Assembly (NCBI GenBank): GCA_026014585.1
Contig: JAOZIA010000024.1
Location: 496,001-560,000, forward strand
DNA: 64,000 nt
DNA from: Candidatus Bathyarchaeota archaeon
GTDB taxonomy: Archaea > Thermoproteota > Bathyarchaeia > Bathyarchaeales > Bathycorpusculaceae
Direction: 5' to 3'
The notes beneath the pieces are model-generated. The model did no database searches. It saw only the letters and a program-made list of their open reading frames with translations, and had not been told where the DNA came from. A program made the translations under genes and the position numbers. Each line of letters opens with the position of its first letter. The stretch's first letter is position 1. Positions 1-64,000 of the stretch are shown here, in pieces.

Positions 1-345
1 ATCGGGGTAACACCTTTCTTTATTTCAAAATTTCTCCAACTTTCCATAGGCAGTCAAATAGCTGCAGATATCCCAGCGACATCAATTTTTTCGTTAACAG
101 CATTTTTCTTGTTCCTTGCGGTTTTGCCGTTGGTTTATGCTCCTGAAACGTTACCTGAAAAAACAATGAAAGACCGCGAATTGAAAAACTACGTAGATAA
201 GGCTCAGAAAATGGCACAGAAAGAAAACGATAAACGACAAAATAAAGAAAAAGAAAAACCAGCTAAAGAAGAGTCCCCTGAAAAGAAAAAGGAAAACGGC
301 AAAGAATACGAAGAAGCCCGTGAATTGGCGGAAAAATACTATTAA
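1..345 (+). CDS. C-terminal end of a multi-pass membrane protein (5' truncated)
   Basis: The frame is open from the first base, so the N-terminus lies outside the window. The visible part holds a hydrophobic helix (about residues 30-49 of the fragment) followed by the motif YAPETLPEK and then a long, highly charged Lys/Glu tail that is probably cytoplasmic and helical. A membrane helix, then PETLPE, then a charged tail is what I remember from the C-termini of some archaeal MFS-like transporters, but too little is present to name a family. The stop lies 25 bases before the next gene on the same strand, so the two may be co-transcribed. Confidence 0.6.
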   Translation: MGVTPFFISKFLQLSIGSQIAADIPATSIFSLTAFFLFLAVLPLVYAPETLPEKTMKDRELKNYVDKAQKMAQKENDKRQNKEKEKPAKEESPEKKKENGKEYEEARELAEKYY

Positions 346-369
346 CCAGAACTGCGTAGCTGTAGAGTC

Positions 370-1500
370 ATGTTCTTTCATGTAATGCTGACCAGCGAGT
401 GCAATCTGCAATGCAAATACTGCTTTGGCGAAAGCTTGGAGGATTTTGATGAAGATTTCGGGGATGACATAGAAGTCGAGTATGCCTTGCCAAAAGAAGT
501 CAGCTATAACATGGAGACTCTTGACAGGTTCTGCAAAAAAGATAACGATTGCACCTTAACCTTTTACGGTGGAGAACCACTGCTCTGCATAGACCAACTA
601 AAACAGATAATGAAGAGTACTTCACCTAAGCGGTTTATGATTCAAACAAACGGGCTACTGCTGGACAGGTTAGAGCCCAAATACATTAACAAGTTTCACA
701 CAATGCTTGTCTCAATTGACGGTGAAGAAACTTTAACCAATTATTATCGTGGAGCAGGAACATTCCGCAAAGTCATAAACAACCTAAAACTTATCAAACA
801 AAACGGCTACACAGGCGAATTAATAGCGCGAATGACCATAATGGAACAAACCGACATTGAAAAACAGGTTAAATGGCTCCTAAACAACCAAGAATTTTCC
901 TTCACCTCCGTGCATTGGCAGCTTAACGCGGGTTTTTGGGGGAACGACTTCCAAAGACGCAACTTCCAAGAATGGGTCCAAACCAGCTATAACCCCGGCA
1001 TCCGCGCTCTTGCAGAGTTCTGGGTTGACCAAATGGAACAAAGAGGCGTCGTGCTTAAGCTTTACCCGTTGCTGGGAATTGCGTACTCGTTTTTGCATGG
1101 TGAAAAAAATTGTCTTATGCGGTGTGGCGCGGGGTGGATAAACTATGCAATACAGACGGACGGCCATATTATTGCTTGTCCAACCATGTGGGGTATGGAA
1201 AAATATTATCTGGGGCACATCGCCGACACGGACCCAAACAATCTGAAGCAGATGTTTGTGGCTGATAAGCCATGTGTGGATTGTAAAATTTTAGGGATTT
1301 GCGGTGGGAGATGCCTCTATACCAACCTTGTTAAGCGTTGGAAAGATGAGGAATACGCTTTTGTGTGCCAAACTGTCGAGAATCTTGCCGATTCTGTTAA
1401 GGCGCAAATTCCAAGGATTCAGAGCTTGATTGAAAACAAAAAAATAAGCCTGTCACAATTTGACTACGTCAAGTATAACGGTGCCGAAATAATCCCCTAA
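370..1500 (+). CDS. Radical SAM/SPASM-type enzyme, putative peptide-modifying (AF1577-like)
   Basis: The protein (376 aa) starts almost directly with the 4Fe-4S/SAM motif CNLQCKYC (Cys11, Cys15, Cys18). A GGEPLL stretch follows around residue 66, the usual SAM-binding GGE loop. The C-terminal third carries a second cysteine set (CLMRCGAGW, a Cys before PTMW, CVDCKILGICGGRC) typical of SPASM or twitch domains that hold auxiliary Fe-S clusters in peptide- or protein-modifying enzymes. The short N-terminus and overall layout resemble the archaeal AF1577 family of putative peptide modifiers, from memory. No obvious precursor peptide gene sits beside it; the small Cys-rich gene at 2612-2938 is the nearest candidate substrate but is on the other strand. 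Confidence 0.8.
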   Translation: MFFHVMLTSECNLQCKYCFGESLEDFDEDFGDDIEVEYALPKEVSYNMETLDRFCKKDNDCTLTFYGGEPLLCIDQLKQIMKSTSPKRFMIQTNGLLLDRLEPKYINKFHTMLVSIDGEETLTNYYRGAGTFRKVINNLKLIKQNGYTGELIARMTIMEQTDIEKQVKWLLNNQEFSFTSVHWQLNAGFWGNDFQRRNFQEWVQTSYNPGIRALAEFWVDQMEQRGVVLKLYPLLGIAYSFLHGEKNCLMRCGAGWINYAIQTDGHIIACPTMWGMEKYYLGHIADTDPNNLKQMFVADKPCVDCKILGICGGRCLYTNLVKRWKDEEYAFVCQTVENLADSVKAQIPRIQSLIENKKISLSQFDYVKYNGAEIIP

Positions 1501-1522
1501 AATTTTCTTTTTCAGCAAGTAG

Positions 1523-2041
1523 TTATTCTGGAAAACGCAACTTTCTACCCCATTGACAAGGAAATTCAACTGAACGAGTAGTTTTATGCTGCTGTTGCCG
1601 CAGCCCCAACGCTAAATCAACAAATTCTTTGACCTTCACGTGCTCAAAATCCCAGTTTGGCGTTCCATAGCTCAAGCCGCTACACATTGTATCTGCATAA
1701 ACGTAAAGTTGGGCTTTGCCATAGTTGAATATCGCTTGTTTTTCTTTGCCATATTTTGGTTGAGAGAGAACTTTGAAGGGCCAGAGTTTACAGGCATCAG
1801 GCTTCATATCTTGTAACACACAAGAATAATTGAAGGCATTATTACGAAGAAAAGCACAACTGCCATCGCTACCTCGTTTAATAAAAAACCGATTTAGACC
1901 AGTCACAGTGTTTTCCACGCCAAAAGTTTGGCTGATTTTGAGCCATTCAGGAAAATTTAAAACTACGCCGTAGAGTTTGCAGCAGTAGCCGCATCCTTTG
2001 CAATGCCAATCTGCAACGTTTCGCCATGGAACAAACTGCAT
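1523..2041 (-). CDS. YkgJ-family CxxCxxCC zinc/iron-binding protein
   Basis: A 172-residue protein with the defining N-terminal motif CKGCGYCC (residues about 15-22), followed by a conserved Cys in SCAFL and the pair SCVLQDMKPDAC, then a KLWPF segment. This is the arrangement of the YkgJ (PF03692) family, thought to chelate Zn or an Fe-S cluster; its biochemical role is not established. It is convergent with the radical SAM gene (22-base gap). The ATG is immediately preceded by a 7-bp dyad and, further up, by a TATA-like run, so transcription probably starts just ahead of the start codon. Confidence 0.8.
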   Translation of the reverse strand: MQFVPWRNVADWHCKGCGYCCKLYGVVLNFPEWLKISQTFGVENTVTGLNRFFIKRGSDGSCAFLRNNAFNYSCVLQDMKPDACKLWPFKVLSQPKYGKEKQAIFNYGKAQLYVYADTMCSGLSYGTPNWDFEHVKVKEFVDLALGLRQQQHKTTRSVEFPCQWGRKLRFPE

Positions 2042-2059
2042 GTTTAAGCGCTCTTAAAC
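2042..2059. promoter_or_regulatory. Dyad GTTTAAG-N4-CTTAAAC directly before the YkgJ-like gene
   Basis: Perfect 7-bp inverted repeat with a 4-bp centre, ending one base before the ATG at 2041. A TATA-like run on the same strand around 2081-2094 would place the transcription start at about 2059, so the dyad covers the first transcribed bases. That suits a repressor operator, though chance cannot be excluded for arms of this length. Confidence 0.35.
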
Positions 2060-2111
2060 CGCAAATGACAGAGGGGGCAAATTAAAAAATTTTCCCAAGA
2101 AAACGTGGAAA

Positions 2112-2588
2112 TCATGGTTTTTTGTACAGATAAAGTGTATGTGAGGGATATCCCAGTTGGGGGTTTTCGCAGAAATTCTCTATTTTCTCAGGTCGCCAAC
2201 CGATAACCTCATAGTCATGCGAGACCACACGCACGCCTTTTTTGAGTTCCCGCTCCAGTTTAGGTTTAATTCGTTCATTAGCGCTTGTTGTTAAGTAAAG
2301 GAAAACCACATCTGCTGAAGTTAAATTCACAGTAAACATGTCCCCGTTAACGATGGTTATGCGGTTTGAGAGATTGTTTTCTTCAACAGAACCCATAGCT
2401 CTTTTTGCTAGGTCTTCTCTGAGTTCGATTCCTACGCCTCTTGCACCAAAGTCCTTAGCCGCCATAAGAAGGGTTCTGCCATCACCTGAGCCCATGTCAA
2501 AAAGAATCTCTCCAGCTTTTAAATCAGCGATTTTGAGCATACGCTCTACAACACAGATTGGGCTTGGAACAAAAGGAGCAATAAACAA
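2112..2588 (-). CDS. Small class I SAM-dependent methyltransferase
   Basis: A 158-residue protein with the SAM-binding motif I FDMGSGDGRTLLMAA (about residues 30-44) and the acidic end of strand 2 at GIELREDLA, followed by a NGDMF motif and a VVFLYLT strand 4. It is a minimal Rossmann methyltransferase without an added substrate domain, similar to archaeal proteins loosely annotated as DOT1-like or ribosomal-protein methyltransferases; the substrate is unknown. The start is a TTG. The gene is immediately downstream of the Cys-rich gene 2612-2938 on the same strand and could share its transcript. Confidence 0.75.
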   Translation of the reverse strand: MFIAPFVPSPICVVERMLKIADLKAGEILFDMGSGDGRTLLMAAKDFGARGVGIELREDLAKRAMGSVEENNLSNRITIVNGDMFTVNLTSADVVFLYLTTSANERIKPKLERELKKGVRVVSHDYEVIGWRPEKIENFCENPQLGYPSHTLYLYKKP

Positions 2589-2611
2589 TTCTTTTCAACT
2601 CTCAATTTAGA

Positions 2612-2938
2612 TTAAGAAACATAGCCGTCTTGCTTGGATCGGGGTCGCTTAGCTTCACCGCATTTAACGCAACTTTGCGCGCACAGTTCAAGATATTTAG
2701 CTTCGTCACCTGAACCGATGGCTTCGGCTGCTTTTTGACATAGTTCGCTTGGTTCACTGCACCCGTCTTCTTTGCATAAGCTTGAAATGTAGGTGCAGAT
2801 TTCTTGGACATCTTCTGGTTCAAGCACCGCACGATGTGTACGTACAAGCAAGCAGAGTTCACGGGCCATAACGCAGGTTTTCACGAATTTTATGCGTTCC
2901 AAAACTTCTTTTCTCAGATTTTTTCGGCTTATCTCCAC
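2612..2938 (-). CDS. Small cysteine-rich helical protein, function unknown
   Basis: A 108-residue soluble protein with nine cysteines, including CVMARELC, CTYISSLC and the C-terminal CAQSCVKCG. The sequence between them is helical and amphipathic, and the spacing recalls four-helix Cys-rich metal-binding proteins, but I do not recognise the family with confidence. Translation probably starts at a GTG with AGGAG about 11 bases upstream. It precedes the small methyltransferase in the same orientation. A role in metal binding, or as a substrate of the nearby radical SAM enzyme, is only a guess. Confidence 0.6.
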   Translation of the reverse strand: MEISRKNLRKEVLERIKFVKTCVMARELCLLVRTHRAVLEPEDVQEICTYISSLCKEDGCSEPSELCQKAAEAIGSGDEAKYLELCAQSCVKCGEAKRPRSKQDGYVS

Positions 2939-3097
2939 GCTTTAAAGTCTCCTACTGACAACATAGCAACAGATAACCCAAAATAACCATTCTATACTTA
3001 AAAAGTTGCTGTTATTTGCACTGTTTGGCTACTCTTAACGCATTATTTGTTTACGAAAAGTTATTAATACGTTTTTTTAACCAATTGCATCCAAAGG

Positions 3098-4042
3098 ATG
3101 GCTAAATTGAGCAACATCAAATGGCTGATAAAAGAAAAAATTGTGTCACTTCAAAAAAACAAAAACAAGAAAACATTATACATAATCATAGCTGCAACGC
3201 TTGTGAATTTTTGCATTTTTCTTTTTGCCTTCCCAGACGCGTTTAAACTGCCAGCTGATGCCACGTTTGCAAGGGATTTTTCGGCTTATTATATTGGGGA
3301 ATGGCGGCTGTTTAATAACCCAACCCAAGTGTACTATGGCGGCGGATTGCCCACTGACTACCCGATTTACCCCATGGTTCAATCCTTTAAGTATACGCCT
3401 TCTTTTCTGGTTATGTTTGCACCTTTTGTTTTGCTGAGTTATGAAAACGCGCTTGCAGCCTTTGACTTGTTAACGGTTGCGTTGATTCCTGCTTTGGCTT
3501 TTTTTGTTTACAAACTGGTAAAAGACAAAAACATCATCTTAGCCGCGGCAGTTGCCATAATTGTCCTGATAAACCCTCTACCAGCCATACAAATTAACAA
3601 TACAATAAGTTATGCAGCAGGATACTATTTTGGGTACCTTTTAGGAAACGCCCACATACTGCAAGCGATTCTGTTAGTGGGCGCATTATACTTTGGGTTT
3701 GCAAAGAAACCGTGGCTGTCAGCCTTGCTCTTTACTTTCGGAGCGTTTGACCCCCGCCCCGCGTTGTTTGCGTTGCCGCTGCTTTTATGGTATAACAGGG
3801 GGGAACTGGCGAAGTTTGTTTCTGGCACTGCTGGTTTGGTTGTTTTGACTAATTTGCCCTTTTTCTTCTATTATGGCGTGGGTTTTGCGTTTTTAAGAGA
3901 AATTGGGCAGGCTCATATTGTTTCTCAATGGTACCCGTATGATTGGGTACCCATATATGCGGTTTTAGCCTTAACAATAATGGAAGTAATCACGACCCTA
4001 AACAAAAAATATCCCAACCTCAAAACTCAATTAAGGGTTTAG
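3098..4042 (+). CDS. Multi-pass membrane protein, GT87/DUF2029-like
   Basis: A 314-residue integral membrane protein with one helix at residues about 26-45, a luminal segment containing RDFSAYYIGEW, and about seven further hydrophobic helices. An Asp and a double Tyr shortly after the first helix, then hydrophobic bundles, fit the GT87 (DUF2029, mannosyltransferase-like) polyprenyl-phosphate-sugar-dependent glycosyltransferases, whose catalytic Asp lies in the first outer loop. It is short for the family (usually 380-450 aa), so it may be a reduced member. The 3' end overlaps the convergent PIN-like gene by 4 bases. Confidence 0.65.
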   Translation: MAKLSNIKWLIKEKIVSLQKNKNKKTLYIIIAATLVNFCIFLFAFPDAFKLPADATFARDFSAYYIGEWRLFNNPTQVYYGGGLPTDYPIYPMVQSFKYTPSFLVMFAPFVLLSYENALAAFDLLTVALIPALAFFVYKLVKDKNIILAAAVAIIVLINPLPAIQINNTISYAAGYYFGYLLGNAHILQAILLVGALYFGFAKKPWLSALLFTFGAFDPRPALFALPLLLWYNRGELAKFVSGTAGLVVLTNLPFFFYYGVGFAFLREIGQAHIVSQWYPYDWVPIYAVLALTIMEVITTLNKKYPNLKTQLRV

Positions 4043-4308
4043 AGGATGGTTTCTTTTATTTTCTGGTCAACAAGCTTAGCAAGCAACAAATTTGAGACAA
4101 AAACACATTTAACATCCAATAGTTGCGCCAGTTCAGCAGGTTTTTGGTCCTCAGTCACCAAAAGCAACCCGTTCTTGCCCGCATATTCGACAACTTCACG
4201 GTCTTTAGCACCGCTTAACCCTACCTCCTGAACGGTCTTAACCTCATAGCCCAGAGTTTCAAGGTATTCTTTTAACCCTGCATACATTTCATCGAGAAGC
4301 AGTTTCAT
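4039..4308 (-). CDS. DUF5615/Mut7-C-like PIN-fold protein
   Basis: An 89-residue protein starting MKLLLDEM, then GLKEYLETLGYEV, GAKDREVVEYA and a LLVTEDQ strand. This is the layout of DUF5615 (PIN-like) proteins, whose first Asp and the later D/E and TxD residues correspond to the acidic ribonuclease centre. Some members are toxins of toxin-antitoxin pairs; no DUF433-type antitoxin partner is visible next to it, so it may be solitary or have another role. It lies between the GT87-like gene (convergent) and the Lhr helicase upstream on the same strand. Confidence 0.7.
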   Translation of the reverse strand: MKLLLDEMYAGLKEYLETLGYEVKTVQEVGLSGAKDREVVEYAGKNGLLLVTEDQKPAELAQLLDVKCVFVSNLLLAKLVDQKIKETIL

Positions 4309-4372
4309 AAGTGTTTGAAAGCTGGTTCCATATTAATTTAGCTTTCTAGCTATTAGAGGGGTGTGTTTCAAG

Positions 4373-7246
4373 TTAGAAGCGTTTGCTAAGTGCTTTACGC
4401 TCCGCCTCAAGCACCAGTTCATAGAATTGCTCGGAAAACTTGGGCTCCTTCTCCAGCAGACCCTTCACATCAGCAATCGCCACCCGCCGAGCACTCAACG
4501 CAACCGCCGCCAACCTGCCATACTTTTCAATTAACTCCGCGGTCTGCAATGCGATTTGCCGCATTTTTTCCTCACTCTTAGCCAAGTTCTCGCCACGCTT
4601 ATCAATCAAACCAGAGGCACGTTCCTCATCAATTTTAAGCATGCCTATTGCGTGAGAGCCACATCTGGGGCATTGGGGTTTGTTGGGTAGGTCTTTGATG
4701 CGTATCATCTCCATGTAATCCCAGCAAGACGTGCACACGAAATTGCCTGTCTCGTTAAGCAGTCTTGCCTTGGCGGATTCCACGAGTACGGCGCGCATAC
4801 GTTCAGGCGGAATTAGGTCGGTTTTCATGCTAACCCGTTCAATGCCGACTCGGGCAACAGGGGTTGCTTCGCCATGATTGTTGATTACTTGCAGTTTTGA
4901 CAGCCCAGCACGCATCCGTTTAAGCGCCATAATTGTGCCGTCTATGTCGAGGTCTTTGCTGAAAACTTCTTTTAAGCCTTCATCATAAATTGGGGTTCCT
5001 TCAAAACTGGTGACTAACTTTTGGATGCTAACGTTACTAAAATCTGCCCATTTTTTGAGCGCCCCAAACCGCCGCGCAACATGGACAACACGGCGTTTGA
5101 ATAAGCCTGTTTTCACAGTGGACAACGTTAGGGTGTCTTTCACGGCTTGCTCAGAGAAGGTTTGCAGCTCCGAAAACACTTCTTTTATGCCTTCCGCGTT
5201 CATGGAGCCCATGGTTTGCACAAAAACCCGATAGGGGTCATGCTGAACCACAATACCCCTGCCCAATTTATCGCTAAGCACTTGCCCCAACAACTGCGCC
5301 AGTGCACGATTAACCAGCGAGCCGAAATTGCAGTGCACAATCACAAACTCGCCCCAGTCCTCAAACACCACCCGCTCCTCAGTAGGAACAGCCAAACCCA
5401 AATTAACCTGCTCCAAAGTTTCCGCTATAGCACGCAAAATCGTGTCTTTATCAGCAGGGTATTTTTCTGTAAGCATCATGCTGACTTCTTCAGGGCTGTG
5501 TCCAGCTTGGATTTGCTGCTCCACGAACCCGCGGATTTGAGCGACTTCTTGCGCTACGCCGAAGGGCACGGGGATTTCTTCGCCTATCCAGCTGGGGATG
5601 GAGCCTGCGGAGTCGGTTACGGGGCGCACGTATACTTTGTCTTCGGTGTTGTGCATGATTTGCCATGGGCTGCCGCGTATGATGAATTTGGTTCCGATTT
5701 TGCCGTATTCCGCCATGAATGCCTCATCTAAAACGCCTATGGCAGTGTTCATTGATTCATCGATGACGAGGAATTGTTTTTCTTCGGGAATCATGGAGAG
5801 GTTGTCAAAGTAGTATTCAAAGAGTGCCTTAGACTGGGAGGGCTTGAGTACAACTTGGTCTTCAAAAGATGCCCACGCGAGTCGAGGGAACCGTGAGTGC
5901 ATGTATTTGAGGGCTTTTTCCACATCCTGCAAGGTCAAGTCCTGAAAAGGCGCGGCTTTCTGCATAAGCTCAAGAATCTGCCCAAAGCTCAGTCGCCGAT
6001 TTTTAAGGAGTAAACCCGCGATTTGATTAACCAACACGTCATAGGGCTTGTCGGGGATTTCTACAGGTTCCAGCTCTTCTGATAGAGCACGACGGGCTAT
6101 AACCATCGCCTCCAAAGTGTCATCAGAATCCATCCCAATAATAACGCCTTCCGCTATGTCACCGTAACTGTGTCCTGCCCTGCCAACCCTCTGAATCAAC
6201 CGCGTAACCTGCCGTGGACTCATATACTGAATAACAAAATCGATGCTACCAATGTCGATGCCCAATTCTAGGCTACTGGTGGCAATCAACCCGTTTAGTT
6301 GTCCGCTTTTTAGGCCTGATTCGGCTGCGATTCGGCTGGTTTTTGCAAGGGAACCGTGATGGATTGAGATGGGGAAGTCGATGTCCCAGACTTTGAAACG
6401 GGAAGCCAAAACTTCACTGACCGAGCGCGTGTTGGTGAAAAGCAGAACGGATTTGCGTTTGCTCATGAAATCGCGGATAATGCGCAGTCGCGCTGCCACT
6501 TCGGGGTGCGTGTAGATTTTTGCGGCTAACCGCGTGTCTTCTTCGGTGGGTTTTGGATAAATCACTTGCAGTTTGACCAGTTTAGCCACAGGTGTTCGCA
6601 CGATTTCCACAGGACGCTTATCGCCAACGAGAAACTGGGCAACCCGCTCAGGACTGCCAATTGTTGCTGAGAGCCCAACCATTTGAAAATCTCTGCCAAT
6701 CAGGTCACGGATGCGTTCAAGCGCCAAAGAAAGCTGGCTACCCCGTTTGCTATCTGCGAGCTCATGCACCTCGTCAATCACCACACACCGAAGTGCTTGT
6801 AGGTGTTGACGCAAAATCCAGCCAGAGAGGATGGCTTGCAATGTTTCAGGGGTTGTGATTAGGATATCAGGTGGGCTTCGGGATTGCCTAGTGCGTTCTT
6901 TGGGTTCAGTGTCACCATGACGAACTGCAAGTTTAATGTCCAGATTATTGCACCACCATTGAAGCCTGCCCAGCAAATCGCGGTTCAGGGCACGCAGAGG
7001 CGTCAAGTATAACACCTTTATGCCAGGAGTTCTTGGTTCTTGTAAGAGTTTGCTTAGGACTGGGAGGAAGGCGGCTTCGGTTTTGCCTGTGGCGGTTGGG
7101 GAAATTACTAGAACGTTTTTGCCGTCGAGGATTTTTGGTATGGTTTTTTGTTGGGGTTCGGTTGGTTTTCGGAAGCCTCGCTGTTCGATGAGCCGCCGAA
7201 CTGGCTTTACGAGCAAATCAAAAGCATTTTCAGAAGCATCCTGCAA
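4373..7246 (-). CDS. lhr: Lhr-type superfamily 2 ATP-dependent DNA helicase
   Basis: A 957-residue SF2 helicase. The Walker A motif TATGKT is at 51-56, DEVH at 158-161, motif III VGLSATIG near 195, and motif VI QRVGRAGHS near 355. The first two RecA domains are followed by the winged-helix and Lhr-specific regions, and a C-terminal Cys4 element (CTSCWDYM ... CPRCGSH) near 870-900 marks the archaeal subtype. Family members unwind DNA or RNA-DNA hybrids 3' to 5' and are linked to repair of stalled replication forks. Translation starts at TTG. The gene is monocistronic in appearance. Confidence 0.93.
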   Translation of the reverse strand: MQDASENAFDLLVKPVRRLIEQRGFRKPTEPQQKTIPKILDGKNVLVISPTATGKTEAAFLPVLSKLLQEPRTPGIKVLYLTPLRALNRDLLGRLQWWCNNLDIKLAVRHGDTEPKERTRQSRSPPDILITTPETLQAILSGWILRQHLQALRCVVIDEVHELADSKRGSQLSLALERIRDLIGRDFQMVGLSATIGSPERVAQFLVGDKRPVEIVRTPVAKLVKLQVIYPKPTEEDTRLAAKIYTHPEVAARLRIIRDFMSKRKSVLLFTNTRSVSEVLASRFKVWDIDFPISIHHGSLAKTSRIAAESGLKSGQLNGLIATSSLELGIDIGSIDFVIQYMSPRQVTRLIQRVGRAGHSYGDIAEGVIIGMDSDDTLEAMVIARRALSEELEPVEIPDKPYDVLVNQIAGLLLKNRRLSFGQILELMQKAAPFQDLTLQDVEKALKYMHSRFPRLAWASFEDQVVLKPSQSKALFEYYFDNLSMIPEEKQFLVIDESMNTAIGVLDEAFMAEYGKIGTKFIIRGSPWQIMHNTEDKVYVRPVTDSAGSIPSWIGEEIPVPFGVAQEVAQIRGFVEQQIQAGHSPEEVSMMLTEKYPADKDTILRAIAETLEQVNLGLAVPTEERVVFEDWGEFVIVHCNFGSLVNRALAQLLGQVLSDKLGRGIVVQHDPYRVFVQTMGSMNAEGIKEVFSELQTFSEQAVKDTLTLSTVKTGLFKRRVVHVARRFGALKKWADFSNVSIQKLVTSFEGTPIYDEGLKEVFSKDLDIDGTIMALKRMRAGLSKLQVINNHGEATPVARVGIERVSMKTDLIPPERMRAVLVESAKARLLNETGNFVCTSCWDYMEMIRIKDLPNKPQCPRCGSHAIGMLKIDEERASGLIDKRGENLAKSEEKMRQIALQTAELIEKYGRLAAVALSARRVAIADVKGLLEKEPKFSEQFYELVLEAERKALSKRF

Positions 7247-7499
7247 ACTGCAAAGACCCCAAATATTATTGATGGGATAGGCTTTAAGTAAATAAGTTTT
7301 GGGTGAATCTTAAAAGAAATGTTGCCTTAGAGCGGTCAGCATTTTCTACACCGTCAATCAAAGCAACTAAAATCGGCGGGTCTCAAGTGAAGAGGGCAAG
7401 AAACACCGTTTTTACACAACTTTTAAAAACAAACAATCATGATAACGTCAAAGAAAGAAGGCGAGTCTGTTTAAGCTAAAATTTGCCCTCTTAATTTGT

Positions 7500-8033
7500 G
7501 TGTTCTTGGTTTTGTCGCCAGTTTTATTGAACAGTGTTGCTGCTGAGTACTTCACAGTTAATGTTGAGTCTCCAATTGAGGAAGCAACCTACTATGGCGA
7601 CAGCATTATAGTTAAAATAAACGTGACCTACCCAGCTACATTAAACGCCGATCCCTATATTCGACCTGTCTGCTATTTAGACGGACAACTATATGACCGA
7701 ATAAGCTTAACTGAAAAAGACAGCGGAGACTGGCAGAACAAACCAACAGTTGCGGGTGGAGAAATTATTTTGAAAAATTTAACTCAAGGAGAACACACCA
7801 TAACAATCAACGGTACAGCAGCAAGCAGTTGGTTTATTGTTCCTGCACCGCGTGTTTACGAGAACTTAACCTCTATAAACGCCAGTTTTTTTGTTGACTT
7901 AACACCGACAGAGAAGCCAACACAACAACCGCAAGCCTTCACTTCAGCGGCGATATTTATAGGAGCAGTTATTGTAGTGGTTATCCTAGCTGCTGTAAGC
8001 CTTCTGATATACCGAAAAAAGACGGGTAATTGA
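7500..8033 (+). CDS. Membrane-anchored surface protein with signal peptide
   Basis: The protein has an N-terminal hydrophobic signal ending LLNSVAAEYF, an extracytoplasmic beta-rich domain (about 110 aa), a Pro/Thr/Gln linker, and a C-terminal transmembrane helix followed by YRKKTGN. It resembles archaeal type I surface proteins with an Ig-like ectodomain; no ligand can be named. GTG at 7500 is the first canonical start, but the frame stays open back to 7446 and the upstream codons encode the basic residues (LFKLKF) that a signal peptide normally needs. A TATA-like run near 7424 and AAGG at 7457-7461 would fit initiation at the CTG at 7467. Confidence 0.65.
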   Translation: MFLVLSPVLLNSVAAEYFTVNVESPIEEATYYGDSIIVKINVTYPATLNADPYIRPVCYLDGQLYDRISLTEKDSGDWQNKPTVAGGEIILKNLTQGEHTITINGTAASSWFIVPAPRVYENLTSINASFFVDLTPTEKPTQQPQAFTSAAIFIGAVIVVVILAAVSLLIYRKKTGN

Positions 8034-8259
8034 AGGTTTTAAGTTCTTGAGGCTTAGAGTCAGGCTTTCTGTGTTATTGTATAATTTTGTGCTTGCCGTA
8101 GTGGTTTATTGACGTGTTTAATATTGGTTTGAAAAAAAAGTGTTTCTTAACTTAAACAAAAAAATGTTTAAAATCCATGAAGAAACAGAAAATATGTACC
8201 TTAACATTATGGAAAGTCTTTTATCCAATCAGTAATAACGTAACATGGAGGAAAAACTT

Positions 8260-8430
8260 ATGGCGAAATGTCCAAAATGCTCAACAGACGTTGCAAAAGC
8301 AAAGAAAACATGGAAAATGGCAGGCCGACCAGACAAACAAGGAAAACGCATGCAACTAGAAATCGGCTTATACGAATGCCCAAAATGCGGCAACGTATTC
8401 CGAGAAGTTCTCAGCAAAAAGAAAATTTAA
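8260..8430 (+). CDS. Small zinc-ribbon protein
   Basis: A 56-residue protein beginning MAKCPKC and ending with a second knuckle YECPKCGNVFREV, so two CPxC pairs can form one zinc ribbon; the middle is basic (KAKKTWKMAGRPDKQGKR). I recall close relatives in Bathyarchaeia and other Thermoproteota, sometimes labelled chromatin- or chorismate-binding without proof. Strong nucleic-acid-binding character is inferred from the basic ribbon. The start at 8260 is chosen because GGAGG lies 8 bases upstream; an in-frame ATG at 8245 would put that GGAGG inside the gene. Confidence 0.8.
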   Translation: MAKCPKCSTDVAKAKKTWKMAGRPDKQGKRMQLEIGLYECPKCGNVFREVLSKKKI

Positions 8431-8539
8431 ATCGTAATCACCAACAATCTTCCTTTTTATTTTTTCATAACTTAGCGACAAGTTTTAAAACCAAGAACAC
8501 CTAATCAAGGAACACATGCCAGCTAATTGAGGCAAAACA

Positions 8540-9208
8540 GTGCTGACCATAAAAAAATTATTCAAAAACGAATATTTCACAACTGTTCTGATTATTGTCA
8601 TCATGATAATTTTCGTGGTTGGCTTTTTTTACGGTTCACAATTGTTTCTCAACACGACCAATCCAATAGTTACAGTTGAGAGCGGTAGCATGTGCATAGA
8701 ATACGGCGGCAACTGTGACGGATGGAGTCACCCCTTTGACATGACCTTGCATGTCGGTGACATACTGATAATTCAAGGATTAAAAACTGAAGACTACAAG
8801 ACCGACTACCCAAACAGCGACATTATAGTCTACCGTGACATCGCCCATGATAGATTGATTGTTCATCGAATAGTAGGAGAGCATACAATCGATGGCAAGA
8901 TATACTTTTACACTAAAGGAGACGGAAATGGACCAACCCTTTACCCAAACATACCTAACTCCTCAGAATATGACCAGTTTGTTGGTCCAGACGGCGTCAG
9001 TGAAGACCTTGTAGTCGGAAAAGTTGTTGGTAGAATTCCATGGTTTGGGCACATAACGCTGTTTATGGATCCTGAGAGAAACCCGTGGGGACGCCCCATC
9101 GTCATAGGCTTGATTATTCTGCTTATAGTTATAGAGTTTATTTTGCCTTTGGCAAAGAAAGGGAAGCGAATAGCTGAACAACAACAAAACGTGGGTGTTC
9201 AAACATAG
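8540..9208 (+). CDS. Signal peptidase I (archaeal S26 type)
   Basis: A 222-residue membrane protease with an N-terminal helix (about 15-35), the catalytic-serine segment VESGSM just after it, a VHRIVGE segment carrying the His that replaces the bacterial Lys in archaeal/ER-type enzymes, a KGDGN box near residue 135, and a C-terminal transmembrane helix before the basic end. The enzyme removes signal peptides from secreted and surface proteins such as those at 7500 and 16826. Between the serine and His boxes there is a longer insert (HPFDMTLHVGDILII) than in the minimal family. The start is GTG. Confidence 0.9.
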   Translation: MLTIKKLFKNEYFTTVLIIVIMIIFVVGFFYGSQLFLNTTNPIVTVESGSMCIEYGGNCDGWSHPFDMTLHVGDILIIQGLKTEDYKTDYPNSDIIVYRDIAHDRLIVHRIVGEHTIDGKIYFYTKGDGNGPTLYPNIPNSSEYDQFVGPDGVSEDLVVGKVVGRIPWFGHITLFMDPERNPWGRPIVIGLIILLIVIEFILPLAKKGKRIAEQQQNVGVQT

Positions 9209-9210
9209 GT

Positions 9211-9221
9211 GTATTTATAAA
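9211..9221 (+). promoter_or_regulatory. TATA box of the TBP gene
   Basis: GTATTTATAAA lies 37-46 bases ahead of the start codon of the TBP gene and matches the archaeal TATA consensus well. It predicts a transcript start near 9241 and a leader of about 16 bases containing GGGAG just ahead of the GTG start. Confidence 0.55.
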
Positions 9222-9256
9222 GTCAGCTATTCATAAATCCATATCAACAGGGAGTT

Positions 9257-9835
9257 GTGGGGATAAGGGTGTCCGTTACTAAAGTAAAAGCAACACTGAG
9301 CATTGAAAATGTGGTTGCCTCTGCAACTCTAAACCAAAAAGTTGACCTAAACGCTGTAGTAAAAGGATATCCCAGCGTAGAATACCGCCCTGAACAAGTC
9401 CCAGGCTTAGTTTTCAGGCTTAAACGCCCCAAAACTGCGACTTTAATTTTTAATTCTGGAAAAATGGTGTGCACAGGCGCCAAATCCGAAAAAGAAGCCC
9501 GCCGCGCAGTAATGAAGGTTATAAAAGAACTCAAGAAAAGCGGCATAATCATCATCAGCAAACCTGAACTAAAAATCCAAAACATCGTGGCTTCAGGAGT
9601 GCTTGGCGGAATAATTGACCTTGAAAAAGCCGCATATGCTCTTGGAAAAACAATGTATGAACCCGAGCAGTTTCCAGGCTTAATTTACCGCATGGATGAT
9701 CCCAAAGTGGTAATCTTGTTGTTTGCTAGTGGAAAACTGGTTTGCACAGGCGCCAAAAAAGAACAAGACGTATACACTGCAGTAAACAAGCTGCATGAAC
9801 TGCTTGAAGAAACAGAACTAATATTTTACGAGTAA
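9257..9835 (+). CDS. tbp: TATA-box-binding protein
   Basis: A 192-residue protein made of two imperfect repeats of about 90 residues. Each has a conserved IENVVAS or IQNIVASG strand, then YEPEQFPGL (repeat 2) or YRPEQVPGL (repeat 1), then SGKMVCTGAK or SGKLVCTGAK. These are the hallmark segments of the saddle-shaped TBP that nucleates archaeal transcription with TFB. The usual acidic C-terminus is short. The start is a GTG (9257 or 9269). The 3' end overlaps the convergent pyrE gene by 10 bases. Confidence 0.97.
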   Translation: MGIRVSVTKVKATLSIENVVASATLNQKVDLNAVVKGYPSVEYRPEQVPGLVFRLKRPKTATLIFNSGKMVCTGAKSEKEARRAVMKVIKELKKSGIIIISKPELKIQNIVASGVLGGIIDLEKAAYALGKTMYEPEQFPGLIYRMDDPKVVILLFASGKLVCTGAKKEQDVYTAVNKLHELLEETELIFYE

Positions 9836-10464
9836 ACTTTGGGTTTCTTAACCTGCTTAAGAATAGTTTTATGGTTTTCCTTATCTATCGCGCCCATTTC
9901 ATAGAGCGTATTTGCTATCTCATCAATTTTCAGCAATGCATGAAGTTCAATGCCTGCTGCTTTGAGTTTTTCTCTTCCACCTTCTTCACGGTCCATAAAA
10001 GCAACCGCATCCGTAACTACTCCGCCTTCAGCCCGGATTGCATCTGCAGCTTTTGTAAGCGTTAAACCAGTAGTCACCAAATCATCAATCAACAGAACTC
10101 TGTCACCAGAAATTAACACGCCTTCAACGCGGCGTTCTCTACCATGTAGTTTGATTCCTTTAGGAACATACAAAAAGGGTTTTTTTAGGTTATAAGCAAT
10201 TTGGGAGGCAAAAGGCATACCTGCCAGTGGAACACCTGCAATACGTTCAAAATTTTTAAGACCAATTTGATTGGAGATTGATTCAGTGTAAAAGTCACAG
10301 ATTTCCCTGTATGCATCAGGAAAACTGGGGATAACCCGCAGGTCAATGTAGTAGGGGCTTGGTTTGCCGCTGGAGAGTTTAAAAACGCCGAATTTTAAGG
10401 CGTCAAGTCTAAAAAGAATGTTGGAGATTTTGTTTTTCTTTTCTTCAAAAACCTGTTTTTCCAT
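9826..10464 (-). CDS. pyrE: Orotate phosphoribosyltransferase
   Basis: A 212-residue type I phosphoribosyltransferase. The PRPP-binding loop VLLIDDLVTTGLTL (about 123-136) is present, with SSGKPSPYYIDLR near residue 31 and the hood-loop GRERRVEG around 108-115, as in OPRTases. It converts orotate plus PRPP to OMP in pyrimidine biosynthesis. It is preceded by two bases and then the MBL-fold gene on the same strand, which suggests one transcript, and it overlaps tbp tail to tail. Confidence 0.92.
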   Translation of the reverse strand: MEKQVFEEKKNKISNILFRLDALKFGVFKLSSGKPSPYYIDLRVIPSFPDAYREICDFYTESISNQIGLKNFERIAGVPLAGMPFASQIAYNLKKPFLYVPKGIKLHGRERRVEGVLISGDRVLLIDDLVTTGLTLTKAADAIRAEGGVVTDAVAFMDREEGGREKLKAAGIELHALLKIDEIANTLYEMGAIDKENHKTILKQVKKPKVYS

Positions 10465-10466
10465 AA

Positions 10467-11156
10467 TTACTGCTTCCTTGAGACCTGATAGATCTTGTTT
10501 TGTTCAGCAATCAAACAAGCGGTTTTAGGCAACTCTTTTCGGACCAGTTTTTGAAAAGCGCTTTGGCTTTCCGAGGTGCTGGTGTGATAGGGGATAGCAA
10601 CTTGAGGTTTTGTAAGCTGTGCAATCTCAAAACCACTCTCTGGCGAACATGATGGCGCAATACCCACGGTGCAAAAGACCACATCAAAGTTTTCTTTTTG
10701 ACCAATAAGTGCTAGTTCTGGGAAGGGCAGGCTGTCTGCGGTGTGATATACTTTTACGCCGTCTTCACTGGTTATAATGTAGGTTACTGGTGAGGATGCT
10801 TTATGCTCACATTTCTCGGCTTTTATTGAGACTTCGCCTAGTTTTATTTCTTCGCCCACGCTAACTGCTTGAAGCTTCTCTTGAGGGATAAGGTGCTGGA
10901 GTCTTTTATAGGATGCTAAATCCGCGATTACTTGGCAGTTGCTTGCCTTGTAGATTTCCTCGATGAGTCTTGGGTCGAAGTGGTCGTAGTGTTCATGTGT
11001 GATTAGTACGGCGTCTGCGTTTTGAAGGCTTTTAGGTTTGATGTCCACAGGATCAATGGCAATAGTTTTTGTGGGAGTCTTAAGCAGCACACCTGAGTAC
11101 TCGTTGAACCATACAAAGAGTATAGAGCCTTTCTCTGGGATTTTCTGAACAGACAA
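10467..11156 (-). CDS. MBL-fold metal-dependent hydrolase (UlaG-like)
   Basis: A 229-residue protein with the metallo-beta-lactamase signature THEHYDHFDP, a later KCEHKAS His, HTADSLPF (metal-bridging Asp region) and a final IPYHTS His. It belongs to the UlaG-like group of phosphodiesterase or hydrolase MBL proteins common in archaea; the substrate is unknown. The TTG at 11156 is chosen as start because GGAGG lies 9 bases upstream; the frame is open for 21 more codons but without a ribosome site. It lies 2 bases upstream of pyrE. Confidence 0.82.
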   Translation of the reverse strand: MSVQKIPEKGSILFVWFNEYSGVLLKTPTKTIAIDPVDIKPKSLQNADAVLITHEHYDHFDPRLIEEIYKASNCQVIADLASYKRLQHLIPQEKLQAVSVGEEIKLGEVSIKAEKCEHKASSPVTYIITSEDGVKVYHTADSLPFPELALIGQKENFDVVFCTVGIAPSCSPESGFEIAQLTKPQVAIPYHTSTSESQSAFQKLVRKELPKTACLIAEQNKIYQVSRKQ

Positions 11157-11347
11157 GTTTAGTTTCCTCCAAAATAATAGTTTCCCCAAACAATTTAAAC
11201 TTACAAGCAAACCAAACATCTGTTGCTTTCTGATAGATTCCTCACATAAGCAGTCATTTAGCTAAGGAAAACGATAATTTTCTTTAACATTTCCCATAGT
11301 ACACCCTCAACAAAGCTAACGTTTAGCCGTAAGCACTTTTAATAATT

Positions 11348-11788
11348 TTACTTTTTTATTTTGCTGAGCCTGGTTTCAATAAATTCAGTTATTTTCACTT
11401 CACTGTCTTTCTTCTCCTTTTCCTGAAGGCTCAACTGCTGGGCTATTACACTTAACAGGTCATCCACATTTACTGGCTTTAGCAGGTACGCATCAGCATT
11501 TAAGTTCACTGCTTCAATTGCATTGGACATTGATGGATGCCCTGTCAAAATGACTTTTCGGGTTTTAGGCACTGCAGCTTTAAGTTGTGATAAAAGCTGG
11601 GTTCCTTCCATGTCTGGAAGCCGAATGTCAATTAAAGCAAGATTATAGCTGATTTCGTTGGATTTTGCTAATGCTTCAGCACCATTCACTGCTGTGTCAA
11701 CAATATAACCTTCATCAAGTAAGATAGATGACAGCGTTTTTCGGATGGTTTCTTCATCGTCGATAACAAGAATGCGTGGTCTAATCAA
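11348..11788 (-). CDS. Response regulator, single receiver domain
   Basis: A CheY-like receiver (about 146 aa) with the acidic pair DDEE at residues 10-13, the phospho-acceptor Asp54 in LIDIRLPD, the conserved Thr in ILTGHP and Lys104 in YLLKPVN. A short charged C-terminal helix follows and there is no output domain, so it signals by protein contact. The TTG at 11788 is preceded at 8 bases by a full GGAGGTGA, which decides the start. It overlaps the end of the histidine kinase by 8 bases, so the pair is translationally coupled and presumably cognate. Confidence 0.9.
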   Translation of the reverse strand: MIRPRILVIDDEETIRKTLSSILLDEGYIVDTAVNGAEALAKSNEISYNLALIDIRLPDMEGTQLLSQLKAAVPKTRKVILTGHPSMSNAIEAVNLNADAYLLKPVNVDDLLSVIAQQLSLQEKEKKDSEVKITEFIETRLSKIKK

Positions 11789-14213
11789 TATTTTTTTCAC
11801 CTCCAACCAACGGTTTAATGGGTAATGTTACTGTGAAAGTTGTTCCTTGCCCAACTGCACTTTTAATGCTTATTCGTCCGCCATGGGCATCCACGATTCT
11901 TTTACATATTGCTAAGCCAAAACCCATACCTTTAGCCTTTGTAGTAAACAGGGGAGTGAAGATTTTACTTAGCACCTCATCAGACATGCCAATACCTGTA
12001 TCCGAAAAAATAAAGTCCACTTCATCCTCTCGGCCTTCACTTCTGACCTCAAGCATACCACCATTTGGCATTGCATCAAAAGCATTTTTTATAAGATTAA
12101 TAAAAACTCGCTTTATTTTATCTTGGTCAACAGTTACTTTGGGGTTTTTCCGCATTTTATTTATAAATTTAACATTATTGGGGATTTGCATCATGATTAA
12201 GCTGTCGTTAAGAATCAATTTAGGTGAACTTTCTGAATAGTCCAGCCGAATCTCTCTTGAGTACTCTAAAAGGTCATTGATGATTTTGTTTGCATGATTC
12301 ACAGCTTTATCAATAAGCTCAAGCATTTGCTTTTCTGATTGGCTTGCTTGTGGGCTCTGCTTCTTTTTAAGGAAAAAAGTAGCATTTTTTATGCCTGTTA
12401 AGGGGTTACGCAGGTCATGACCAACCATGCCAGACAGTTCACCGATGGCGGCAAGACGTTCTGCTTTGAGAAGTTGAGTTTGAGTATCCTTTAACTGCTT
12501 TGTTCTTTCCTCGACCATCTTTTCCAGATGCTGAGAGTAACTTTGAATTTCTTCAATTTTTTTGACATTACTTATAGCTGCGGCAACATGCTTAGCTAAA
12601 ACTTCAAGCAGCATTTCATCCACTTGGTCAAAGGCGTTGATTTTTTTGTCCTCAGCATGCAGTACTCCAACAACTTCTGCATCAATAAGCAATGGTACGG
12701 CTAACTGAGATTTTATGTTTTCTTGAAATCTAAAAGTTTTCTTGCTGTAAACGTCAGAAATTATGACAGAAGATTTACTGTTTACCGCTTTTACAATAAT
12801 ACAATCTTTATGTTCATCCAATCGTAGTGTTGTACAGAAAGGCTTACTGTAACCTCTTTGTTTTACGCATTGAAGCTCATTTTTGTTCACAACAAAGATT
12901 GTCGCGTTTTCCAGCCCTAAAAGCTGCGACATAGCCTCTAAAGTTAAATCATGAATTTCATCACAACTTTTTGCTGAACCCAGTAAACCACCGTAATGAT
13001 TTAAAGCCGAAAAGTAATCTTCCATGAATTTATCTTCGGTAACATCACGGACAGCCCCCCGGTACCCCCTCAAAGAACCGTCAACGTTAAAAATTGGTAT
13101 TCCACTGACTTCCACAACTTTTGTATAACCGTCCTTATGGTACAGTTTGCCGATGAACTTGCTGAAACGCTTGTTCTCCTGGAAAACTTTGAGGGCTTTC
13201 TGTTTCGTTTTTTCTTCTTTTTCAGCGAAAGATAACTCATAGAAGTGTCTACCTAACATTTGTTGCGGACTGTACCCTAAAATTTCGTTAACTGCACCGT
13301 TAGAGTAAGTGAAGCGACCCTGATTGTCAACTTCCCAAATCCACTCTCCTAAGTTACTTACAATATCCTTAAAACGTGTCTCACTTTCAATTAACGCCCG
13401 TTCAGCCATTTTTAACTTAGTTATGTCGTTGTATGTGCTTAACAAAAATTTCTTGTTTGACAAGTCTATGGTTTGAACTGCAACCATTACATCGCGGATT
13501 TTGCCAGTTTTGGTTTTATGTTGTGTGATGAACTCGGTTTTTCCTGTTTGAAGAACATTTTTTATCCTAGCTGTTATTTGTTCAGGTGTTTCAATTGCCT
13601 CAAAATCTTTTATGCTGACATTATTAAATTCCTCTTTTGAGTATTCTAACTGTTTACTGGCAAACTTGTTAAACTCAACAGGAGTTAACGATTCCGGGTC
13701 AGCAACTACAATTCCCAGGGGAGCCTGTTCAAACAATGCGTGATACCGTTTTTCAGCTTCTATAAGCTTATTTTCAATTATTTTTTGTTCGGTTATATTT
13801 AGACCCAATTCTAGTGCGGCGATAATTTTTCCATCCGCATTTTTTAATGGAACAGCGGTTTTCTCAATCCATTCTTCATTACCCTTGAAAGAGCGGCGTT
13901 TAGCTACATTGATAACTAGGGGTTTGCCTTCAAACACTTGTCTCACAGAACAAGCATCACAAAGCGAACCACGGTTGTGGAAAGCTTTGTAACATTTTTC
14001 ATATTGAACATCTCCAAAAATATCTCTAAAAGCCTTATTTAACCATAAAACACGATAATCTAACCCAATTATAGCTACGCCTACACCTGTATTGTTTGTT
14101 ATTGCCTCAAGAATTTCTTTTGTTTGCGCCAAACTCTGAGAAACAGCGTCATCTAAAGTTAAGGTAGATAACGCTTCACCTTGAAAAAGAGACAGGTTAT
14201 TTTGTTTTTTCAA
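11781..14213 (-). CDS. Soluble multi-PAS/GAF sensor histidine kinase
   Basis: An 810-residue kinase with no transmembrane segment. In order: three PAS/PAC units (about 30-140, 150-265, 275-395; the first carries CDAC in a PAS_4-like cap), a GAF domain (about 410-560), a coiled-coil linker, a HisKA box GELSGMVGHDLRNP with the phospho-His near residue 600, and a HATPase_c domain with N, G1 (DTGIGMS) and G2 (GMGFGLAI) boxes. It senses a cytoplasmic cue, possibly redox or a small ligand through PAS/GAF. It starts at a TTG immediately after the stop of the upstream small gene and is followed by its receiver. Confidence 0.92.
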   Translation of the reverse strand: MKKQNNLSLFQGEALSTLTLDDAVSQSLAQTKEILEAITNNTGVGVAIIGLDYRVLWLNKAFRDIFGDVQYEKCYKAFHNRGSLCDACSVRQVFEGKPLVINVAKRRSFKGNEEWIEKTAVPLKNADGKIIAALELGLNITEQKIIENKLIEAEKRYHALFEQAPLGIVVADPESLTPVEFNKFASKQLEYSKEEFNNVSIKDFEAIETPEQITARIKNVLQTGKTEFITQHKTKTGKIRDVMVAVQTIDLSNKKFLLSTYNDITKLKMAERALIESETRFKDIVSNLGEWIWEVDNQGRFTYSNGAVNEILGYSPQQMLGRHFYELSFAEKEEKTKQKALKVFQENKRFSKFIGKLYHKDGYTKVVEVSGIPIFNVDGSLRGYRGAVRDVTEDKFMEDYFSALNHYGGLLGSAKSCDEIHDLTLEAMSQLLGLENATIFVVNKNELQCVKQRGYSKPFCTTLRLDEHKDCIIVKAVNSKSSVIISDVYSKKTFRFQENIKSQLAVPLLIDAEVVGVLHAEDKKINAFDQVDEMLLEVLAKHVAAAISNVKKIEEIQSYSQHLEKMVEERTKQLKDTQTQLLKAERLAAIGELSGMVGHDLRNPLTGIKNATFFLKKKQSPQASQSEKQMLELIDKAVNHANKIINDLLEYSREIRLDYSESSPKLILNDSLIMMQIPNNVKFINKMRKNPKVTVDQDKIKRVFINLIKNAFDAMPNGGMLEVRSEGREDEVDFIFSDTGIGMSDEVLSKIFTPLFTTKAKGMGFGLAICKRIVDAHGGRISIKSAVGQGTTFTVTLPIKPLVGGEKNID

Positions 14214-14573
14214 TTAAGCCACCAAAACTTGTTCATATTTAGCTTTCAGTAAGTGAACGTACTCAACAAATTTTAGTTCAGAATCAAAAAGTTCAGTTTT
14301 TGGCAGGTTAAAATTTTCTTCAAGTTTAAAGTAAAGCTGCTTCATGAATAAAATCTCAAGATATCGAGCACCTATTCCAAAAATTTTTTCCAAAGCATCA
14401 GATAACTGTTCAAGATTGTCAGGGATTTGCTCTTTTTTTATGTGGTATGTGTCTTCCAGATGAAAGTAAATGGAGGTTTTGATATCTTCACCTAACGCGG
14501 CAAGTGCTTCATCAATCGAGCTTAGCAGTATTTCATTGAAGCTTTTTTTGTGTTGTTTATGCAATTTTACCAC
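14214..14573 (-). CDS. Small helical protein upstream of the histidine kinase
   Basis: A 119-residue soluble helical protein with the segments SSIDEALAALGEDIKTSIYFHLE and, later, ALEKIFGIGARYLEILFMKQL. I associate this pattern with an archaeal output domain (NitrOD5-like) attached to or encoded near two-component proteins, but I am not certain of the name. Its stop abuts the kinase start, so kinase, receiver and this protein form one operon; it may be a partner or output of the phosphorelay. It probably starts at a GTG. Confidence 0.6.
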   Translation of the reverse strand: MVKLHKQHKKSFNEILLSSIDEALAALGEDIKTSIYFHLEDTYHIKKEQIPDNLEQLSDALEKIFGIGARYLEILFMKQLYFKLEENFNLPKTELFDSELKFVEYVHLLKAKYEQVLVA

Positions 14574-14726
14574 TCGGTAGGTAAACTTTGAAAGGTGTTA
14601 ATGGCTATATTGCTTGTGGGAGAGAGGACAACTTGCCTGACCCTTTCAAGACATAAAAAGATAGTCTGCCTTATAAGAGAAATGAATTATTGATAAAGAA
14701 GATTTTTTAAAAAAACAAAAAAAGAA

Positions 14727-14876
14727 TTAGGTAATAACGATTTCAGTTTTTTCCATACTCAAAGACCTGTATTCTCCGCAGTATTCACCTCCCCCATGGA
14801 CACAAGTAAAATTTTTGTTTGAAAAATAGGTGCACACATGCCTGTAGGGGCATTTTTTGTTAAGTGGGTCTTTCAT
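14727..14876 (-). CDS. 49-residue Cys-rich protein
   Basis: A small ORF starting with ATG, AGGA about 9 bases upstream. The product reads MKDPLNKKCPYRHVC, then a second Cys in NFTC, then VHGGGEYCGEYR and a short polar tail. Four cysteines spaced CPYRxxC and C-x7-C around a Gly-rich turn look like a compact metal-binding knuckle. The composition (KCPYR ... TC ... GGGxYCGxYR) is strongly patterned and unlikely to be accidental. It lies between the signalling operon and the prenyl synthase gene, same strand as both; the function is unknown. Confidence 0.6.
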   Translation of the reverse strand: MKDPLNKKCPYRHVCTYFSNKNFTCVHGGGEYCGEYRSLSMEKTEIVIT

Positions 14877-14969
14877 TTGGATTTCCTAGAAACGGGTTAT
14901 TCCTTGTTAATTTTTGTTTTTTTAGTTTATAGAATTATGTGATTGTATAAGCACAGTTACAATTAAAAA

Positions 14970-16016
14970 TTATAGTTCTCGTTCAATCATGTAATGAACA
15001 ATGCCTTTTATGAAACGTTTATCTTCACTGTCCACAGCGTCTTTGTAGGCTATGTCAAATTCTTTTAAGGCTTCATTAGCAAGATGACGCGCACTTACAA
15101 TAGCGTGCTTTATGCTGCCGTACCGCATCATCAAATTAAAAATCCAGTTAACTTCCCCACGCAAACGCTTATCACGGGGCTTAGCAAGAAAAATCCGAAT
15201 CTTCTCCCGCTCAGAACTGGTGCAATGGTTAAGCAGGTGAATCAGCACCAAAGTGCGTTTACCTTCCCAAATGTCACCACCGATTTCCTTGCCATACTTT
15301 CTTTTTTCACCAATCAGGTTTAAAACGTCATCTTGAATTTGGAAAGCAGCACCCATATAGTAGCCAAACTTGTTAAAAACGTCAAGGTTTTCTGTTCCAC
15401 CACGCCCGATTAGGGCGCCGATTCTGCATGGGTGAATGTAGGTGTACCAGCAGGTCTTCTTTAGAGTCATACGCAGGTAATCTTTGTCGGTTAGTGTGAT
15501 TTTGTTGTCATGCATCCAGCCAAGCTCAATTGCTTGACCCTCAACGGTTTCTCGGACCATGTGAGAGATTTCATAGAAAACCTCAGAAGACAGTTGCGGA
15601 CCCAAAATATCAGTATTCTCAATTAAAGGTGCAGAGGCTAAACAGTTCATGGCATCTCCAGCGTTTATTGCCAAAGGAGTCCCATACCGTCGATGCAATG
15701 TGGGTTTTCCACGTCTAAACTCGCTGTAGTCCTCAATGTCATCATGAATAAGAAACATGTTGTGAAAAAATTCTAAAGAAGCAGCAGAACGAATTGCGCT
15801 GTTTGTGCTACCTCCGAAAACCCTGCAGGTTGCTATGCAAAGACCAGGCCGCAGTCCTTTGCCGCCTCTTTTAGGGTACTGGGGTAAAAGGTCGTAGAGG
15901 TACCGTTTGGGTTCTTTAATCACAAAGAAGGGTTCCATGGCTTCGCTTGTTATGTCACGATATTTTTTCAGCATCGACTCTATAAACTCGAATTTTGCGT
16001 TAGCCATACCCTGCAC
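14970..16016 (-). CDS. Polyprenyl (geranylgeranyl-type) diphosphate synthase
   Basis: A 348-residue trans-prenyltransferase. The first Asp-rich motif DDIED is at 92-96 with RRGKPTLHRR following, and the second motif QIQDDVLN is at about 227-233, followed by GKEIGGDIWEGKR. Archaeal members make geranylgeranyl or farnesylgeranyl diphosphate for ether lipids. The second motif ends in Asn rather than Asp, as in many archaeal enzymes. Two starts are possible, GTG at 16016 or ATG at 16007. It follows the Ig-like gene by 11 bases and could be co-transcribed. Confidence 0.9.
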   Translation of the reverse strand: MQGMANAKFEFIESMLKKYRDITSEAMEPFFVIKEPKRYLYDLLPQYPKRGGKGLRPGLCIATCRVFGGSTNSAIRSAASLEFFHNMFLIHDDIEDYSEFRRGKPTLHRRYGTPLAINAGDAMNCLASAPLIENTDILGPQLSSEVFYEISHMVRETVEGQAIELGWMHDNKITLTDKDYLRMTLKKTCWYTYIHPCRIGALIGRGGTENLDVFNKFGYYMGAAFQIQDDVLNLIGEKRKYGKEIGGDIWEGKRTLVLIHLLNHCTSSEREKIRIFLAKPRDKRLRGEVNWIFNLMMRYGSIKHAIVSARHLANEALKEFDIAYKDAVDSEDKRFIKGIVHYMIEREL

Positions 16017-16027
16017 AGTTCTTATTT

Positions 16028-16750
16028 TTACTCTTCAACGTTGATTACTATTTCTGAGCGAAGCTGATTCATGTTTGCTGCAAGCACTAAACCACAGTAA
16101 ACACCTGGATGCGCATCGCTTGGAACAGTAACCATAACCATAATTTTCTCAGACTTGTGAGGTTCAATCTTGACTGTTGGCGGCATGAATTTTAATGCGT
16201 CAGCAGATATGCGGTCACCAGAATCACTAATCAAATCAGTGCTGTAAAGATTGAACTCGTCAGTTTGGACATCGCTACTGTTTTCAAGAGAGATAGGAAT
16301 CTCTGAGGTTTCTCCAGCTTTCAAAGCGTTAGGCACCGTGATTGTCGGTTGCTTTACAACTGGAGCTTTTTCAGGTTTACCCGTTTTCAGGGGGCTTTTA
16401 ATAACCATCGTGTTGGTTACTTTTTCCATGTTCTTTAAGCTGACACCCACTATATCAATGAATATATCCACCACTTCGTGGGCATCGCGTCGGAATCTTT
16501 GCATGACTTCATCAGGTTTTTCATACCTGAATTTTTCAGAGTTAAGAACCTGTTTTTCGGTCTTTTTAAAAGCTTGAATACCAGCGGCGATTTCTGTCTC
16601 CAAAATGTTTGCTGCTTGAGAAACAATTTTGGAAGTTGTGCCTGAAAAGTCCTGCGCTGCCATCAAAAGGTGAAGGCGTTCTTTCTGTTTTGCAACGGTA
16701 AGTTTTTCCTCATTTTTTTCTGAGGGAGCATTTGCATTATTGTTTGACAT
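16028..16750 (-). CDS. Cytoplasmic helical protein with C-terminal Ig-like domain
   Basis: A 240-residue protein: an N-terminal helical half (Lys/Glu-rich, about 10-130) with a region around FRRDAHEVVDIFIDIV, a Lys-Pro linker, and a C-terminal beta domain (about 140-238) of the kind seen in archaeal proteins with NEW3/COG1470-like folds (VPSDAHPGVYCGLVLAAN). There is no signal peptide or TM segment. The ATG at 16750 is chosen because a TATA box at 16776-16783 would start transcription at that codon (leaderless). The function is unknown. Confidence 0.6.
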   Translation of the reverse strand: MSNNNANAPSEKNEEKLTVAKQKERLHLLMAAQDFSGTTSKIVSQAANILETEIAAGIQAFKKTEKQVLNSEKFRYEKPDEVMQRFRRDAHEVVDIFIDIVGVSLKNMEKVTNTMVIKSPLKTGKPEKAPVVKQPTITVPNALKAGETSEIPISLENSSDVQTDEFNLYSTDLISDSGDRISADALKFMPPTVKIEPHKSEKIMVMVTVPSDAHPGVYCGLVLAANMNQLRSEIVINVEE

Positions 16751-16773
16751 AAAAACAGCTAACGTCAACATAC

Positions 16774-16784
16774 ATATATAACAT
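16774..16784 (-). promoter_or_regulatory. TATA box for a leaderless start at 16750
   Basis: On the minus strand TTATATATG lies with its centre about 29 bases from the ATG at 16750, which puts the transcript start at or within two bases of that ATG. No Shine-Dalgarno is seen, consistent with a leaderless mRNA. Confidence 0.5.
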
Positions 16785-16825
16785 TTATGGCTTGAACGGC
16801 TACTTGCAACATGTACCCAGTTTCT

Positions 16826-17608
16826 TTAACATGGCGTCATTTTGCATTGTGTACCATCACAGTCACCTTCAAGACGACCATGACAAAGGACACACTCAGG
16901 TCGTGTAGACTGTATAATTATGTATGGGGGTTGCCTGCGGTTCCACAGGAAAAGCAGAAAGAGCGGTAAAACAAAAAACAGCAAAATTGTAACCACAATT
17001 TCAGGAATTACATCTTCGTACCAGTTCACGCCAACAGGTATCAGTTGGTTGTAGGTTGCTGTACCAACTGTGCTGGTGACTGTGAGAATAACAATATAGT
17101 TCCCAGCGGCAGTGTAAGTGTGATATACAGTAGGACCAGTTCCGGTGGTGCCATCCCCAAAGTTCCATTCATAACTGACAATGCTTCCTGAACTATAGCT
17201 TGCCGTGCCGTTAAAAAAAACCTCCCCGTTCACTGGAGGATGCTCAGGCGTTACTGTGAAATACGCTTTAGTGTAACCAAACGTGATTCCAACATACTTA
17301 TTGCCGTCTAGTTGAAGCGGCAGGGGAGCCTTAGAGGGATACTCAGGGGCACTTGCACTAATCATGTAGTTTCCAGAAGGAAGACCAATAAAGTAAGCCG
17401 TGCCTGTATTATCTGTCACTCCAGTCTGTGACACAGCACCTGAAATAGTCACTACCGCACCTGATATTGGCTGCTGATTTGGGTCATATACTGTGACGGA
17501 AAGGTCATAGTTGGCGGCGGAAACCTGCTGGCTTGATAGGCTAAAAACAGTGAAGGCTAAAATAAGTAATAATAAAAAAGAAAACTTGGCACTTTTGTGA
17601 TAGCCCAT
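16826..17608 (-). CDS. Secreted/membrane PKD-domain surface protein
   Basis: A 260-residue protein with a signal peptide ending VSAANYD, a carboxypeptidase-regulatory-like beta domain (about 33-110; GAVVTISG ... GTAYFIGLPSGNY), a PKD domain (about 120-190; WNFGDGTTGTG and YHTYTAAGNY), a transmembrane helix around 200-225, and a cytoplasmic Cys-rich tail CVLCHGRLEGDCDGTQC. The ectodomain suggests adhesion or surface structure. The short tail with five or six cysteines after the membrane helix is unusual and might bind zinc. Confidence 0.8.
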   Translation of the reverse strand: MGYHKSAKFSFLLLLILAFTVFSLSSQQVSAANYDLSVTVYDPNQQPISGAVVTISGAVSQTGVTDNTGTAYFIGLPSGNYMISASAPEYPSKAPLPLQLDGNKYVGITFGYTKAYFTVTPEHPPVNGEVFFNGTASYSSGSIVSYEWNFGDGTTGTGPTVYHTYTAAGNYIVILTVTSTVGTATYNQLIPVGVNWYEDVIPEIVVTILLFFVLPLFLLFLWNRRQPPYIIIQSTRPECVLCHGRLEGDCDGTQCKMTPC

Positions 17609-17683
17609 TTTATTATCCTTTATTTAGATGTACTTTAAAGGCTTTTGTAAGATAACGTAGGAAGCAGAGATGTAGTTTGCTAC

Positions 17684-17962
17684 TTATTTCTTCTTTTTCT
17701 GGTACACCACGAAAACTGCAGCTAAACACGCTATGATTCCTGCTAAGCTTCCTATTGGACCGTATTCGGGAAGTTGCAATTCAGGTCCATCCATAACGGT
17801 CAAGATTGTGCCGTTGCTCATGGATGGGTCAGTATTAAATGATGTTTGCTGTGTGCCGCTGATATATTGTGCAGGTTGAATCAAGTTAACACCAATTATA
17901 GCTACAATTAAAAGCGAAGTTATCGCTGCAAATAATAGGGCAAACTTTGTTGTAGATGCCAT
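17684..17962 (-). CDS. Small surface protein with tripartite C-terminal sorting-like tail
   Basis: A 92-residue protein: N-terminal signal-anchor helix (about 8-26), a polar middle of about 35 residues, and a C-terminus LPEYGPIGSLAGII, then a hydrophobic helix, then KKKK. A short PE motif followed by a TM helix and a basic end is the layout of archaeal sorting signals (PEF-, PGF- or PEFG-CTERM types). The same layout, with IPELSW, ends the protein at 38610. I see no archaeosortase gene in the window. The cargo part is too short to suggest a function. Confidence 0.55.
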   Translation of the reverse strand: MASTTKFALLFAAITSLLIVAIIGVNLIQPAQYISGTQQTSFNTDPSMSNGTILTVMDGPELQLPEYGPIGSLAGIIACLAAVFVVYQKKKK

Positions 17963-18147
17963 GTCCTTTCTGACTCCTTTCTAAGTTAATGCTTACTTTA
18001 GTGCTATTTATACTTAGTTCCCTGATTTGACAACTGAAAACTGAATTATTTAAAAGCCTCAATAATTATATAGCAAAACCATCCTAAATTTAAAACAAAC
18101 TAACAAGGAGGGCAGAGTAGATTCAGACGGATTGGATTGACTCCATA

Positions 18148-18570
18148 ATGCTTGAAGAAGACGAAAAAATCGTTGAAAAATGGGAAGGCACCAGAGAAAT
18201 CCTTGAAAAAATAAAAGACGAAAAAGCCAAAGACAACGGAAAATGGAAAGTCAAAGAACAACACCAAGGCGTACTAGTTTTAACCGACCGAAGACTACTC
18301 TTTGTAGAAGAACAAACAAACAGTGAACTGCCCTTTGATGCACCAGTTGAAGTGCCCCTAGTTCACTTGGATAAAAGCTGGGTAGAAAAACCGCCCTTTG
18401 AATCGCTTAAAGAAAACCTTAAAGTTGAAACCAACGTTTTTAGGCTGAAAAAGAAAAAAGATTACGAAAACCTGCAAAAACTAATGAAAAAGTATCAAGA
18501 TGAAAGACGCCAGATTCTTCAGGGTGAACAACATAAAGGCGTCAGCTTCAAATCATTAAACTACTACTGA
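18148..18570 (+). CDS. Bacterial-PH-like domain protein
   Basis: A 140-residue soluble protein with a beta-rich segment (VLVLTDRRLLFVEE, EVPLVHLDKSWVE) typical of PH-like (YokE/GRAM-type) domains and a charged helical tail. No function can be assigned. ATG 18148 is the first canonical start, but AAGGAGGG at 18105-18112 sits 36 bases away from it and exactly 8 bases before an in-frame ATT at 18121, after a TATA-like ATTATATAG near 18068. Translation may therefore begin nine codons upstream at a non-standard codon. Confidence 0.65.
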   Translation: MLEEDEKIVEKWEGTREILEKIKDEKAKDNGKWKVKEQHQGVLVLTDRRLLFVEEQTNSELPFDAPVEVPLVHLDKSWVEKPPFESLKENLKVETNVFRLKKKKDYENLQKLMKKYQDERRQILQGEQHKGVSFKSLNYY

Positions 18571-19106
18571 GTCAATGATTTAGTCATCACAATTTCATCT
18601 ACAAAGTTGCCGCGCCATAGATGCCTTTTTGGGTTTACAGCCGATTTTGAAAAGCCAAGTTTTTCATAAAAATGGATGGCTTGCGTGTTGGTTGCAAAAA
18701 CTTTTAAAACCAAACCTGCCAGTTTAAGTGCAACTGCTTGACCAGTCAGTGTTTCCATAATTTTGGTTCCAACACCTTTGTTTCTGTAATCCGCCAAAAC
18801 AGCAATGCCAATGGTGCCAATATTGTCTTTTTGCGTGTCAACTTCGCCTGTAGCCACGATTTTACCGTCAGATTCAGCCACCAAAAAGAAAAGCGTGCCC
18901 CGCTCAGTAGCCAGAAATGTTTCAGAGAGCCAATCAGCTTCTTCTTCTCGAGTAAGTTTGTGGTTTACTGCAACTTGAGCACCTTCATCCACCAAAGAAT
19001 TTACAAAAAAGAGAATACTATCCAAATCTTGATGCTGAGGCGCTCTTAAAATGACCGTTTGCCCGTTGCCTAGACAGAATTGCTCAAAGATTTTTGCTTG
19101 CTGCAT
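18564..19106 (-). CDS. GNAT-family N-acetyltransferase
   Basis: A 180-residue GNAT fold protein with the acetyl-CoA loop motif ADYRNKGVGTKIMETL (RxxGxG type), a preceding strand GTIGIAVL and the C-terminal NTQAIHFYEKLGF helix-strand. The substrate (a protein N-terminus, small amine or ribosomal protein) is not evident. The start at ATG 19106 is supported by a TATA-like TTAAAAAAG near 19148. It overlaps the convergent PH-like gene by 7 bases. Confidence 0.85.
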   Translation of the reverse strand: MQQAKIFEQFCLGNGQTVILRAPQHQDLDSILFFVNSLVDEGAQVAVNHKLTREEEADWLSETFLATERGTLFFLVAESDGKIVATGEVDTQKDNIGTIGIAVLADYRNKGVGTKIMETLTGQAVALKLAGLVLKVFATNTQAIHFYEKLGFSKSAVNPKRHLWRGNFVDEIVMTKSLTQ

Positions 19107-19170
19107 CAAAATGTAAATTGATGGAGCTTACTTATTTCCTTTCTTAAAAAAGCATTTGGACTAAGGTTTT

Positions 19171-19265
19171 GCTTAAGTGCAAACAAAAATTTTGCAGAGA
19201 GAGGGGGGAATCATAAGCCTGCACTTAAGCCAACCTCAGCTTTTCCCTTGCGCAATGATTTGCGC
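19171..19265. other. Intergenic long inverted repeat and hairpin
   Basis: Between genes ending at 19106 and 19425 there is a perfect 11-bp inverted repeat, GCTTAAGTGCA at 19171-19181 and its complement at 19220-19230, enclosing 38 bases with a purine-rich run. A second, tight hairpin GCGCAA-TGAT-TTGCGC lies at 19250-19265. No convincing ORF covers the region. It could be a structured RNA or a regulatory site; it is otherwise unexplained. Confidence 0.4.
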
Positions 19266-19424
19266 GTTACATAATAACTGCATGATGAACCATAAAAAAT
19301 GATGTGGGTGTATTCACACTGTTACAAGTTAAAACCATGGAAGGCAAACACATGTATGGAAAATCCACCGTTCATTATGCAAACAAAGAGTTAAATGTGC
19401 GCATGCTAAACACGTGTAAAATGA

Positions 19425-19883
19425 TCAAACCAACCCTGTTTTGTCAACTTCAGTTGCTTTGAACTCGACTTTACCACACCGTGAACACACATAAACAATC
19501 ACAGGCAACACACTGTCAAGTCTTGAATGTGAACCTTGCCACTTGTCCACGCTCAATTTTGTTTTAGCCCAAGACATTTCAGTTCCACAGCACCAAACAA
19601 CAGGCACCGCTTCAGAAGTACTCTGGGCGTCTGTGCCAGCTTCAAAAGAGTTTTCCAATTCTGCTTTGGGAGCCTCAACGGTCACGGTTTCAGCAGAGGG
19701 TTTACCCAGAAAATTGCAGCTAATAGCACAGACTGATTTAAAACTGCACAGATAACAGCAAGATAGCTTTTCGTCATTTTGACACCCAGCCTGCCTTTTT
19801 GCCTTTGCTTTCTCACTGTCCAACACAGCAGAGCACTGTTTTTCAACCGTCAAGTATTCACAGCAATTAGCCAAATCTGACAT
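19425..19883 (-). CDS. Cys-rich protein with N-terminal cluster and C-terminal zinc ribbon
   Basis: A 152-residue protein. The N-terminal 60 residues hold many cysteines (NCCEYL, QCSA, GCQNDEKLSCCYLCSF, CAISCNFLG), a pattern I have seen in small archaeal proteins of unknown role. A Glu/Ala-rich linker follows, and the C-terminus carries a second element VVWCCGTEM ... YVCSRCGKVEF that should form a zinc ribbon. AGGAAG about 8 bases ahead of ATG 19883 fixes the start. It is next to a flavodoxin gene on the same strand, which suggests redox or metal handling. Confidence 0.65.
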   Translation of the reverse strand: MSDLANCCEYLTVEKQCSAVLDSEKAKAKRQAGCQNDEKLSCCYLCSFKSVCAISCNFLGKPSAETVTVEAPKAELENSFEAGTDAQSTSEAVPVVWCCGTEMSWAKTKLSVDKWQGSHSRLDSVLPVIVYVCSRCGKVEFKATEVDKTGLV

Positions 19884-19953
19884 GCATTCTCTTCCTTTCA
19901 TTGTATATGTTGAGTTTTTACCTATCTTTCTTTTGGTCACCAGCGCCTAAAAG

Positions 19954-20421
19954 CTACTGTGCCATTTTCTGTTTAAGTTGAGCCACAAAGTTCTTGGCGT
20001 CATCCAAGTCCTGATTATTCGGGTGCCCCTTGTTAACTCCGCCAAACAGTTTGAATATTCTGTAATAGTCAGAAAAACCTCTACATGAAAACTCATCAAT
20101 CACAATATAGCCTTTCGCTGTTAACTTTTCTTTTAGCGCTTTATGATATGTTTTCTCAAAAAAGGAGTTTCTGCCACGTGTAGAAAAAATAAACATTTTC
20201 TTTTTTGCGTCAGGTAACCCGTCAGTGAAGGCAAGCAAGTCGGGGTCATGTGTGGAAAAATATATCCCTGAACCCAACCCGATTAAATCATACATGGATA
20301 AATCCATCTTTTTTGCTTCAGCTGGTTCAACCATAGTTGCGTTTAACTCGGATGCAATAGCCTTTGCAATCTTTAGGGTGTTACCATAATACTTGGAAAC
20401 GTAAACTATCAAAGTATTCAT
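19954..20421 (-). CDS. Flavodoxin
   Basis: A 155-residue flavodoxin-fold protein. The FMN phosphate loop is in VSKYYGNTLKIAKAI near the N-terminus, and DLIGLGSGIYFSTHDP and IFSTRGRNSF are the later flavin loops. It would carry electrons between redox enzymes. The start at ATG 20421 is supported by a TATA box (TATAAAA read on the plus strand at 20453-20459; transcript start near 20429). It is divergent from the SUF genes. The YYGN loop is a variant of the usual TGNT. Confidence 0.85.
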   Translation of the reverse strand: MNTLIVYVSKYYGNTLKIAKAIASELNATMVEPAEAKKMDLSMYDLIGLGSGIYFSTHDPDLLAFTDGLPDAKKKMFIFSTRGRNSFFEKTYHKALKEKLTAKGYIVIDEFSCRGFSDYYRIFKLFGGVNKGHPNNQDLDDAKNFVAQLKQKMAQ

Positions 20422-20578
20422 GAAGCGCCGCCAGAAAAAGAGTTTAGGGCAAGTATAAAAGGTTACCAAGCCTCAAAAAAGTTGCTTCTGCATTCAACTT
20501 TGTCCCTAAAATAAATCAACTCGTTTTGGGCATGTTTAAATATGTTTGATTTAGTTGAAAGTAGTGGTTGATTGCTTT

Positions 20579-21349
20579 ATGGTTGTGCTTGAAGTTAAGG
20601 ATTTATCCGTTAAAGTTGAGGGCAGACTTATTCTTGAAGACATGACGTTTAGTCTCCAAGACGGCGCAAGCCACATCCTATTTGGACCCAACGGTTCAGG
20701 AAAAACCACCCTCATCAGCACTCTTATGGGACTACCCGGATACGAGGTAGTATCAGGCAAAATACTTTTTCAAGGCATAGACGTAACAAACAAAAGCGTA
20801 GATGAACGCGCCAAACTCGGAATGATAGTCAGCTTCCAAAACCCACCCGAAGTTACAGGCGTAAAACTTGGTGACTTACTAAAACTTTGCCTTGGCAAAC
20901 CCTCAACCGAAGACTTCAGCCCAGAAGAAAAACAACAAATCGAAGCATTCCACCTAACCAGCTTCTTAACCCGCGACATCAACGTTGGCTTCAGCGGCGG
21001 CGAACGAAAACGCTCCGAGATTTTGCAGCTGATTTTCCTAAAACCCCGTTTGCTACTTTTGGATGAACCTGACTCAGGTGTGGATGTTGAAAGTTTAAGG
21101 TTGATTGCAACTGAGATTCAAAAGTACGTGGAGAGCACGGGTAGTTCAGCGTTAATTATTACTCATAAAGGTGACATTTTAGAGTATATTAAAGCCTCTT
21201 ATGGCTGCATTCTCTTAGCAGGCAGGTTCCACTGTTTCAAGAATCCCTTGCGCATTTACGAAGATATCAAACGCGTAGGGTATGAGGAATGCGTGTCATG
21301 CAGGATAAAGACAAGTGTAGGATGGAAAAGCAATGGCAAAACCCAATAA
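20579..21349 (+). CDS. sufC: SufC, Fe-S cluster assembly ATPase
   Basis: A 256-residue ABC ATPase of the SufC type: Walker A GPNGSGKTT at 36-44, SFQNPPEV Q-loop, signature FSGGERKRSEILQ, Walker B LLLLDEPDSGVDVE. SufC powers SufB-based Fe-S scaffold assembly in the cytosol. A TATA-like TTTAAATAT at 20534-20543 predicts a transcript start near 20565, so ATG 20579 is preferred over an upstream TTG. It overlaps sufB by 17 bases. With only sufB beside it, this is the two-gene (SmsCB-type) minimal system described for many archaea. Confidence 0.93.
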   Translation: MVVLEVKDLSVKVEGRLILEDMTFSLQDGASHILFGPNGSGKTTLISTLMGLPGYEVVSGKILFQGIDVTNKSVDERAKLGMIVSFQNPPEVTGVKLGDLLKLCLGKPSTEDFSPEEKQQIEAFHLTSFLTRDINVGFSGGERKRSEILQLIFLKPRLLLLDEPDSGVDVESLRLIATEIQKYVESTGSSALIITHKGDILEYIKASYGCILLAGRFHCFKNPLRIYEDIKRVGYEECVSCRIKTSVGWKSNGKTQ

Positions 21350-22457
21350 CCTAACAGGCATACCCCACAAAATTCTTGAAGAAGCCCAAAAAACCGGCAT
21401 CGAAACCCAAGACAAAAACCGCTCCGCAACCTACTTCCACCTAAACCAAGAAACAATAGCTGCACAAGTCAACGCGCTCTATGAGGGCAAACTGGAACTC
21501 ATGGACATCAAATCTGCGCTGGAAAAGTATGACTGGCTAAAAGATTACATGTGGAAACTGGTTGACAAAGATAAGGACGAGTACACCAAAAAAGTCGCTG
21601 AAGAATACAGCGGCGGTTACTTCATGCGCATCATGCCAGGAGCAGAAATATCTTTCCCACTTCAATCATGCCTCATGATTACAAAAAACCATCTCGAACA
21701 ACGCGTGCACAACATAATCATTTGTGAAGAAAACTCTAAAGCACACATAATCACCAGTTGCCTACAACATAGCAGTGTTCCTGACGCGTCACACTTGGGT
21801 GTTTCAGAAATTTACGTGAAAAAAGGTGCTCTGCTCAATTTTACCATGATTCATCAGTGGAGTGAAGGCACAAAAGTTAGACCTCGAACGGGCACGTTGG
21901 TAGAGGATAATGCCATGTATATTTCAAACTATGTCAGTATGCGACCTGTACGTGACATGCAAATGTACCCTGTAGCGTACTGTAAAGGAGAAAACAGCCG
22001 CGCCAGCTTCAACAGCATACTGTATGGACAAAAAAACAGCGTCTTAGACGTGGGCTCCAAGGCTGTTTTAACGGGTAAAAACAGCAAAGCAGAGATGATT
22101 AGCCGCGCCATTACCCGTGAAGGCTCCAAAATGATTGTCCGCGGCTTAATAGAAGGACACACCCCTAACTGCAAAGGACACTTAGAATGCAAAGGCCTCA
22201 TCATGGATGATAAATCCTTTATGCAATCCATCCCCGAACTCATCGCCACCAAAAACGGCGTAGAAATCACTCACGAAGCAGCAGTGGGCAAAATCAGCGA
22301 AAAAGAAATAACTTATTTGATGACACGCAAAATCTCACGAGAAGAAGCTGTCTCGCTTATTATACGTGGATTCATGGACGTAAGCATACTGGGCTTGCCT
22401 GACGCGCTAAATGAAGAAATTAAATCGATTGTGCATTCAGCTGCAGAGGCTGATTAA
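21333..22457 (+). CDS. sufB: SufB/SufD-family Fe-S assembly scaffold
   Basis: A 374-residue SufBD-family protein: N-terminal helical part, then the parallel beta-helix core with RVHNIIICEENSKAHI, MIHQWSEGTK, GKNSKAEMISRAITREGSKMIVRG and the C-terminal EITHEAAVGKISEKEITYLMTR motif with a conserved Glu/His/Glu set. It is the single scaffold partner of the upstream SufC; no SufD, SufS or SufU is present, so the sulfur donor must come from elsewhere (sulfide in archaea without cysteine desulfurase). The operon appears to end here. Confidence 0.92.
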   Translation: MAKPNNLTGIPHKILEEAQKTGIETQDKNRSATYFHLNQETIAAQVNALYEGKLELMDIKSALEKYDWLKDYMWKLVDKDKDEYTKKVAEEYSGGYFMRIMPGAEISFPLQSCLMITKNHLEQRVHNIIICEENSKAHIITSCLQHSSVPDASHLGVSEIYVKKGALLNFTMIHQWSEGTKVRPRTGTLVEDNAMYISNYVSMRPVRDMQMYPVAYCKGENSRASFNSILYGQKNSVLDVGSKAVLTGKNSKAEMISRAITREGSKMIVRGLIEGHTPNCKGHLECKGLIMDDKSFMQSIPELIATKNGVEITHEAAVGKISEKEITYLMTRKISREEAVSLIIRGFMDVSILGLPDALNEEIKSIVHSAAEAD

Positions 22458-22476
22458 TACAGCTACGAAACGGATG

Positions 22477-23364
22477 CTAAGCTGAAGCGCTGACTATACT
22501 GTTTAGGGCAAAGATGAACACGGCAAGAATTACAATAAATATCACGCCTAACAGAAACAGCATGCCCTTCTCGTATTTTCCGTACTTCAAAGAAAGTATA
22601 CCATTGACAACAGGAAATATTGCAGCAACACCAGTTAACCATAGTAATTCGGATTTATCAGCCCAACGGTTAGCAACGCCGTCAAATCCAAAGTGAACAG
22701 GCACAATCTGCGGCAAAGAGAAATAAATCCAAAAGAAATAACCCAAAAAAGCCACATACGCAAGTGACACAGCTAAAACTTGCAGGTAAGCAAGCCGTTT
22801 TTGAGACTGCTTAAGCTCTGAGATTTCCCGTGTGCTTTGACTGTTAAACATGACGCCTTTACCGTTTAGGGCATCAACAAATTGTGCGGGTTCTTGGGGG
22901 GAGAGAGCTATTTTTTCGCCATTAGCCAATGTGATTAATACAAATTCACCGTTTATTTTTGTGGCATAGACATGAGCATTGCCCATGGTGGTTCTAAACA
23001 GGCCCCAATGGAATCCAGGTAAACTGGCGCCGAAAAGACGCAGGGATAACTGTAAATTAATTTTTTCTACGTTCGTGATTTGGCGGTAGGGTACGCGTTT
23101 TTTTAGTAAACCAAAATTTATCTGAAACTCTTTTGGGGTTACGTCATATTTGAGCGAGCCACTGGAAAAGGTAAAGTAAGCTAAAACAGCGAGCACACCC
23201 AAAAGAACAGAAGACATACCGATGGAAAAGAGCAGGGGACCTTCCAGTGTTAAGTAGAGTAGGACGCCGATTGGGATTGCTATGATGAGGATGAAGATTA
23301 AACCGTAATATTTTGTTTTGCCTGAAGAGTGGGGCAGATAGGTTTGGGTGTTTTGATGGGTCAT
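22477..23364 (-). CDS. Membrane protein with PH domain and DUF1648-like region
   Basis: A 295-residue protein with two N-terminal helices (about 20-70), a cytoplasmic bacterial-PH domain (about 75-165; YRQITNVEKI and FVLITLANGEKIALSP), a short charged linker, and a C-terminal membrane part (about 190-295) containing LPQIVPVHFGFDG(V)ANRW, the DUF1648 signature. Members are thought to act in envelope regulation or immunity, without proof. The gene is convergent with sufB. Confidence 0.75.
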   Translation of the reverse strand: MTHQNTQTYLPHSSGKTKYYGLIFILIIAIPIGVLLYLTLEGPLLFSIGMSSVLLGVLAVLAYFTFSSGSLKYDVTPKEFQINFGLLKKRVPYRQITNVEKINLQLSLRLFGASLPGFHWGLFRTTMGNAHVYATKINGEFVLITLANGEKIALSPQEPAQFVDALNGKGVMFNSQSTREISELKQSQKRLAYLQVLAVSLAYVAFLGYFFWIYFSLPQIVPVHFGFDGVANRWADKSELLWLTGVAAIFPVVNGILSLKYGKYEKGMLFLLGVIFIVILAVFIFALNSIVSASA

Positions 23365-23537
23365 TGGAAAATCAAACGTACTACATTACTAATATATGTA
23401 GCCTAATGTTGCAGAATATGGGAAAATGAGCAGGTTATTTTTTTGTTTGAACCCTAAATTGTGTTTTTGTTTTGGGTTTGTTTTGCAAAAAGCAAATAAG
23501 GGCTCAGTAACACTTTTTATGTTTTAGGTAATACATC

Positions 23538-24359
23538 ATGAATGTTGAAGAAATCAGAAAAACATGGACCAACCAAAACAGAAACATCCAATCCGAAGTA
23601 ACAATGTGGAACTCACAAGCCAAAGACCCCGTCTACAACATAATGCCCACTTTTAAAGACACAAAATTCCTCCAACTACTACAACAAGAAAACATGATAA
23701 ACCCAGCCTATGACGTGCTTGACGTTGGATGCGGCGTGGGAGTCTACGCAATGGCGCTCGCCCAAAAACTGCATTCCGCAACAGGAATCGATTTTTCACC
23801 TGAAATGATAGCACACGGAAAAGAAAGACTGGAAACAGAAAAAATCGCAAACGTAAACCTTGCCTGTATGGACTGGAGCACCGTTGACCTTGAACAGCAG
23901 GGTTTCAAAGAGCGGTTTGATTTGGTTTTTGCGCACACAAGCCCAGCGATTTGTGATGCTGCCACTTTTGAGAAAATGAATGATGCCAGTAAGCGTTTCT
24001 GTGTGATATCTAATCCGAGCAGGATGATTGAGCCTGTTTTAAGGGAAGTCCACAATCTCGTGGGTTTAACTGGCGACAGGGGAAATTGTGGAGACAACCG
24101 CGTCTACATTTTGGATATGCTGTTTCACATGGGATATCTGCCTAAACTTGCGTATGAACATCAAGTTTGGCCTATGAATCAGTCATACGAGGATGCATGC
24201 TCATACTATCTTGGCAGAACCATGATGGCAAAACAGTTATCACCCCAAGAAATCAACAAAGTCAAAGAGTATCTAGCAAACATAACCAAAGATGGCAAAG
24301 TTGTGGATCAAATAAACACGACCATAACCACAATTTACTGGGAAAAAATAACCAGTTAA
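23538..24359 (+). CDS. Class I SAM-dependent methyltransferase
   Basis: A 273-residue methyltransferase: motif I VLDVGCGVGVYAMALA (about 60-75), motif II TGIDFSPEMI, then CMDW and LVFAHTSP (strand 4). A C-terminal alpha-rich region (about 150-273) gives substrate specificity, which is unknown. The gene is next to, and convergent with, the ABC transporter operon that also contains a methyltransferase-like gene; it may belong to the same cofactor or metal-linked pathway, but that is only proximity. Confidence 0.82.
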   Translation: MNVEEIRKTWTNQNRNIQSEVTMWNSQAKDPVYNIMPTFKDTKFLQLLQQENMINPAYDVLDVGCGVGVYAMALAQKLHSATGIDFSPEMIAHGKERLETEKIANVNLACMDWSTVDLEQQGFKERFDLVFAHTSPAICDAATFEKMNDASKRFCVISNPSRMIEPVLREVHNLVGLTGDRGNCGDNRVYILDMLFHMGYLPKLAYEHQVWPMNQSYEDACSYYLGRTMMAKQLSPQEINKVKEYLANITKDGKVVDQINTTITTIYWEKITS

Positions 24360-24407
24360 CCCTTCTATTTTTTAAATAAAAAAGAAAAAACGGACTTTAA
24401 CAGCAAA

Positions 24408-25160
24408 TCAGCAGGGTATTATCAGAGGTCTGCCCTGATAAGTCTCCACATTAACAGGAAGACCATACACAGCCTCAATATTTTCAGGCGTGATTACGTC
24501 GTGGTCACCTGCTGCGAAGATTTTGCCGTCTTTGAGCATAAGGAATTTGTCAGCGTACCGCAATGCAAGGTTAAGGTCATGCATAGTCATGATGGCAGTT
24601 AAATCAGCATTTTTCACTACATCAACCAATGTAGCCATGATGCGGTGCTGGTTGCAGAGGTCTAAGCTGCTGGTGGGTTCATCTAAAAGCAGAACCTTAG
24701 GTTCCTGTACTAGGGCGCGGGCGATTTGCACTTTTTGGAGTTCTCCACCGCTTATCTCGTCGATGTATTTTAATGAGAGGCTATCCATGCCAAATTGGGT
24801 TATGGCATCTTTAGCTATCTGAATGTCCTTTTTAGATACGTCCCAAGTAATGTGGGGTTTTCTACCCAGCAAAACCGAGTCAAACACTGTAATCTGCGAC
24901 ACATCCGCCCGTTGCGGCACATACCCGATGCGTTTTGCTACTTCAGTGCGTCTCAGTTTATAGATGTCCTCGCCGTCCACGAACACTTTGCCTTTTTTGG
25001 TTTTCAGCAGTCCGTTGATGCATTTTAGGAGCGTGGATTTTCCTACACCGTTAGGTCCCAAAATAGCCAGAACCTGATGTATGCCAACATCTAATTCCAC
25101 GCCATCTAGGACTGAGGTGCCGTTTTTGTAGGAAAACTCTATGTCTTGAATTTTCAACAT
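24408..25160 (-). CDS. ABC transporter ATPase (FecE/BtuD type)
   Basis: A 250-residue ATPase: Walker A GPNGVGKST (35-43), Q-loop YVPQRADV, signature ISGGELQKVQIARAL, Walker B VLLLDEPTSSLD, switch His in MTMHDLNLAL. This is the subfamily serving iron-siderophore, haem and cobalamin importers. It overlaps the permease gene by 7 bases and is the last gene of the operon that begins at 29268. The substrate cannot be told from the ATPase. Confidence 0.92.
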   Translation of the reverse strand: MLKIQDIEFSYKNGTSVLDGVELDVGIHQVLAILGPNGVGKSTLLKCINGLLKTKKGKVFVDGEDIYKLRRTEVAKRIGYVPQRADVSQITVFDSVLLGRKPHITWDVSKKDIQIAKDAITQFGMDSLSLKYIDEISGGELQKVQIARALVQEPKVLLLDEPTSSLDLCNQHRIMATLVDVVKNADLTAIMTMHDLNLALRYADKFLMLKDGKIFAAGDHDVITPENIEAVYGLPVNVETYQGRPLIIPC

Positions 25161-26236
25161 TTCTTTTTGTACCCCCTGATGAGAACATACAGGAATAATG
25201 GTCCGCCCATAAACGAGGTGATAACCCCCACAGGTAAAACCAGCGGCGAAATAATCGTCCGTGCCAACGTGTCAGATATCACCAAAATTAATGCGCCAAC
25301 CAGCATAGAAGCGGGAAGCACAAAGCGGTTGTCTGAGCCGATTACTCGTCTAACCATATGTGGCGCCAGTAAACCTACGAAACCAATTATGCCCATCAAT
25401 GAAACAATTACTGCCGCGGTAAGTGAGGCGAGCACCATGCCGACGGTTATGTGGCGTGTTACGTTTACGCCCAGGCTGTTTGCGGTGTCAACTCCTGCGT
25501 CGATGGCGTTGTAGTTCCAGCGGTTATACATGAAATAGATGCAGATGGGCACAGAAACCGCTATAATCAATGACAGGCTGCTCCAAGTTATTCTGCTTAA
25601 GTCTCCGAAAGTCCAGTAGATGATAGAGGCGATTTGAACGTCACTGGCAAAGTATTGAACAGCAGTCATTCCCGCAGCAAAGATTGAACCTAGCACTACA
25701 CCTGAGAGCACAATGGATTCGGGTGATACTTTGGTTAAGCGTGTGAGCGCAAGAATTATAGTGGTAGATATCATACAAAAGCAGAACGCGCATATTGTGA
25801 CTGTGTACTGGTTGCTAATCATCACTGCATCTTTAGCATTACTGTGCATTGCACCCGCACCCAAAACTACAATAGCAAATGCGGCGCCAAACGCGGAGGC
25901 TTGGCTTAAACCCAAAGTGTAAGGTTCACTTAGCGGGTTCTTAAGCAAACACTGCATAACGCCCCCTGCAATTGCAAGCATGGCACCTGCAACCACGGCG
26001 ACCAGCACGCGGGGAAGCCGAATGCTCCAAGCGATGCCGTTTTGGCTGAGAATCTGGTTTAAAACCTCCGTGACAGAAAGATTCGCCGAGCCTATGCACA
26101 AGGTCACCAGTGTGATTGCAACCAAAGCAACCGCGCAGATGGTTATGAATAGGACTTTTTTGCCTACATATTTGGTGTAGCCAGAATCGGAGGCGTTTTT
26201 GGCGATATCTGTCTTGTCTTGTTTATTATTTGCCAT
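25154..26236 (-). CDS. FecCD-family ABC permease
   Basis: A 360-residue inner-membrane permease with about ten hydrophobic helices after a charged N-terminus (about 30 aa), the conserved RLPRVLVAVVAGAMLAIAGGVMQ(C) motif around 75-97, NPLSEPYTLG, and the cytoplasmic coupling segment GFVGLLAPHMVRRVIG. These belong to iron-siderophore/haem/B12 import permeases. The ATG shares its A with the stop codon (TGATG) of the methyltransferase gene upstream, so the genes are translationally coupled. Confidence 0.93.
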   Translation of the reverse strand: MANNKQDKTDIAKNASDSGYTKYVGKKVLFITICAVALVAITLVTLCIGSANLSVTEVLNQILSQNGIAWSIRLPRVLVAVVAGAMLAIAGGVMQCLLKNPLSEPYTLGLSQASAFGAAFAIVVLGAGAMHSNAKDAVMISNQYTVTICAFCFCMISTTIILALTRLTKVSPESIVLSGVVLGSIFAAGMTAVQYFASDVQIASIIYWTFGDLSRITWSSLSLIIAVSVPICIYFMYNRWNYNAIDAGVDTANSLGVNVTRHITVGMVLASLTAAVIVSLMGIIGFVGLLAPHMVRRVIGSDNRFVLPASMLVGALILVISDTLARTIISPLVLPVGVITSFMGGPLFLYVLIRGYKKKC

Positions 26237-27288
26237 CAGGTTCTGCTTCCACCATTCAAAAGCTTACGTGCAATGGTGATTTCAGACATTTTATCCAAAG
26301 GAAAAGTACCCAGCAAACTTAGCCCCATGTTTTCCAACTGCTCTAGGTATGTTTTTTGATCCATAACCGCGTCGGAAGAGTGTGATTTACTACCGATTTT
26401 CTTGCCCTCAAAGCCCAAAAGGTTCCAATCCAAAGTTTTCAGGGCACCTTCCCTCGAGGCATCCGTGAACCTACGCAGAACCACATAACCGCCAGGAACC
26501 AAAGCCTCAACCATTTTACCCAAAAGATTAGGGTCACTGCAGCTTTGGTTAAACGATGAAAAAATCACGTCATAATCTTGCCCGATGCTGTCTTTGTAGA
26601 AGTCACCGGGTAAAATATGTACTCTTTGAGCATCGTATTCTTTGACGTATTTTTGGGTAACTTGCATCATTTTTGGAAGGTCAAAAACGTATGCGGCCAA
26701 GTTTGGGTTTAGAGCTGTGAAAGCAATAGCGTACAAGCCATGCCCTCCGCCTAAATCGAGCAGTCGCCGCCAAGGTTGAGGGTCAATATGCTCTGAGACA
26801 ACACGTAAAGTGTTTGCTACTGCACCTGCGGCTGCCCATTCTGCGATGCCGATTAGCCAGTTTTCGTTAAAAAAGTCTGTTCTGACGTGGGGGAGAGGAC
26901 CATTTTTTATGATTTGTGGAAGTTGTGTCCAGCGGTTTATGTTTGCTTGGGTGTTTTTGAGAATTTGAGAAAGATAATGGGGCGAGTTACGGCATAAGTA
27001 TGTGCTTGTTAATGATGCGTTTAGGTAGGTATCATCCTGTTTGGTTAACAAGCCAACCTCTACTAAAGCGTCACAAAACAGGCCCATCATAGTCTCGTGG
27101 TAGCCGCCTAATTCTTGAGCTATTGTTTTGGGGTTTTTGGGTGATGTGGTGTGTTCAAACAGCCCAATTTCCCATGCAGTTGTTATTAGGTAAGATATTT
27201 TGAGCCCTTCCGTTGAATTCTCCAGCAGGGCAGAGAGAACTTTGGAGTCAGGCGAGGGGGATGTCAGTAATGTTTTGGGATCTTTCAT
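26236..27288 (-). CDS. O-methyltransferase-like enzyme in the metal-uptake operon
   Basis: A 350-residue protein with an N-terminal winged-helix dimerisation part (about 20-110) and a C-terminal SAM domain: motif I LLDLGGGHGLYAIAF (about 173-187), VFDLPKMM, and LPGDFYKD, FSSFNQ. This is the plant-type/acetylserotonin O-methyltransferase fold, also found in archaeal and bacterial C-methyltransferases of tetrapyrrole pathways. Its place between a substrate-binding protein and the permease suggests it modifies the imported chelator or cofactor. Confidence 0.82.
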   Translation of the reverse strand: MKDPKTLLTSPSPDSKVLSALLENSTEGLKISYLITTAWEIGLFEHTTSPKNPKTIAQELGGYHETMMGLFCDALVEVGLLTKQDDTYLNASLTSTYLCRNSPHYLSQILKNTQANINRWTQLPQIIKNGPLPHVRTDFFNENWLIGIAEWAAAGAVANTLRVVSEHIDPQPWRRLLDLGGGHGLYAIAFTALNPNLAAYVFDLPKMMQVTQKYVKEYDAQRVHILPGDFYKDSIGQDYDVIFSSFNQSCSDPNLLGKMVEALVPGGYVVLRRFTDASREGALKTLDWNLLGFEGKKIGSKSHSSDAVMDQKTYLEQLENMGLSLLGTFPLDKMSEITIARKLLNGGSRT

Positions 27289-27367
27289 TTCTTATCACAT
27301 TCCTAAATTTTTAACATTGATTGGAAACAACAAAGAAAGAAAAAAGGGAGATTTCATTTTATTTACC

Positions 27368-28477
27368 TCATTCAACATTGATTGGGCCAAAGGGTCCATA
27401 ATTGGCAACCATTTGGTCGTAGAGCGGTGCACCGCATAGGAACGTGTAGATTTCATCTGCTTTCTCTTGTGGGTTTATATCTGAGAATTGATCGGGGTAG
27501 AGCACTGTGCCTACATAGTAAGTGTCTGCGAGGGCAACATCAAAGTTCAAAGCGTAGTTGTTGTAGCTGAGTACACCGTAGACTTTGCCGTCTTGGATGG
27601 CGTCAAGTTGACCGTACACATCCATGTGGTTATGTATGTCATCTAAGCATAAAGACAATCCAGCGTAATCAAGGAATATGACATCAGGGTTTAGGTCTGG
27701 CAACGCTTCAACGTCTACGTTTACTACCTGTGTAGAGTTGCTTGCCATCTCAAGAGTAATCACGTTTTTAGAGTTGGTTAAGGTGAATGGTGCATAAGAG
27801 GCGCTTGTTGAAGTGAATCCGTGAAGACCACGCGAGGAAAGCCCGCCAATGTACACTGATGGCTTGTCAGCATCAGATATACTTGATACTCGTACATCGA
27901 AATCATCAAGGATTCCCTGTACGTAGTTTATGACTTCAGTAGCTCGATCTTCTTTGTGTAGGATTTGGCCTATAAGGTTGAGGCCGTCGTAGAAATCTTG
28001 ACGATTCTCCTCAGTATCTAATCCACCGTAGGCAATGCCAATGACGGGTATTCCAATTTGGCTTTGGAGTGAATCAAGATTATCAATTGTTTGGTCGGTT
28101 ATGAAGACCACGTCTGGAGTTTGGGAAGCAATGAGTTCAGGGTCACCGCCGAATTGCGGACCAACAACAGTTATGTTTTGGTATTCAGGATGAGCCATCG
28201 CATAGGTACGACCAGTGTTTGTTAGTTCTGTTTGTTCAACTCCGCAAACAAGCTCACTTGCCTGCATGTAAGTAATCAAACGTAAACCGCCATAATTCAA
28301 CGCAATAACACGGTTAACATCAGTGGGAACAGTAACGGTGCGACCAGCCATATCAGTGACCTCCTGTGTTTCTGAAGAAGGCCCACCTGAGGATGAACCA
28401 AGATAATTTAAAGCCACAACAGCTGAAACAGCGAGTATAACAACGCAAATAATTGCATAAATTGCAGTTTTATTCAT
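27368..28477 (-). CDS. ABC substrate-binding protein (periplasmic-type, iron/cofactor)
   Basis: A 369-residue TroA-like binding protein with an N-terminal membrane anchor (about 4-25), a Ser/Gly-rich linker, and the opening strand TDMAGRTVTVPTDVNRVIALN typical of iron-siderophore/cobalamin receptors, then VVFITDQ and a helical backbone. ATG 28477 is preferred because GGGAGGTGAT lies 5 bases upstream; three codons further up is another possible start. The region after residue 200 (LSSRGLHGF) should form the ligand pocket. It follows the CooC-like gene by about 14 bases. Confidence 0.88.
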   Translation of the reverse strand: MNKTAIYAIICVVILAVSAVVALNYLGSSSGGPSSETQEVTDMAGRTVTVPTDVNRVIALNYGGLRLITYMQASELVCGVEQTELTNTGRTYAMAHPEYQNITVVGPQFGGDPELIASQTPDVVFITDQTIDNLDSLQSQIGIPVIGIAYGGLDTEENRQDFYDGLNLIGQILHKEDRATEVINYVQGILDDFDVRVSSISDADKPSVYIGGLSSRGLHGFTSTSASYAPFTLTNSKNVITLEMASNSTQVVNVDVEALPDLNPDVIFLDYAGLSLCLDDIHNHMDVYGQLDAIQDGKVYGVLSYNNYALNFDVALADTYYVGTVLYPDQFSDINPQEKADEIYTFLCGAPLYDQMVANYGPFGPINVE

Positions 28478-28491
28478 ACATATCACCTCCC

Positions 28492-29268
28492 TTAGTTAGG
28501 CTCCTTTTTTAAAACATTGAGAAGAAAACTTGTAATTTGGGCAATTTGGGGAAGCTCCAAGTCGAGAACTTCACCGTTTAAGCCCTTTTCTTGAATTGGA
28601 GTGTCAAAGGGAATAAACCCAATAACCTGTTGTTTACCTACTTTGGAAGCAATTTTTTCTGCCGTTGCCTCGTCAACTTTGTTGAGAATGAAATAGACGT
28701 TTTTGCCTGCCTCTTTTGCCATGTCCGTAATTTTCTTTGATAACTTTATGGACTCGTAGGAGGGGTCTAAGATGGCTAAGACCAAGTCGACTTCGCTTAC
28801 CATGCCTCTGCCTAAGTGTTCTACGCCTGCTTCAGTGTCAATTAGGGCGACATCTTTTGTGTCTAGTTGGAGGTGTTTTAGGAAATCGCGTGCGAGTCCA
28901 CCCATGGGGCATGCGCAGCCTTCGCCGTAGTGTTTGACTTTGCCTATTTGGAGCAGGTAGAGGTTGTCTTTTTTTGAGACGCAGTCGGTGGGTATGCCGT
29001 CTATTTGCAAGTTTTCGGTGAATAGAGCGGCTTTTTCACCGGTGCCTCGGGCGAGAAACATTTTTTCGAGTATGGCTTTTTTGCCGCCTATTTGGTCTAG
29101 TAGTTCTTTGGGGTCGTTTAGGCCTAGTTGGACGCTTAGTCCGTAGTTTGATTCATCGGTGTCTATGATTAGGATTTTGTAGCCTTGGGTTTTTAGGTTG
29201 TTTGCTATTAGGGTTGTTATTGTGCTTTTTCCGCTGCCGCCTTTTCCGCATATTAGGATTTTGGGCAT
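28492..29268 (-). CDS. CooC-like nickel-insertion/metal ATPase
   Basis: A 258-residue SIMIBI-class ATPase. The deviant Walker A GKGGSGKST is at 8-16, DTD near 36-38, a CxC pair (Cys118, Cys120 in GEGCACPMGG), and LIDTEAGVEHLGRG switch II. The CxC between P-loop and switch II is characteristic of CooC, the ATPase that loads nickel into carbon monoxide dehydrogenase. No CODH gene is in the window. As first gene of an operon with an iron/cofactor-type importer, it suggests nickel or corrinoid acquisition. AAGGTGA precedes the ATG. Confidence 0.85.
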   Translation of the reverse strand: MPKILICGKGGSGKSTITTLIANNLKTQGYKILIIDTDESNYGLSVQLGLNDPKELLDQIGGKKAILEKMFLARGTGEKAALFTENLQIDGIPTDCVSKKDNLYLLQIGKVKHYGEGCACPMGGLARDFLKHLQLDTKDVALIDTEAGVEHLGRGMVSEVDLVLAILDPSYESIKLSKKITDMAKEAGKNVYFILNKVDEATAEKIASKVGKQQVIGFIPFDTPIQEKGLNGEVLDLELPQIAQITSFLLNVLKKEPN

Positions 29269-29286
29269 TTGTTCACCTTTCTTTTG

Positions 29287-29350
29287 GTATTACTTTTTAG
29301 CAGTTAAGTAACACCTATTTTAGTGTTACTAGTGTTAAAAACAGTATTAC
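29287..29350. promoter_or_regulatory. Operator array over the CooC/ABC operon promoter
   Basis: The region upstream of the CooC-like gene contains the dyad AGTAACAC-N8-GTGTTACT (29307-29330), whose 8-bp centre reads TAAAATAG on the minus strand and would serve as TATA box. The flanks carry further GTRTTAC half-sites: 29287-29293, 29332-29337 (GTGTTA) and 29344-29350. A metal-responsive repressor of this operon is the natural guess; the regulator is not identified here. Confidence 0.55.
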
Positions 29351-29409
29351 CATATCAACCTGCAAAAAAGCGCTAAAAACCAAAGTAAAAGGGGCAAAAA
29401 CCCCTCAAC

Positions 29410-30168
29410 TCAAGAAACAGAACGCTTATGTTCCCTATAAATTAAAACGGCAACCCACAACATAGACAACGTCGCCACAAAAAACACAGGATACATAACG
29501 GCGTTAGAAACATCTGTGGATGTTAATCGCACCAAATCATAGAACACATAGATGCCAAAAGTCAAGAATATGCCGTAACCAAAGAAACGTTTCTTCTTAA
29601 CCGCCAACATCAACCCCAACGCAGCAATCACACCTTCTACCACGACAGCCACATACTGCAACGGCGCCACAACAGCCTCATAGTCTTCAACGTATAAGCC
29701 AGAACCTACAAGCAAAACTTCACCATTAAGCTCTACGCCTTTGATGAAGGTGTGTTTAACTGAGGGTGTGGTTTCTCCGGGTTTAGGCCACTGATAATCC
29801 ACCCAGCCCTCACCTGTTTCGCTTAGTGCAGCATTTATGAAAAGTTGCCCAATCGCCTTTCCCGTTACATCTAACAGTGAGGTCATGTTTTTGCCTTCCC
29901 CACTTATGTCTGGTGGATAAACAAGTCGAAGCCCATCGGTTTGCCATACAAAGATGTAGGTGTCACCTTGGAACCAGTGACTGCCCTCTACTCTGAACTG
30001 TGAGAAAGCGGTTTCGCCATCGGTTGAGATTAGGTCTGCTGCTTCTATTACGAGCGATTTTACTGCTTCTTTCTGGTTGGTCTGCTGAGTTTGATTAACA
30101 AAACCTGCGACAAGAACGCAAGCCAAAACTAAAACCAAAACTCCTAACACTAAACGATTCCGGTCCAT
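29410..30168 (-). CDS. Cache-domain membrane protein
   Basis: A 252-residue protein with an N-terminal helix (about 5-25), an extracellular domain (about 26-165) containing AADLISTDGETAFSQFR, FVWQTDGLRLVYPP and GEGWVDYQWPKPG, which match Cache sensor domains, then about four transmembrane helices and a basic tail. Cache domains bind small molecules outside the cell. There is no kinase or output domain, so it may act as a sensory input for another protein, or as a stand-alone receptor. Confidence 0.78.
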   Translation of the reverse strand: MDRNRLVLGVLVLVLACVLVAGFVNQTQQTNQKEAVKSLVIEAADLISTDGETAFSQFRVEGSHWFQGDTYIFVWQTDGLRLVYPPDISGEGKNMTSLLDVTGKAIGQLFINAALSETGEGWVDYQWPKPGETTPSVKHTFIKGVELNGEVLLVGSGLYVEDYEAVVAPLQYVAVVVEGVIAALGLMLAVKKKRFFGYGIFLTFGIYVFYDLVRLTSTDVSNAVMYPVFFVATLSMLWVAVLIYREHKRSVS

Positions 30169-30406
30169 TTCAAGTGTCCCTTTAACAGTTTAGCGCAATC
30201 ACGCCTAATATCATTAACTACAGCAAGTCTTGACAGACGAGAAGGATTATGAACCACGAAGGTGACGTTGGAGCCTATATAGATTATGCTTCTTTCGGTT
30301 TTTGTGTGAAGAAAATTTTTAATTATCTTGCTTGCTTTGCTCTTTTTAACATGATGTTAGCGGTAACATGTGAAGAGATAGGGCTCTTTTTCTTGCAGGG
30401 GAGCTT

Positions 30407-31753
30407 TTGAAGTTGCACGCAAGTTTTTTTAAAAGTGACCATAGACCCATGTGGGTTAGCGCTGTACTCCCCTTCAACATCGCGTTAGGTCCCGTTTCAA
30501 CACTGGTGCAACTGCTGATTTTAAACCTCAACGGCACAGTCGTGGAAGTCGGCTTAGCAATCACCCTCTTTAATGCGGTGAGCATTCCAGCTGCCCTATT
30601 TTGGGGGTTTGTTGTGGACCGTTTCCATCGACGAAAACTCTTGGTAATGTGTAGTTTTCTGGTAACGCCTCTGCTTTTGCTGTTATTTCTGTTTGCAAGC
30701 ACAACGTATTGGGTTTCTGTTTTGTATGCTTTGTTCTCTATTGCCATAATGGCTTCAACTACACCTCTTAACTTGCTGGTTATGGAAACCGAAAAAAAAC
30801 CCAAGTGGGCATCTGCCTTTGCCGCATTTTCAATGATGTCTAGCATTGGACAAACTTTGGGGTTACTTTTGGGGATGATATGGTCATTTTGTATTCCCAT
30901 AGAGTACCTTGTTATTCCTTTAGCGGTTTCCTCGCTGGTTTCCACAGGGCTATCAGCGGTTCTAATTAAGGAGCCCCCAATGGTGTTTGAGAGACAAATG
31001 ATGGTTATGGACAAACACAGCTTCTTCCACCGCCTCCACCACCTACCATACTTATTCCTAAAAATACCAAGCGCACACGATTTTAAACGCATTTTCAGAA
31101 AAATGCCCCGTGGATTACTGCGATACACCAACTTGCTGTATCTTGCGATTTTTGGGTTTTTCCTCTCCTCAGGCATCTTTAACACTGCCCTGGTTCCAGC
31201 CCTAAAAATTAACGGCGTATCGAGCTTGCTGGTTTTCTCAGTTATGATGGGCGGCATGATTGTGCAGATAATTTCCTTCAGGTATGCAGGAGCCTACACG
31301 GAACATAAGTCGCCAGTAAAAAGCGCCATTGTAGGCATGGGGTTGCGAGCTGTTGCATTGGGCTTAACGGGTGTTTTTGTTTACTTTTTAGCTGGGGCTT
31401 GGCTGGTAATTCCTGCTTTGGTCATGTACGCGCTTGCTGCAGGAGTTGCCTACGCAATTTACTACACCGCCTCAAACACCATGATTTTCAATTCTCTTAG
31501 CCCCCGACGTAACGGTTCAGCCCTTGGCGTATACAGCGCATTAGCGGGCGCCGCAACAATGCTGGGTTCGTTTGCGTCAGGGTTTTTGTCCTTCTACTTG
31601 GGTTTTCATGTGACATTTATCGTTTCAGCCGCAGTCTTGGTGGTGTCGGCTTTGCTGCTATATTTGACAGAAAACTCAAAGGTAAGCATCAACCTATCAA
31701 CCCACGAACTATTCAACCACCACAAAAACGACGATTGTCAAAAGCAAGGATAA
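30407..31753 (+). CDS. Major facilitator superfamily transporter
   Basis: A 448-residue protein with about 12 hydrophobic helices and the MFS loop motif WGFVVDRFHRRKL between helices 2 and 3 (G-x3-D-R-x2-R-R-K). The central cytoplasmic loop is long, basic and His-rich (HRLHHLPYL). The family exports or imports sugars, drugs or ions; the substrate is unknown. It begins at a TTG with GGGGAG upstream. The neighbours are not obviously related in function. Confidence 0.88.
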   Translation: MKLHASFFKSDHRPMWVSAVLPFNIALGPVSTLVQLLILNLNGTVVEVGLAITLFNAVSIPAALFWGFVVDRFHRRKLLVMCSFLVTPLLLLLFLFASTTYWVSVLYALFSIAIMASTTPLNLLVMETEKKPKWASAFAAFSMMSSIGQTLGLLLGMIWSFCIPIEYLVIPLAVSSLVSTGLSAVLIKEPPMVFERQMMVMDKHSFFHRLHHLPYLFLKIPSAHDFKRIFRKMPRGLLRYTNLLYLAIFGFFLSSGIFNTALVPALKINGVSSLLVFSVMMGGMIVQIISFRYAGAYTEHKSPVKSAIVGMGLRAVALGLTGVFVYFLAGAWLVIPALVMYALAAGVAYAIYYTASNTMIFNSLSPRRNGSALGVYSALAGAATMLGSFASGFLSFYLGFHVTFIVSAAVLVVSALLLYLTENSKVSINLSTHELFNHHKNDDCQKQG

Positions 31754-31798
31754 ACGGTGGACGAGAAAAATTTGAATCCTTGACCTGCCGGATTGTTG

Positions 31799-32275
31799 TT
31801 AATTAGCATTTAGTTTTAGTGCCCAATCAGCGACAAGTCTGCCCAACGCCTTACAGTGTGTAATTCCTTCTTGATTGGGGTTTCCTGTTAGGGCAACACC
31901 ATAATGCATATCGTCTGCTCTGCCAGGGATGACCATACCGTGAATAAACATTGCTATTATCATTGAAAGTAGTGTTGTTTCTCCACCAGACGCAACGCCT
32001 GCTGAATTGGTAAATACACCACCAATTTTTCCAGCGAGTTCTTGCCATACTTCGCTTTTATCGATGAATGCTTTCATGTTCGCAGACATTAGCCCGTAAT
32101 GTGTTGGAGCACCAAGTATAACGCCATCGGCATCAAGTAAGTCATTCTTTGTTGATTGAGTAACATTTTTAACAATAACTTCCACTCCAACTTCTCGTGC
32201 ACCTTCAGCAACTGCATGCGCCATTGTTTGTGTATTTCCTGTCTGTGAATCATAAATAATTATGACTTTTACCAA
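31799..32275 (-). CDS. WrbA-like flavodoxin / NAD(P)H:quinone oxidoreductase
   Basis: A 158-residue flavodoxin-fold protein with the FMN loop YDSQTGNTQTMA at the N-terminus, GAPTHYGLMSANMKAFID and a GVFTNSAGVASGGETTL segment typical of WrbA and related NADPH:quinone oxidoreductases. The TTG at 32275 is chosen because AGGAG lies 9 bases upstream; the frame runs 26 codons further up without a ribosome site. It probably protects against oxidative or quinone stress. Confidence 0.85.
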   Translation of the reverse strand: MVKVIIIYDSQTGNTQTMAHAVAEGAREVGVEVIVKNVTQSTKNDLLDADGVILGAPTHYGLMSANMKAFIDKSEVWQELAGKIGGVFTNSAGVASGGETTLLSMIIAMFIHGMVIPGRADDMHYGVALTGNPNQEGITHCKALGRLVADWALKLNAN

Positions 32276-32391
32276 CTTTCTTATCTCCTGTGTAACACTT
32301 TTGTCAGATAATGCTTTTAAAAATTGTTTCAATGAACCAATAAATTCTGGCACCCAAAAAATGTTTACGTCCTATGAAAAAGTTAACTGAA

Positions 32392-32498
32392 TGGCGGGCG
32401 GGGAGGGATTTGAACCCTCGACCCCCAACTTAGGAGGCTGGTGCTCTCTGCGGCGCAAAACCAAAGGATTCTGCGAATCCGTACTGAGCTACTCGCCC
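32392..32498 (-). tRNA. tRNA-Arg(CCT) with a 29-nt intron in the D-loop
   Basis: On the minus strand the gene begins GGGCGAG and ends with CCCGCCC, G discriminator and encoded CCA. The T-arm is GAGGG-TTCAAAT-CCCTC and the anticodon arm is CCAGC-CTCCTAA-GTTGG, anticodon CCT. The D-loop is too long by 29 bases. Removing 32448-32476 leaves AGTACGGATA between GCTC and GAGC, a standard archaeal D-loop. The ends fit a relaxed bulge-helix-bulge (bulges ATT and AGA, outer helix CGCA/TGCG; the 4-bp central helix has one A-C mismatch). One acceptor pair (A6-C67) is also mismatched. Confidence 0.85.
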
Positions 32499-32681
32499 AC
32501 ACCAAATAGCATAGCTAAACATAACTTAGATAAACAAAAACCTATCGACAACCAACAAAAAGAAAAACCACACTCTCAGGTAGCGAGTACACCCTCCTCG
32601 CACACAATGACTCTTCTTTTGCACAACAAACAAAAAAAGACGATGTGCTAACTAACAAATAATTTGGGTATTACCCAAAAT

Positions 32682-33182
32682 CTATTGTGACCCTTGAACA
32701 GTCTCTTCGGGCAAATTATTGTTTGATTTCTTTTCCCTTAATTCAACAAATAATAAGGCTGTCAAGGCTGGGAAGAAATACCAAAGACCATATACTGAAG
32801 AACCCCAAATTTGGAGGAGATGATATTCAAGAGCCACAAGGGTTGAGCCTAAATGACTACCAAAAACGACAAAATAAAATACGGAGTCGCACATATACAG
32901 GATTGAAGAACCTAGAAAAACTCCTGTGAACAATGCTAAAGTTGTTGGTTTCATAACAATGATTTTTGCTCGTTTTGATAGAAAATAAAAAACACTGAAA
33001 GATACTGCAAGCCCAAATAAGATTAACAACCGGTTAATTAATGAGGAAATTGTCGAAAACTCGGCAGTTTCAATATTGCTAAAGAACACGGAAAGGGTTA
33101 CTATCCTAACGACCATGGATAGAAGCGTCAATCCTAATGATAACGCAAAAGCAACGATAAAAGTTAACTGATATTTTTTCAC
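32682..33182 (-). CDS. Four-helix membrane protein, function unknown
   Basis: A 166-residue integral membrane protein with hydrophobic segments at about 5-30, 48-66, 80-105 and 130-152 and a polar C-terminal tail (LREKKSNNNLPEETVQ). There are no recognisable catalytic motifs or domain signatures. It stands alone between tRNA-Arg and a SRPBCC gene on the opposite strand. An unassigned archaeal membrane protein. Confidence 0.55.
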   Translation of the reverse strand: MKKYQLTFIVAFALSLGLTLLSMVVRIVTLSVFFSNIETAEFSTISSLINRLLILFGLAVSFSVFYFLSKRAKIIVMKPTTLALFTGVFLGSSILYMCDSVFYFVVFGSHLGSTLVALEYHLLQIWGSSVYGLWYFFPALTALLFVELREKKSNNNLPEETVQGSQ

Positions 33183-33409
33183 TAACCTTTACCTCAAGTG
33201 GTAATTTGATTTGTTAATGGTAATAAGATTTGCCTAAGTTTCGCTTCAGCTATCGCTTCTCAAAACCAAGAAAAGTCCCTGTTAAAGCAAAAAAGACAAA
33301 GAAAGCCTGTTTAAGCAGATATTTTGAAAATGCTGAGTTGACATAAATTTTTTAAGTCCAATTGAGCTCCTTTCAACTTGGTTTTTTTGAACTTAAAGAG
33401 GTGATACTT

Positions 33410-33868
33410 GTGGGAACATTATCAAAAAGCATTGAAATTGAACGACCAGCCGAAGATGTTTTCAGGTTTGTAAATGATTTTGATAAGATGAATGCTGCTC
33501 ATTCTGGCTATACTGAGGCTCATTATACTTCAAAAGGACCTGTGGGTGTTGGGTCAACTGCTCATTTTGTTGGAACACATGGAGGCTCTAATATGGAGTG
33601 GGATATGCGTTTAACTGATTTTGAGGAAAACAAAAAAGTTAGATGGCACACCGACAAACCCAGCAAAATGACAAACACTCTGCTTCTAGAACCAACCAGT
33701 AAAGGAACGATACTAACGCATATTGTCGAATACGAACTTCCATATTCCTACTTAGGCAGAATAATTGACAAATTAAAAGTAAGAAAAGACGTAGAGAAAG
33801 AAATGGACTCTTGGCTAGAAAACGCAAAAAACATAATTGAAGAAAAGAACGTAGAAATTCCGGCTTAG
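33410..33868 (+). CDS. SRPBCC (START-like) ligand-binding protein
   Basis: A 152-residue helix-grip protein of the polyketide cyclase/SRPBCC type. It opens with LSKSIEIERPAEDVFRFVND, has strands VGVGSTAHFVGTH and KKVRWHTDKPSKM, and ends with the long C-terminal helix VRKDVEKEMDSWLENAKNIIEEK. Such proteins bind hydrophobic ligands. The GTG at 33410 is chosen because GAGGTGA lies just upstream and a TATA-like ATAAATTTTT lies near 33347; the sixteen codons before it have no ribosome site. Confidence 0.8.
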   Translation: MGTLSKSIEIERPAEDVFRFVNDFDKMNAAHSGYTEAHYTSKGPVGVGSTAHFVGTHGGSNMEWDMRLTDFEENKKVRWHTDKPSKMTNTLLLEPTSKGTILTHIVEYELPYSYLGRIIDKLKVRKDVEKEMDSWLENAKNIIEEKNVEIPA

Positions 33869-33935
33869 AACGATTGAAACTTAATCAGGTGCACATTCAG
33901 CTAATTTTGCCTCAGACACCGAGTTATCTGTGATG

Positions 33936-34307
33936 CTATGGTTGATAGGTTTCGTAGTTGTCTATTTCTTTCACAACCTCAACATTCATACCAGCACGTT
34001 GCAGACTATCAGTTATTTTGTGGACGTAGGCGCCGTGTGTACCCAATGAAAGCCCCATAATCCCCGATGACCCCGCACTGGAAATAATCTCTAAGCTCGT
34101 TTGGGCAGCGCCTGCTTCTTTAAGAATCATCAGCACCGCGGCGGTACCGTTTACTCTAAAAAAATAGGATTCCCCAAAAACCACTGCAACTCTGCCTTCT
34201 GATGTAGTCCAAGCTTGGGTGTGGATGCCACCAAAATATTTGCCTAGGTAATCAAAAAGCTGCTCAAAACTGTATGACACATTACATAGCATATAGTGTG
34301 AGGTCAA
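33936..34307 (-). CDS. Conserved-looking soluble protein, function unknown
   Basis: A 123-residue protein with alternating strands and helices: VSYSFEQLFDYLGKY, RVAVVFGESYFFRVNGTAAVLMILKE, and a Gly-rich stretch SSAGSSGIMGLSLGTHGAYV. It is probably a small alpha/beta fold. I do not recognise the family. It starts at a TTG, with a possible ATG six codons in. It reads away from the 54-bp repeats at 34369-34476, with which it may share a promoter region. Confidence 0.5.
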   Translation of the reverse strand: MTSHYMLCNVSYSFEQLFDYLGKYFGGIHTQAWTTSEGRVAVVFGESYFFRVNGTAAVLMILKEAGAAQTSLEIISSAGSSGIMGLSLGTHGAYVHKITDSLQRAGMNVEVVKEIDNYETYQP

Positions 34308-34368
34308 TTAGTTCACCAGGTAGGTTTGGGTTGCGTTTTATTTAAGATGAGCGCTGACCTATTTGCCG

Positions 34369-34476
34369 TCTATTTGGAGCCTAATAGCCAACCTATGCAG
34401 AAACGATAGAGAGAGGTCAAAGTCTATTTGGAGCCTATTAGAAAGTCAATGCAGAAACCATAGAGGGGTCTAAAAA
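34369..34476 (+). repeat. Tandem 54-bp imperfect direct repeat (two copies)
   Basis: Copies occupy 34369-34422 and 34423-34476. Both begin TCTATTTGGAGCCTA and share ATGCAGAAAC and ATAGAG; about 39 of 54 positions agree. In each copy TCTAT can pair with ATAGA, so each unit may fold as its own stem-loop. A TATA-like TTTATTTAAG near 34337 predicts transcription from about 34363 through both copies into the small ORF at 34498, which makes this a candidate structured leader. Confidence 0.6.
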
Positions 34477-34497
34477 GCCCTAAGAGGGGAGGTTTGT

Positions 34498-34605
34498 ATG
34501 ATGGATTTTCGAGCCAAACCAACAGGGTTTTTCATGGGAATTGCAGTACCCATTGATTTCTGCTGCAAACCAAAAAAATTATGTTCCCCTAAACAAAACC
34601 CTTAA
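34498..34605 (+). CDS. 35-residue Cys-containing ORF behind the tandem-repeat leader
   Basis: An ORF of 35 codons with GGGGAGG ending 5 bases before the ATG (34498; a second ATG follows at once). The product has KPTGFFMGIAVPIDFCCKPK, then KLC, and a short SPKQNP end: hydrophobic middle, three cysteines near the C-terminus, four Lys. The ribosome site is one of the best in the window. It could be a genuine small protein, a modified peptide, or a leader peptide; no homologue can be named. It ends 34 bases before tRNA-Leu. Confidence 0.45.
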   Translation: MMDFRAKPTGFFMGIAVPIDFCCKPKKLCSPKQNP

Positions 34606-34638
34606 ACAAGACCAACGCACAAAAGAATAGCGCGAGGT

Positions 34639-34762
34639 GGCGGGGTATCCGAGCCAGGTCTAAATGGGCGGCCAGATACAACATTTGCCCCTAAGATATG
34701 GAGGAGGACTTAAGATCCTCTGGCGCAGGCCTTCGTGGGTTCAAGTCCCACCCCCGCCACCA
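34639..34762 (+). tRNA. tRNA-Leu(TAA) with a 36-nt intron in the D-loop
   Basis: Acceptor GGCGGGG pairs perfectly with CCCCGCC, A discriminator, encoded CCA. The anticodon arm is GAGGA-CTTAAGA-TCCTC (anticodon TAA), there is a long variable arm, and the T-arm is GTGGG-TTCAAGT-CCCAC. Removing 34664-34699 leaves GGTCTAA-GGA, the usual Leu D-loop. The ends fit a bulge-helix-bulge: central helix GTCT/AGAT (one G-U), bulges AAA and ATG each cut after the second base, and outer helix TGGG/CCTA. A TATA-like CCTTAAAC lies about 35 bases upstream. Confidence 0.9.
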
Positions 34763-34765
34763 CCA

Positions 34766-34809
34766 AAAAATACTGGGGTTCATCCCTGGCGAACCCTTAC
34801 AGTATTTTT
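34766..34809 (+). terminator. Strong hairpin downstream of tRNA-Leu
   Basis: A 10-bp stem AAAAATACTG/CAGTATTTTT is extended inward by GGGTTC/GAACCC, with a 9-base loop and a 3-base bulge, starting 3 bases after the encoded CCA and ending in a T run. It may terminate or protect the tRNA transcript. Its 3' half is repeated imperfectly at 38506-38534. Confidence 0.5.
34779..34807 (+). repeat. 29-bp imperfect direct repeat, left copy
   Basis: This stretch (TTCAT ... GAACCCT ... ACAGTATTT) matches 38506-38534 at 25 of 29 positions, same orientation. The copies bracket the B12-type radical SAM gene and the two beta-helix genes, beginning 17 bases after tRNA-Leu. No integrase or transposase is seen between them. 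Confidence 0.5.
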
Positions 34810-35008
34810 GAAACCTTTTTACATATAGAAAAGATAAGTTCTGTGGGGGTAGATCTACTCCCTGTAGCAAAATAAAATTCTCAACTTTTATTTTTTGCTA
34901 AGACGCCTGCATTATTTTTCCGAAAGGTTCAACACAAATAAGCGGAATAGTGCGATTGATTTTTATGTGTTGGTGCCCAGTTGCCCGAGTTAACTTTGGC
35001 GTTTCCTG

Positions 35009-36847
35009 TTGACATTTAAGAGAATCTTGCTGGTAAAACCTTCTGGGAGAAAGGGCTTGAGTTTTTCTTTTGATTTAATACCTATAGGTTTAGAATACAT
35101 TGCCTCATACATCAAAGACGCAGTTGACCAAGTCAGCATAGTTGACCTTGAACTTGACAACAGAAAATTCCAAGACATCATCAACTTCTACAATCCCGAC
35201 CTCATCGGCATCACATTATCCGCCGCTGAACACAACCAAGGGTTACACTTAGCAAAAATTGCTAAACAAAACAATTTACCAACAGTTGTAGGTGGCTACC
35301 ACCCAACAAGTGTTACTGACTTAATGCTTTCCTACCCACAAATTGACGCAGTTGTTCGCGGAGAAGGCGAAGCCACCATGAAAGAACTGGTAGAGACAGG
35401 TTCTTTTGAGAATATTTTAGGACTTTCTTATAAGAAAAACGGAAAAATAATTCATAACGAGGACCGAAAAAGAATTGAAAACCTCGACACACTCCCTTTT
35501 CCCGCGAGGTACCTAAGACAATATCCTTACAAAAGCCAAGACCGCGTAACAGATTGCGATGTATTAACGATGTATAGAGGCTGCAATGGACTGTGCAGTT
35601 TCTGTTGTGAACCAAGCATGAGCCAAGGTTATTTGAGAACAAGGTCACCAGAGAACGTGATGAAAGAAATCTTGGAGATGGCGCAGTTTCATAAAGGAAA
35701 ACCTGTGAATGTCATGTTTGCAGACCCGAACTTTATGGGAAACCCCAAACAAGTCGACCGCCTCTGCGACTTAATGATGAAACATGATTTAAAAATGGAA
35801 TTCTGTGCCCTAGTTAGAGCAGATGCAATGGCAGCGCATCCGCAAATCGTAAAGAAAATGTGTCAAGTAGGCATACGCCGCTTTGAAATGGGTATCGAAA
35901 GCCCAAATGCTAAAGACTTAAAGTCCACAAAGAAAGGCATAACCAGCAAGGTTCACGGCGAAGCAGCTAGAAACATACGGGAAAACGGGGGCAGAGCTGG
36001 GGGAACATTTGTGATAGGTTTGCCTGAGCAAACGGAAGAAGAAATCAGAATGTTTCCAACTTATGCTAAAGATATTGGGTTAACTGGTGCTGCTTTTGGT
36101 ATTGCAACGCCTTTTCCAGGCACAGACTTTTACAAGGAAATGGTTGAACAAGACCTAATTTTTGAGACTAACTGGGACAACTTTGATGAGATGCATTCAG
36201 TATACAAAACTAAGCATCTGTCAAAAGAGAAAATTGAAGAGATGGCCACGTATTGCATGGCAAAATTCTGGAATCTGGACACATTTATTGACCACGAAAA
36301 AGTCTCACAAAAACGAACTAAGCAAAAAAAGGCTATAGTTGATTTCGCTCAAGAAAGAGTGCTAAATCTTGGTTTCATGGCTAATAATGGAACAACCCTG
36401 CAGAAGGATAATTTTGAAAAGCATATAGCGACGTTTCTTGAGGCGTACATAGACCCACGAGTAGAAGCATATACTCAGTCGGTTGGAGTACACAATGTCT
36501 TAGAAATGAGACGGTTCATTAGCATATTGGGTACACAAACAATTCAATGCACATTAAACCTGGAAGATAAAACCACCAGTTTTGTGTTTAAAACCAGTAA
36601 AACCGATGTTGAGTACATACGGGTCATAAAAGGAAGACAAGCTGATGCCACCATACATCTTGAGGTTGATTTGAAGTGGCTAAGTGAACCCGAAAAGTCA
36701 CATATTCTTGAGCGGCTTGTTTTGGTTTTTTCCCATTCCTTAAGTGTCAAAAAAATCTGGAACACCTTTAGGCTTTTCACCGCAGTTGGAACAGAAGGTT
36801 TAGCATGGACTCTACAAAAATTAGCAACTAAAAAAATAAAAAAGTAA
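35009..36847 (+). CDS. B12-binding-type radical SAM enzyme with extra C-terminal domain
   Basis: A 612-residue protein. The N-terminus (about 5-130) is a Rossmann B12-binding-like domain without the DxHxxG cobalt-ligand motif but with VVGGYHPTSV and a VVRGEGE end. The radical SAM core follows with CNGLCSFC (Cys192, 196, 199) and MGIESPN. From about residue 470 the C-terminal 140 residues form a separate alpha/beta domain (TIQCTLNLEDKTTSFVF ... ATIHLEVDLKWL) that resembles SCP2-type lipid-binding folds. It may act on a hydrophobic substrate. Starts at a TTG. It lies within the segment flanked by direct repeats. Confidence 0.82.
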   Translation: MTFKRILLVKPSGRKGLSFSFDLIPIGLEYIASYIKDAVDQVSIVDLELDNRKFQDIINFYNPDLIGITLSAAEHNQGLHLAKIAKQNNLPTVVGGYHPTSVTDLMLSYPQIDAVVRGEGEATMKELVETGSFENILGLSYKKNGKIIHNEDRKRIENLDTLPFPARYLRQYPYKSQDRVTDCDVLTMYRGCNGLCSFCCEPSMSQGYLRTRSPENVMKEILEMAQFHKGKPVNVMFADPNFMGNPKQVDRLCDLMMKHDLKMEFCALVRADAMAAHPQIVKKMCQVGIRRFEMGIESPNAKDLKSTKKGITSKVHGEAARNIRENGGRAGGTFVIGLPEQTEEEIRMFPTYAKDIGLTGAAFGIATPFPGTDFYKEMVEQDLIFETNWDNFDEMHSVYKTKHLSKEKIEEMATYCMAKFWNLDTFIDHEKVSQKRTKQKKAIVDFAQERVLNLGFMANNGTTLQKDNFEKHIATFLEAYIDPRVEAYTQSVGVHNVLEMRRFISILGTQTIQCTLNLEDKTTSFVFKTSKTDVEYIRVIKGRQADATIHLEVDLKWLSEPEKSHILERLVLVFSHSLSVKKIWNTFRLFTAVGTEGLAWTLQKLATKKIKK

Positions 36848-36862
36848 TGTTTTGCCAGAGCG

Positions 36863-37603
36863 CTAGTAGGTTTTGGAGACTATGTCATTTGCTTTGCTAT
36901 ATGGATTGCTTACTGCCGTTGAGAGGTTGCCTGCAGCTAAGAAGAAGCTTTGATTTATGTTGCTGCCAATGGATGCGTTTGGGCCGAGGTAGATTCCGTT
37001 TCCGCCTGCGCCTGCGGTGCATTTTTCGTGATTAAAGTTTATCAGGCAATATTTGATTTCGCCATCAACCCACATGCCTGTGCAGGCTTGACTTGACCAC
37101 ACGTTTGCTTTGATGAAAGAGGCGTAAGGTTTGCAGCCTGTGCCGATTTCAATTCCTCTTAGATTAGCAGTATCATTCAAAGATATACCTACATCTTCTA
37201 TGTGGGTAAACCCGAAATTGTTTGTTGCCCCGGGAGCAAATTGGATGCCTTTATTCACGTAAGACATGCGAACATGTTGTATATGGTTGGATTGGCTCCA
37301 GCCGCCATCGCTTGAGATCAGTTTGATTCCGATATCACAGTTGACGATGGTGACGTTTCTGACTTGACAGTTGTAGATGTTTTCAAGGAGAATGCCAATG
37401 TTTGAGGTGTTTCCGCATAGAATCACGTTTTCGATTACGGCGCTTTTGTAGTTCTCGGCGAGATTAGAGTTTACGCTTATAATTGGGTTAGCGGTTGAGG
37501 TTATGACGATTTGTTTGCTGCCGACACCTCTAAGGAGACCATCACTTGGAAGATTAATCGTTGTGTTGAGGGTTTGATTGGTATTATATTCAATTAAAGT
37601 CAT
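36863..37603 (-). CDS. Beta-helix (pectate-lyase-like) protein, tandem copy 2
   Basis: A 246-residue protein starting MTLIEYNTNQTLNTTINLPS and made of short repeating strands (IENVILCGNTSNIGILLEN, VRNVTIVNCDIGIKL, GIQFAPGATNNFG) characteristic of a right-handed parallel beta-helix, as in tail-spike-like and pectate-lyase-superfamily proteins. It has no signal peptide. ATG 37603 is chosen because AAGGTG lies 6 bases upstream, identical in context to copy 1. It is nearly identical to copy 1 for the first 40 residues and diverges afterwards. Both copies have Cys before NHEK-like segments near the end. Confidence 0.75.
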   Translation of the reverse strand: MTLIEYNTNQTLNTTINLPSDGLLRGVGSKQIVITSTANPIISVNSNLAENYKSAVIENVILCGNTSNIGILLENIYNCQVRNVTIVNCDIGIKLISSDGGWSQSNHIQHVRMSYVNKGIQFAPGATNNFGFTHIEDVGISLNDTANLRGIEIGTGCKPYASFIKANVWSSQACTGMWVDGEIKYCLINFNHEKCTAGAGGNGIYLGPNASIGSNINQSFFLAAGNLSTAVSNPYSKANDIVSKTY

Positions 37604-37613
37604 ATTTTTCACC

Positions 37614-38363
37614 TTAGTAATGTTTTTCAACTATGTCGTTTCCCAGACCCGATTGGTCATAAACCCAGCGGTTATTCTGCATATTACCACTGGACAAAAA
37701 GAAACTTTGATTATTACAGACGTTGCCGTTTGCTGCAATATGAACTCCGCTGCCACCTTGCCCCGCAGTTGTCTTCTCATGATTAAAGTTTATCAAGCAA
37801 AGGTTAACTAAGCCATCAATCCACATCCCATCACAGGCTTGACTGGACCACACATTTGCTTTAATAAAAGAACTATAAATTCTGCAACCCGTTCCAACCT
37901 CGATACCGCGCAGATTTTCAGCATTGTTAAGAGAAATCCCAACATCATTAATGTAAGTGAAAGCTCGGCTATTATCTGGGCTACCACCAGGAGTAAATTG
38001 TATGCCCTTATTCACATCTTTAATACGAACATGCTCAATCTCGTTTGCCTCAGTCCAATTATCACCCGAAGCAGTCAACCTTACACCCACATCACAATTA
38101 ACAACCGTAATATTCCGTATCCTACAATGAACAACATTCTGCAAAAGAACACCCACATTAGCACCGTTACCAACGATAACCAAGTTTTCAATCAAAGCAC
38201 TTCTTGTGAACATACTAGCAAAGTTTGAACCAACAGAGATTATAGGATTAGCAGTTGAAGTTATAACGACTTGTTTGCTTCCAGTGCCTCTCAGTAAACC
38301 GTCGCTCGGAAGGTTGATTGTTGTGTTAAGGGTTTGGTTAGTGTTATATTCAATTAAAGTCAT
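37614..38363 (-). CDS. Beta-helix (pectate-lyase-like) protein, tandem copy 1
   Basis: A 249-residue paralogue of the next gene, which begins 11 bases after it. It opens with the same MTLIEYNTNQTLN stretch and carries the repeating strands IENLVIVGNGANVGVLLQN, IRNITVVNCDVGVRL and YINDVGISLNNAENLRGIEVG. A parallel beta-helix is again predicted, no signal peptide, no obvious catalytic residues. The gene has AGGGTGAAAAAT before the ATG, matching the leader of copy 2. It is downstream of a perfect dyad operator, so both genes are probably regulated together. Confidence 0.75.
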   Translation of the reverse strand: MTLIEYNTNQTLNTTINLPSDGLLRGTGSKQVVITSTANPIISVGSNFASMFTRSALIENLVIVGNGANVGVLLQNVVHCRIRNITVVNCDVGVRLTASGDNWTEANEIEHVRIKDVNKGIQFTPGGSPDNSRAFTYINDVGISLNNAENLRGIEVGTGCRIYSSFIKANVWSSQACDGMWIDGLVNLCLINFNHEKTTAGQGGSGVHIAANGNVCNNQSFFLSSGNMQNNRWVYDQSGLGNDIVEKHY

Positions 38364-38382
38364 ATTTTTCACCCTTACTTGA

Positions 38383-38401
38383 TGGATGGATTATCCATCC
38401 A
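38383..38401. promoter_or_regulatory. Perfect 9-bp dyad ahead of the beta-helix gene pair
   Basis: TGGATGGAT-T-ATCCATCCA, 9-bp arms around one base, lies 20 bases upstream of the start at 38363. On the minus strand a TATA box (TTTATATATTT) at about 38427-38437 predicts transcription from about 38406, so the dyad covers roughly +5 to +23: a typical repressor position. No regulator gene is adjacent. Confidence 0.55.
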
Positions 38402-38505
38402 ACCATTAAGCATACAAGCACTAACAAATATATAAACAAAACTGCAACCTCAAAAGCGTACTTTCAGAAGTAGGGACATCAAGTAAGGCCTAAATAGCGT
38501 GTGCT

Positions 38506-38534
38506 TTCATTCATGGTGAACCCTCACAGTATTT
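38506..38534 (+). repeat. 29-bp imperfect direct repeat, right copy
   Basis: 25 of 29 positions agree with 34779-34807 in the same orientation. It lies 104 bases upstream of the surface-protein gene at 38610 and outside any ORF. Together the copies define a segment of about 3.75 kb. Unlike the left copy it does not form the long hairpin. Confidence 0.5.
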
Positions 38535-38609
38535 ACTCACTTCAAAAAATTGTCTTAGAAAAGTGTTTTGACGCAAGGCCCTTATTTTCTATAAATCCTA
38601 ATATCAAAC

Positions 38610-39320
38610 ATGGATAAAAACAGCAAAACTTGTGCAATATGCTCTATTCTAATTACTGCAATAGCATGTTTGAACTTGCTGTTTGTTAACCCTGCAAATA
38701 CTCAAACAGAACTTAAGCCTTCTGTGCCAGAGTTCACTGCAAAATTTACCGAGTCTTCATTAGAAACAACAATCAAGAATCAACCATTAACGGAATTTGA
38801 AGAAACAAACGGTGACAACCCACGTCTTTACTATGGATTCCGATTTAAAGACCAAGCCATTCCTTATAACTGGAATTATGCTCCACCATTTTTTGTTGGC
38901 ATTTCTTCTTATGGAACATATTATGAAGCATCTGCCTCAGAGTACACTGTTGTTTCATTTCCATTTGGTGAATATCCATTTGAATCTGATAATAATCGGG
39001 CAGGAATTTCAGAGGGTGGACCGATAGACATGCAAGTTATGGCACTTATCGGGATTGAAGTTCCAACTGACTTAGAGAATGGCCAAGTGTATTATTTTGA
39101 AGGAGTTAATATTAATTGGAGTAACACATTAACAGTAACTTCTCGCGGGAGCTATACGGCGAGCCCGAGCCCTACTTCAACCACTATACAAACAAACATT
39201 CCAACAGCTACCCTGCTAACACCAACAATACCCGAACTATCTTGGTTAGCAATACCCGCCTTGCTTCTTTCTCTTTTCGCTATTGTTTTAGTGTTTAGGC
39301 ACCGAAAAGAGATAACCTGA
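38610..39320 (+). CDS. Secreted protein with C-terminal PE-TM-basic tail
   Basis: A 236-residue protein with a signal peptide (about 5-30), then LKPSVPEFTAKF, a motif I know from many secreted Bathyarchaeia proteins, a beta-rich aromatic middle (LYYGFRFKDQAIPYNW ... SSYGTYYEAS), a Ser/Thr/Pro linker, and the C-terminus IPELSWLAIPALLL with a helix and RHRKE. The tail resembles archaeal C-terminal sorting signals. The middle is shorter than in the family members I recall, perhaps a reduced version. The function is unknown; a surface location is likely. Confidence 0.7.
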   Translation: MDKNSKTCAICSILITAIACLNLLFVNPANTQTELKPSVPEFTAKFTESSLETTIKNQPLTEFEETNGDNPRLYYGFRFKDQAIPYNWNYAPPFFVGISSYGTYYEASASEYTVVSFPFGEYPFESDNNRAGISEGGPIDMQVMALIGIEVPTDLENGQVYYFEGVNINWSNTLTVTSRGSYTASPSPTSTTIQTNIPTATLLTPTIPELSWLAIPALLLSLFAIVLVFRHRKEIT

Positions 39321-39349
39321 ATAAGTAGACCACCTGTTTTGGTCAAAAA

Positions 39350-39359
39350 ATATTTAATT
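39350..39359 (+). promoter_or_regulatory. TATA box for a leaderless GNAT gene
   Basis: ATATTTAATT is centred about 27 bases upstream of the ATG at 39381, so transcription should start at or next to the A of that ATG. No ribosome site is present between them, consistent with a leaderless mRNA. Confidence 0.5.
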
Positions 39360-39380
39360 TCTAACCAATCAGTATCTTGC

Positions 39381-39845
39381 ATGACAAAAGAGTTAGTTAT
39401 CCAGAAAGTTGACGCCCAAAACTTTGATGACTTTTTAGGATTAATTGATAAACTTGCAGAATTTGAAGAGCTATCCCCTCCAGATTTGGAAGCAAAAAAC
39501 CGGTTACGGCGAGATTGCCTCTCGGATAAGCCAAAGTTTGAGGCTTACATCGGAAAAATTAGAGACACACCAGTGAGTTATGTTGCATATTTTTTTACAT
39601 ATTCAACGTTTCTTGCTTTGCCTACGCTTTTTTTGGAAGACATTTTTGTCCTAAAAGAGCACAGGCAACAAGGAGTGGGCGAAGAATTATTTGCTTTTGT
39701 TAAAGAAAAAGCTAAGCAGAAGGGCTGTGGCCGATTGGAGCTTGCGGTTTTGAAATGGAACACGGTAGCGCAGGAATTCTATGAAAAGTACAAGGCTAAA
39801 CGGTTAGAGTGGTTCATGTACCGTTTAACAAAAGAAGAGTTCTAG
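39381..39845 (+). CDS. GNAT N-acetyltransferase (SSAT-like)
   Basis: A 154-residue GNAT protein that reads LFLEDIFVLKEHRQQGVGEELFAFV, the RQxGxG acetyl-CoA loop with the long preceding strand of the SSAT/diamine acetyltransferase branch, and ends with NTVAQEFYEKYKAKRLEWFMYRL. The family acetylates polyamines, thialysine or related amines. The start at ATG 39381 is set by the leaderless promoter. The gene overlaps the convergent coiled-coil gene by 4 bases. Confidence 0.82.
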   Translation: MTKELVIQKVDAQNFDDFLGLIDKLAEFEELSPPDLEAKNRLRRDCLSDKPKFEAYIGKIRDTPVSYVAYFFTYSTFLALPTLFLEDIFVLKEHRQQGVGEELFAFVKEKAKQKGCGRLELAVLKWNTVAQEFYEKYKAKRLEWFMYRLTKEEF

Positions 39846-40564
39846 TCTATCAGAGCTTTTCTTTGCAGGAAAATATTAACGGTGTCTATGAGGGCTTGGC
39901 AAGCGAACCAGCGCTCCTCAAGTGAATTGTCCGTTTCTAAGTCACGGATTTTTTTCTTCAGAGCCATTATCTGCTCCAAAACAGGTTCTCTATCTGTGTG
40001 GTATTTGTTTTGAAGAAGTTTTTGTTGCGCCCTAAAATCCAACAATGCCACCTCAAGCTCTTTTTGCTTATTATCTAATTCCTCCGCGATTTTGAATTCT
40101 TTTTGTTCCCGCTCCTTTTTGGAAATCCCCCGCAAAAACCCAGCTTTCATCTTAATAATTTGGGTTTGCTCTTTTTTTAGTTGCTCAATGCTACTGTGGA
40201 GGGGCTTGTTTTTGTGGTTTTTTCTTTGCCGCAACTCATTTGTCAGGGTTGTATAGTTGATGTTGATTTGTTTGAGGTTGCTTTTGCAGTAAGAGAGGAT
40301 TTTTTGTTCGTGGTCAAGGATAGCTTCTTTTTGGCGGAATTCTTCGAGTTGCAGTTTGATGGCGTTTAGGGTTTGAGCGCCCTCTTTTTCGTATTGTTCA
40401 TCCACTGTGATGTCTGGGTGGGCTTCAAATTCGCTTAGCACAGTTTCTACGTTAATTAGCCAGCGGTCGAAGTGGTCACTGAAGGGTGATGAGCCAAATT
40501 TTTGGTTGCCCAGAGTATGTAGTTGTTTGAGGGTTTTTTGGCTGATTTCTTTTTCTGTGGTCAT
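39842..40564 (-). CDS. Coiled-coil protein
   Basis: A 240-residue soluble protein made almost entirely of long charged helices (for example KEREQKEFKIAEELDNKQKE and LEQIMALKKKIRDLETD), predicted to be coiled coil between about 60 and 210. No enzymatic motif is visible. The frame extends 39 codons further upstream with a Lys/Asn/Pro-rich stretch that looks non-coding; ATG 40564 begins the regular part. The function is unknown, perhaps structural or a scaffold. Confidence 0.55.
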   Translation of the reverse strand: MTTEKEISQKTLKQLHTLGNQKFGSSPFSDHFDRWLINVETVLSEFEAHPDITVDEQYEKEGAQTLNAIKLQLEEFRQKEAILDHEQKILSYCKSNLKQININYTTLTNELRQRKNHKNKPLHSSIEQLKKEQTQIIKMKAGFLRGISKKEREQKEFKIAEELDNKQKELEVALLDFRAQQKLLQNKYHTDREPVLEQIMALKKKIRDLETDNSLEERWFACQALIDTVNIFLQRKALID

Positions 40565-40768
40565 GGTTTTTTCTGTTTGGGGTTGGTTTTGGTGTTTAGA
40601 TTTTTTGTTTTTTGGACGTAGGGGGTTTTTGTATTTGTGTGTGTTGTTTCGAGGTGTTTTTATGTGCGGCTGGTATCCCATGGGAGAAGTATCGTTTTTG
40701 TGGTATTTAGTTTGTTCTCTGTTGTGTTTTGGGTGGGGTTTAGTAATGCTTAAATATAATATTATGTT

Positions 40769-40819
40769 TACCTAACATAATGTTAGGTATAAATAACTAA
40801 AAGTTATCATTACCTAACA
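40769..40819 (+). promoter_or_regulatory. Palindromic operator of the DUF2178/XRE pair
   Basis: TACCTAACAT-A-ATGTTAGGTA (40769-40789) is a perfect palindrome with 10-bp arms. A third half-site TACCTAAC lies at 40812-40819. The TATA box TATAAATA (40788-40795) overlaps the palindrome's end and predicts a start at about 40818, inside the third half-site. The downstream XRE-type regulator is the obvious ligand; negative autoregulation is inferred. Confidence 0.6.
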
Positions 40820-40840
40820 AAAAATAAAGAAGGAATAAAA

Positions 40841-41248
40841 ATGAAAACAAAAACCCTAATCACACTCGGTTTCATAGGAGTAGCCCTAGTCATAACAACA
40901 ATAGCAATATACTTCGCAGCCACCCAAAACATAAACCTCACAGAAATCGCCACCTTCGCCATAATAGGACTCATCATACTCTTTGCCCTCTACGTCCTCT
41001 GGGATAAAACCCGAAACGTAACCAAAGGCTTACCCGCAGCCGACGAACGAACCAAAATCAACTCCTACAAAGCAGGATACTACGGTTTCATAGCCGCCAT
41101 CTGGAGCGCCGTCTTCACCCCCATAGTCGTTGACATACTCTTTAACTATGAAATGGAAGGCAGTCAAGTATCTGGCGCTGTGGTGATAATCGCTGGCTTA
41201 GTGTTTTTCATCTCGTACCTGTTGATATCTCGGAAGGGGACTAATTGA
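40841..41248 (+). CDS. DUF2178-like four-helix membrane protein
   Basis: A 135-residue protein with four hydrophobic helices (about 6-25, 33-52, 82-100, 112-130) and the cytoplasmic segment [15 protein letters not shown] between helices 2 and 3, which is the signature of DUF2178. Such proteins are often paired with small XRE regulators, as here (next gene overlaps by 4 bases). It may be a membrane partner or sensor of that regulator. AAGGA precedes the ATG. Confidence 0.78.
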
Positions 41249-41442
41249 GAACTCGCATCAAGGAGCTTCGAGCTCGCCACAACCTAACACAAGAAGACTT
41301 AGCCAGAAAAGTGGGTGTCCGCAGAGAAACCATCCTCTTCATAGAAAAAGGCGAATACAACCCCTCCATAAAACTGGCTCATGAAATAGCCAAAGCCCTC
41401 CAGACAACACTCGATGACCTCTTTATTTTCGAAGACACCTAA
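41245..41442 (+). CDS. XRE-family HTH transcriptional regulator
   Basis: A 65-residue helix-turn-helix protein: [33 protein letters not shown] and the third-helix [15 protein letters not shown]. It is the short YozG-like type, only the DNA-binding domain plus a small C-terminus. It starts at a TTG that overlaps the stop of the DUF2178 gene (TTGA). The palindrome at 40769-40789 is its likely operator. The pair probably forms an autoregulated unit. Confidence 0.9.
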
Positions 41443-41450
41443 AACACGGC

Positions 41451-42017
41451 TTAACCATGTCTTTCATCTGTTTGACAGAACCATTTCTGGGTTTTCTCAT
41501 CGAAGGAGAGGGGATTGCCGCAGATTGAGCAGACAGGCACCTTAAAATCTGGTGGCGGAGGGGGCAAAATGGGTAAAAAGATGTTAGCGCTTTCCTGCTT
41601 TAACTTTTGGATTTCGATTAGCCATTGGTCGTTGTCGTTAAAGCTGAAATAGAGGGGACTTGGAAGGTCGGCTTGTTGATGGGCGAGCTTCACTGGGTTT
41701 GTTCTGATTTGGCTTGATTGTTCAACTTCACGGATTTTTACGAGAAACAAAGAAAAAATTAAGGGACCGACATTAAGAAAAACGCTACTTGGCCAAAAAC
41801 TCATGGCAGCCTTCGTGTTTTCCCACGTATTTGTGGATTCATGCCCTTCAAAAATTAAGCGCTGATTTGTGAGGTATGCATCACCGGTGAAGGGTTTTTT
41901 GGTGAATAGTTTTCCGTTTTTGTCAAACCATAAAATCGCGGTTGCGCCTAAGCCTTTGCTTTTTCGTATGACTTCTTCTTGGGGCAACAGCGGTGTGTAT
42001 CTTGGAGTGCTGGACAT
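41451..42017 (-). CDS. PH-like domain protein with C-terminal zinc ribbon
   Basis: A 188-residue protein: a GRAM/PH-like beta domain (about 25-135; TGDAYLTNQRLIFEGH and PLIFSLFLVKIREVEQ) followed by a Pro-rich hinge PILPPPPPDFKVP and a C-terminal zinc knuckle CSICGNPLSFDEKTQKWFC. The same combination of a domain with a terminal CxxC-x(n)-WxC knuckle is used in the PRC-barrel protein at 42168 and may be a shared partner-binding module. The function is unknown. Confidence 0.65.
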   Translation of the reverse strand: MSSTPRYTPLLPQEEVIRKSKGLGATAILWFDKNGKLFTKKPFTGDAYLTNQRLIFEGHESTNTWENTKAAMSFWPSSVFLNVGPLIFSLFLVKIREVEQSSQIRTNPVKLAHQQADLPSPLYFSFNDNDQWLIEIQKLKQESANIFLPILPPPPPDFKVPVCSICGNPLSFDEKTQKWFCQTDERHG

Positions 42018-42167
42018 GATTTGTTTCTATTGGGTGTTGGTGTAGGGTTGATATAAGCTTTAAGAAAAAGACACTGACAACTGGAAAAGGTTAACAAAGC
42101 CACCCAATTAACCTCTAAAATTGAAATAGAGAGCCCGGTTGAAAAGGCAAGAAAAAAGAAAAGATGT

Positions 42168-42563
42168 TTAAGCATACTTCTTGCAGCTATAGCAGTACCA
42201 ACGTTGATACTGTGGAATGTAGGTTAATGCGCCACCGCAAGTTTTGCATGTTGGCTGACCTGAAGAAGTTGCCTGCTGGGTTGACGTTTCTTGTGTTGTA
42301 CTGGCGTGTGTAAGAGTGGATGCTGCTTCAACAATTGCACTTTCAAGTTTTAGAACCACAAAGTCTTCGGCACCTTGAATGTTTTCCCAGGGGATGTCTT
42401 GTGTTTCGCCGCGTTCATTCTCTATTGTTAGCGAGATTCCAGCTTTTCCGATAGTAAAGCCAACATCTTTGACTGTACCGACAAGTTTCCCTTCTGCACT
42501 GATTACTTTCATTCCAACAAGTTCGTCTTTTGTTACACTTTTTTCTTTAGGTTTACTGGACAA
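42168..42563 (-). CDS. PRC-barrel protein with C-terminal zinc ribbon
   Basis: A 131-residue protein. The PRC-barrel reads ELVGMKVISAEGKLVGTVKDVGF and, later, IPWENIQGAEDFVVLKL. A Thr/Gln/Ser-rich linker leads to a C-terminal knuckle TCKTCGGALTYIPQYQRWYCYSC. Archaeal PRC-barrel proteins include a CdvA-like cell-division family and RNA-associated types; this one is too small to place. It starts at a TTG, TTG TCC AGT. Confidence 0.75.
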   Translation of the reverse strand: MSSKPKEKSVTKDELVGMKVISAEGKLVGTVKDVGFTIGKAGISLTIENERGETQDIPWENIQGAEDFVVLKLESAIVEAASTLTHASTTQETSTQQATSSGQPTCKTCGGALTYIPQYQRWYCYSCKKYA

Positions 42564-42697
42564 TGTGAAACCACCAAACTATACTATTTGGGTTAACTGG
42601 TTTAATAAGCCTTTCAGTAAAGCAGGGTAACAGTCACCTGCTTGACAGAAAATCATAATAACACCAGCATATGAATTTAAATCATGGAGAATAAAAG

Positions 42698-43174
42698 ATG
42701 ACGACAAACACAGAAGTAGACTTAACGCATTGGATTTACCGCTTAATCGCATACGTTATCGACTTTGTCATTATTTACATTCCAGCAATCATAATCAGCA
42801 TAATACTTGCATTTGCAACAGCCTTCATCAGCGGCTTTTTCGGCGGCGTAGCTTTCATGGCATACCTACTTTCAGGGGTACTCTTATTTTTGTACTTCTC
42901 AGTTTTAGATGTCATGTGGGGTGGAACAATCGGAAAAAGAATCTTTGGCTTGCATGTTCAGACGGTAAATGGCGGCAGAATAACATACGGTCAATCAATA
43001 GTCCGTAATATCAGCAAATTTTTCGGTCCCATCCTACTCTTAGACTGGTTATTAGGCGTTATATTGCAAGGTGATAAAAGGCAAAAATTCACTGACCGCA
43101 TCGCAAACACAGTCGTAGTAAAGCAGGCAGCTCAATCGGTGCCACCACCACCTCCGCCGCCACCGCCACCATAA
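42698..43174 (+). CDS. RDD-family membrane protein
   Basis: A 158-residue protein with three hydrophobic helices, a first-helix motif IYRLIAYVIDFVIIY (R and D of the RDD signature), WGGTIGKRIFGLHV, and the terminal TDRIANTVVV segment. The C-terminus is a run of about ten prolines. RDD proteins are implicated in ion exchange or stress response. GGAG precedes the ATG by about 8 bases. Confidence 0.82.
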   Translation: MTTNTEVDLTHWIYRLIAYVIDFVIIYIPAIIISIILAFATAFISGFFGGVAFMAYLLSGVLLFLYFSVLDVMWGGTIGKRIFGLHVQTVNGGRITYGQSIVRNISKFFGPILLLDWLLGVILQGDKRQKFTDRIANTVVVKQAAQSVPPPPPPPPPP

Positions 43175-43184
43175 GAAAAAGCTA

Positions 43185-43207
43185 TTCTTTTCTTTTTTTA
43201 TTTTTTT
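43185..43207 (+). terminator. T-rich terminator after the RDD gene
   Basis: A run of nearly uninterrupted T (TATTCTTTTCTTTTTTTA and seven more T) directly follows the RDD stop codon. It suits archaeal intrinsic termination on this strand, and overlaps the stop of the small minus-strand ORF by a few bases. Confidence 0.5.
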
Positions 43208-43364
43208 AAGCTTTAATGTTGATGATTTTTTGTACGGTATCGCACCAGGGGATTATGCATCTACCTTCCATTATATCAAAGTAGATTTCGTCGATGATTG
43301 TGTTGTTGGGCGTGTTTTCGCTTTCTTGGACAAGTTTGATTTCGATAAGCATTTTTTTTGTCAT
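43206..43364 (-). CDS. 52-residue ORF, conserved-looking small protein
   Basis: An ATG-started ORF coding MTKKMLIEIKLVQESENTPN, then NTIIDEIYFDIMEG and RCIIPWCDTVQKIINIKA. The regular alternation of strand and helix, the acidic middle and two cysteines around IPW look like a real small alpha/beta protein. I believe related proteins occur in other Bathyarchaeia but cannot prove it. On the minus strand a TATA-like TTATAAATT near 43415 would give a leader of about 26 bases. It is divergent from the PadR-like gene. Confidence 0.5.
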   Translation of the reverse strand: MTKKMLIEIKLVQESENTPNNTIIDEIYFDIMEGRCIIPWCDTVQKIINIKA

Positions 43365-43475
43365 ATTTGGCGACCAGGGGGTTCAATTTTAAGATGTGTG
43401 GGGTGCAAATTTATAATTTATTATTCGTTCGGATTTAGAATATAACAATAATATAACAGTAAACACTCTACATAT

Positions 43476-43817
43476 TTGGTAACATTTTTGAAAAGTAAAG
43501 ACAATTTACGTAAGAGAGTAATCCGCAATTTTATGGATATTCTGATTCTTGAGGAGATGAAAAAAGGCATGATGAGCGGCTATGATGCCATGACTTTTAT
43601 TCAAAAAAAATTTGGCATATCCGTAAGTTCGGGCACTGTTTATGGTTTACTGTACTCAATGGAGCGGCAAAAACTAATTGAAGGCTTCCAAATCGAAAAC
43701 AAGCGCATGTACAGAGTTCTAGAAAACAGTGAAACCGCAAAACTGCTAAAAGTGTATCCGCCGCTTCAAACCTTCATTAAGAGCTCAAACCGAACAAAAA
43801 TAAAAACGGAGGAGTAA
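43476..43817 (+). CDS. PadR-like winged-helix transcriptional regulator
   Basis: A 113-residue wHTH protein: ILEEMKKGMMSGYDAMTFIQKKFGISVSSGTVYGLLYSMERQKLIEG is the PadR signature (helix, recognition helix with SxGTVY, then the wing MYRVLEN). It probably starts at a TTG with a TATA-like AATATAAC near 43451 and hence an almost leaderless mRNA. It is divergent from the small ORF at 43206-43364 and could regulate both. Confidence 0.82.
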   Translation: MVTFLKSKDNLRKRVIRNFMDILILEEMKKGMMSGYDAMTFIQKKFGISVSSGTVYGLLYSMERQKLIEGFQIENKRMYRVLENSETAKLLKVYPPLQTFIKSSNRTKIKTEE

Positions 43818-44028
43818 TCAAGAACATGTGACTTTCAGAAGTAGACCTCCGTATAAGGACGCTTTAGCACAACTAAAGGTTCTGATTCCGAACATGTAAT
43901 ACTGCTCTAATGTCAACAAGAGTACATTAACTTAAATTATTAAGGGCGTCAAATTGAAAAACAACTTTAAAGTTGGAAACCAAACCACATATTTTACTTG
44001 AAAACATGCTGGTGGGAGGGAATAAAAA

Positions 44029-44196
44029 ATGGAAAATGAACCCAATAAAAAAATCCGTGCGAAATGGATGCAAATTTGGTTATGTTTCCAACAACAAATT
44101 GCCACTTTGCCCCCGTGGGCACAAGATACACTACTTGACGACATAAACACGGCTGTCCAAAGCCGAATTGTTGTTTTACAAAAAGCCCACAACTGA
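44029..44196 (+). CDS. 55-residue ORF with strong ribosome site
   Basis: The ORF begins 8 bases after GGGAGGG, a strong Shine-Dalgarno. The product includes KIRAKWMQIWLCFQQQIATL, then PPWAQDTLLDDINTAVQSR and a short Lys/His end; it looks like two amphipathic helices around a PPW turn. It is predicted to be cytoplasmic. The family is unknown to me. It stands alone between the PadR-like gene and the LEA14-like gene. Confidence 0.5.
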   Translation: MENEPNKKIRAKWMQIWLCFQQQIATLPPWAQDTLLDDINTAVQSRIVVLQKAHN

Positions 44197-44409
44197 TACT
44201 AAACAAGAAAATAAAACAATTATTGAACATGTTTTCCAAAAAAGTTCTCAGAGAGCTTCAAAATTTTACTGCCCCGTACACCCAGACCAGTTCTTCATCA
44301 AGAGAAAGGGATAGAAAATAAGAAGTACTGTTAAGTGAATGGTTGATTGAAAAACCTTAAAACAACAGAGCACACATATATTATAGCCAATAAAAAAGGG
44401 ATAGAGAAA

Positions 44410-44982
44410 ATGCAAGCCGTAAGCATAATACTGTTCATAATCAGTGTCGGAATAATCGTAGGACCAATAGGTGTGGTAGTATTAACCAGTTCAAATGACT
44501 TAACTCAACTAGTCATTCCACCAGAAATCAAAGACAAAATTATAGGCGACAACAGCCCATTACACGGCGGAGGAGGCGGAGATAACAATAGCACAGGCAA
44601 CGATTCAGGCGGAATAGCGGGGCTTATAACTCCTGAAATTGTAAGCCAATCAATTGATATTTCACAAAAAAGTGCCACTGTCACGTTAAACTTCAAAAAT
44701 GACTTAGGTTTTGACATGACAGTGAACACACTTCAAGCAGAAATTCAAGACAAAACAACAGGTCAAACATTAGGAACCATCAGCCTAACCAACCCCGTTA
44801 TAATAGCATCAGGCGAAACCAATTTGGCGACAATTCAGGGTTTATGGAATGATAACGTAGAAGAAATACTCGGTCAAGCACAATCAATTAATGCAAACTT
44901 GGTCAACTTAACTGTGGACATCGACGGTGTTATAATACAATTATCTGAGTTTAACATTGGTGACATACCCTTAAATTATTGA
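44410..44982 (+). CDS. Membrane-anchored LEA14-like protein
   Basis: A 190-residue protein with an N-terminal signal-anchor helix (about 3-26), a Gly/Asn/Ser linker (HGGGGGDNNSTGNDSGG) and a beta domain (about 70-185) whose ISQKSATVTLNFKNDLGFDMTVNTLQ region is like LEA14/NDR1-type domains. It lies outside the cell. The start at ATG 44410 is fixed by a TATA box at about 44375-44383 (transcript start near 44405); 21 further codons upstream are open but precede the promoter. It is followed after 10 bases by a four-helix membrane protein. Confidence 0.7.
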   Translation: MQAVSIILFIISVGIIVGPIGVVVLTSSNDLTQLVIPPEIKDKIIGDNSPLHGGGGGDNNSTGNDSGGIAGLITPEIVSQSIDISQKSATVTLNFKNDLGFDMTVNTLQAEIQDKTTGQTLGTISLTNPVIIASGETNLATIQGLWNDNVEEILGQAQSINANLVNLTVDIDGVIIQLSEFNIGDIPLNY

Positions 44983-44992
44983 GGTGAAGGTC

Positions 44993-45571
44993 ATGTTTAA
45001 CAAAATAAATTTTATCGGATTGGCTGCTGGAATTGCAATGTTGCTTTTGCTGGCAATATCATACTATGTACCGTGGTGGGTTATTTCAATTGGAACGGTA
45101 GCTCAAATCAATTTGTCTCCAGTAAACTTTAGCATGGCACTCTTTGGGGAAACACTCAATCAACCATTAATTTGGGCAATGAACATGATAGGAATACTAA
45201 CGCTGCTTTCTGCCGGAATCATTATGATAATCTACTCAATTTTACCAAACAAACCATACTCAAAAAAACTGCTAGGATACGGATACAGCAAACCAGTGTT
45301 CATTGTTGGTATGTTCATTGCAGAACTAGCGATAATGTACTTTTCAGTTAAGGCTTTAACAGGGTTTGATTTCCCAGTAATTGGTTCATCTACCCTACAA
45401 ATGTCAGTGAGCAACGTAAGCATAAGCGTAACTGCCAACTCAAGCCTTCTGTGGCCAGTTTACTTTGCCATCGCCGTTGCTATCCTGTGTGTTGCCGCTA
45501 GGGTATATCACAGAAAAGTTGCTCAGCCAACAGTGCCACCTGCAACGGTTTCGCCAGCAACAGTTAATTAA
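44993..45571 (+). CDS. Four-helix membrane protein downstream of LEA14-like gene
   Basis: A 192-residue membrane protein with helices at about 7-27, 57-80, 98-120 and 150-170, and a Thr/Val/Pro-rich tail (QPTVPPATVSPATVN). A large extracytoplasmic loop between helices 3 and 4 is Ser-rich. GAGGTGA ends 5 bases before ATG 44993. It probably partners the preceding anchored protein (10-base gap). No family name. Confidence 0.65.
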   Translation: MFNKINFIGLAAGIAMLLLLAISYYVPWWVISIGTVAQINLSPVNFSMALFGETLNQPLIWAMNMIGILTLLSAGIIMIIYSILPNKPYSKKLLGYGYSKPVFIVGMFIAELAIMYFSVKALTGFDFPVIGSSTLQMSVSNVSISVTANSSLLWPVYFAIAVAILCVAARVYHRKVAQPTVPPATVSPATVN

Positions 45572-45578
45572 CCCAAAA

Positions 45579-45597
45579 TTTTCTCTTATTTTTTTTA
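45579..45597 (+). terminator. T-rich terminator after the LEA14-like operon
   Basis: TTTTCTCTTATTTTTTTT starts 8 bases after the stop codon at 45571, a typical archaeal poly-T terminator. Confidence 0.5.
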
Positions 45598-45667
45598 ACT
45601 AAAATTTAGCACATAACAATGCTTTTAAATTGTTGACACCTTAAAAAGTAGTTCTAAGTGATAACTG

Positions 45668-46195
45668 ATGAAGATGAGGCTCATAAAATTAAGCCCTGAA
45701 CTCGTAATAGAACTGTTGCAAGGCAAAACTTTTAGCTTAAACTTACCCCAAGACTGCGAACTATTGGATATAAAATATGACAGTTTCACCCATGAAGTGT
45801 CAGCAATAATCAGAAGCGACAGTTTTGAGGAAATAACTGAAACCTATCCCATTCCAGAATTAATCCTGACCAAAACAGTCAGTGCCAAACCAGCCGCATC
45901 TACCCCTGCACAAGCACCTGCCCCCGGCGTGCCAGTTGAAATTAAAACAGAAGACAAACCTGCTCCAAAACCAGCAGTTCAGCCGCAGCCAAGCCCTGTA
46001 AGTAGCATGGAAGATGAGTTTAGTCCTGATCAACGTAAACTGCTTAATTTTGTCCAAAAAGAGGACTGTCTCATTGTTAAGCCTGCACAGTTTTTGAAGG
46101 AAGAATGGGCAGAAATTAACGATTTAGTTAAAAGCTTGGGTGGCAAATGGGTTAAGGGAGACATTATAAGTTACTGGGAGATACCTAATCAGTAA
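45668..46195 (+). CDS. Two-domain soluble protein with Pro/Ala linker
   Basis: A 175-residue protein. The N-terminal 65 residues form an alpha/beta unit (LSPELVIELLQGKTFSLNLPQ ... ITETYPIPELILT), a Pro/Ala/Lys linker of about 45 residues follows, and the C-terminal 60 residues (QRKLLNFVQKEDCLIVKP ... KSLGGKWVKGDIISYWEI) form a compact globular unit. I have no name for either. The first ATG at 45668 is used; ATG at 45674 is an alternative. Confidence 0.6.
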   Translation: MKMRLIKLSPELVIELLQGKTFSLNLPQDCELLDIKYDSFTHEVSAIIRSDSFEEITETYPIPELILTKTVSAKPAASTPAQAPAPGVPVEIKTEDKPAPKPAVQPQPSPVSSMEDEFSPDQRKLLNFVQKEDCLIVKPAQFLKEEWAEINDLVKSLGGKWVKGDIISYWEIPNQ

Positions 46196-46257
46196 ACTAT
46201 CGTTAAGTTGCCTTCAAAATTAAATATTCAAAAATAATTAAATATAGTGTGAAAAGC

Positions 46258-46506
46258 ATGAAATTCGCTGAAACAGCCATACTCCTTAGAGAAATAGTTG
46301 ACAGATGCCCTGGGCTAGATGGGGCAGTCATAACATTAATCCCTCAAAAAGCAATATACCCACAATATCTGGGTTATCACATAAACATCAAAGCTGATAT
46401 TAGCAAGGAAAGCATGGGGGGACTTCGTAAAATCGTGGAAGGACACGACTTATCCATGAAAATTAAAGTTGACTCAGTAATCGTTTACGAAGCAAGACAA
46501 ACCTGA
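46258..46506 (+). CDS. Small conserved-looking alpha/beta protein
   Basis: An 82-residue protein (KFAETAILLREIVDRCPGLDG ... GYHINIKADISKESMGGLRK ... MKIKVDSVIVYEARQ) with alternating helices and strands. The family is unknown. The ATG at 46258 is preferred because a TATA-like TAAATATT at 46221-46228 predicts transcription from about 46251; the open codons upstream precede that point. The gene is independent of the NHEJ operon, from which it is separated by a hairpin. Confidence 0.55.
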   Translation: MKFAETAILLREIVDRCPGLDGAVITLIPQKAIYPQYLGYHINIKADISKESMGGLRKIVEGHDLSMKIKVDSVIVYEARQT

Positions 46507-46525
46507 ACCGCTAAAAACAGCTAAC

Positions 46526-46546
46526 GCTTTTTTGTCACCAAAAAGC
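46526..46546 (+). terminator. Hairpin terminator upstream of the NHEJ operon
   Basis: GCTTTTT at 46526-46532 pairs with AAAAAGC at 46540-46546 around a 7-base loop, 20 bases after the stop of the preceding gene. Confidence 0.45.
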
Positions 46547-46561
46547 CAAAAGGTAATCAAC

Positions 46562-46599
46562 TAATATTTAGTCACAGTTCACCCAATCTTTTTGGTGAA
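46562..46599 (+). promoter_or_regulatory. Promoter and dyad of the NHEJ operon
   Basis: A TATA-like TAATATTTA (46562-46570) predicts a transcript start at about 46592. A 6-bp dyad, TTCACC at 46578-46583 and GGTGAA at 46594-46599 with 10 bases between, spans roughly -14 to +8, where a repressor would block initiation. The start codon falls inside the second arm. Confidence 0.4.
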
Positions 46600-47509
46600 A
46601 CGCGCCATGAACAAGCTTGAAGAGGCTGAAAAATTAACAAAGGTGAAATTCAAAAACCTCAACAAAATTTTTTACCCTAACCAAAAAGTCACCAAGGCAC
46701 AGGTTATTGAGCATTACATCAAACTTGCACCAAAAATCTTACCCATCATCAAAGACCGCCCGCTGGTTCTAACTAGATATCCCGATGGCATTGAGGGCAA
46801 AACTGCTTTTTATGAGAAAAACGCACCCGAAGGCACACCATCTTGGATTAAGACGTTGCCGATTTACTCGGAAACATCCAAACGGGAAATAGACTACATA
46901 ATATGCAACGACCTTGACACGTTGATTTGGCTTGCAAACCTTGCCGCACTTGAAATCCACATGCCCTTCTGCAAAGTTAACGCATTGGATAAGCCTGATT
47001 TTTTGTTTTTTGACCTGGACCCAGAACCTCCAGCCACATTAAATGACGCGGTTGAAGTGGCTCTTTTGCTTAGGGATATGCTTGTGGATTTGGGGTTGAC
47101 CTCGTTTGTTAAAACTTCGGGCAAGAAGGGCTTGCATGTGGTTGTTCCTATTGCGCCCGAGTACACGTTTGAGCAGACAAGAACCTATGTTCACAATATG
47201 GGTATTGAATTGGCAAAGAAAAGCGTGATGGTTGTTTCTGAGTTCAAGGACACAAAGAAGCCCGGCAAGATTTTTGTGGATTATCTACAGAACTCACCAC
47301 TGCGAACAATGGTTATCCCGTACAGTCTGCGTGCCACACCTGAAGCGTCAGTTTCCACTCCGCTTGAATGGTTGGAAGTGCGAAAAGGCATAAACCCATC
47401 AGACTACACTATTTTCACTGTAGATAAACGGAAAGAAAATCCGTGGAAGAACATTTTCGATTTAAGATGCAAGCTGGAGATAAATTATGGAGAAACAAGA
47501 AACAAATGA
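46592..47509 (+). CDS. LigD-type NHEJ polymerase/primase
   Basis: A 305-residue protein of the LigD polymerase (archaeo-eukaryotic primase) family: FLFFDLDPEPP with catalytic Asp141 and Asp143, TSGKKGLHVVVP (Ser176 to His182), and a third acid at about Asp230 in IFVDYLQN. It fills gaps and adds (ribo)nucleotides at DNA double-strand breaks during non-homologous end joining. The start is leaderless or near-leaderless (TTG 46592, GTG 46595 or ATG 46607). The 3' end overlaps ku by 23 bases. Confidence 0.93.
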   Translation: MVKRAMNKLEEAEKLTKVKFKNLNKIFYPNQKVTKAQVIEHYIKLAPKILPIIKDRPLVLTRYPDGIEGKTAFYEKNAPEGTPSWIKTLPIYSETSKREIDYIICNDLDTLIWLANLAALEIHMPFCKVNALDKPDFLFFDLDPEPPATLNDAVEVALLLRDMLVDLGLTSFVKTSGKKGLHVVVPIAPEYTFEQTRTYVHNMGIELAKKSVMVVSEFKDTKKPGKIFVDYLQNSPLRTMVIPYSLRATPEASVSTPLEWLEVRKGINPSDYTIFTVDKRKENPWKNIFDLRCKLEINYGETRNK

Positions 47510-48308
47510 ACAAACCAGTAAAATCAGCGCTGATGTGCCAAGGCGTTCGATTTGGTCAGGGAGCATCACCATCGGCTTAGTGAATGTGCCCGTGAAACTC
47601 TACAGCATGATTTATGATAAAGGCGTCACGTTTCATTTTCTGCACAAAACCGATGGGCAACCGCTTAAGTACGTTAAAATGTGCACCAAAGAAAACAAAA
47701 TCGTGCCCTGGAACGAGGTAACACGGGGCTATGAAGTCGCCAAAAACGAGTACGTCACCTTTGACAAAGCAGAACTCGACGCAGTCAAACCCGAATCTGA
47801 CAGGCGCATCCGCATCAGCAAGTTCGTTGATTATTTTTCAGTTGACCCCATCTACTTTGACAAAACCTACGCGTTGCTACCTGACAAAAGCAAAGACGCC
47901 TATAGTCTGCTGCTGGCGGCTTTGGAGCGGAAAAATAAAGCAGCTGCTGCAAGAATCACACTGCGAACCAAGGAGTATCCTGCACTACTTCACGCCTATA
48001 AGGGCGCGCTGGTTTTGACCACGCTGCGTTATGCTTATGACGTTGTGGACCCTCGCGGGTTTGAGGAACTACAAAAGCTTGCGGAACCAGAAAAGTCTGA
48101 GTTAGATTTGGCAGTCAAGATAGTTAGTGACCTTTCGGGCGAGTTTGACATAACCGAGTTTGAAGACACATACCAAAAAAAGGTTGAGGCACTGGTTGCA
48201 CAAAAGCTGAAGGGTGAAAAAATTCATGTTGAAGCAGCACCGGAGGTTGAAGCAAAAAGCCTCATGATTGCCCTACGCGAAACCCTCAAGCAGTTGGAGC
48301 AGAAATGA
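47487..48308 (+). CDS. ku: Ku protein (prokaryotic type)
   Basis: A 273-residue Ku with the bacterial layout: RSIWSGSITIGLVNVPVKLYS near the N-terminus, FHFLHKTDG, and the central beta-barrel/bridge region ARITLRTKEYPALLHAYKGALVLTTLRYAYDVV. A charged helical C-terminus (about 225-273) follows. Ku rings DNA ends and recruits the ligase. It overlaps the polymerase gene (23 bases) and its stop overlaps the ligase start (ATGA), so all three are coupled. Confidence 0.95.
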   Translation: MEKQETNEQTSKISADVPRRSIWSGSITIGLVNVPVKLYSMIYDKGVTFHFLHKTDGQPLKYVKMCTKENKIVPWNEVTRGYEVAKNEYVTFDKAELDAVKPESDRRIRISKFVDYFSVDPIYFDKTYALLPDKSKDAYSLLLAALERKNKAAAARITLRTKEYPALLHAYKGALVLTTLRYAYDVVDPRGFEELQKLAEPEKSELDLAVKIVSDLSGEFDITEFEDTYQKKVEALVAQKLKGEKIHVEAAPEVEAKSLMIALRETLKQLEQK

Positions 48309-49720
48309 CCCGTCACATCTACAAGCCCATGCTTGCAAAAGAAGCCAAATCCCCGTTTTCTAGTGAGGATTGGGTTTTTGAGGTTAAATGGGACGGCTTT
48401 AGGGCAATCGCGTATGTGGAGACGTCGTTGAGCATTAAGAGCCGTAACGGCAAAGAACTTAAAGCCAATTTTCCCGAATTGGAAGAATTAGGCAAGCTGG
48501 GCAAAAACATTGTGATTGATGGCGAAATCGTTGTGCTGCACAATGGCAAACCTGATTTTCAGGCGTTACTGGAACGGGGGCAGGCGGTTTCCAGCCTTGA
48601 AATCCAGCGGCAAACTAAGCAGTCACCTGTAGTCTATGTTGTTTTTGACATTTTAGAGAAAGATGGACAGGTGCTTACGGAGCTTTCGTTGTTGGAGCGC
48701 AAAAAAATCCTTTCTGCCGTCCTTAAAGAGGGCACTTATGTGGTTTTGTCTGATTTTGTGGACTCCCAAGGTGAAGCGTATTATCAGTCTGTTTTAGAGA
48801 GAGGCTTAGAGGGCATTGTTGCAAAAAGAAAAGACAGCGCCTACGAGGAAGGCTTGCGAACTGGGAGTTGGCTGAAAATAAAGAAGCTACGCACCTGCGA
48901 TTGCATAATCTTTGGTTATACCAAAGGAAGCCAAGCAAGGGAAGCCACATTTGGAGCTTTGTTACTAGGAGTTTATGACGCACAAAAGAATCCAGTTTAT
49001 CTAGGTAAAGTTGGAACTGGTTTTTCCAAGAAAACACTGTACGAGTTAACAGGCAAGTTTGAAAAAATGAAGACTCATGTTGAACCTTTTACGGCTGAAG
49101 CGGGGGATGTGGTGACTTGGCTTGAGCCTCGACTAGTGTGCGAAGTAATATATCAGATGTTAACCAAAGATAATCGATTGAGAATGGCTCGTTTTCAACG
49201 CTTAAGAGAAGACAAGCCAATTGAGGAATGCACTCTGGAACAATTCAAAGACACTAACCCCAACCCCAAACTTTCTGAATACATAACCAAACGCAACTTT
49301 CAAGAAACACCCGAACCCAAAGGCGGAACTAAAACTGAAGAAAAACCTATTTTTGTAGTTCAAGAGCATAATGCGCGCAGGTTGCATTGGGATTTTCGGC
49401 TGGAAAAGGATGGTGTACTGAAGAGCTGGGCAGTTCCAAAAGGTATGCCAGAAGACACAAAGCAACGTCATTTAGCAGTGGAAACTGAGGATCACCCTTT
49501 AGAGTATGTGGGTTTTGAGGGGAAAATCCCGGAGGGGCATTACGGTGCGGGCACGGTTAAGATTTGGGATAAAGGCTTTTTTGAGGTGAAGCTGTGGGAG
49601 AGCAACAAAATTGAGGTTACGCTTGACGGAAGCGTGCTTAAGGGCAGATATGTTCTAGTGCGGCTGAAAAAGGGTTCGGATAATGATTGGTTACTGCTTA
49701 AGGGTAAAGAAAAAGCCTGA
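48305..49720 (+). CDS. ATP-dependent DNA ligase fused to LigD 3'-phosphoesterase domain
   Basis: A 471-residue fusion. The ligase catalytic core has the nucleotidyl Lys28 in EVKWDG, IDGEIVV, EGIVAKRKDSAY and KIKKL boxes (about 1-310). A 30-residue linker follows, and the C-terminal 125 residues are the LigD phosphoesterase (PE) domain: VVQEHNARRLHWDFR (His355, His361, Asp363, Arg365), a later EDHPLEYVGFEG (His397) and EGHYGAGTV (His412). PE resects 3'-phosphates and ribonucleotides. In bacterial LigD the order is PE before ligase; here it is reversed. Confidence 0.94.
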   Translation: MTRHIYKPMLAKEAKSPFSSEDWVFEVKWDGFRAIAYVETSLSIKSRNGKELKANFPELEELGKLGKNIVIDGEIVVLHNGKPDFQALLERGQAVSSLEIQRQTKQSPVVYVVFDILEKDGQVLTELSLLERKKILSAVLKEGTYVVLSDFVDSQGEAYYQSVLERGLEGIVAKRKDSAYEEGLRTGSWLKIKKLRTCDCIIFGYTKGSQAREATFGALLLGVYDAQKNPVYLGKVGTGFSKKTLYELTGKFEKMKTHVEPFTAEAGDVVTWLEPRLVCEVIYQMLTKDNRLRMARFQRLREDKPIEECTLEQFKDTNPNPKLSEYITKRNFQETPEPKGGTKTEEKPIFVVQEHNARRLHWDFRLEKDGVLKSWAVPKGMPEDTKQRHLAVETEDHPLEYVGFEGKIPEGHYGAGTVKIWDKGFFEVKLWESNKIEVTLDGSVLKGRYVLVRLKKGSDNDWLLLKGKEKA

Positions 49721-49796
49721 TTTTGATATATAGAATATTTATCCTATTTATAATAAAGGGGAAGAATATCGAAGGTTTTTTATTTATAAGCTATGA

Positions 49797-50216
49797 ATAC
49801 TTAACACGTTAAGCAAGCAGGGGGCAACTAAAGTAAAGGCAAGTAGAAGTCGAAGTTTCGGCTTACTAAGCAAAAAAAGGTTAGTTGCACTTAGGTTAAA
49901 AGCTGTCCGCTCGGGCATCTGGTTTAAGGCGCTACACAGAATTGACAGAGCACTTATAAACTTGACAATTAAGGTAACTGACAACGTAAAAAGCAAAACC
50001 TTAGCCAACAGCATAAACACTATCATAAACAAACTTGACTTGCTTTCAAAAAACAACCGCATACAAACAGGAAAATGGGGATTTATTCTCGCAGAAAAAC
50101 TAAGCACAATTTGCCAGCAATGGGGCAACAGTTCAGCATTAAAATGGGTGGTTGATTGCTCATTTGTTAAATACTTGGCTGTGATGTATTTAAATGAAAA
50201 CAACGTCAGGAACTAA
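49797..50216 (+). CDS. Small basic helical protein with no canonical start codon
   Basis: An open frame from 49797 encodes about 139 residues. The recognisable part runs LVALRLKAVRSGIWFKALHRIDRALINL, then a helical region, and CQQWGNSSALKWVVDCSFVKYLAVM near the end; I recall similar archaeal proteins of unknown role. The only ATG/GTG/TTG in frame before the end of the conserved part is TTG 49962, which would remove it. A TATA-like TATTTATAA near 49785 predicts a start near 49811, and GGGGG at 49820-49824 precedes GTA 49833 by 8 bases. The real start or an indel is unresolved. Confidence 0.5.
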   Translation: MLNTLSKQGATKVKASRSRSFGLLSKKRLVALRLKAVRSGIWFKALHRIDRALINLTIKVTDNVKSKTLANSINTIINKLDLLSKNNRIQTGKWGFILAEKLSTICQQWGNSSALKWVVDCSFVKYLAVMYLNENNVRN

Positions 50217-50243
50217 AAAAATAGTTATTCGATTTGATACAGC

Positions 50244-51485
50244 ATGATCGTTTTTGAAATAATCGCTTTTGTTCTGCTTGTTGTGATGATTTTTTGGGTA
50301 AGCTACAACGGCTACATTTTAGTTATTGGTGTTAGAAAACGCCACGCTAACAAGATACTTAATATCATAGACCTGAAAATTTTTCCTAAAGTTTCAATTA
50401 TTGTACCCACCAAAGATGATGAATCCGTTATTGGACGTTGCCTTGAATCCATCCTAAAAATTGATTATCCTAAAGACAAAATGGAGGTAATCGTGGTTGA
50501 GGGCAACTCAAAAGACACTACATGCAAAATTTGCCAAGAATATGCAGAAAAAAACCCTCAAACCATAAAGCTCATAAGTGAAAAAGCCGCCAAAGGCAAA
50601 CCTGCAGCTTTGAACCTGGCCTTGCACCATACAACTGGAGAAATTATAGGTATTTTTGACGCGGACAGCATTCCAAATGAAGATGTACTCAAAAGAACAG
50701 CGGCATACTTTACTGATGAAAAAATAATGGCCATTCAAGGAGAAACCCATTCACTAAACGAAAAAGACAATGTGCTCACAAGAGTGACCGCTATGGAAGA
50801 GAAAGCGTGGTATCAAGCCTTAATCAATGGAAGAGAAAATCTCAAACTGTTCGTTCCCTTAAATGGAAGCAATCAATTCGTCAGAAAAAAGGTTTTAGAC
50901 GAGCTTGAAGGTTGGGATGAAAACTCGCTTACAGAAGACGTGGAGTTAGCGTTGAGACTTGTTGAAAAACAGCACCAAATAAAATATGCACCGGACGTTC
51001 GTGCTGGACAAGAAACACCTAACAGTTTACATTCACTGTTTCATCAGAGATTACGCTGGTACCGTGGCTACATGGAAACAGCAATCAAGTATGGACGATT
51101 GATGGATAACTTGAACCGTAAAACCCTTGACGCAGAAATCTCACTGTTTGGTCCATTCACAATGATTTGCTCTTTTCTCAGTTACATTAACTGGGGCTTT
51201 TTGATTTTGTTCCCAGGCACCGGTTCAATGCTTAACTTGACAGCTTTGGCGATAACTTTAACGGCAATATCGCTTATTTCGCTGGGGATTGCTTCTGCCG
51301 CCGCTGAAAAACCCATAAAAGCCAAAAACCTGTTGTGGGTACCTTCAATTTACGTTTACTGGTTTATGCAAACAATATTTGCATTCTGGGCTTTTCTCAC
51401 AATGCTGTTTAGAAGACAGCGGGTTTGGAGCAAAACCGCAAAGAACGGTTCCATAAGCATAAGCCCAAAAATGAGCACAACATGA
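50244..51485 (+). CDS. GT2 processive glycosyltransferase, membrane-bound
   Basis: A 413-residue protein: one N-terminal TM helix (about 4-24), a GT2 catalytic domain with VSIIVPTKDDESVIG, GIFDADSIP (DxD), and the LFHQRLRWYRGYM (QxxRW) motif of processive synthases, then two or three C-terminal helices. Cellulose- and hyaluronan-synthase-like members polymerise surface sugars. It starts the glycan cluster; the next gene overlaps by ATGA. Confidence 0.88.
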   Translation: MIVFEIIAFVLLVVMIFWVSYNGYILVIGVRKRHANKILNIIDLKIFPKVSIIVPTKDDESVIGRCLESILKIDYPKDKMEVIVVEGNSKDTTCKICQEYAEKNPQTIKLISEKAAKGKPAALNLALHHTTGEIIGIFDADSIPNEDVLKRTAAYFTDEKIMAIQGETHSLNEKDNVLTRVTAMEEKAWYQALINGRENLKLFVPLNGSNQFVRKKVLDELEGWDENSLTEDVELALRLVEKQHQIKYAPDVRAGQETPNSLHSLFHQRLRWYRGYMETAIKYGRLMDNLNRKTLDAEISLFGPFTMICSFLSYINWGFLILFPGTGSMLNLTALAITLTAISLISLGIASAAAEKPIKAKNLLWVPSIYVYWFMQTIFAFWAFLTMLFRRQRVWSKTAKNGSISISPKMSTT

Positions 51486-52936
51486 AAAACAGAAATCTAA
51501 TTTTTCCGCTTTTAGCGTTTCTTATTCCCTTAACAGTCAGGTTTATCCCTGAACTGCTAATGGGACCCTTTGCAACAGGGTTTGACACAATCGGCTACTA
51601 CACCCCAAACACGATATTATGGCTAAATCACGGCGTGAACTTTTGGACGTTCATATCCGAGGCACCACTGATGTACATATTCTTAATGGGGGCAGTCTCT
51701 GTGGGAGCACCAATAGTTCTTTTGTTTAAAGTATTGTCTCCATTGCTTTTGGGTTTACTTGGCTTAACAGTTTACTTCTATGCCAACAAAACCATTTCAT
51801 GGTCACAAAGAAAAAGCTTGCTTGCAGCAGGTTTTGCAACAATTTACTTTGTTGCGTTAAGGATATCATGGGATATGCTTCGAACTGAAATCGGGCTCAT
51901 ATTCCTGTTTATCAGCCTCATTCTGTTAGCAAAGAAACCAACTTTAAAAAATACGACTTTACTTGCGATTGCAATGCTTCTGACAGTATTTTCCCATCAA
52001 CTAATAGCAGTTATAATGTTTTCAATTATACTAGCAACCATCTTGCAAGCAACGCGGAAAAAAACGTTAGGAACAATAAAGCACCTGTTTACATGCTCCG
52101 CGCCCGCTGTTTGCTTATTCATTGTTATAATATATTCGTACAGTGCGGTAGGTAATCCGATTCTAAGAAGTTTTCCCAACCAAATTTCAGGCGGAGATGC
52201 CGCACTTTTAGGATTTTCTTCACAGGCAGATTTGATTTTGAACACACTGGCGTTTGTGGTTGTTTGCTTTTTGCCTCTTGTACCTCTACTGTTTTTTGGA
52301 GCAAAACGTTTCAAGAATAATTTCCACATGAATGTTTGGATTTTATGGATTTTTCTTGCTTTGCTGTTGGCGTTCATTAGTCCGAGCACTTTTGCTGTTT
52401 ACCCTTACCGCTGGGTGTTACTACTTACGTATCCGTTGGCTTTTTTTGCAGCGGAAGGGTTTTGCGCGGTTAAGAATAGGTACAGGCTGGTTTTAGTTGT
52501 GATTTTAGCGGTCTTTAGCTTAAGTTTTGCTGTTTTGCCTAACAGCGACTCGAATGCGTATTACACATTATATCCAAACTATATTCCAAAGTCAATGCTA
52601 CAAAACACTGTCCAATTAAGCGATTGCCAAGACACCATAAACGCGTTACAATGGGCAAAAAGTAACATGACAGCGGATTCGCAACTTTTGGTTCATGATG
52701 TTTTTTATGGGTGGGCACTGCTGAATTTCGATAATACCAGATTGATTAATTATGATTTTGATTATCCAGATGCTGCAGCAGCAGAACTGATAAATGACGG
52801 CGTGCAGTCAGCGTATTTGATTTGGTGGATTAATGGCAGCGGCTGGTATGGTCAGCCAATAGTATCAGGGAATTTTAGTCAAGTTTATTGTAGTGGGAAC
52901 GTTGCAATATACTTATATAAAGTACAAAATTCATAA
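51482..52936 (+). CDS. Large multi-pass membrane protein of the glycan cluster
   Basis: A 484-residue protein with about 12 hydrophobic helices and a C-terminal extracytoplasmic part (CQDTINALQWAKSNMTADSQLLVHD). An early luminal segment FATGFDTIGYYTPN has Asp followed by Tyr-Tyr, reminiscent of lipid-linked sugar transferases (GT39/GT83/GT87 class), so a glycosyltransferase is likely but the class is not certain. ATG 51482 overlaps the previous stop (ATGA). Confidence 0.7.
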   Translation: MKNRNLIFPLLAFLIPLTVRFIPELLMGPFATGFDTIGYYTPNTILWLNHGVNFWTFISEAPLMYIFLMGAVSVGAPIVLLFKVLSPLLLGLLGLTVYFYANKTISWSQRKSLLAAGFATIYFVALRISWDMLRTEIGLIFLFISLILLAKKPTLKNTTLLAIAMLLTVFSHQLIAVIMFSIILATILQATRKKTLGTIKHLFTCSAPAVCLFIVIIYSYSAVGNPILRSFPNQISGGDAALLGFSSQADLILNTLAFVVVCFLPLVPLLFFGAKRFKNNFHMNVWILWIFLALLLAFISPSTFAVYPYRWVLLLTYPLAFFAAEGFCAVKNRYRLVLVVILAVFSLSFAVLPNSDSNAYYTLYPNYIPKSMLQNTVQLSDCQDTINALQWAKSNMTADSQLLVHDVFYGWALLNFDNTRLINYDFDYPDAAAAELINDGVQSAYLIWWINGSGWYGQPIVSGNFSQVYCSGNVAIYLYKVQNS

Positions 52937-53043
52937 AAGATATATTTTACTGAGAAAAAATTTCTATAAGTGCACTGTACTAACAAATAAGCATTTAAAC
53001 TAAACTTTGCATATTTGAGCTAACTAATAGGTCAGAAGGCAAT

Positions 53044-53214
53044 ATGGAGAACAACACTAAACAATTTATTTCCAAAACAAAGATAAATAACGCTGAAAGT
53101 GTATTTTTCAGTACAGTTGTAGCAGCAGTTTTAATGGCGGTAGTTACCAAAGTTTTAAATTATTACACCTATTTTTTTGATAGGGGGCATACATTTACAG
53201 TTTGTCTTTCTTAA
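53044..53214 (+). CDS. 56-residue single-helix membrane ORF
   Basis: ORF starting ATG with AAGG about 5 bases upstream. The product has a Lys/Asn-rich N-terminus and one hydrophobic stretch FFSTVVAAVLMAVVTKVLNYY, then FDRGHTF. It could be a small membrane protein between two glycosyltransferase genes (107 bases after the previous stop and 21 bases before the next start). Low-complexity or decayed sequence cannot be excluded. Confidence 0.4.
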   Translation: MENNTKQFISKTKINNAESVFFSTVVAAVLMAVVTKVLNYYTYFFDRGHTFTVCLS

Positions 53215-53235
53215 AAAGAGGGAAGAACAGAAGAA

Positions 53236-53964
53236 TTGACACAAGTTGATTTATCATTTATTGTTCCCGCATACAACGAGGAAAAACACATTGAAACAGC
53301 TCTTTACGGACTTGATGAAATTGTAAAAAGCAGAAACTGCCCCTACGAAATCGTTGTTGTAGACGACGGAAGCAATGATGAAACATTAAACAAAGCCAGA
53401 AAATACGCCAGCAAAAACGGGCACGTACGAGTCATAACGTATGACCATAACTTAGGCAAAGGCTACGCGGTAAAGAAGGGGTTCATGGAAGCACAGGGGC
53501 AAGTTGTGGTTTTTGTTGACAGCGACATGAACATTGAAATGGACACGATACTTGATTACATTGACGCCCTAAAGTACGGAGACATTATTATTCCCACTAA
53601 ATGGCATCCCCAATCCAGAATCAAAATGCCTATGAAAAGAAGAATCCTAAGCCACGGATTCAACGTTCTCGTTCGCACACTTATTGGAGCTAAACTCAAA
53701 GACACCCAGGTTGGACTTAAAGTGATGAAAAAAGACAAGTTCAACCCCATCTTCCCAAGACTCTGTGTTAAACGCTATGCTTTTGATGTGGAGCTTTTGG
53801 CAGTGGCAAATCTGTATGGCTTAAAAATTGTTGAAATGCCAACTAAGCTCAGAATTGAGGGACTATTTAACATTAGAGAAATCTTTAAGATGTTTATTGA
53901 TTTACTCGGAATCGCCTACAGACTAAAAATTACCCATTGGTACCAGCGACCCCTTAATATTTAA
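53236..53964 (+). CDS. GT2 glycosyltransferase, dolichol-phosphate sugar synthase-like
   Basis: A 242-residue GT2 protein with FIVPAYNEEKHIETAL, VVDDGSNDETL, GKGYAVKKGFMEAQG and VFVDSDMNI (DxD), then TQVGLKVMKK. This order matches the ALG5/DPM1 group that charges dolichyl phosphate with glucose or mannose. There is no TM helix at the C-terminus. The start is a TTG. It would supply lipid-linked sugar to the membrane transferases around it. Confidence 0.88.
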   Translation: MTQVDLSFIVPAYNEEKHIETALYGLDEIVKSRNCPYEIVVVDDGSNDETLNKARKYASKNGHVRVITYDHNLGKGYAVKKGFMEAQGQVVVFVDSDMNIEMDTILDYIDALKYGDIIIPTKWHPQSRIKMPMKRRILSHGFNVLVRTLIGAKLKDTQVGLKVMKKDKFNPIFPRLCVKRYAFDVELLAVANLYGLKIVEMPTKLRIEGLFNIREIFKMFIDLLGIAYRLKITHWYQRPLNI

Positions 53965-53996
53965 GAATACACAATACCTGATTTCAGGTTGATGCA

Positions 53997-54950
53997 TTGA
54001 CCCCCAATCACATGGCTTCCATTATTATTCCCTGCAAAACAATAGACCCGTACACCAAAGAATGCATCAGCCACTGCAAACAATTAAACTACCCAAATTT
54101 TGAAATAATCGTACTCCCCGACAGCGACAGTACCCCAATTGAAGACGTAAAAATAATTTCTACAGGACCCGTCTCGCCTGGATCCAAAAGAAATATAGGC
54201 ATAAAAAACTCCAACGGCGAAATCTGCGCCTTCATCGACAATGACGCTTATCCACGCGTGGACTGGTTAACTCAGGCAGTAATACTTTTGCAGGACAAAA
54301 GCATCAGCGGGGTTGGTGGACCAGGAGTAACGCCAGAAACCGACAGTTCAGGTCAGAAAGCCAGCGGCTATGTGCTTTCATCGTTTATGGTTGGAAGCCT
54401 AGCCAGCAGATGCAAAGGCAAAGCGATATTTGAATCAACGGACATTCCCTCATGCAATTTCATCGCGCCCAAAGCTTTAATTTTGCAGGCAGGCGGTTGG
54501 AATGAGAAGTACTGGCCAGGTGAAGACACACTCATGTGTCTTGAACTGCGTAAGCTTGGCAAGCTGGTGGAGTCTTCAGAAATTGTGGTTTACCATCACA
54601 GACGCAGCCTCTTTAAGCCACATATTAGGCAGGTTTCACGGTTCGGCGAACATCGCGGTTTCTTTGTAAAAAAATATCCCGAAAATTCTATCAGACCAAC
54701 CTATTTTTTGCCCAGTTTGCTGGTTGCCGCTTTTGTTGTGGGGCTTGTGCTTTCCTTGTTTGTTCCCTTGTTCGCGTATATTTTTCTGTTGGGTATTGCA
54801 ACGTATCTTGTGTGTGGTTTAGCCGCATCGGTTATGCAGGTTAAAGATGCGCGGATGGTTTTTCTTGTGTGGGCAGGGATTATCGTAACTCATTTAATTT
54901 ACGGGTGCTACTTCGTGTCTGGACTGGCAAAGAGTGATTTGAAACGATGA
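53997..54950 (+). CDS. GT2 glycosyltransferase with C-terminal membrane helices
   Basis: A 317-residue GT2 enzyme: ASIIIPCKTIDPYTKECI, SNGEICAFIDNDAYP (acidic DND in place of DxD), and GWNEKYWPGEDT (the second acidic motif). About 230-310 form three TM helices. It probably transfers a sugar to a lipid-linked intermediate. It overlaps the next gene by 4 bases (ATGA). Confidence 0.85.
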   Translation: MTPNHMASIIIPCKTIDPYTKECISHCKQLNYPNFEIIVLPDSDSTPIEDVKIISTGPVSPGSKRNIGIKNSNGEICAFIDNDAYPRVDWLTQAVILLQDKSISGVGGPGVTPETDSSGQKASGYVLSSFMVGSLASRCKGKAIFESTDIPSCNFIAPKALILQAGGWNEKYWPGEDTLMCLELRKLGKLVESSEIVVYHHRRSLFKPHIRQVSRFGEHRGFFVKKYPENSIRPTYFLPSLLVAAFVVGLVLSLFVPLFAYIFLLGIATYLVCGLAASVMQVKDARMVFLVWAGIIVTHLIYGCYFVSGLAKSDLKR

Positions 54951-56419
54951 AAATCAGCATTTCCTACCCACCCCTGCCCTCAGAGAAGGGCGTGCCCCTG
55001 CTTAGCCAAAACAGGCAATTTCAATACTTCAAATCACCAACCTACATTTACCCCATGGTTCCCGCCTACGCCGCAACACTTCTCAAAAATGCAGATTACG
55101 AAGTGATCTGGGATGACGGCATCGCAGAAGAAAAAACTGACGAGGACTGGAAAAAAGACATAGAACATGAAGCCCCGGACCTTGTTATGATTGAAACCAA
55201 AACCCCCGTGGTCAAGAAGCATTGGGCAATAATCAACGAGCTAAAAACGGTGATGCCAGCCTGCAAAGTCGTTATGGTCGGTGACCACGTAACCGCGTTG
55301 CCAAAGGAATCTATGGAGAAGTGCTTAACCGATTTTGTTTTAACAGGCGGCGACTACGACTTTTTAATGCTAAATTTAGCAGAGTTCTTAAACGGCAAAA
55401 CCAAGCAGCTTGAAGAGGGCATCTGGCACCGCGAAAAAGGCAACCTCAAAAACACTGGACAATTCAAGCTAAACCACAACTTAGACGAGTTACCCTTCAT
55501 TGACCGCGACCTAACCAAATGGCAACTCTACAACAAACAAAACGGCAACTTCAAACAAGTTCCCGGTGCCTACACGATGGCTGGCAGAGATTGCTGGTGG
55601 CGCAAAGACGGCGGCTGCACATTCTGCTCATGGCCAACACTTTACCCGACCTTCCGCGCCATGAAACCCAAGCGATTGGCGGATGAGGTGGGCTTGCTAA
55701 TTGAGCACCACGGCGTTAAAACCGTTTTTGATGATACGGGTTGTTTCCCAGCGGGAAAGTGGCTTTCAGAATTTTCTCAGTTGATGATTGAACGCGGCTA
55801 CAATAGCAAAGTGGAGTTTGGCTGCAACATGCGCTTTGGCGCACTTGAGCGTGAGGATTATCGTTTGATGAAGCAGGCAGGTTTTAGGATGCTTCTGTTT
55901 GGCGTAGAATCAGGGAGCCAAGCGACGCTTGACCGCTTAAATAAGGGTACAACCGTTGAAAGAATTATAGAAGAATGCAAGATTCCTCATGAGGAAGGCT
56001 TGGAGCCACATATCACGATTATGGTGGGTTATCCATGGGAAACCCGCAAAGACGCCGAGAGCACGCTGGATTTGGCGAAGATGTTCATGCAGAAAGGTTG
56101 GGCAAACACGCTACAAGCCACAGTCGTTATCCCGTATCCAGGCAGCAAACTGTACGCGCAGGCACTGGAAAACGGCTGGTTCCGTGTGGACCCAGCGGAT
56201 TATGAGCGGTTTGACATGAAAGAGCCAGTGATGACCACGATGGATATGACAGCAGAGGAGGTTTTGGAGCTTTGCGACCAAATCTACAAAGTATTTTTAA
56301 CGCCACAGTATATGCTGCGGCAGCTTGCTCGTGTGCGGTCTATGCGAGATGTTAAATATTCAGTTAAAGGTTTAGTAAAAGTTCTAGGACACGTCAAGGA
56401 CTTTGGCAAAGACAAGTAA
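54947..56419 (+). CDS. B12-type radical SAM enzyme with unusual Cys spacing
   Basis: A 490-residue protein. The N-terminus (about 30-155) is a B12-binding-like Rossmann domain without the cobalt-ligand DxHxxG. The Fe-S/SAM motif is CWWRKDGGCTFC (Cys216, 224, 227), that is C-x7-C-x2-C instead of C-x3-C-x2-C, followed by FGCNMRFG and LFGVESGSQATLDRLNKG. A C-terminal helical part completes it. Position inside a glycan cluster suggests sugar or lipid-carrier modification. It overlaps the next GT by 17 bases. Confidence 0.83.
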   Translation: MKISISYPPLPSEKGVPLLSQNRQFQYFKSPTYIYPMVPAYAATLLKNADYEVIWDDGIAEEKTDEDWKKDIEHEAPDLVMIETKTPVVKKHWAIINELKTVMPACKVVMVGDHVTALPKESMEKCLTDFVLTGGDYDFLMLNLAEFLNGKTKQLEEGIWHREKGNLKNTGQFKLNHNLDELPFIDRDLTKWQLYNKQNGNFKQVPGAYTMAGRDCWWRKDGGCTFCSWPTLYPTFRAMKPKRLADEVGLLIEHHGVKTVFDDTGCFPAGKWLSEFSQLMIERGYNSKVEFGCNMRFGALEREDYRLMKQAGFRMLLFGVESGSQATLDRLNKGTTVERIIEECKIPHEEGLEPHITIMVGYPWETRKDAESTLDLAKMFMQKGWANTLQATVVIPYPGSKLYAQALENGWFRVDPADYERFDMKEPVMTTMDMTAEEVLELCDQIYKVFLTPQYMLRQLARVRSMRDVKYSVKGLVKVLGHVKDFGKDK

Positions 56420-57221
56420 CCCCACCGTTTCCGTGGTAATAACAACAAAAAATGAAGAAAAAAACATTGATAACTGTCTAAAATCCATTAAAAATCAAAC
56501 ATTCAAAGATACCGAAGTCATCCTAGTTGACAATTACTCTACTGACAAAACCGCCCAAATCGCACAAGAACACGGCGCAACCGTCTACTTTAAAGGAAAC
56601 GAGCGGTCAACCCAGCGAAACTTTGGCGTTAACGTTGCCCAAGGCAAATACGTACTTTACCTTGACGCAGACATGATTCTTAGTCCCAATCTGGTCGAGA
56701 AATGTGTTGAGAAATGCAAAAACGATGGGTTGGGGGCGCTTTATGTTCCTGAACGCATCGTTGGAGAGGGGTTTTGGATTAGGGTCAGGGATTTTGAGCG
56801 GGGCTTCTACACGGGCACAGTAGTTGATGCGGTGCGGTTTGTTCGCAGGGACCTGTTTTTGGGGGTTGGCGGGTTTGACGAGTGCTTGGTGGGTCCTGAG
56901 GATTGGGATTTTGACCGCAAAATAAGAAAAGCAACCCAGACAGGCATAGCAGACTGCGAGCTTTACCATAATGAGGGCAATTTTGATCTGAAGCGGTATC
57001 TGAGTAAGAAAAGCTACTACACGGATGGCATCAAAAGGTATGTTGATAAGTGGGGTGCTGATGACGCGGAGACAAGGCGTCAGGTTGGGGTGGCGTATCG
57101 TTTGCTGGGGGTTTTTGTTGAGGATGGCAAATGGAAAAGGCTGCTGGCTGGGCTGCCTTTTGCTGTAGGCATGTATTATTTACGTTTTAGGGTATCGTTG
57201 AGGTACTTACAAAAAGTCTAA
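56403..57221 (+). CDS. GT2 glycosyltransferase
   Basis: A 272-residue GT2 enzyme: VSVVITTKNEEKNIDNCLKS, VDNYSTDKTAQIAQ, ERSTQRNFGVNVAQGKYVLYLDADMIL (DxD with QRN), and FDECLVGPEDWDF. Related to the family using nucleotide sugars for surface glycans. A C-terminal hydrophobic patch around LLAGLPFAVGMYYL may anchor it. The start overlaps the upstream rSAM gene. Confidence 0.86.
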   Translation: MAKTSNPTVSVVITTKNEEKNIDNCLKSIKNQTFKDTEVILVDNYSTDKTAQIAQEHGATVYFKGNERSTQRNFGVNVAQGKYVLYLDADMILSPNLVEKCVEKCKNDGLGALYVPERIVGEGFWIRVRDFERGFYTGTVVDAVRFVRRDLFLGVGGFDECLVGPEDWDFDRKIRKATQTGIADCELYHNEGNFDLKRYLSKKSYYTDGIKRYVDKWGADDAETRRQVGVAYRLLGVFVEDGKWKRLLAGLPFAVGMYYLRFRVSLRYLQKV

Positions 57222-57292
57222 GCGTAATCCGTTGCTGAAAAGGTTTTTACCTAAAGAAGCCAAATATAAAAAATAATCTGCGAGAAAACAAA

Positions 57293-58084
57293 ATGTCTGA
57301 GCCTGCACCCGTATTCTACAAAGTTCTGGAACAATGCCGAGAAGTCTTCAAAGAAACCGTCTTTGACTTCAAACACAAAGGCGCAGATTTTGACTCCATG
57401 GTTTATGCTGAAGGAGTAAGAAGCCACATCGACACAGTTAAGCAGTACATGGGCAAAACCAGTGGGCTCATGGCGGATTTGGGCTGTGGTAAAGGGCACA
57501 TTTCTGTGCTTCTAAAGGATGCGGGTTATGAGATGATTGGACTGGATATTCCTGAGCCAACAGGCGAGTTCAGCCATTTGTCTTTAAGGTTGTGGCAGAA
57601 AAAATCTTGGAAAGCCCTGGGCAGACGATTTGGCACAAGCTATGGTTTATCTGACATCAAAACGTTGCCTATAAAAGATGGCGTACTCGACGGCGTGATG
57701 ATGTACGCAGTGATTGAGCACATATCCACAGAGCAATCTGAAGTTAAAAAGAACATAGACGAGGTCAAACGTGTTCTCAAACCAGGCGGATACCTGTTCA
57801 TTTTCCGTTGCCCACGGAAAGGTTCTTACGCTGAAAAGCTCGCTTCTATTCTTGGACTACCCAAACATGACAAGCTGTACGGTGACTCAGAATTGAAGGA
57901 AATGTTGGCGTCTAACTTTACGGTTTTAGAGTTTGCCAGAACAGACATGATTTTGGCGTTTATGCGTTGCCAGCCGCTTTGGAATAAGCTGTCGCCACTG
58001 CTTTTGGCGTTGGATAGTATTTTGCTTAAAACCCCCGTTAGTGTGTTGAGTCATCATTTGATGGTGGTTTGCCAGAAAAGGTGA
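57293..58084 (+). CDS. SAM-dependent methyltransferase of the glycan cluster
   Basis: A 263-residue methyltransferase: MADLGCGKGHISVLLKDAGY (motif I), MIGLDIPEP, then GVLDGVMMYAVIEHI and RVLKPGGYLFIFRCP. This is the general UbiE/CheR-like class, found in many polysaccharide clusters where it methylates sugars. The next gene starts 5 bases after its stop. The ATG follows a short AT-rich stretch after GT2. Confidence 0.83.
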   Translation: MSEPAPVFYKVLEQCREVFKETVFDFKHKGADFDSMVYAEGVRSHIDTVKQYMGKTSGLMADLGCGKGHISVLLKDAGYEMIGLDIPEPTGEFSHLSLRLWQKKSWKALGRRFGTSYGLSDIKTLPIKDGVLDGVMMYAVIEHISTEQSEVKKNIDEVKRVLKPGGYLFIFRCPRKGSYAEKLASILGLPKHDKLYGDSELKEMLASNFTVLEFARTDMILAFMRCQPLWNKLSPLLLALDSILLKTPVSVLSHHLMVVCQKR

Positions 58085-58089
58085 AGCCT

Positions 58090-60516
58090 ATGGAAACAAG
58101 TCTGAAATTGAAGCTGCTGTTCGTGCTGGGGCTGTTGCTTATTGTTTATGTTTCAGCAATTAACATGTTTCCACAGGGCTATGTTTTTTCAGGCAACGAT
58201 GTGGTCCAATTCATCAACCTCAAAAACACTTATGGGAACCTGTTTTATGTTTGGAACCAGTTCTCTGGCACGGGACAGTTTCTACAGTACTTTTCTTACT
58301 CATTATTCTATTACCCGTTCTACCTGCTCAGCGAGCTTTCTGTTAGCGCAAGTGCCCAGTCGTTTCTTTACTACTTCATTTTCTTAGCTGCATCGTATGT
58401 ATCCTTCTTTTTTGCGTCAAAAAAATTCATAAAACCCCAATTCAACCATTCATTCGAACTCAGACTTCTGTTTTCACTAATTTACACCTTCAACCCCTAT
58501 ACACTATACGTTTTCACCTACACATGGGGGTACTCGCCGTTTCTGTTCCTGTATCCGTTAATCCCCGCAATTTTCTCATTAACCTACACATATTTCTCCA
58601 GCCAAAATGTGCTCAGTAGAACCTTGCCAGCGCTGGGGGTAGTGTTCTTTGCGGCAAACATTGCCTTTGGCAACTTCTCATTTTATGTTGCGCTGAACCT
58701 GTTTTTGCTGGCGTTCATCGTTTTATTGTACATTTTCCGTTTAGCCTCAGGGAAAATCATTCCAAAATTTTTCGCGTTCTTCTTTGTGATGGCGGTTTCC
58801 ACTTTTTGGATTTTATTCACGGACATAGTTGGAATGATTTATACTTACTCTGCCATGATGGGTTCATCCGCTTTTGATTTGGGAAGTTGGATTCTCTATC
58901 AGCGCTTGTCTTTGCTACCGCAGATATTTCTGTACCCTAACCTTGACTACTTCATAGGTGCTTTCCCATTGTTTTTTGTGCTTGGCGTGGCAGGATTTAT
59001 CGGGTTGCTTGCAACTTCACTGCTAAAAATCAAGAAACTATCTGTGATTTTTGTGGTTTTAACTGCAATATCTATTTTCATCACCTCAAAAGGTGCAGGG
59101 TTGCTTTCAGATGGTATAGCGTTAAACTTGTTCACTTTGCCAATTCTTAATACACTGAGAAGCTATGATAAAACGTTTATTTTTCTGCCGTTTTTCCTGT
59201 TTATGATTATCTTTTTGGGTATTCAGGAGTTCTATAGCAGAAACCCTGTGGCGTTTAAAAGAGTGAATTTTGGGAAGTTGAATCTGCATTTGAGCCATCG
59301 ACGGCTTGTTTTGGTGGCGTTTGTTTTGATTATGGTTTGGGTGACCCCCTTTTTTATGGGCGGAATCCAGACACGCTACAGTTACATAATCGATCCTGGC
59401 TCGGATTATCAGAGTTCAACTTACAGTTACTTAGTAAAAATACCTGATGACTACTATAACGCTTCAAACCTTCTAAGTGAAGATTTACGGCAAAACAAAA
59501 TCTTAGATTTACCCTACAGCGTCTTAAACAGTGTAGGCTGGGTTAATTACCCCAAATGGCAACTGGTAAGCGCTGACCCCACCGAGCAGCTGTTTAGTAA
59601 AACCAGAGTGCAATCTAACGGTGCCTACTTCTACCAGTACAGCCAACACTGGAGCACAATGAACACTACAGAGGCCAAATGGATAGTTAATCTGATGTCA
59701 CTCTACAACGTGCAATATCTGATTTACCACAAAGACGTAGACGAGAAATTCATCAATCAAACCCAAGAAAAAATCATGTACCTACAAAATGAAAGCTACA
59801 TAACGCTGATGGCTAACTACACAAACTTTGACCTCTACCAACTAAACAGCACCTACTATCGACCCAGCATTTACCCTTCAACCAGCTCAACATTTGTTAA
59901 TGGCTCCACAAGTCAACTAGTTGACGCACTACGAGAGGTCAGCTTAACGGACAACACTATCTTCTTTTTAACTTGGCAAATCTCCCCGCAACAACAGCTG
60001 ACAGCAAACATCAACCAAACCGCAACACCAAAAATAACTTTCCAACAAGACAACCTCAGCAAGTACCAAGTAAAAGTTGAGAACGCAACCAGCCCGTTCT
60101 TCCTTGTCTTCTCAGAAAGCTATGATCCATGGTGGAAAGCCTATGTGGAAAACAGCCCCGCAACTTTTGGTGATGTTGTGGGAAGTTATGAAAACTTTGG
60201 AGTAGAAGAAACATATTGTAACCAAAGCGGCTTAGTAGATAACATGAATTATTTGCTTGGGGAACCACTGCCTGAAAACACGCATTATATGGTGAATGGT
60301 TACGCTAATGCATGGTTTATTGACCCTGAAACGATTCCTAAGAATGCAGATGGCAGCTTTGAAATAACACTTTACTATGTGCCTCAAAGCTACTACGAAG
60401 TGGGATTTATTGTTTCAAGCGTTACTGCCGTAACCTGCATTGTCCTTGTTGCTGCTCAGACATTTGTGCCTAAAATCGGATTTTCAGTTAGGAACCGCAA
60501 AAACAGGGCTGCCTAA
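58090..60516 (+). CDS. Large multi-pass membrane protein, YfhO-like
   Basis: An 808-residue protein with about 12 hydrophobic helices in the first 430 residues, then a large extracytoplasmic region (about 430-780; Asn/Tyr/Ser/Thr-rich) and a last TM helix (YEVGFIVSSVTAVTCIVLV). Near residue 680 it has FSESYDPWWKAYVEN, a motif I associate with YfhO-type membrane glycosyltransferase-like proteins. The acceptor is unknown. AGGTGA lies 5 bases before ATG 58090. Confidence 0.7.
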   Translation: METSLKLKLLFVLGLLLIVYVSAINMFPQGYVFSGNDVVQFINLKNTYGNLFYVWNQFSGTGQFLQYFSYSLFYYPFYLLSELSVSASAQSFLYYFIFLAASYVSFFFASKKFIKPQFNHSFELRLLFSLIYTFNPYTLYVFTYTWGYSPFLFLYPLIPAIFSLTYTYFSSQNVLSRTLPALGVVFFAANIAFGNFSFYVALNLFLLAFIVLLYIFRLASGKIIPKFFAFFFVMAVSTFWILFTDIVGMIYTYSAMMGSSAFDLGSWILYQRLSLLPQIFLYPNLDYFIGAFPLFFVLGVAGFIGLLATSLLKIKKLSVIFVVLTAISIFITSKGAGLLSDGIALNLFTLPILNTLRSYDKTFIFLPFFLFMIIFLGIQEFYSRNPVAFKRVNFGKLNLHLSHRRLVLVAFVLIMVWVTPFFMGGIQTRYSYIIDPGSDYQSSTYSYLVKIPDDYYNASNLLSEDLRQNKILDLPYSVLNSVGWVNYPKWQLVSADPTEQLFSKTRVQSNGAYFYQYSQHWSTMNTTEAKWIVNLMSLYNVQYLIYHKDVDEKFINQTQEKIMYLQNESYITLMANYTNFDLYQLNSTYYRPSIYPSTSSTFVNGSTSQLVDALREVSLTDNTIFFLTWQISPQQQLTANINQTATPKITFQQDNLSKYQVKVENATSPFFLVFSESYDPWWKAYVENSPATFGDVVGSYENFGVEETYCNQSGLVDNMNYLLGEPLPENTHYMVNGYANAWFIDPETIPKNADGSFEITLYYVPQSYYEVGFIVSSVTAVTCIVLVAAQTFVPKIGFSVRNRKNRAA

Positions 60517-60636
60517 GCAGGCAGTTTCCGCTTTTATAGGCTTGCCCAATAGATTATATAGTTAATATAGTTCTGGGAAAATGCTTTTATTAGATAAGAC
60601 CGAATGTGACGTATATTTGAGCCTTAAGGCAGGCGG

Positions 60637-61354
60637 ATGAAAACAAATAGTCACCCAAGCAAACCCGTCATCAGTCACCGTAAAACTTGCACACGAACAT
60701 TATTTAGACCGATGGCTACATTTATACGAACTAGACCAGTACAGGATTTGGCTCATTTCAGGTGTTCTAAAAAACCTAAAAAAGTACAAAGCAAAAGGCA
60801 ATGTTTTGGAGATAGGTTGTTCCAAAGGCTATCTATCTAATATCTTAAACAAAAACGGTTTCAGCAGCATCGGCGGAGATATATCAAAAACTGCCCTCAA
60901 ACAATCCAGCGGCATCAAAACGGTACGTATGGATGGTGAAAACCTGCCGTTCCCAGATAAAGCCTTTGATGCTGTACTTGCCATAAGCGTAATTGAGCAT
61001 ATCCCTAAACCTGCCTGTGTGGTTAAAGAAGCCTTCAGAGTGCTAAAGGATAACGGGGTTTTTATGTTGGTAACTCCCAACAAGGACAGCGGGTTAGCAA
61101 AAATCGGCAAGCACTTAGTGAAGTACACTTCAGTTAAAAATCCTTACCACGTCAGCCTCATGAACAAGCATGAACTCAACACTTACTTAACGGGCGCAGG
61201 CTTTTTTGACTTCATGGTGTATCCCTTCCACAACGGCTTCTACGGCGCACCCTTAATCCAGAAAGTCACAAATCAAACCATAATTCCGCTACCATTCAAG
61301 TTTCCAGTGCCCTTCGCACACCATTTACTGGCGATTGCAAGAAAAAACGCTTAA
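60637..61354 (+). CDS. Methyltransferase gene interrupted by a frameshift at an A-run
   Basis: The methyltransferase core (VLEIGCSKGYLSNILNKNGF, FDAVLAISVIEHIPKP, MLVTPNKDSGLAK) is in one frame. Its natural N-terminus (LAHEHYLDRWLHLYELDQYRI) is in that same frame, but no ATG/GTG/TTG precedes it until TTG 60806 within motif I. The good start, ATG 60637 after GGCAGGCGG, is in another frame and reads MKTNSHPSKPVISHR. Dropping one A from the run at 60682-60685 joins them. An indel error, a decayed gene or programmed slippage are all possible. Confidence 0.65.
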
Positions 61355-61363
61355 CGCCATGTG

Positions 61364-62386
61364 TTAGGCTTGAGCCTTTGTTTCTCCAGCAAACCAGTTA
61401 ACAGTTTTGGCTAAACCTTCCTCAAAACTTACCATAGGTTCCCAACCGACCAGTCGTTTCAGTTTAGCAATGTCTGGACATCGCCGTTTAGGGTCATCTG
61501 TTGGCAATGGGCTGAAGGTTATGGGTGAAGTAGTTTGGGTTGCTTGCTGAATTTTCTGGGCTAACTCAAAAATGGTAACTTCATGGGGTTTACCTATGTT
61601 GACGGCTTCGCCGTTAGCAGTTGCAGATTGAGCGAGCAACAACAATCCAGTCACGTTATCGGTTACATAGCAGAACGAGCGAGTTTGTTTGCCGTCACCA
61701 TAAACTGTGATTGGCGCACCTGATTGCGCTTGCATGATAAATCGTGACATTGCCCGTCCATACAAACCGTCCTCGCGCAGTCGTGGACCATACGTGTTAA
61801 AAATCCGTGGAATCCGCACATCTAGACCATGCTGCTTACAGTAAGCAATCAACAGTGCCTCTGAAAAACGTTTACCTTCATCATAACAGGAACGGATTCC
61901 GACAGGGTTCACTCTACCCCAGTAAGTCTCAGGCGTAGGAACCACTTCTGCATCACCATAAACCTCCGAAGTAGAAGCAAACAACAAAGTGGCATCACAT
62001 TTGCGTGCGAGTTCAGCCATGTTTGTGCTACCTACTGCGCTGGTCTGTAAGGTTGCAATCGGGTGAATTTGGTACTCGTCAGGTGAGGCGTGCCCTGCCA
62101 GGTGCAGGATTATTTGATATTTATCAGGGGTTTTGAATGTACATACGTCGGCTTTTAGGAATTTGAAGTCGGGGTTGCCGATTAAATGGTCAATGTTTTT
62201 TGTTCTGCCTGTAGACAAATCGTCAACAACAGTGACTTTTGCGCCGCAATTCAACAGCACATCGCACAGCCAACTGCCGATAAAGCCAGCGCCGCCTGTA
62301 ACCAAAACATTTTTCCCGTCAAAGTAGTCCGCGTTTATTTTTGATTTTATGATTTGAATGTCTGCTTGAATTAGTTTATCCATCAT
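61364..62386 (-). CDS. NAD-dependent sugar epimerase/dehydratase (UDP-glucuronate decarboxylase-like)
   Basis: A 340-residue extended SDR: NAD motif VTGGAGFIGSW (Gly31, 34, 37), LHLAGHASPDEYQ, FASTSEVYGDAE, and catalytic Tyr/Lys in SCYDEGKRFSEAL, RIFNTYGPRL. The HLAGHASPDEYQ and CYDEGKR segments match UDP-xylose synthase/dTDP-glucose dehydratase-like enzymes. It makes a nucleotide sugar for the cluster. Its start follows the galU stop by one base, so the two form an operon. Confidence 0.9.
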   Translation of the reverse strand: MMDKLIQADIQIIKSKINADYFDGKNVLVTGGAGFIGSWLCDVLLNCGAKVTVVDDLSTGRTKNIDHLIGNPDFKFLKADVCTFKTPDKYQIILHLAGHASPDEYQIHPIATLQTSAVGSTNMAELARKCDATLLFASTSEVYGDAEVVPTPETYWGRVNPVGIRSCYDEGKRFSEALLIAYCKQHGLDVRIPRIFNTYGPRLREDGLYGRAMSRFIMQAQSGAPITVYGDGKQTRSFCYVTDNVTGLLLLAQSATANGEAVNIGKPHEVTIFELAQKIQQATQTTSPITFSPLPTDDPKRRCPDIAKLKRLVGWEPMVSFEEGLAKTVNWFAGETKAQA

Positions 62387-62387
62387 T

Positions 62388-63251
62388 TCAGTATTCCGTC
62401 ACAAAAGTTTTGTAAGAAAGCTCCAACGCTTCCCAGTACCGCTCAGGGCTACCAATGTCAAGATGCGCATAGCTCCGATCCAGCTTAACCGCGTAAACCT
62501 TTAGGTTCCAATCTACCAGTTTCTGAATTGCATCAGTGAGTTGGATTTCACCATTTTTACCTGATTTTGTTTCCGTCAGTGCCTTGAAAATTACGGGTTT
62601 AAAGATGTACATAGCTAAAATCGCAAGGTTTGTGGCTGGATTCTCGGGTTTTTCCACAACCCGTTTAACCCTGATTATGCCTGACTCAACCTCGTCGCCT
62701 TCAACTATGCCATACTGTTTAGGGTTATCGATTTCCAAAACAATAAAGACGGCATCAGCTTTCATGCGCTCGTAGACGTCGATTAACCGCTTGAGGTAGT
62801 CCATGTCTTTGGAGATAATTGCACTGTCTCCCGCGTGAATTAGGCAGTCCTCGTTTTGCACAAACGGCTGCGCCATCAAAACCGCATTCCCCAAACCTTT
62901 GGGCTGGGGCTGGTTAACCCACATGATTTTGCTACTCTCCAGTTTCTGATAGAAAACATCAAGGTCAGATGCAAGCCCGTTTTTACCCATGCACGCCAAG
63001 TTTTTAATACAGTCCATATCTGGAGTAAAGTGGTCTTCAATGCCACGTTTACCTCTTCCAACCACATAACAGAACTCCCGCAAACCCACCTCGTAGAGCT
63101 GCTCAAAAACCAGTTGCACAACGGGTTTAACGCACATGCCACCCAGCGAAGTTTTGGAAAATATTGGCAACATCTCTTTGGGTTGCTCTTTAGTTGCTGG
63201 GAATAACCTTGTACCTAAGCCCGCCGCGGGAATAACCACTTTACTAATCAT
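62388..63251 (-). CDS. galU: UTP-glucose-1-phosphate uridylyltransferase
   Basis: A 287-residue nucleotidyltransferase: VVIPAAGLGTRLFPATKEQPKEMLP, VIHAGD-like (CLIHAGDSAI) and FIVLEIDNPKQYGIVEG, EKPENPATNLAILAMYIF. These are GalU-type motifs for UDP-glucose synthesis. ATG 63251 is chosen because a TATA (CTATAAATT, minus strand, about 63284-63292) predicts transcription from near 63262. It feeds the epimerase behind it. Confidence 0.9.
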   Translation of the reverse strand: MISKVVIPAAGLGTRLFPATKEQPKEMLPIFSKTSLGGMCVKPVVQLVFEQLYEVGLREFCYVVGRGKRGIEDHFTPDMDCIKNLACMGKNGLASDLDVFYQKLESSKIMWVNQPQPKGLGNAVLMAQPFVQNEDCLIHAGDSAIISKDMDYLKRLIDVYERMKADAVFIVLEIDNPKQYGIVEGDEVESGIIRVKRVVEKPENPATNLAILAMYIFKPVIFKALTETKSGKNGEIQLTDAIQKLVDWNLKVYAVKLDRSYAHLDIGSPERYWEALELSYKTFVTEY

Positions 63252-63392
63252 GCGTTTCACATCTAAACCTAAAGGAGCTTCCAAATTTATAGATTGTTAC
63301 TTAAACAATTTGCCACTCAAAAAACAAAATATAAAAAATTGATGAGCTTTTGAGCTGTTTTTTCTGTGTTAAGAAAATAAGAAATGAAAGGG

Positions 63393-64000
63393 TTATTCTC
63401 TGCTTGAGAGCACCACTATGTAGTCGGCTGTGTCAGCGCATGTGTCTGCGGCTTGCTCAATAAACTCGACCATGTCATCAATGATTACCATGACACCGTG
63501 GTTAATGTTTGCGCCGTACTTGATGAATAGGCTTCGGGTTTTCAGGTACTCAGTGTCTACTTCGTGCTCGATTTTGTTGACTTCTTGGGCTTCACGCACA
63601 GCTTTTGGCGTGTCAGAATTTATTTTTTCAACACTGCCCTTAAGTATCTGAACCATATCAACCAGTTTACCCGTCATCAAAACCGTTTTTTCCAAAAGCT
63701 CAGCTGGAACTTCGGCTCCCCAAAGCATCTCGATGCATCTTGCCGCATCTTTAGTGTGGTCTGCTAGCATGTCTGCACGTTTAACAATGTGCAACAAGTC
63801 CTCGCGGTAATCAGCCATAAGCGCAGTGCCCTTAGAAAGCTCCATGAACGCTTCAGTTCTAAGCGTGTCAACACCTTCCTCGGTCTTGTAGAGGTTTTCA
63901 ATTTGCTTTTTTGCTTCTGTAAAGTTTTTTTCTGAAAAACTTTTGGTTGCCTTATGCAAGCAAGTTACGGTATCAAAAGCTTTGATAACTTGTTCATGTG
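63393..64000 (-). CDS. DUF47 (PhoU-like) protein, 5' truncated by window end
   Basis: A helical protein with the DUF47 pattern: LMADYREDLLHIVKRADMLADHTKDAARCIE, KIEHEVDTEYLKTRSLF, and DDMVEFIEQAADTCADTADYIVVL. The frame stays open to the last base of the window, so the N-terminus is outside. The family is often encoded with phosphate (Pit) transporters and regulates them; the gene upstream of the window would be expected to be such. Independent of galU (140-base gap). Confidence 0.85.
   Translation of the reverse strand, partial: HEQVIKAFDTVTCLHKATKSFSEKNFTEAKKQIENLYKTEEGVDTLRTEAFMELSKGTALMADYREDLLHIVKRADMLADHTKDAARCIEMLWGAEVPAELLEKTVLMTGKLVDMVQILKGSVEKINSDTPKAVREAQEVNKIEHEVDTEYLKTRSLFIKYGANINHGVMVIIDDMVEFIEQAADTCADTADYIVVLSSRE

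Follow-up and report, generated by a model that had tools for sequence, protein, structure and literature searches.

Noncanonical tRNA introns, those of the D arm included, are already documented in archaea (PMC8450103; PMC3293823). A survey with tRNAscan-SE 2.0 listed 673 such introns in 217 archaeal genomes (PMC8450103), and D-arm introns, including those of a multi-intron tRNA-Leu(UAA), were described in Candidatus Caldiarchaeum subterraneum (PMC3293823). Relaxed bulge-helix-bulge (BHB) motifs of the HBh' type are prevalent in crenarchaea, whose two-subunit splicing endonuclease is able to act on a wider variety of motifs (PMC7714728; PMC4033280). No description of the tRNA-Leu(TAA) intron of Bathyarchaeia was found in the open-access literature searched, subscription papers and tRNA databases lying outside this search. 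As D-arm introns are known in archaea, the notable feature of the intron reported here is its conservation throughout an order.

The intron interrupts a tRNA-Leu(TAA) gene in a 64,000-nt stretch of a Candidatus Bathyarchaeota genome, the whole of which is referred to below as the window (Table 1). Like the noncanonical introns of Thermoproteales, it is short, bounded by a BHB and located elsewhere than at position 37/38 of a tRNA gene that is normal in other respects, and its host, a TACK-type archaeon, has a predicted endonuclease of the two-subunit kind. In contrast to Thermoproteales, which carry 0.84 introns per gene on average, the Bathyarchaeia genome is intron-poor, introns being present in seven of approximately 47 tRNA genes; moreover, a single D-loop intron at a single site is here conserved in most of an order. 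The similarity to Candidatus Caldiarchaeum subterraneum lies in the disruption of tRNA-Leu(UAA) in an uncultured TACK archaeon. That organism, however, has three multi-intron tRNAs, one locus being heterogeneous through a mobile element, whereas here tRNA-Leu(UAA) has a single intron that is stable across the order. With canonical hBHBh' introns at position 37/38 the intron shares a central 4-bp helix, 3-nt bulges and an intron-side helix, but it is located at position 22/23 and the exon-side outer helix is absent or reduced. Position 22/23 follows our own numbering, in which the 3-bp D-stem leaves a D-loop spanning positions 13-22.

Table 1. Features of the tRNA-Leu(TAA) locus and of the second tRNA gene with a D-loop intron (window coordinates).
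Feature	Position	Strand	Description
TATA-like CTTAAAC	34602-34608	+	~31-37 nt upstream of the gene; weak, composition-level evidence
tRNA-Leu(TAA) gene, encoded CCA	34639-34762	+	Intact, interrupted by 36 nt
5' exon	34639-34663	+	Acceptor 5' strand GGCGGGG, T8 A9, D-stem TCC, D-loop GAGCCAGGTCTAA (positions 13-22)
Central helix H, exon strand GTCT	34658-34661	+	Pairs with 34694-34697 (AGAT); 92-99% paired in 79 sequences
5' bulge AAA	34662-34664	+	Predicted 5' cut after 34663
Intron, 36 nt	34664-34699	+	tRNA position 22/23 (D-loop/D-stem junction); absent in intronless orthologue L143 (G196)
Intron-side helix h', TGGG	34665-34668	+	Pairs with 34690-34693 (CCTA); 85-99% paired at four positions in 79 sequences, fixed offsets
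Interior motif GCCAGAT (consensus GYCAGA)	34671-34677	+	Within intron
Central helix H, intron strand AGAT	34694-34697	+	Partner of GTCT 34658-34661
3' bulge ATG	34698-34700	+	Predicted 3' cut after 34699
3' exon	34700-34762	+	D-stem GGA, anticodon arm GAGGA-CTTAAGA-TCCTC, variable arm, T arm, acceptor 3' strand
Discriminator A	34759	+	
Encoded CCA	34760-34762	+	
tRNA-Arg(CCT)	32392-32498	-	D-loop intron of ~29 nt; BHB: CGG/CCG, CGCA/TGCG

The gene reads GGCGGGG TA TCC GAGCCAGGTCTAA (36 nt) GGA G GAGGA CTTAAGA TCCTC T GGC GCAG GCC TTC GTGGG TTCAAGT CCCAC CCCCGCC A CCA. When the insert is removed, all 23 cloverleaf pairs form (seven in the acceptor stem, five each in the anticodon and T stems, three each in the D stem and the variable arm), and the joined exons align without gaps over 88 columns with the CAG, GAG and TAG tRNA-Leu genes of the same genome. 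Each of the four tRNA-Leu genes has standard base pairs at all 23 places, both sides differing at nine of them, and none of 500 shuffles gave equally good cloverleaf pairing of the four genes. The long variable arm, the 3-bp D-stem, the TAA anticodon and the discriminator A are those of an archaeal tRNA-Leu(UAA). An initial annotation, made from the letters alone, had described a tRNA-Leu(TAA) with a 36-nt D-loop intron, and its coordinates, anticodon and insert all proved accurate, as did its expectation that the predicted cuts restore the standard leucine D-loop: the loop measures 13 nt in the joined exons and in the three other tRNA-Leu genes.

Searching the whole genome with a tRNA-Leu model returned four tRNA-Leu genes, the one studied here being the only one with a TAA anticodon. 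As leucine TTA codons are used in the open reading frames of the window (254 occurrences among 12,166 codons sampled from these frames), a tRNA-Leu(TAA) is needed. No further copies of its 14-mers are present within the window, and the gene is therefore not locally duplicated. In many relatives TTAAAC is found upstream of tRNA-Leu(TAA) at a broadly similar distance, a weak, composition-level resemblance. General tools overlook this apparently essential tRNA: on the tRNA-Leu(TAA) stretch ARAGORN predicted no genes and Rfam gave no match at the gathering threshold. With a relaxed threshold, Rfam yielded a sub-threshold tmRNA match of 24.9 bits exactly over 34639-34762. A tmRNA identity was rejected, since the match covers the tRNA-like ends only, between which lies an ordinary anticodon arm; the weak tmRNA call arises because the tRNA carries a long insert.

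At the two exon-intron junctions, 3-nt bulges (AAA and ATG) adjoin a 4-bp central helix, GTCT/AGAT, that terminates in a G-U pair, and the intron-side helix TGGG/CCTA is formed as well. These elements are all present as initially annotated, although the helix then termed outer is h', on the intron side. In the canonical hBHBh' motif a further helix, h, of two or more pairs is formed on the exon side next to the 3' bulge; here it is missing: G34657 stands opposite G34701 and A34656 opposite A34702, and in the minimum-energy fold CCA/UGG plus a 1x1 mismatch takes the place of the exon-side outer helix. Because this helix is not canonical, the motif at tRNA-Leu(TAA) is a BHB of the relaxed HBh' type, and the earlier opinion that it is better than that of tRNA-Arg(CCT) holds in the relaxed sense only. 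As a lone RNA, the precursor folds only modestly better than shuffled sequences (z of -2.4 for the whole gene and -1.2 for the 55-nt D-arm stretch).

Conservation of the intron was evaluated by applying the tRNA-Leu model to 61 genomes and an anticodon-arm pattern to 201 genomes of the class Bathyarchaeia. An insert of 20-44 nt at position 22/23 was found in 78 distinct tRNA-Leu(TAA) sequences from the order of the window and in one from outside. Eight BHB pairs were scored at fixed distances from the 5' end and the anticodon arm, with no alignment fitted to the structure. Over the 79 sequences, 599 of 632 cells were paired (94.8%), as compared with 575 ± 2 after shuffling, and none of 2000 shuffles scored as high; as the sequences are related, this count is not a strict probability, but a slid control that preserves relatedness agrees, with pairing falling to 22-52% upon displacement by one to three bases. 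Compensatory exon/intron combinations also occur, namely GTCT/AGAT and GTCT/AGAC, with GACC/GGTT in family f9.

A natural intronless allele is found in one genome of the same order (G196), in which the single match to the anticodon-arm pattern is a tRNA-Leu(TAA) gene without the insert (L143; GAGCCAGGTCTAAGGGGGAGGACTTAAGATCCTC). Here, GAGCCAGGTCTAA is followed directly by GGGGGAGGACTTAAGATCC, and the resulting junction TCTAA-GGG (GGTCTAA-GGG, the hyphen marking the joint) is the predicted splice junction; in the window gene it reads TCTAA-GGA, the last base tracking its D-stem partner. Joined exons that form a standard tRNA are thus matched by an intronless orthologue with the same junction. 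With 78 distinct sequences in one order and one natural loss, this is a well-sampled noncanonical tRNA intron kept for long at one site. Two genomes of other orders (G062 and G063) appear to have the 22/23 site too, which may reflect either common descent or a parallel gain. Named relatives that share the neighbouring B12/radical-SAM gene place the genome in Bathyarchaeia, but no tRNA-Leu(TAA) is present at their loci.

Splicing enzymes are encoded in the genome. The archaeal endonuclease EndA has a histidine in its catalytic triad, and the two PF01974 splicing-endonuclease paralogues of the genome (C23:281026-281277 and C23:97395-97649) differ in this residue. One retains the EHAPY histidine and has catalytic-type chains of crenarchaeal splicing endonuclease as its best matches (2cv8, 3p1z and 3ajv); in the other the catalytic histidine is missing in the alignment to 1a79, the M. 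jannaschii enzyme. There is one RtcB gene. The two-subunit type of endonuclease has been reported to accept relaxed motifs (PMC7714728). In the precursor, D-loop and intron would fold into the relaxed BHB, and the two-subunit endonuclease would cut each bulge between its second and third bases (34663/34664 and 34699/34700). RtcB would then ligate the halves, yielding a tRNA-Leu of the standard form, 85 nt long, with the encoded CCA in addition. We infer from the sequence that the RNA is cut and ligated, and precisely where; the intron is almost certainly excised by the ordinary archaeal tRNA-splicing enzyme.

Taken together, we hold with great confidence that the tRNA-Leu(TAA) gene is functional and present in a single copy, and that its intron at position 22/23 is of the protein-spliced archaeal type. 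Against this stand the noncanonical exon-side helix, the G-U pair at the end of helix H and the modest folding of the lone precursor. The intron reading, already proposed in the initial annotation, is strongly supported by the orthologous introns with conserved BHB and by the natural intronless allele carrying the predicted junction. It is very improbable that the insert is never removed and that the mature tRNA has a 49-nt D-loop. While D-loop length does vary in some tRNAs, the pairing between 34658-34661 and 34694-34697 is under selection and shows compensatory changes, for which a retained loop has no need; moreover, the intronless allele bears the predicted junction and the genome encodes the enzymes for splicing. 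A decayed tRNA, or an assembly artefact, might be suspected from the failure of standard finders and from the draft state of the genome (25 contigs), but all stems are perfect, the same architecture recurs in about 80 independently assembled genomes and no other tRNA-Leu with a TAA anticodon was found in this one, making such an origin more remote still.

The intron might be spliced and also act as a functional RNA, be it a guide or a structured element, and be retained across the order for that reason. This would fit the recurrence of the interior motif GYCAGA (G[CT]CAGA), which is present in 49 of 79 introns from several families as compared with a mean of 0.7-0.8 in shuffles (less than one expected), at varying distances from both ends and despite changes in intron length and flanks. 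In addition, GCCAGA is complementary to TCTGGC of the exon (34718-34723). Nonetheless, a function of this kind is unlikely. Shared ancestry alone could preserve a short motif, the motif is missing in families f7 and f5, Rfam gives no recognisable C/D or H/ACA RNA, and the intron was lost in G196. Pairing of GYCAGA with the exon was rejected for lack of covariation, the exon reading TCTGAC in G179 and G192 without a matching change in the intron. Retention of GYCAGA may reflect shared ancestry or a function, the latter being doubtful, and we give equally little credence to the idea that the intron is kept across the order since GGYCAGA acts as an RNA element. Such an element could pair with TCTGGC of its own tRNA, delaying folding or steering modification, or could belong to a stable excised circle; if so, a D-loop tRNA intron would be functional rather than neutral.

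The tRNA inventory of the genome, comprising 44 over-threshold matches, three sub-threshold intron-bearing genes and three 3' fragments, was read by eye. It contains two D-loop introns among the approximately 47 tRNA genes, those of tRNA-Leu(TAA) and tRNA-Arg(CCT), both of which are located inside the window. The other introns that were readable, in the tRNAs for Ser(CGA), Ser(GGA), Trp, Tyr (two) and Met, are within or close to the anticodon arm or the variable region. The tRNA-Tyr gene L043 (G000:C5:127180-127330) apparently has two anticodon-arm introns, and in the tRNA-Met gene L032 (G000:C2:143435-143539) the insert follows the anticodon stem or lies in the variable region. From two D-loop introns in two tRNAs it had initially been concluded that the lineage has many. 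The count is a sampling accident of the window within this genome, and the conclusion is right in part only, being truer of the wider class: the order has further cases of D-loop introns, and other orders are richer in them.

Within the order, D-loop introns are found in tRNA-Leu(TAA) almost everywhere, in tRNA-Leu(CAA) of other families, near the same site, and in tRNA-Arg(CCT) polymorphically within the genus. The tRNA-Arg(CCT) intron is absent from six loci of the genus (L171, L178, L184, L185, L186 and L191), and two further ones (L170 and L172) have an insert at another site, after TA8-9. The stable tRNA-Leu(TAA) intron, set against a tRNA-Arg(CCT) intron that turns over within the genus, bears on why some tRNA introns persist and others do not. 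By eye, the leucine and arginine introns of the genome have only the BHB format in common and no sequence, and recent transposition between them is therefore not supported. For tRNA-Leu(CAA), there was no pattern match in 32 genomes of the window's genus and none by the model in the window genome, pointing to loss or to heavier disruption, whereas the gene is present in other families of the order, mostly with a D-loop intron. In other orders of Bathyarchaeia, which are richer in D-loop introns, tRNA-Leu(TAA) can have as many as three introns, some of them at a different site of the D-loop. Five such genes (L305, L307, L308, L309 and L310) apparently carry three introns each, in the D-loop, in the 5' strand of the anticodon stem and at 37/38.

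The three 3' fragments derive from tRNA-Pro (L046; G000:C23:364346), tRNA-Ala (L049; C13:15989) and tRNA-Leu (L050; C2:235057) and are located 10 kb, 13 kb and 2.6 kb, respectively, from the intact tRNA genes that they match; they resemble copies of attachment sites that integrated elements have left behind. In one relative, G005, a second copy of the 3' half of tRNA-Leu(TAA), with the intron's 3' end included, lies downstream of the intact gene at a distance of 3.7 kb (L112 and L196; C69:21622 and 25290), and a 488-aa open reading frame lies between the two. The intron is thus no bar to tRNA-Leu(TAA) serving as a target, if it is a target at all.
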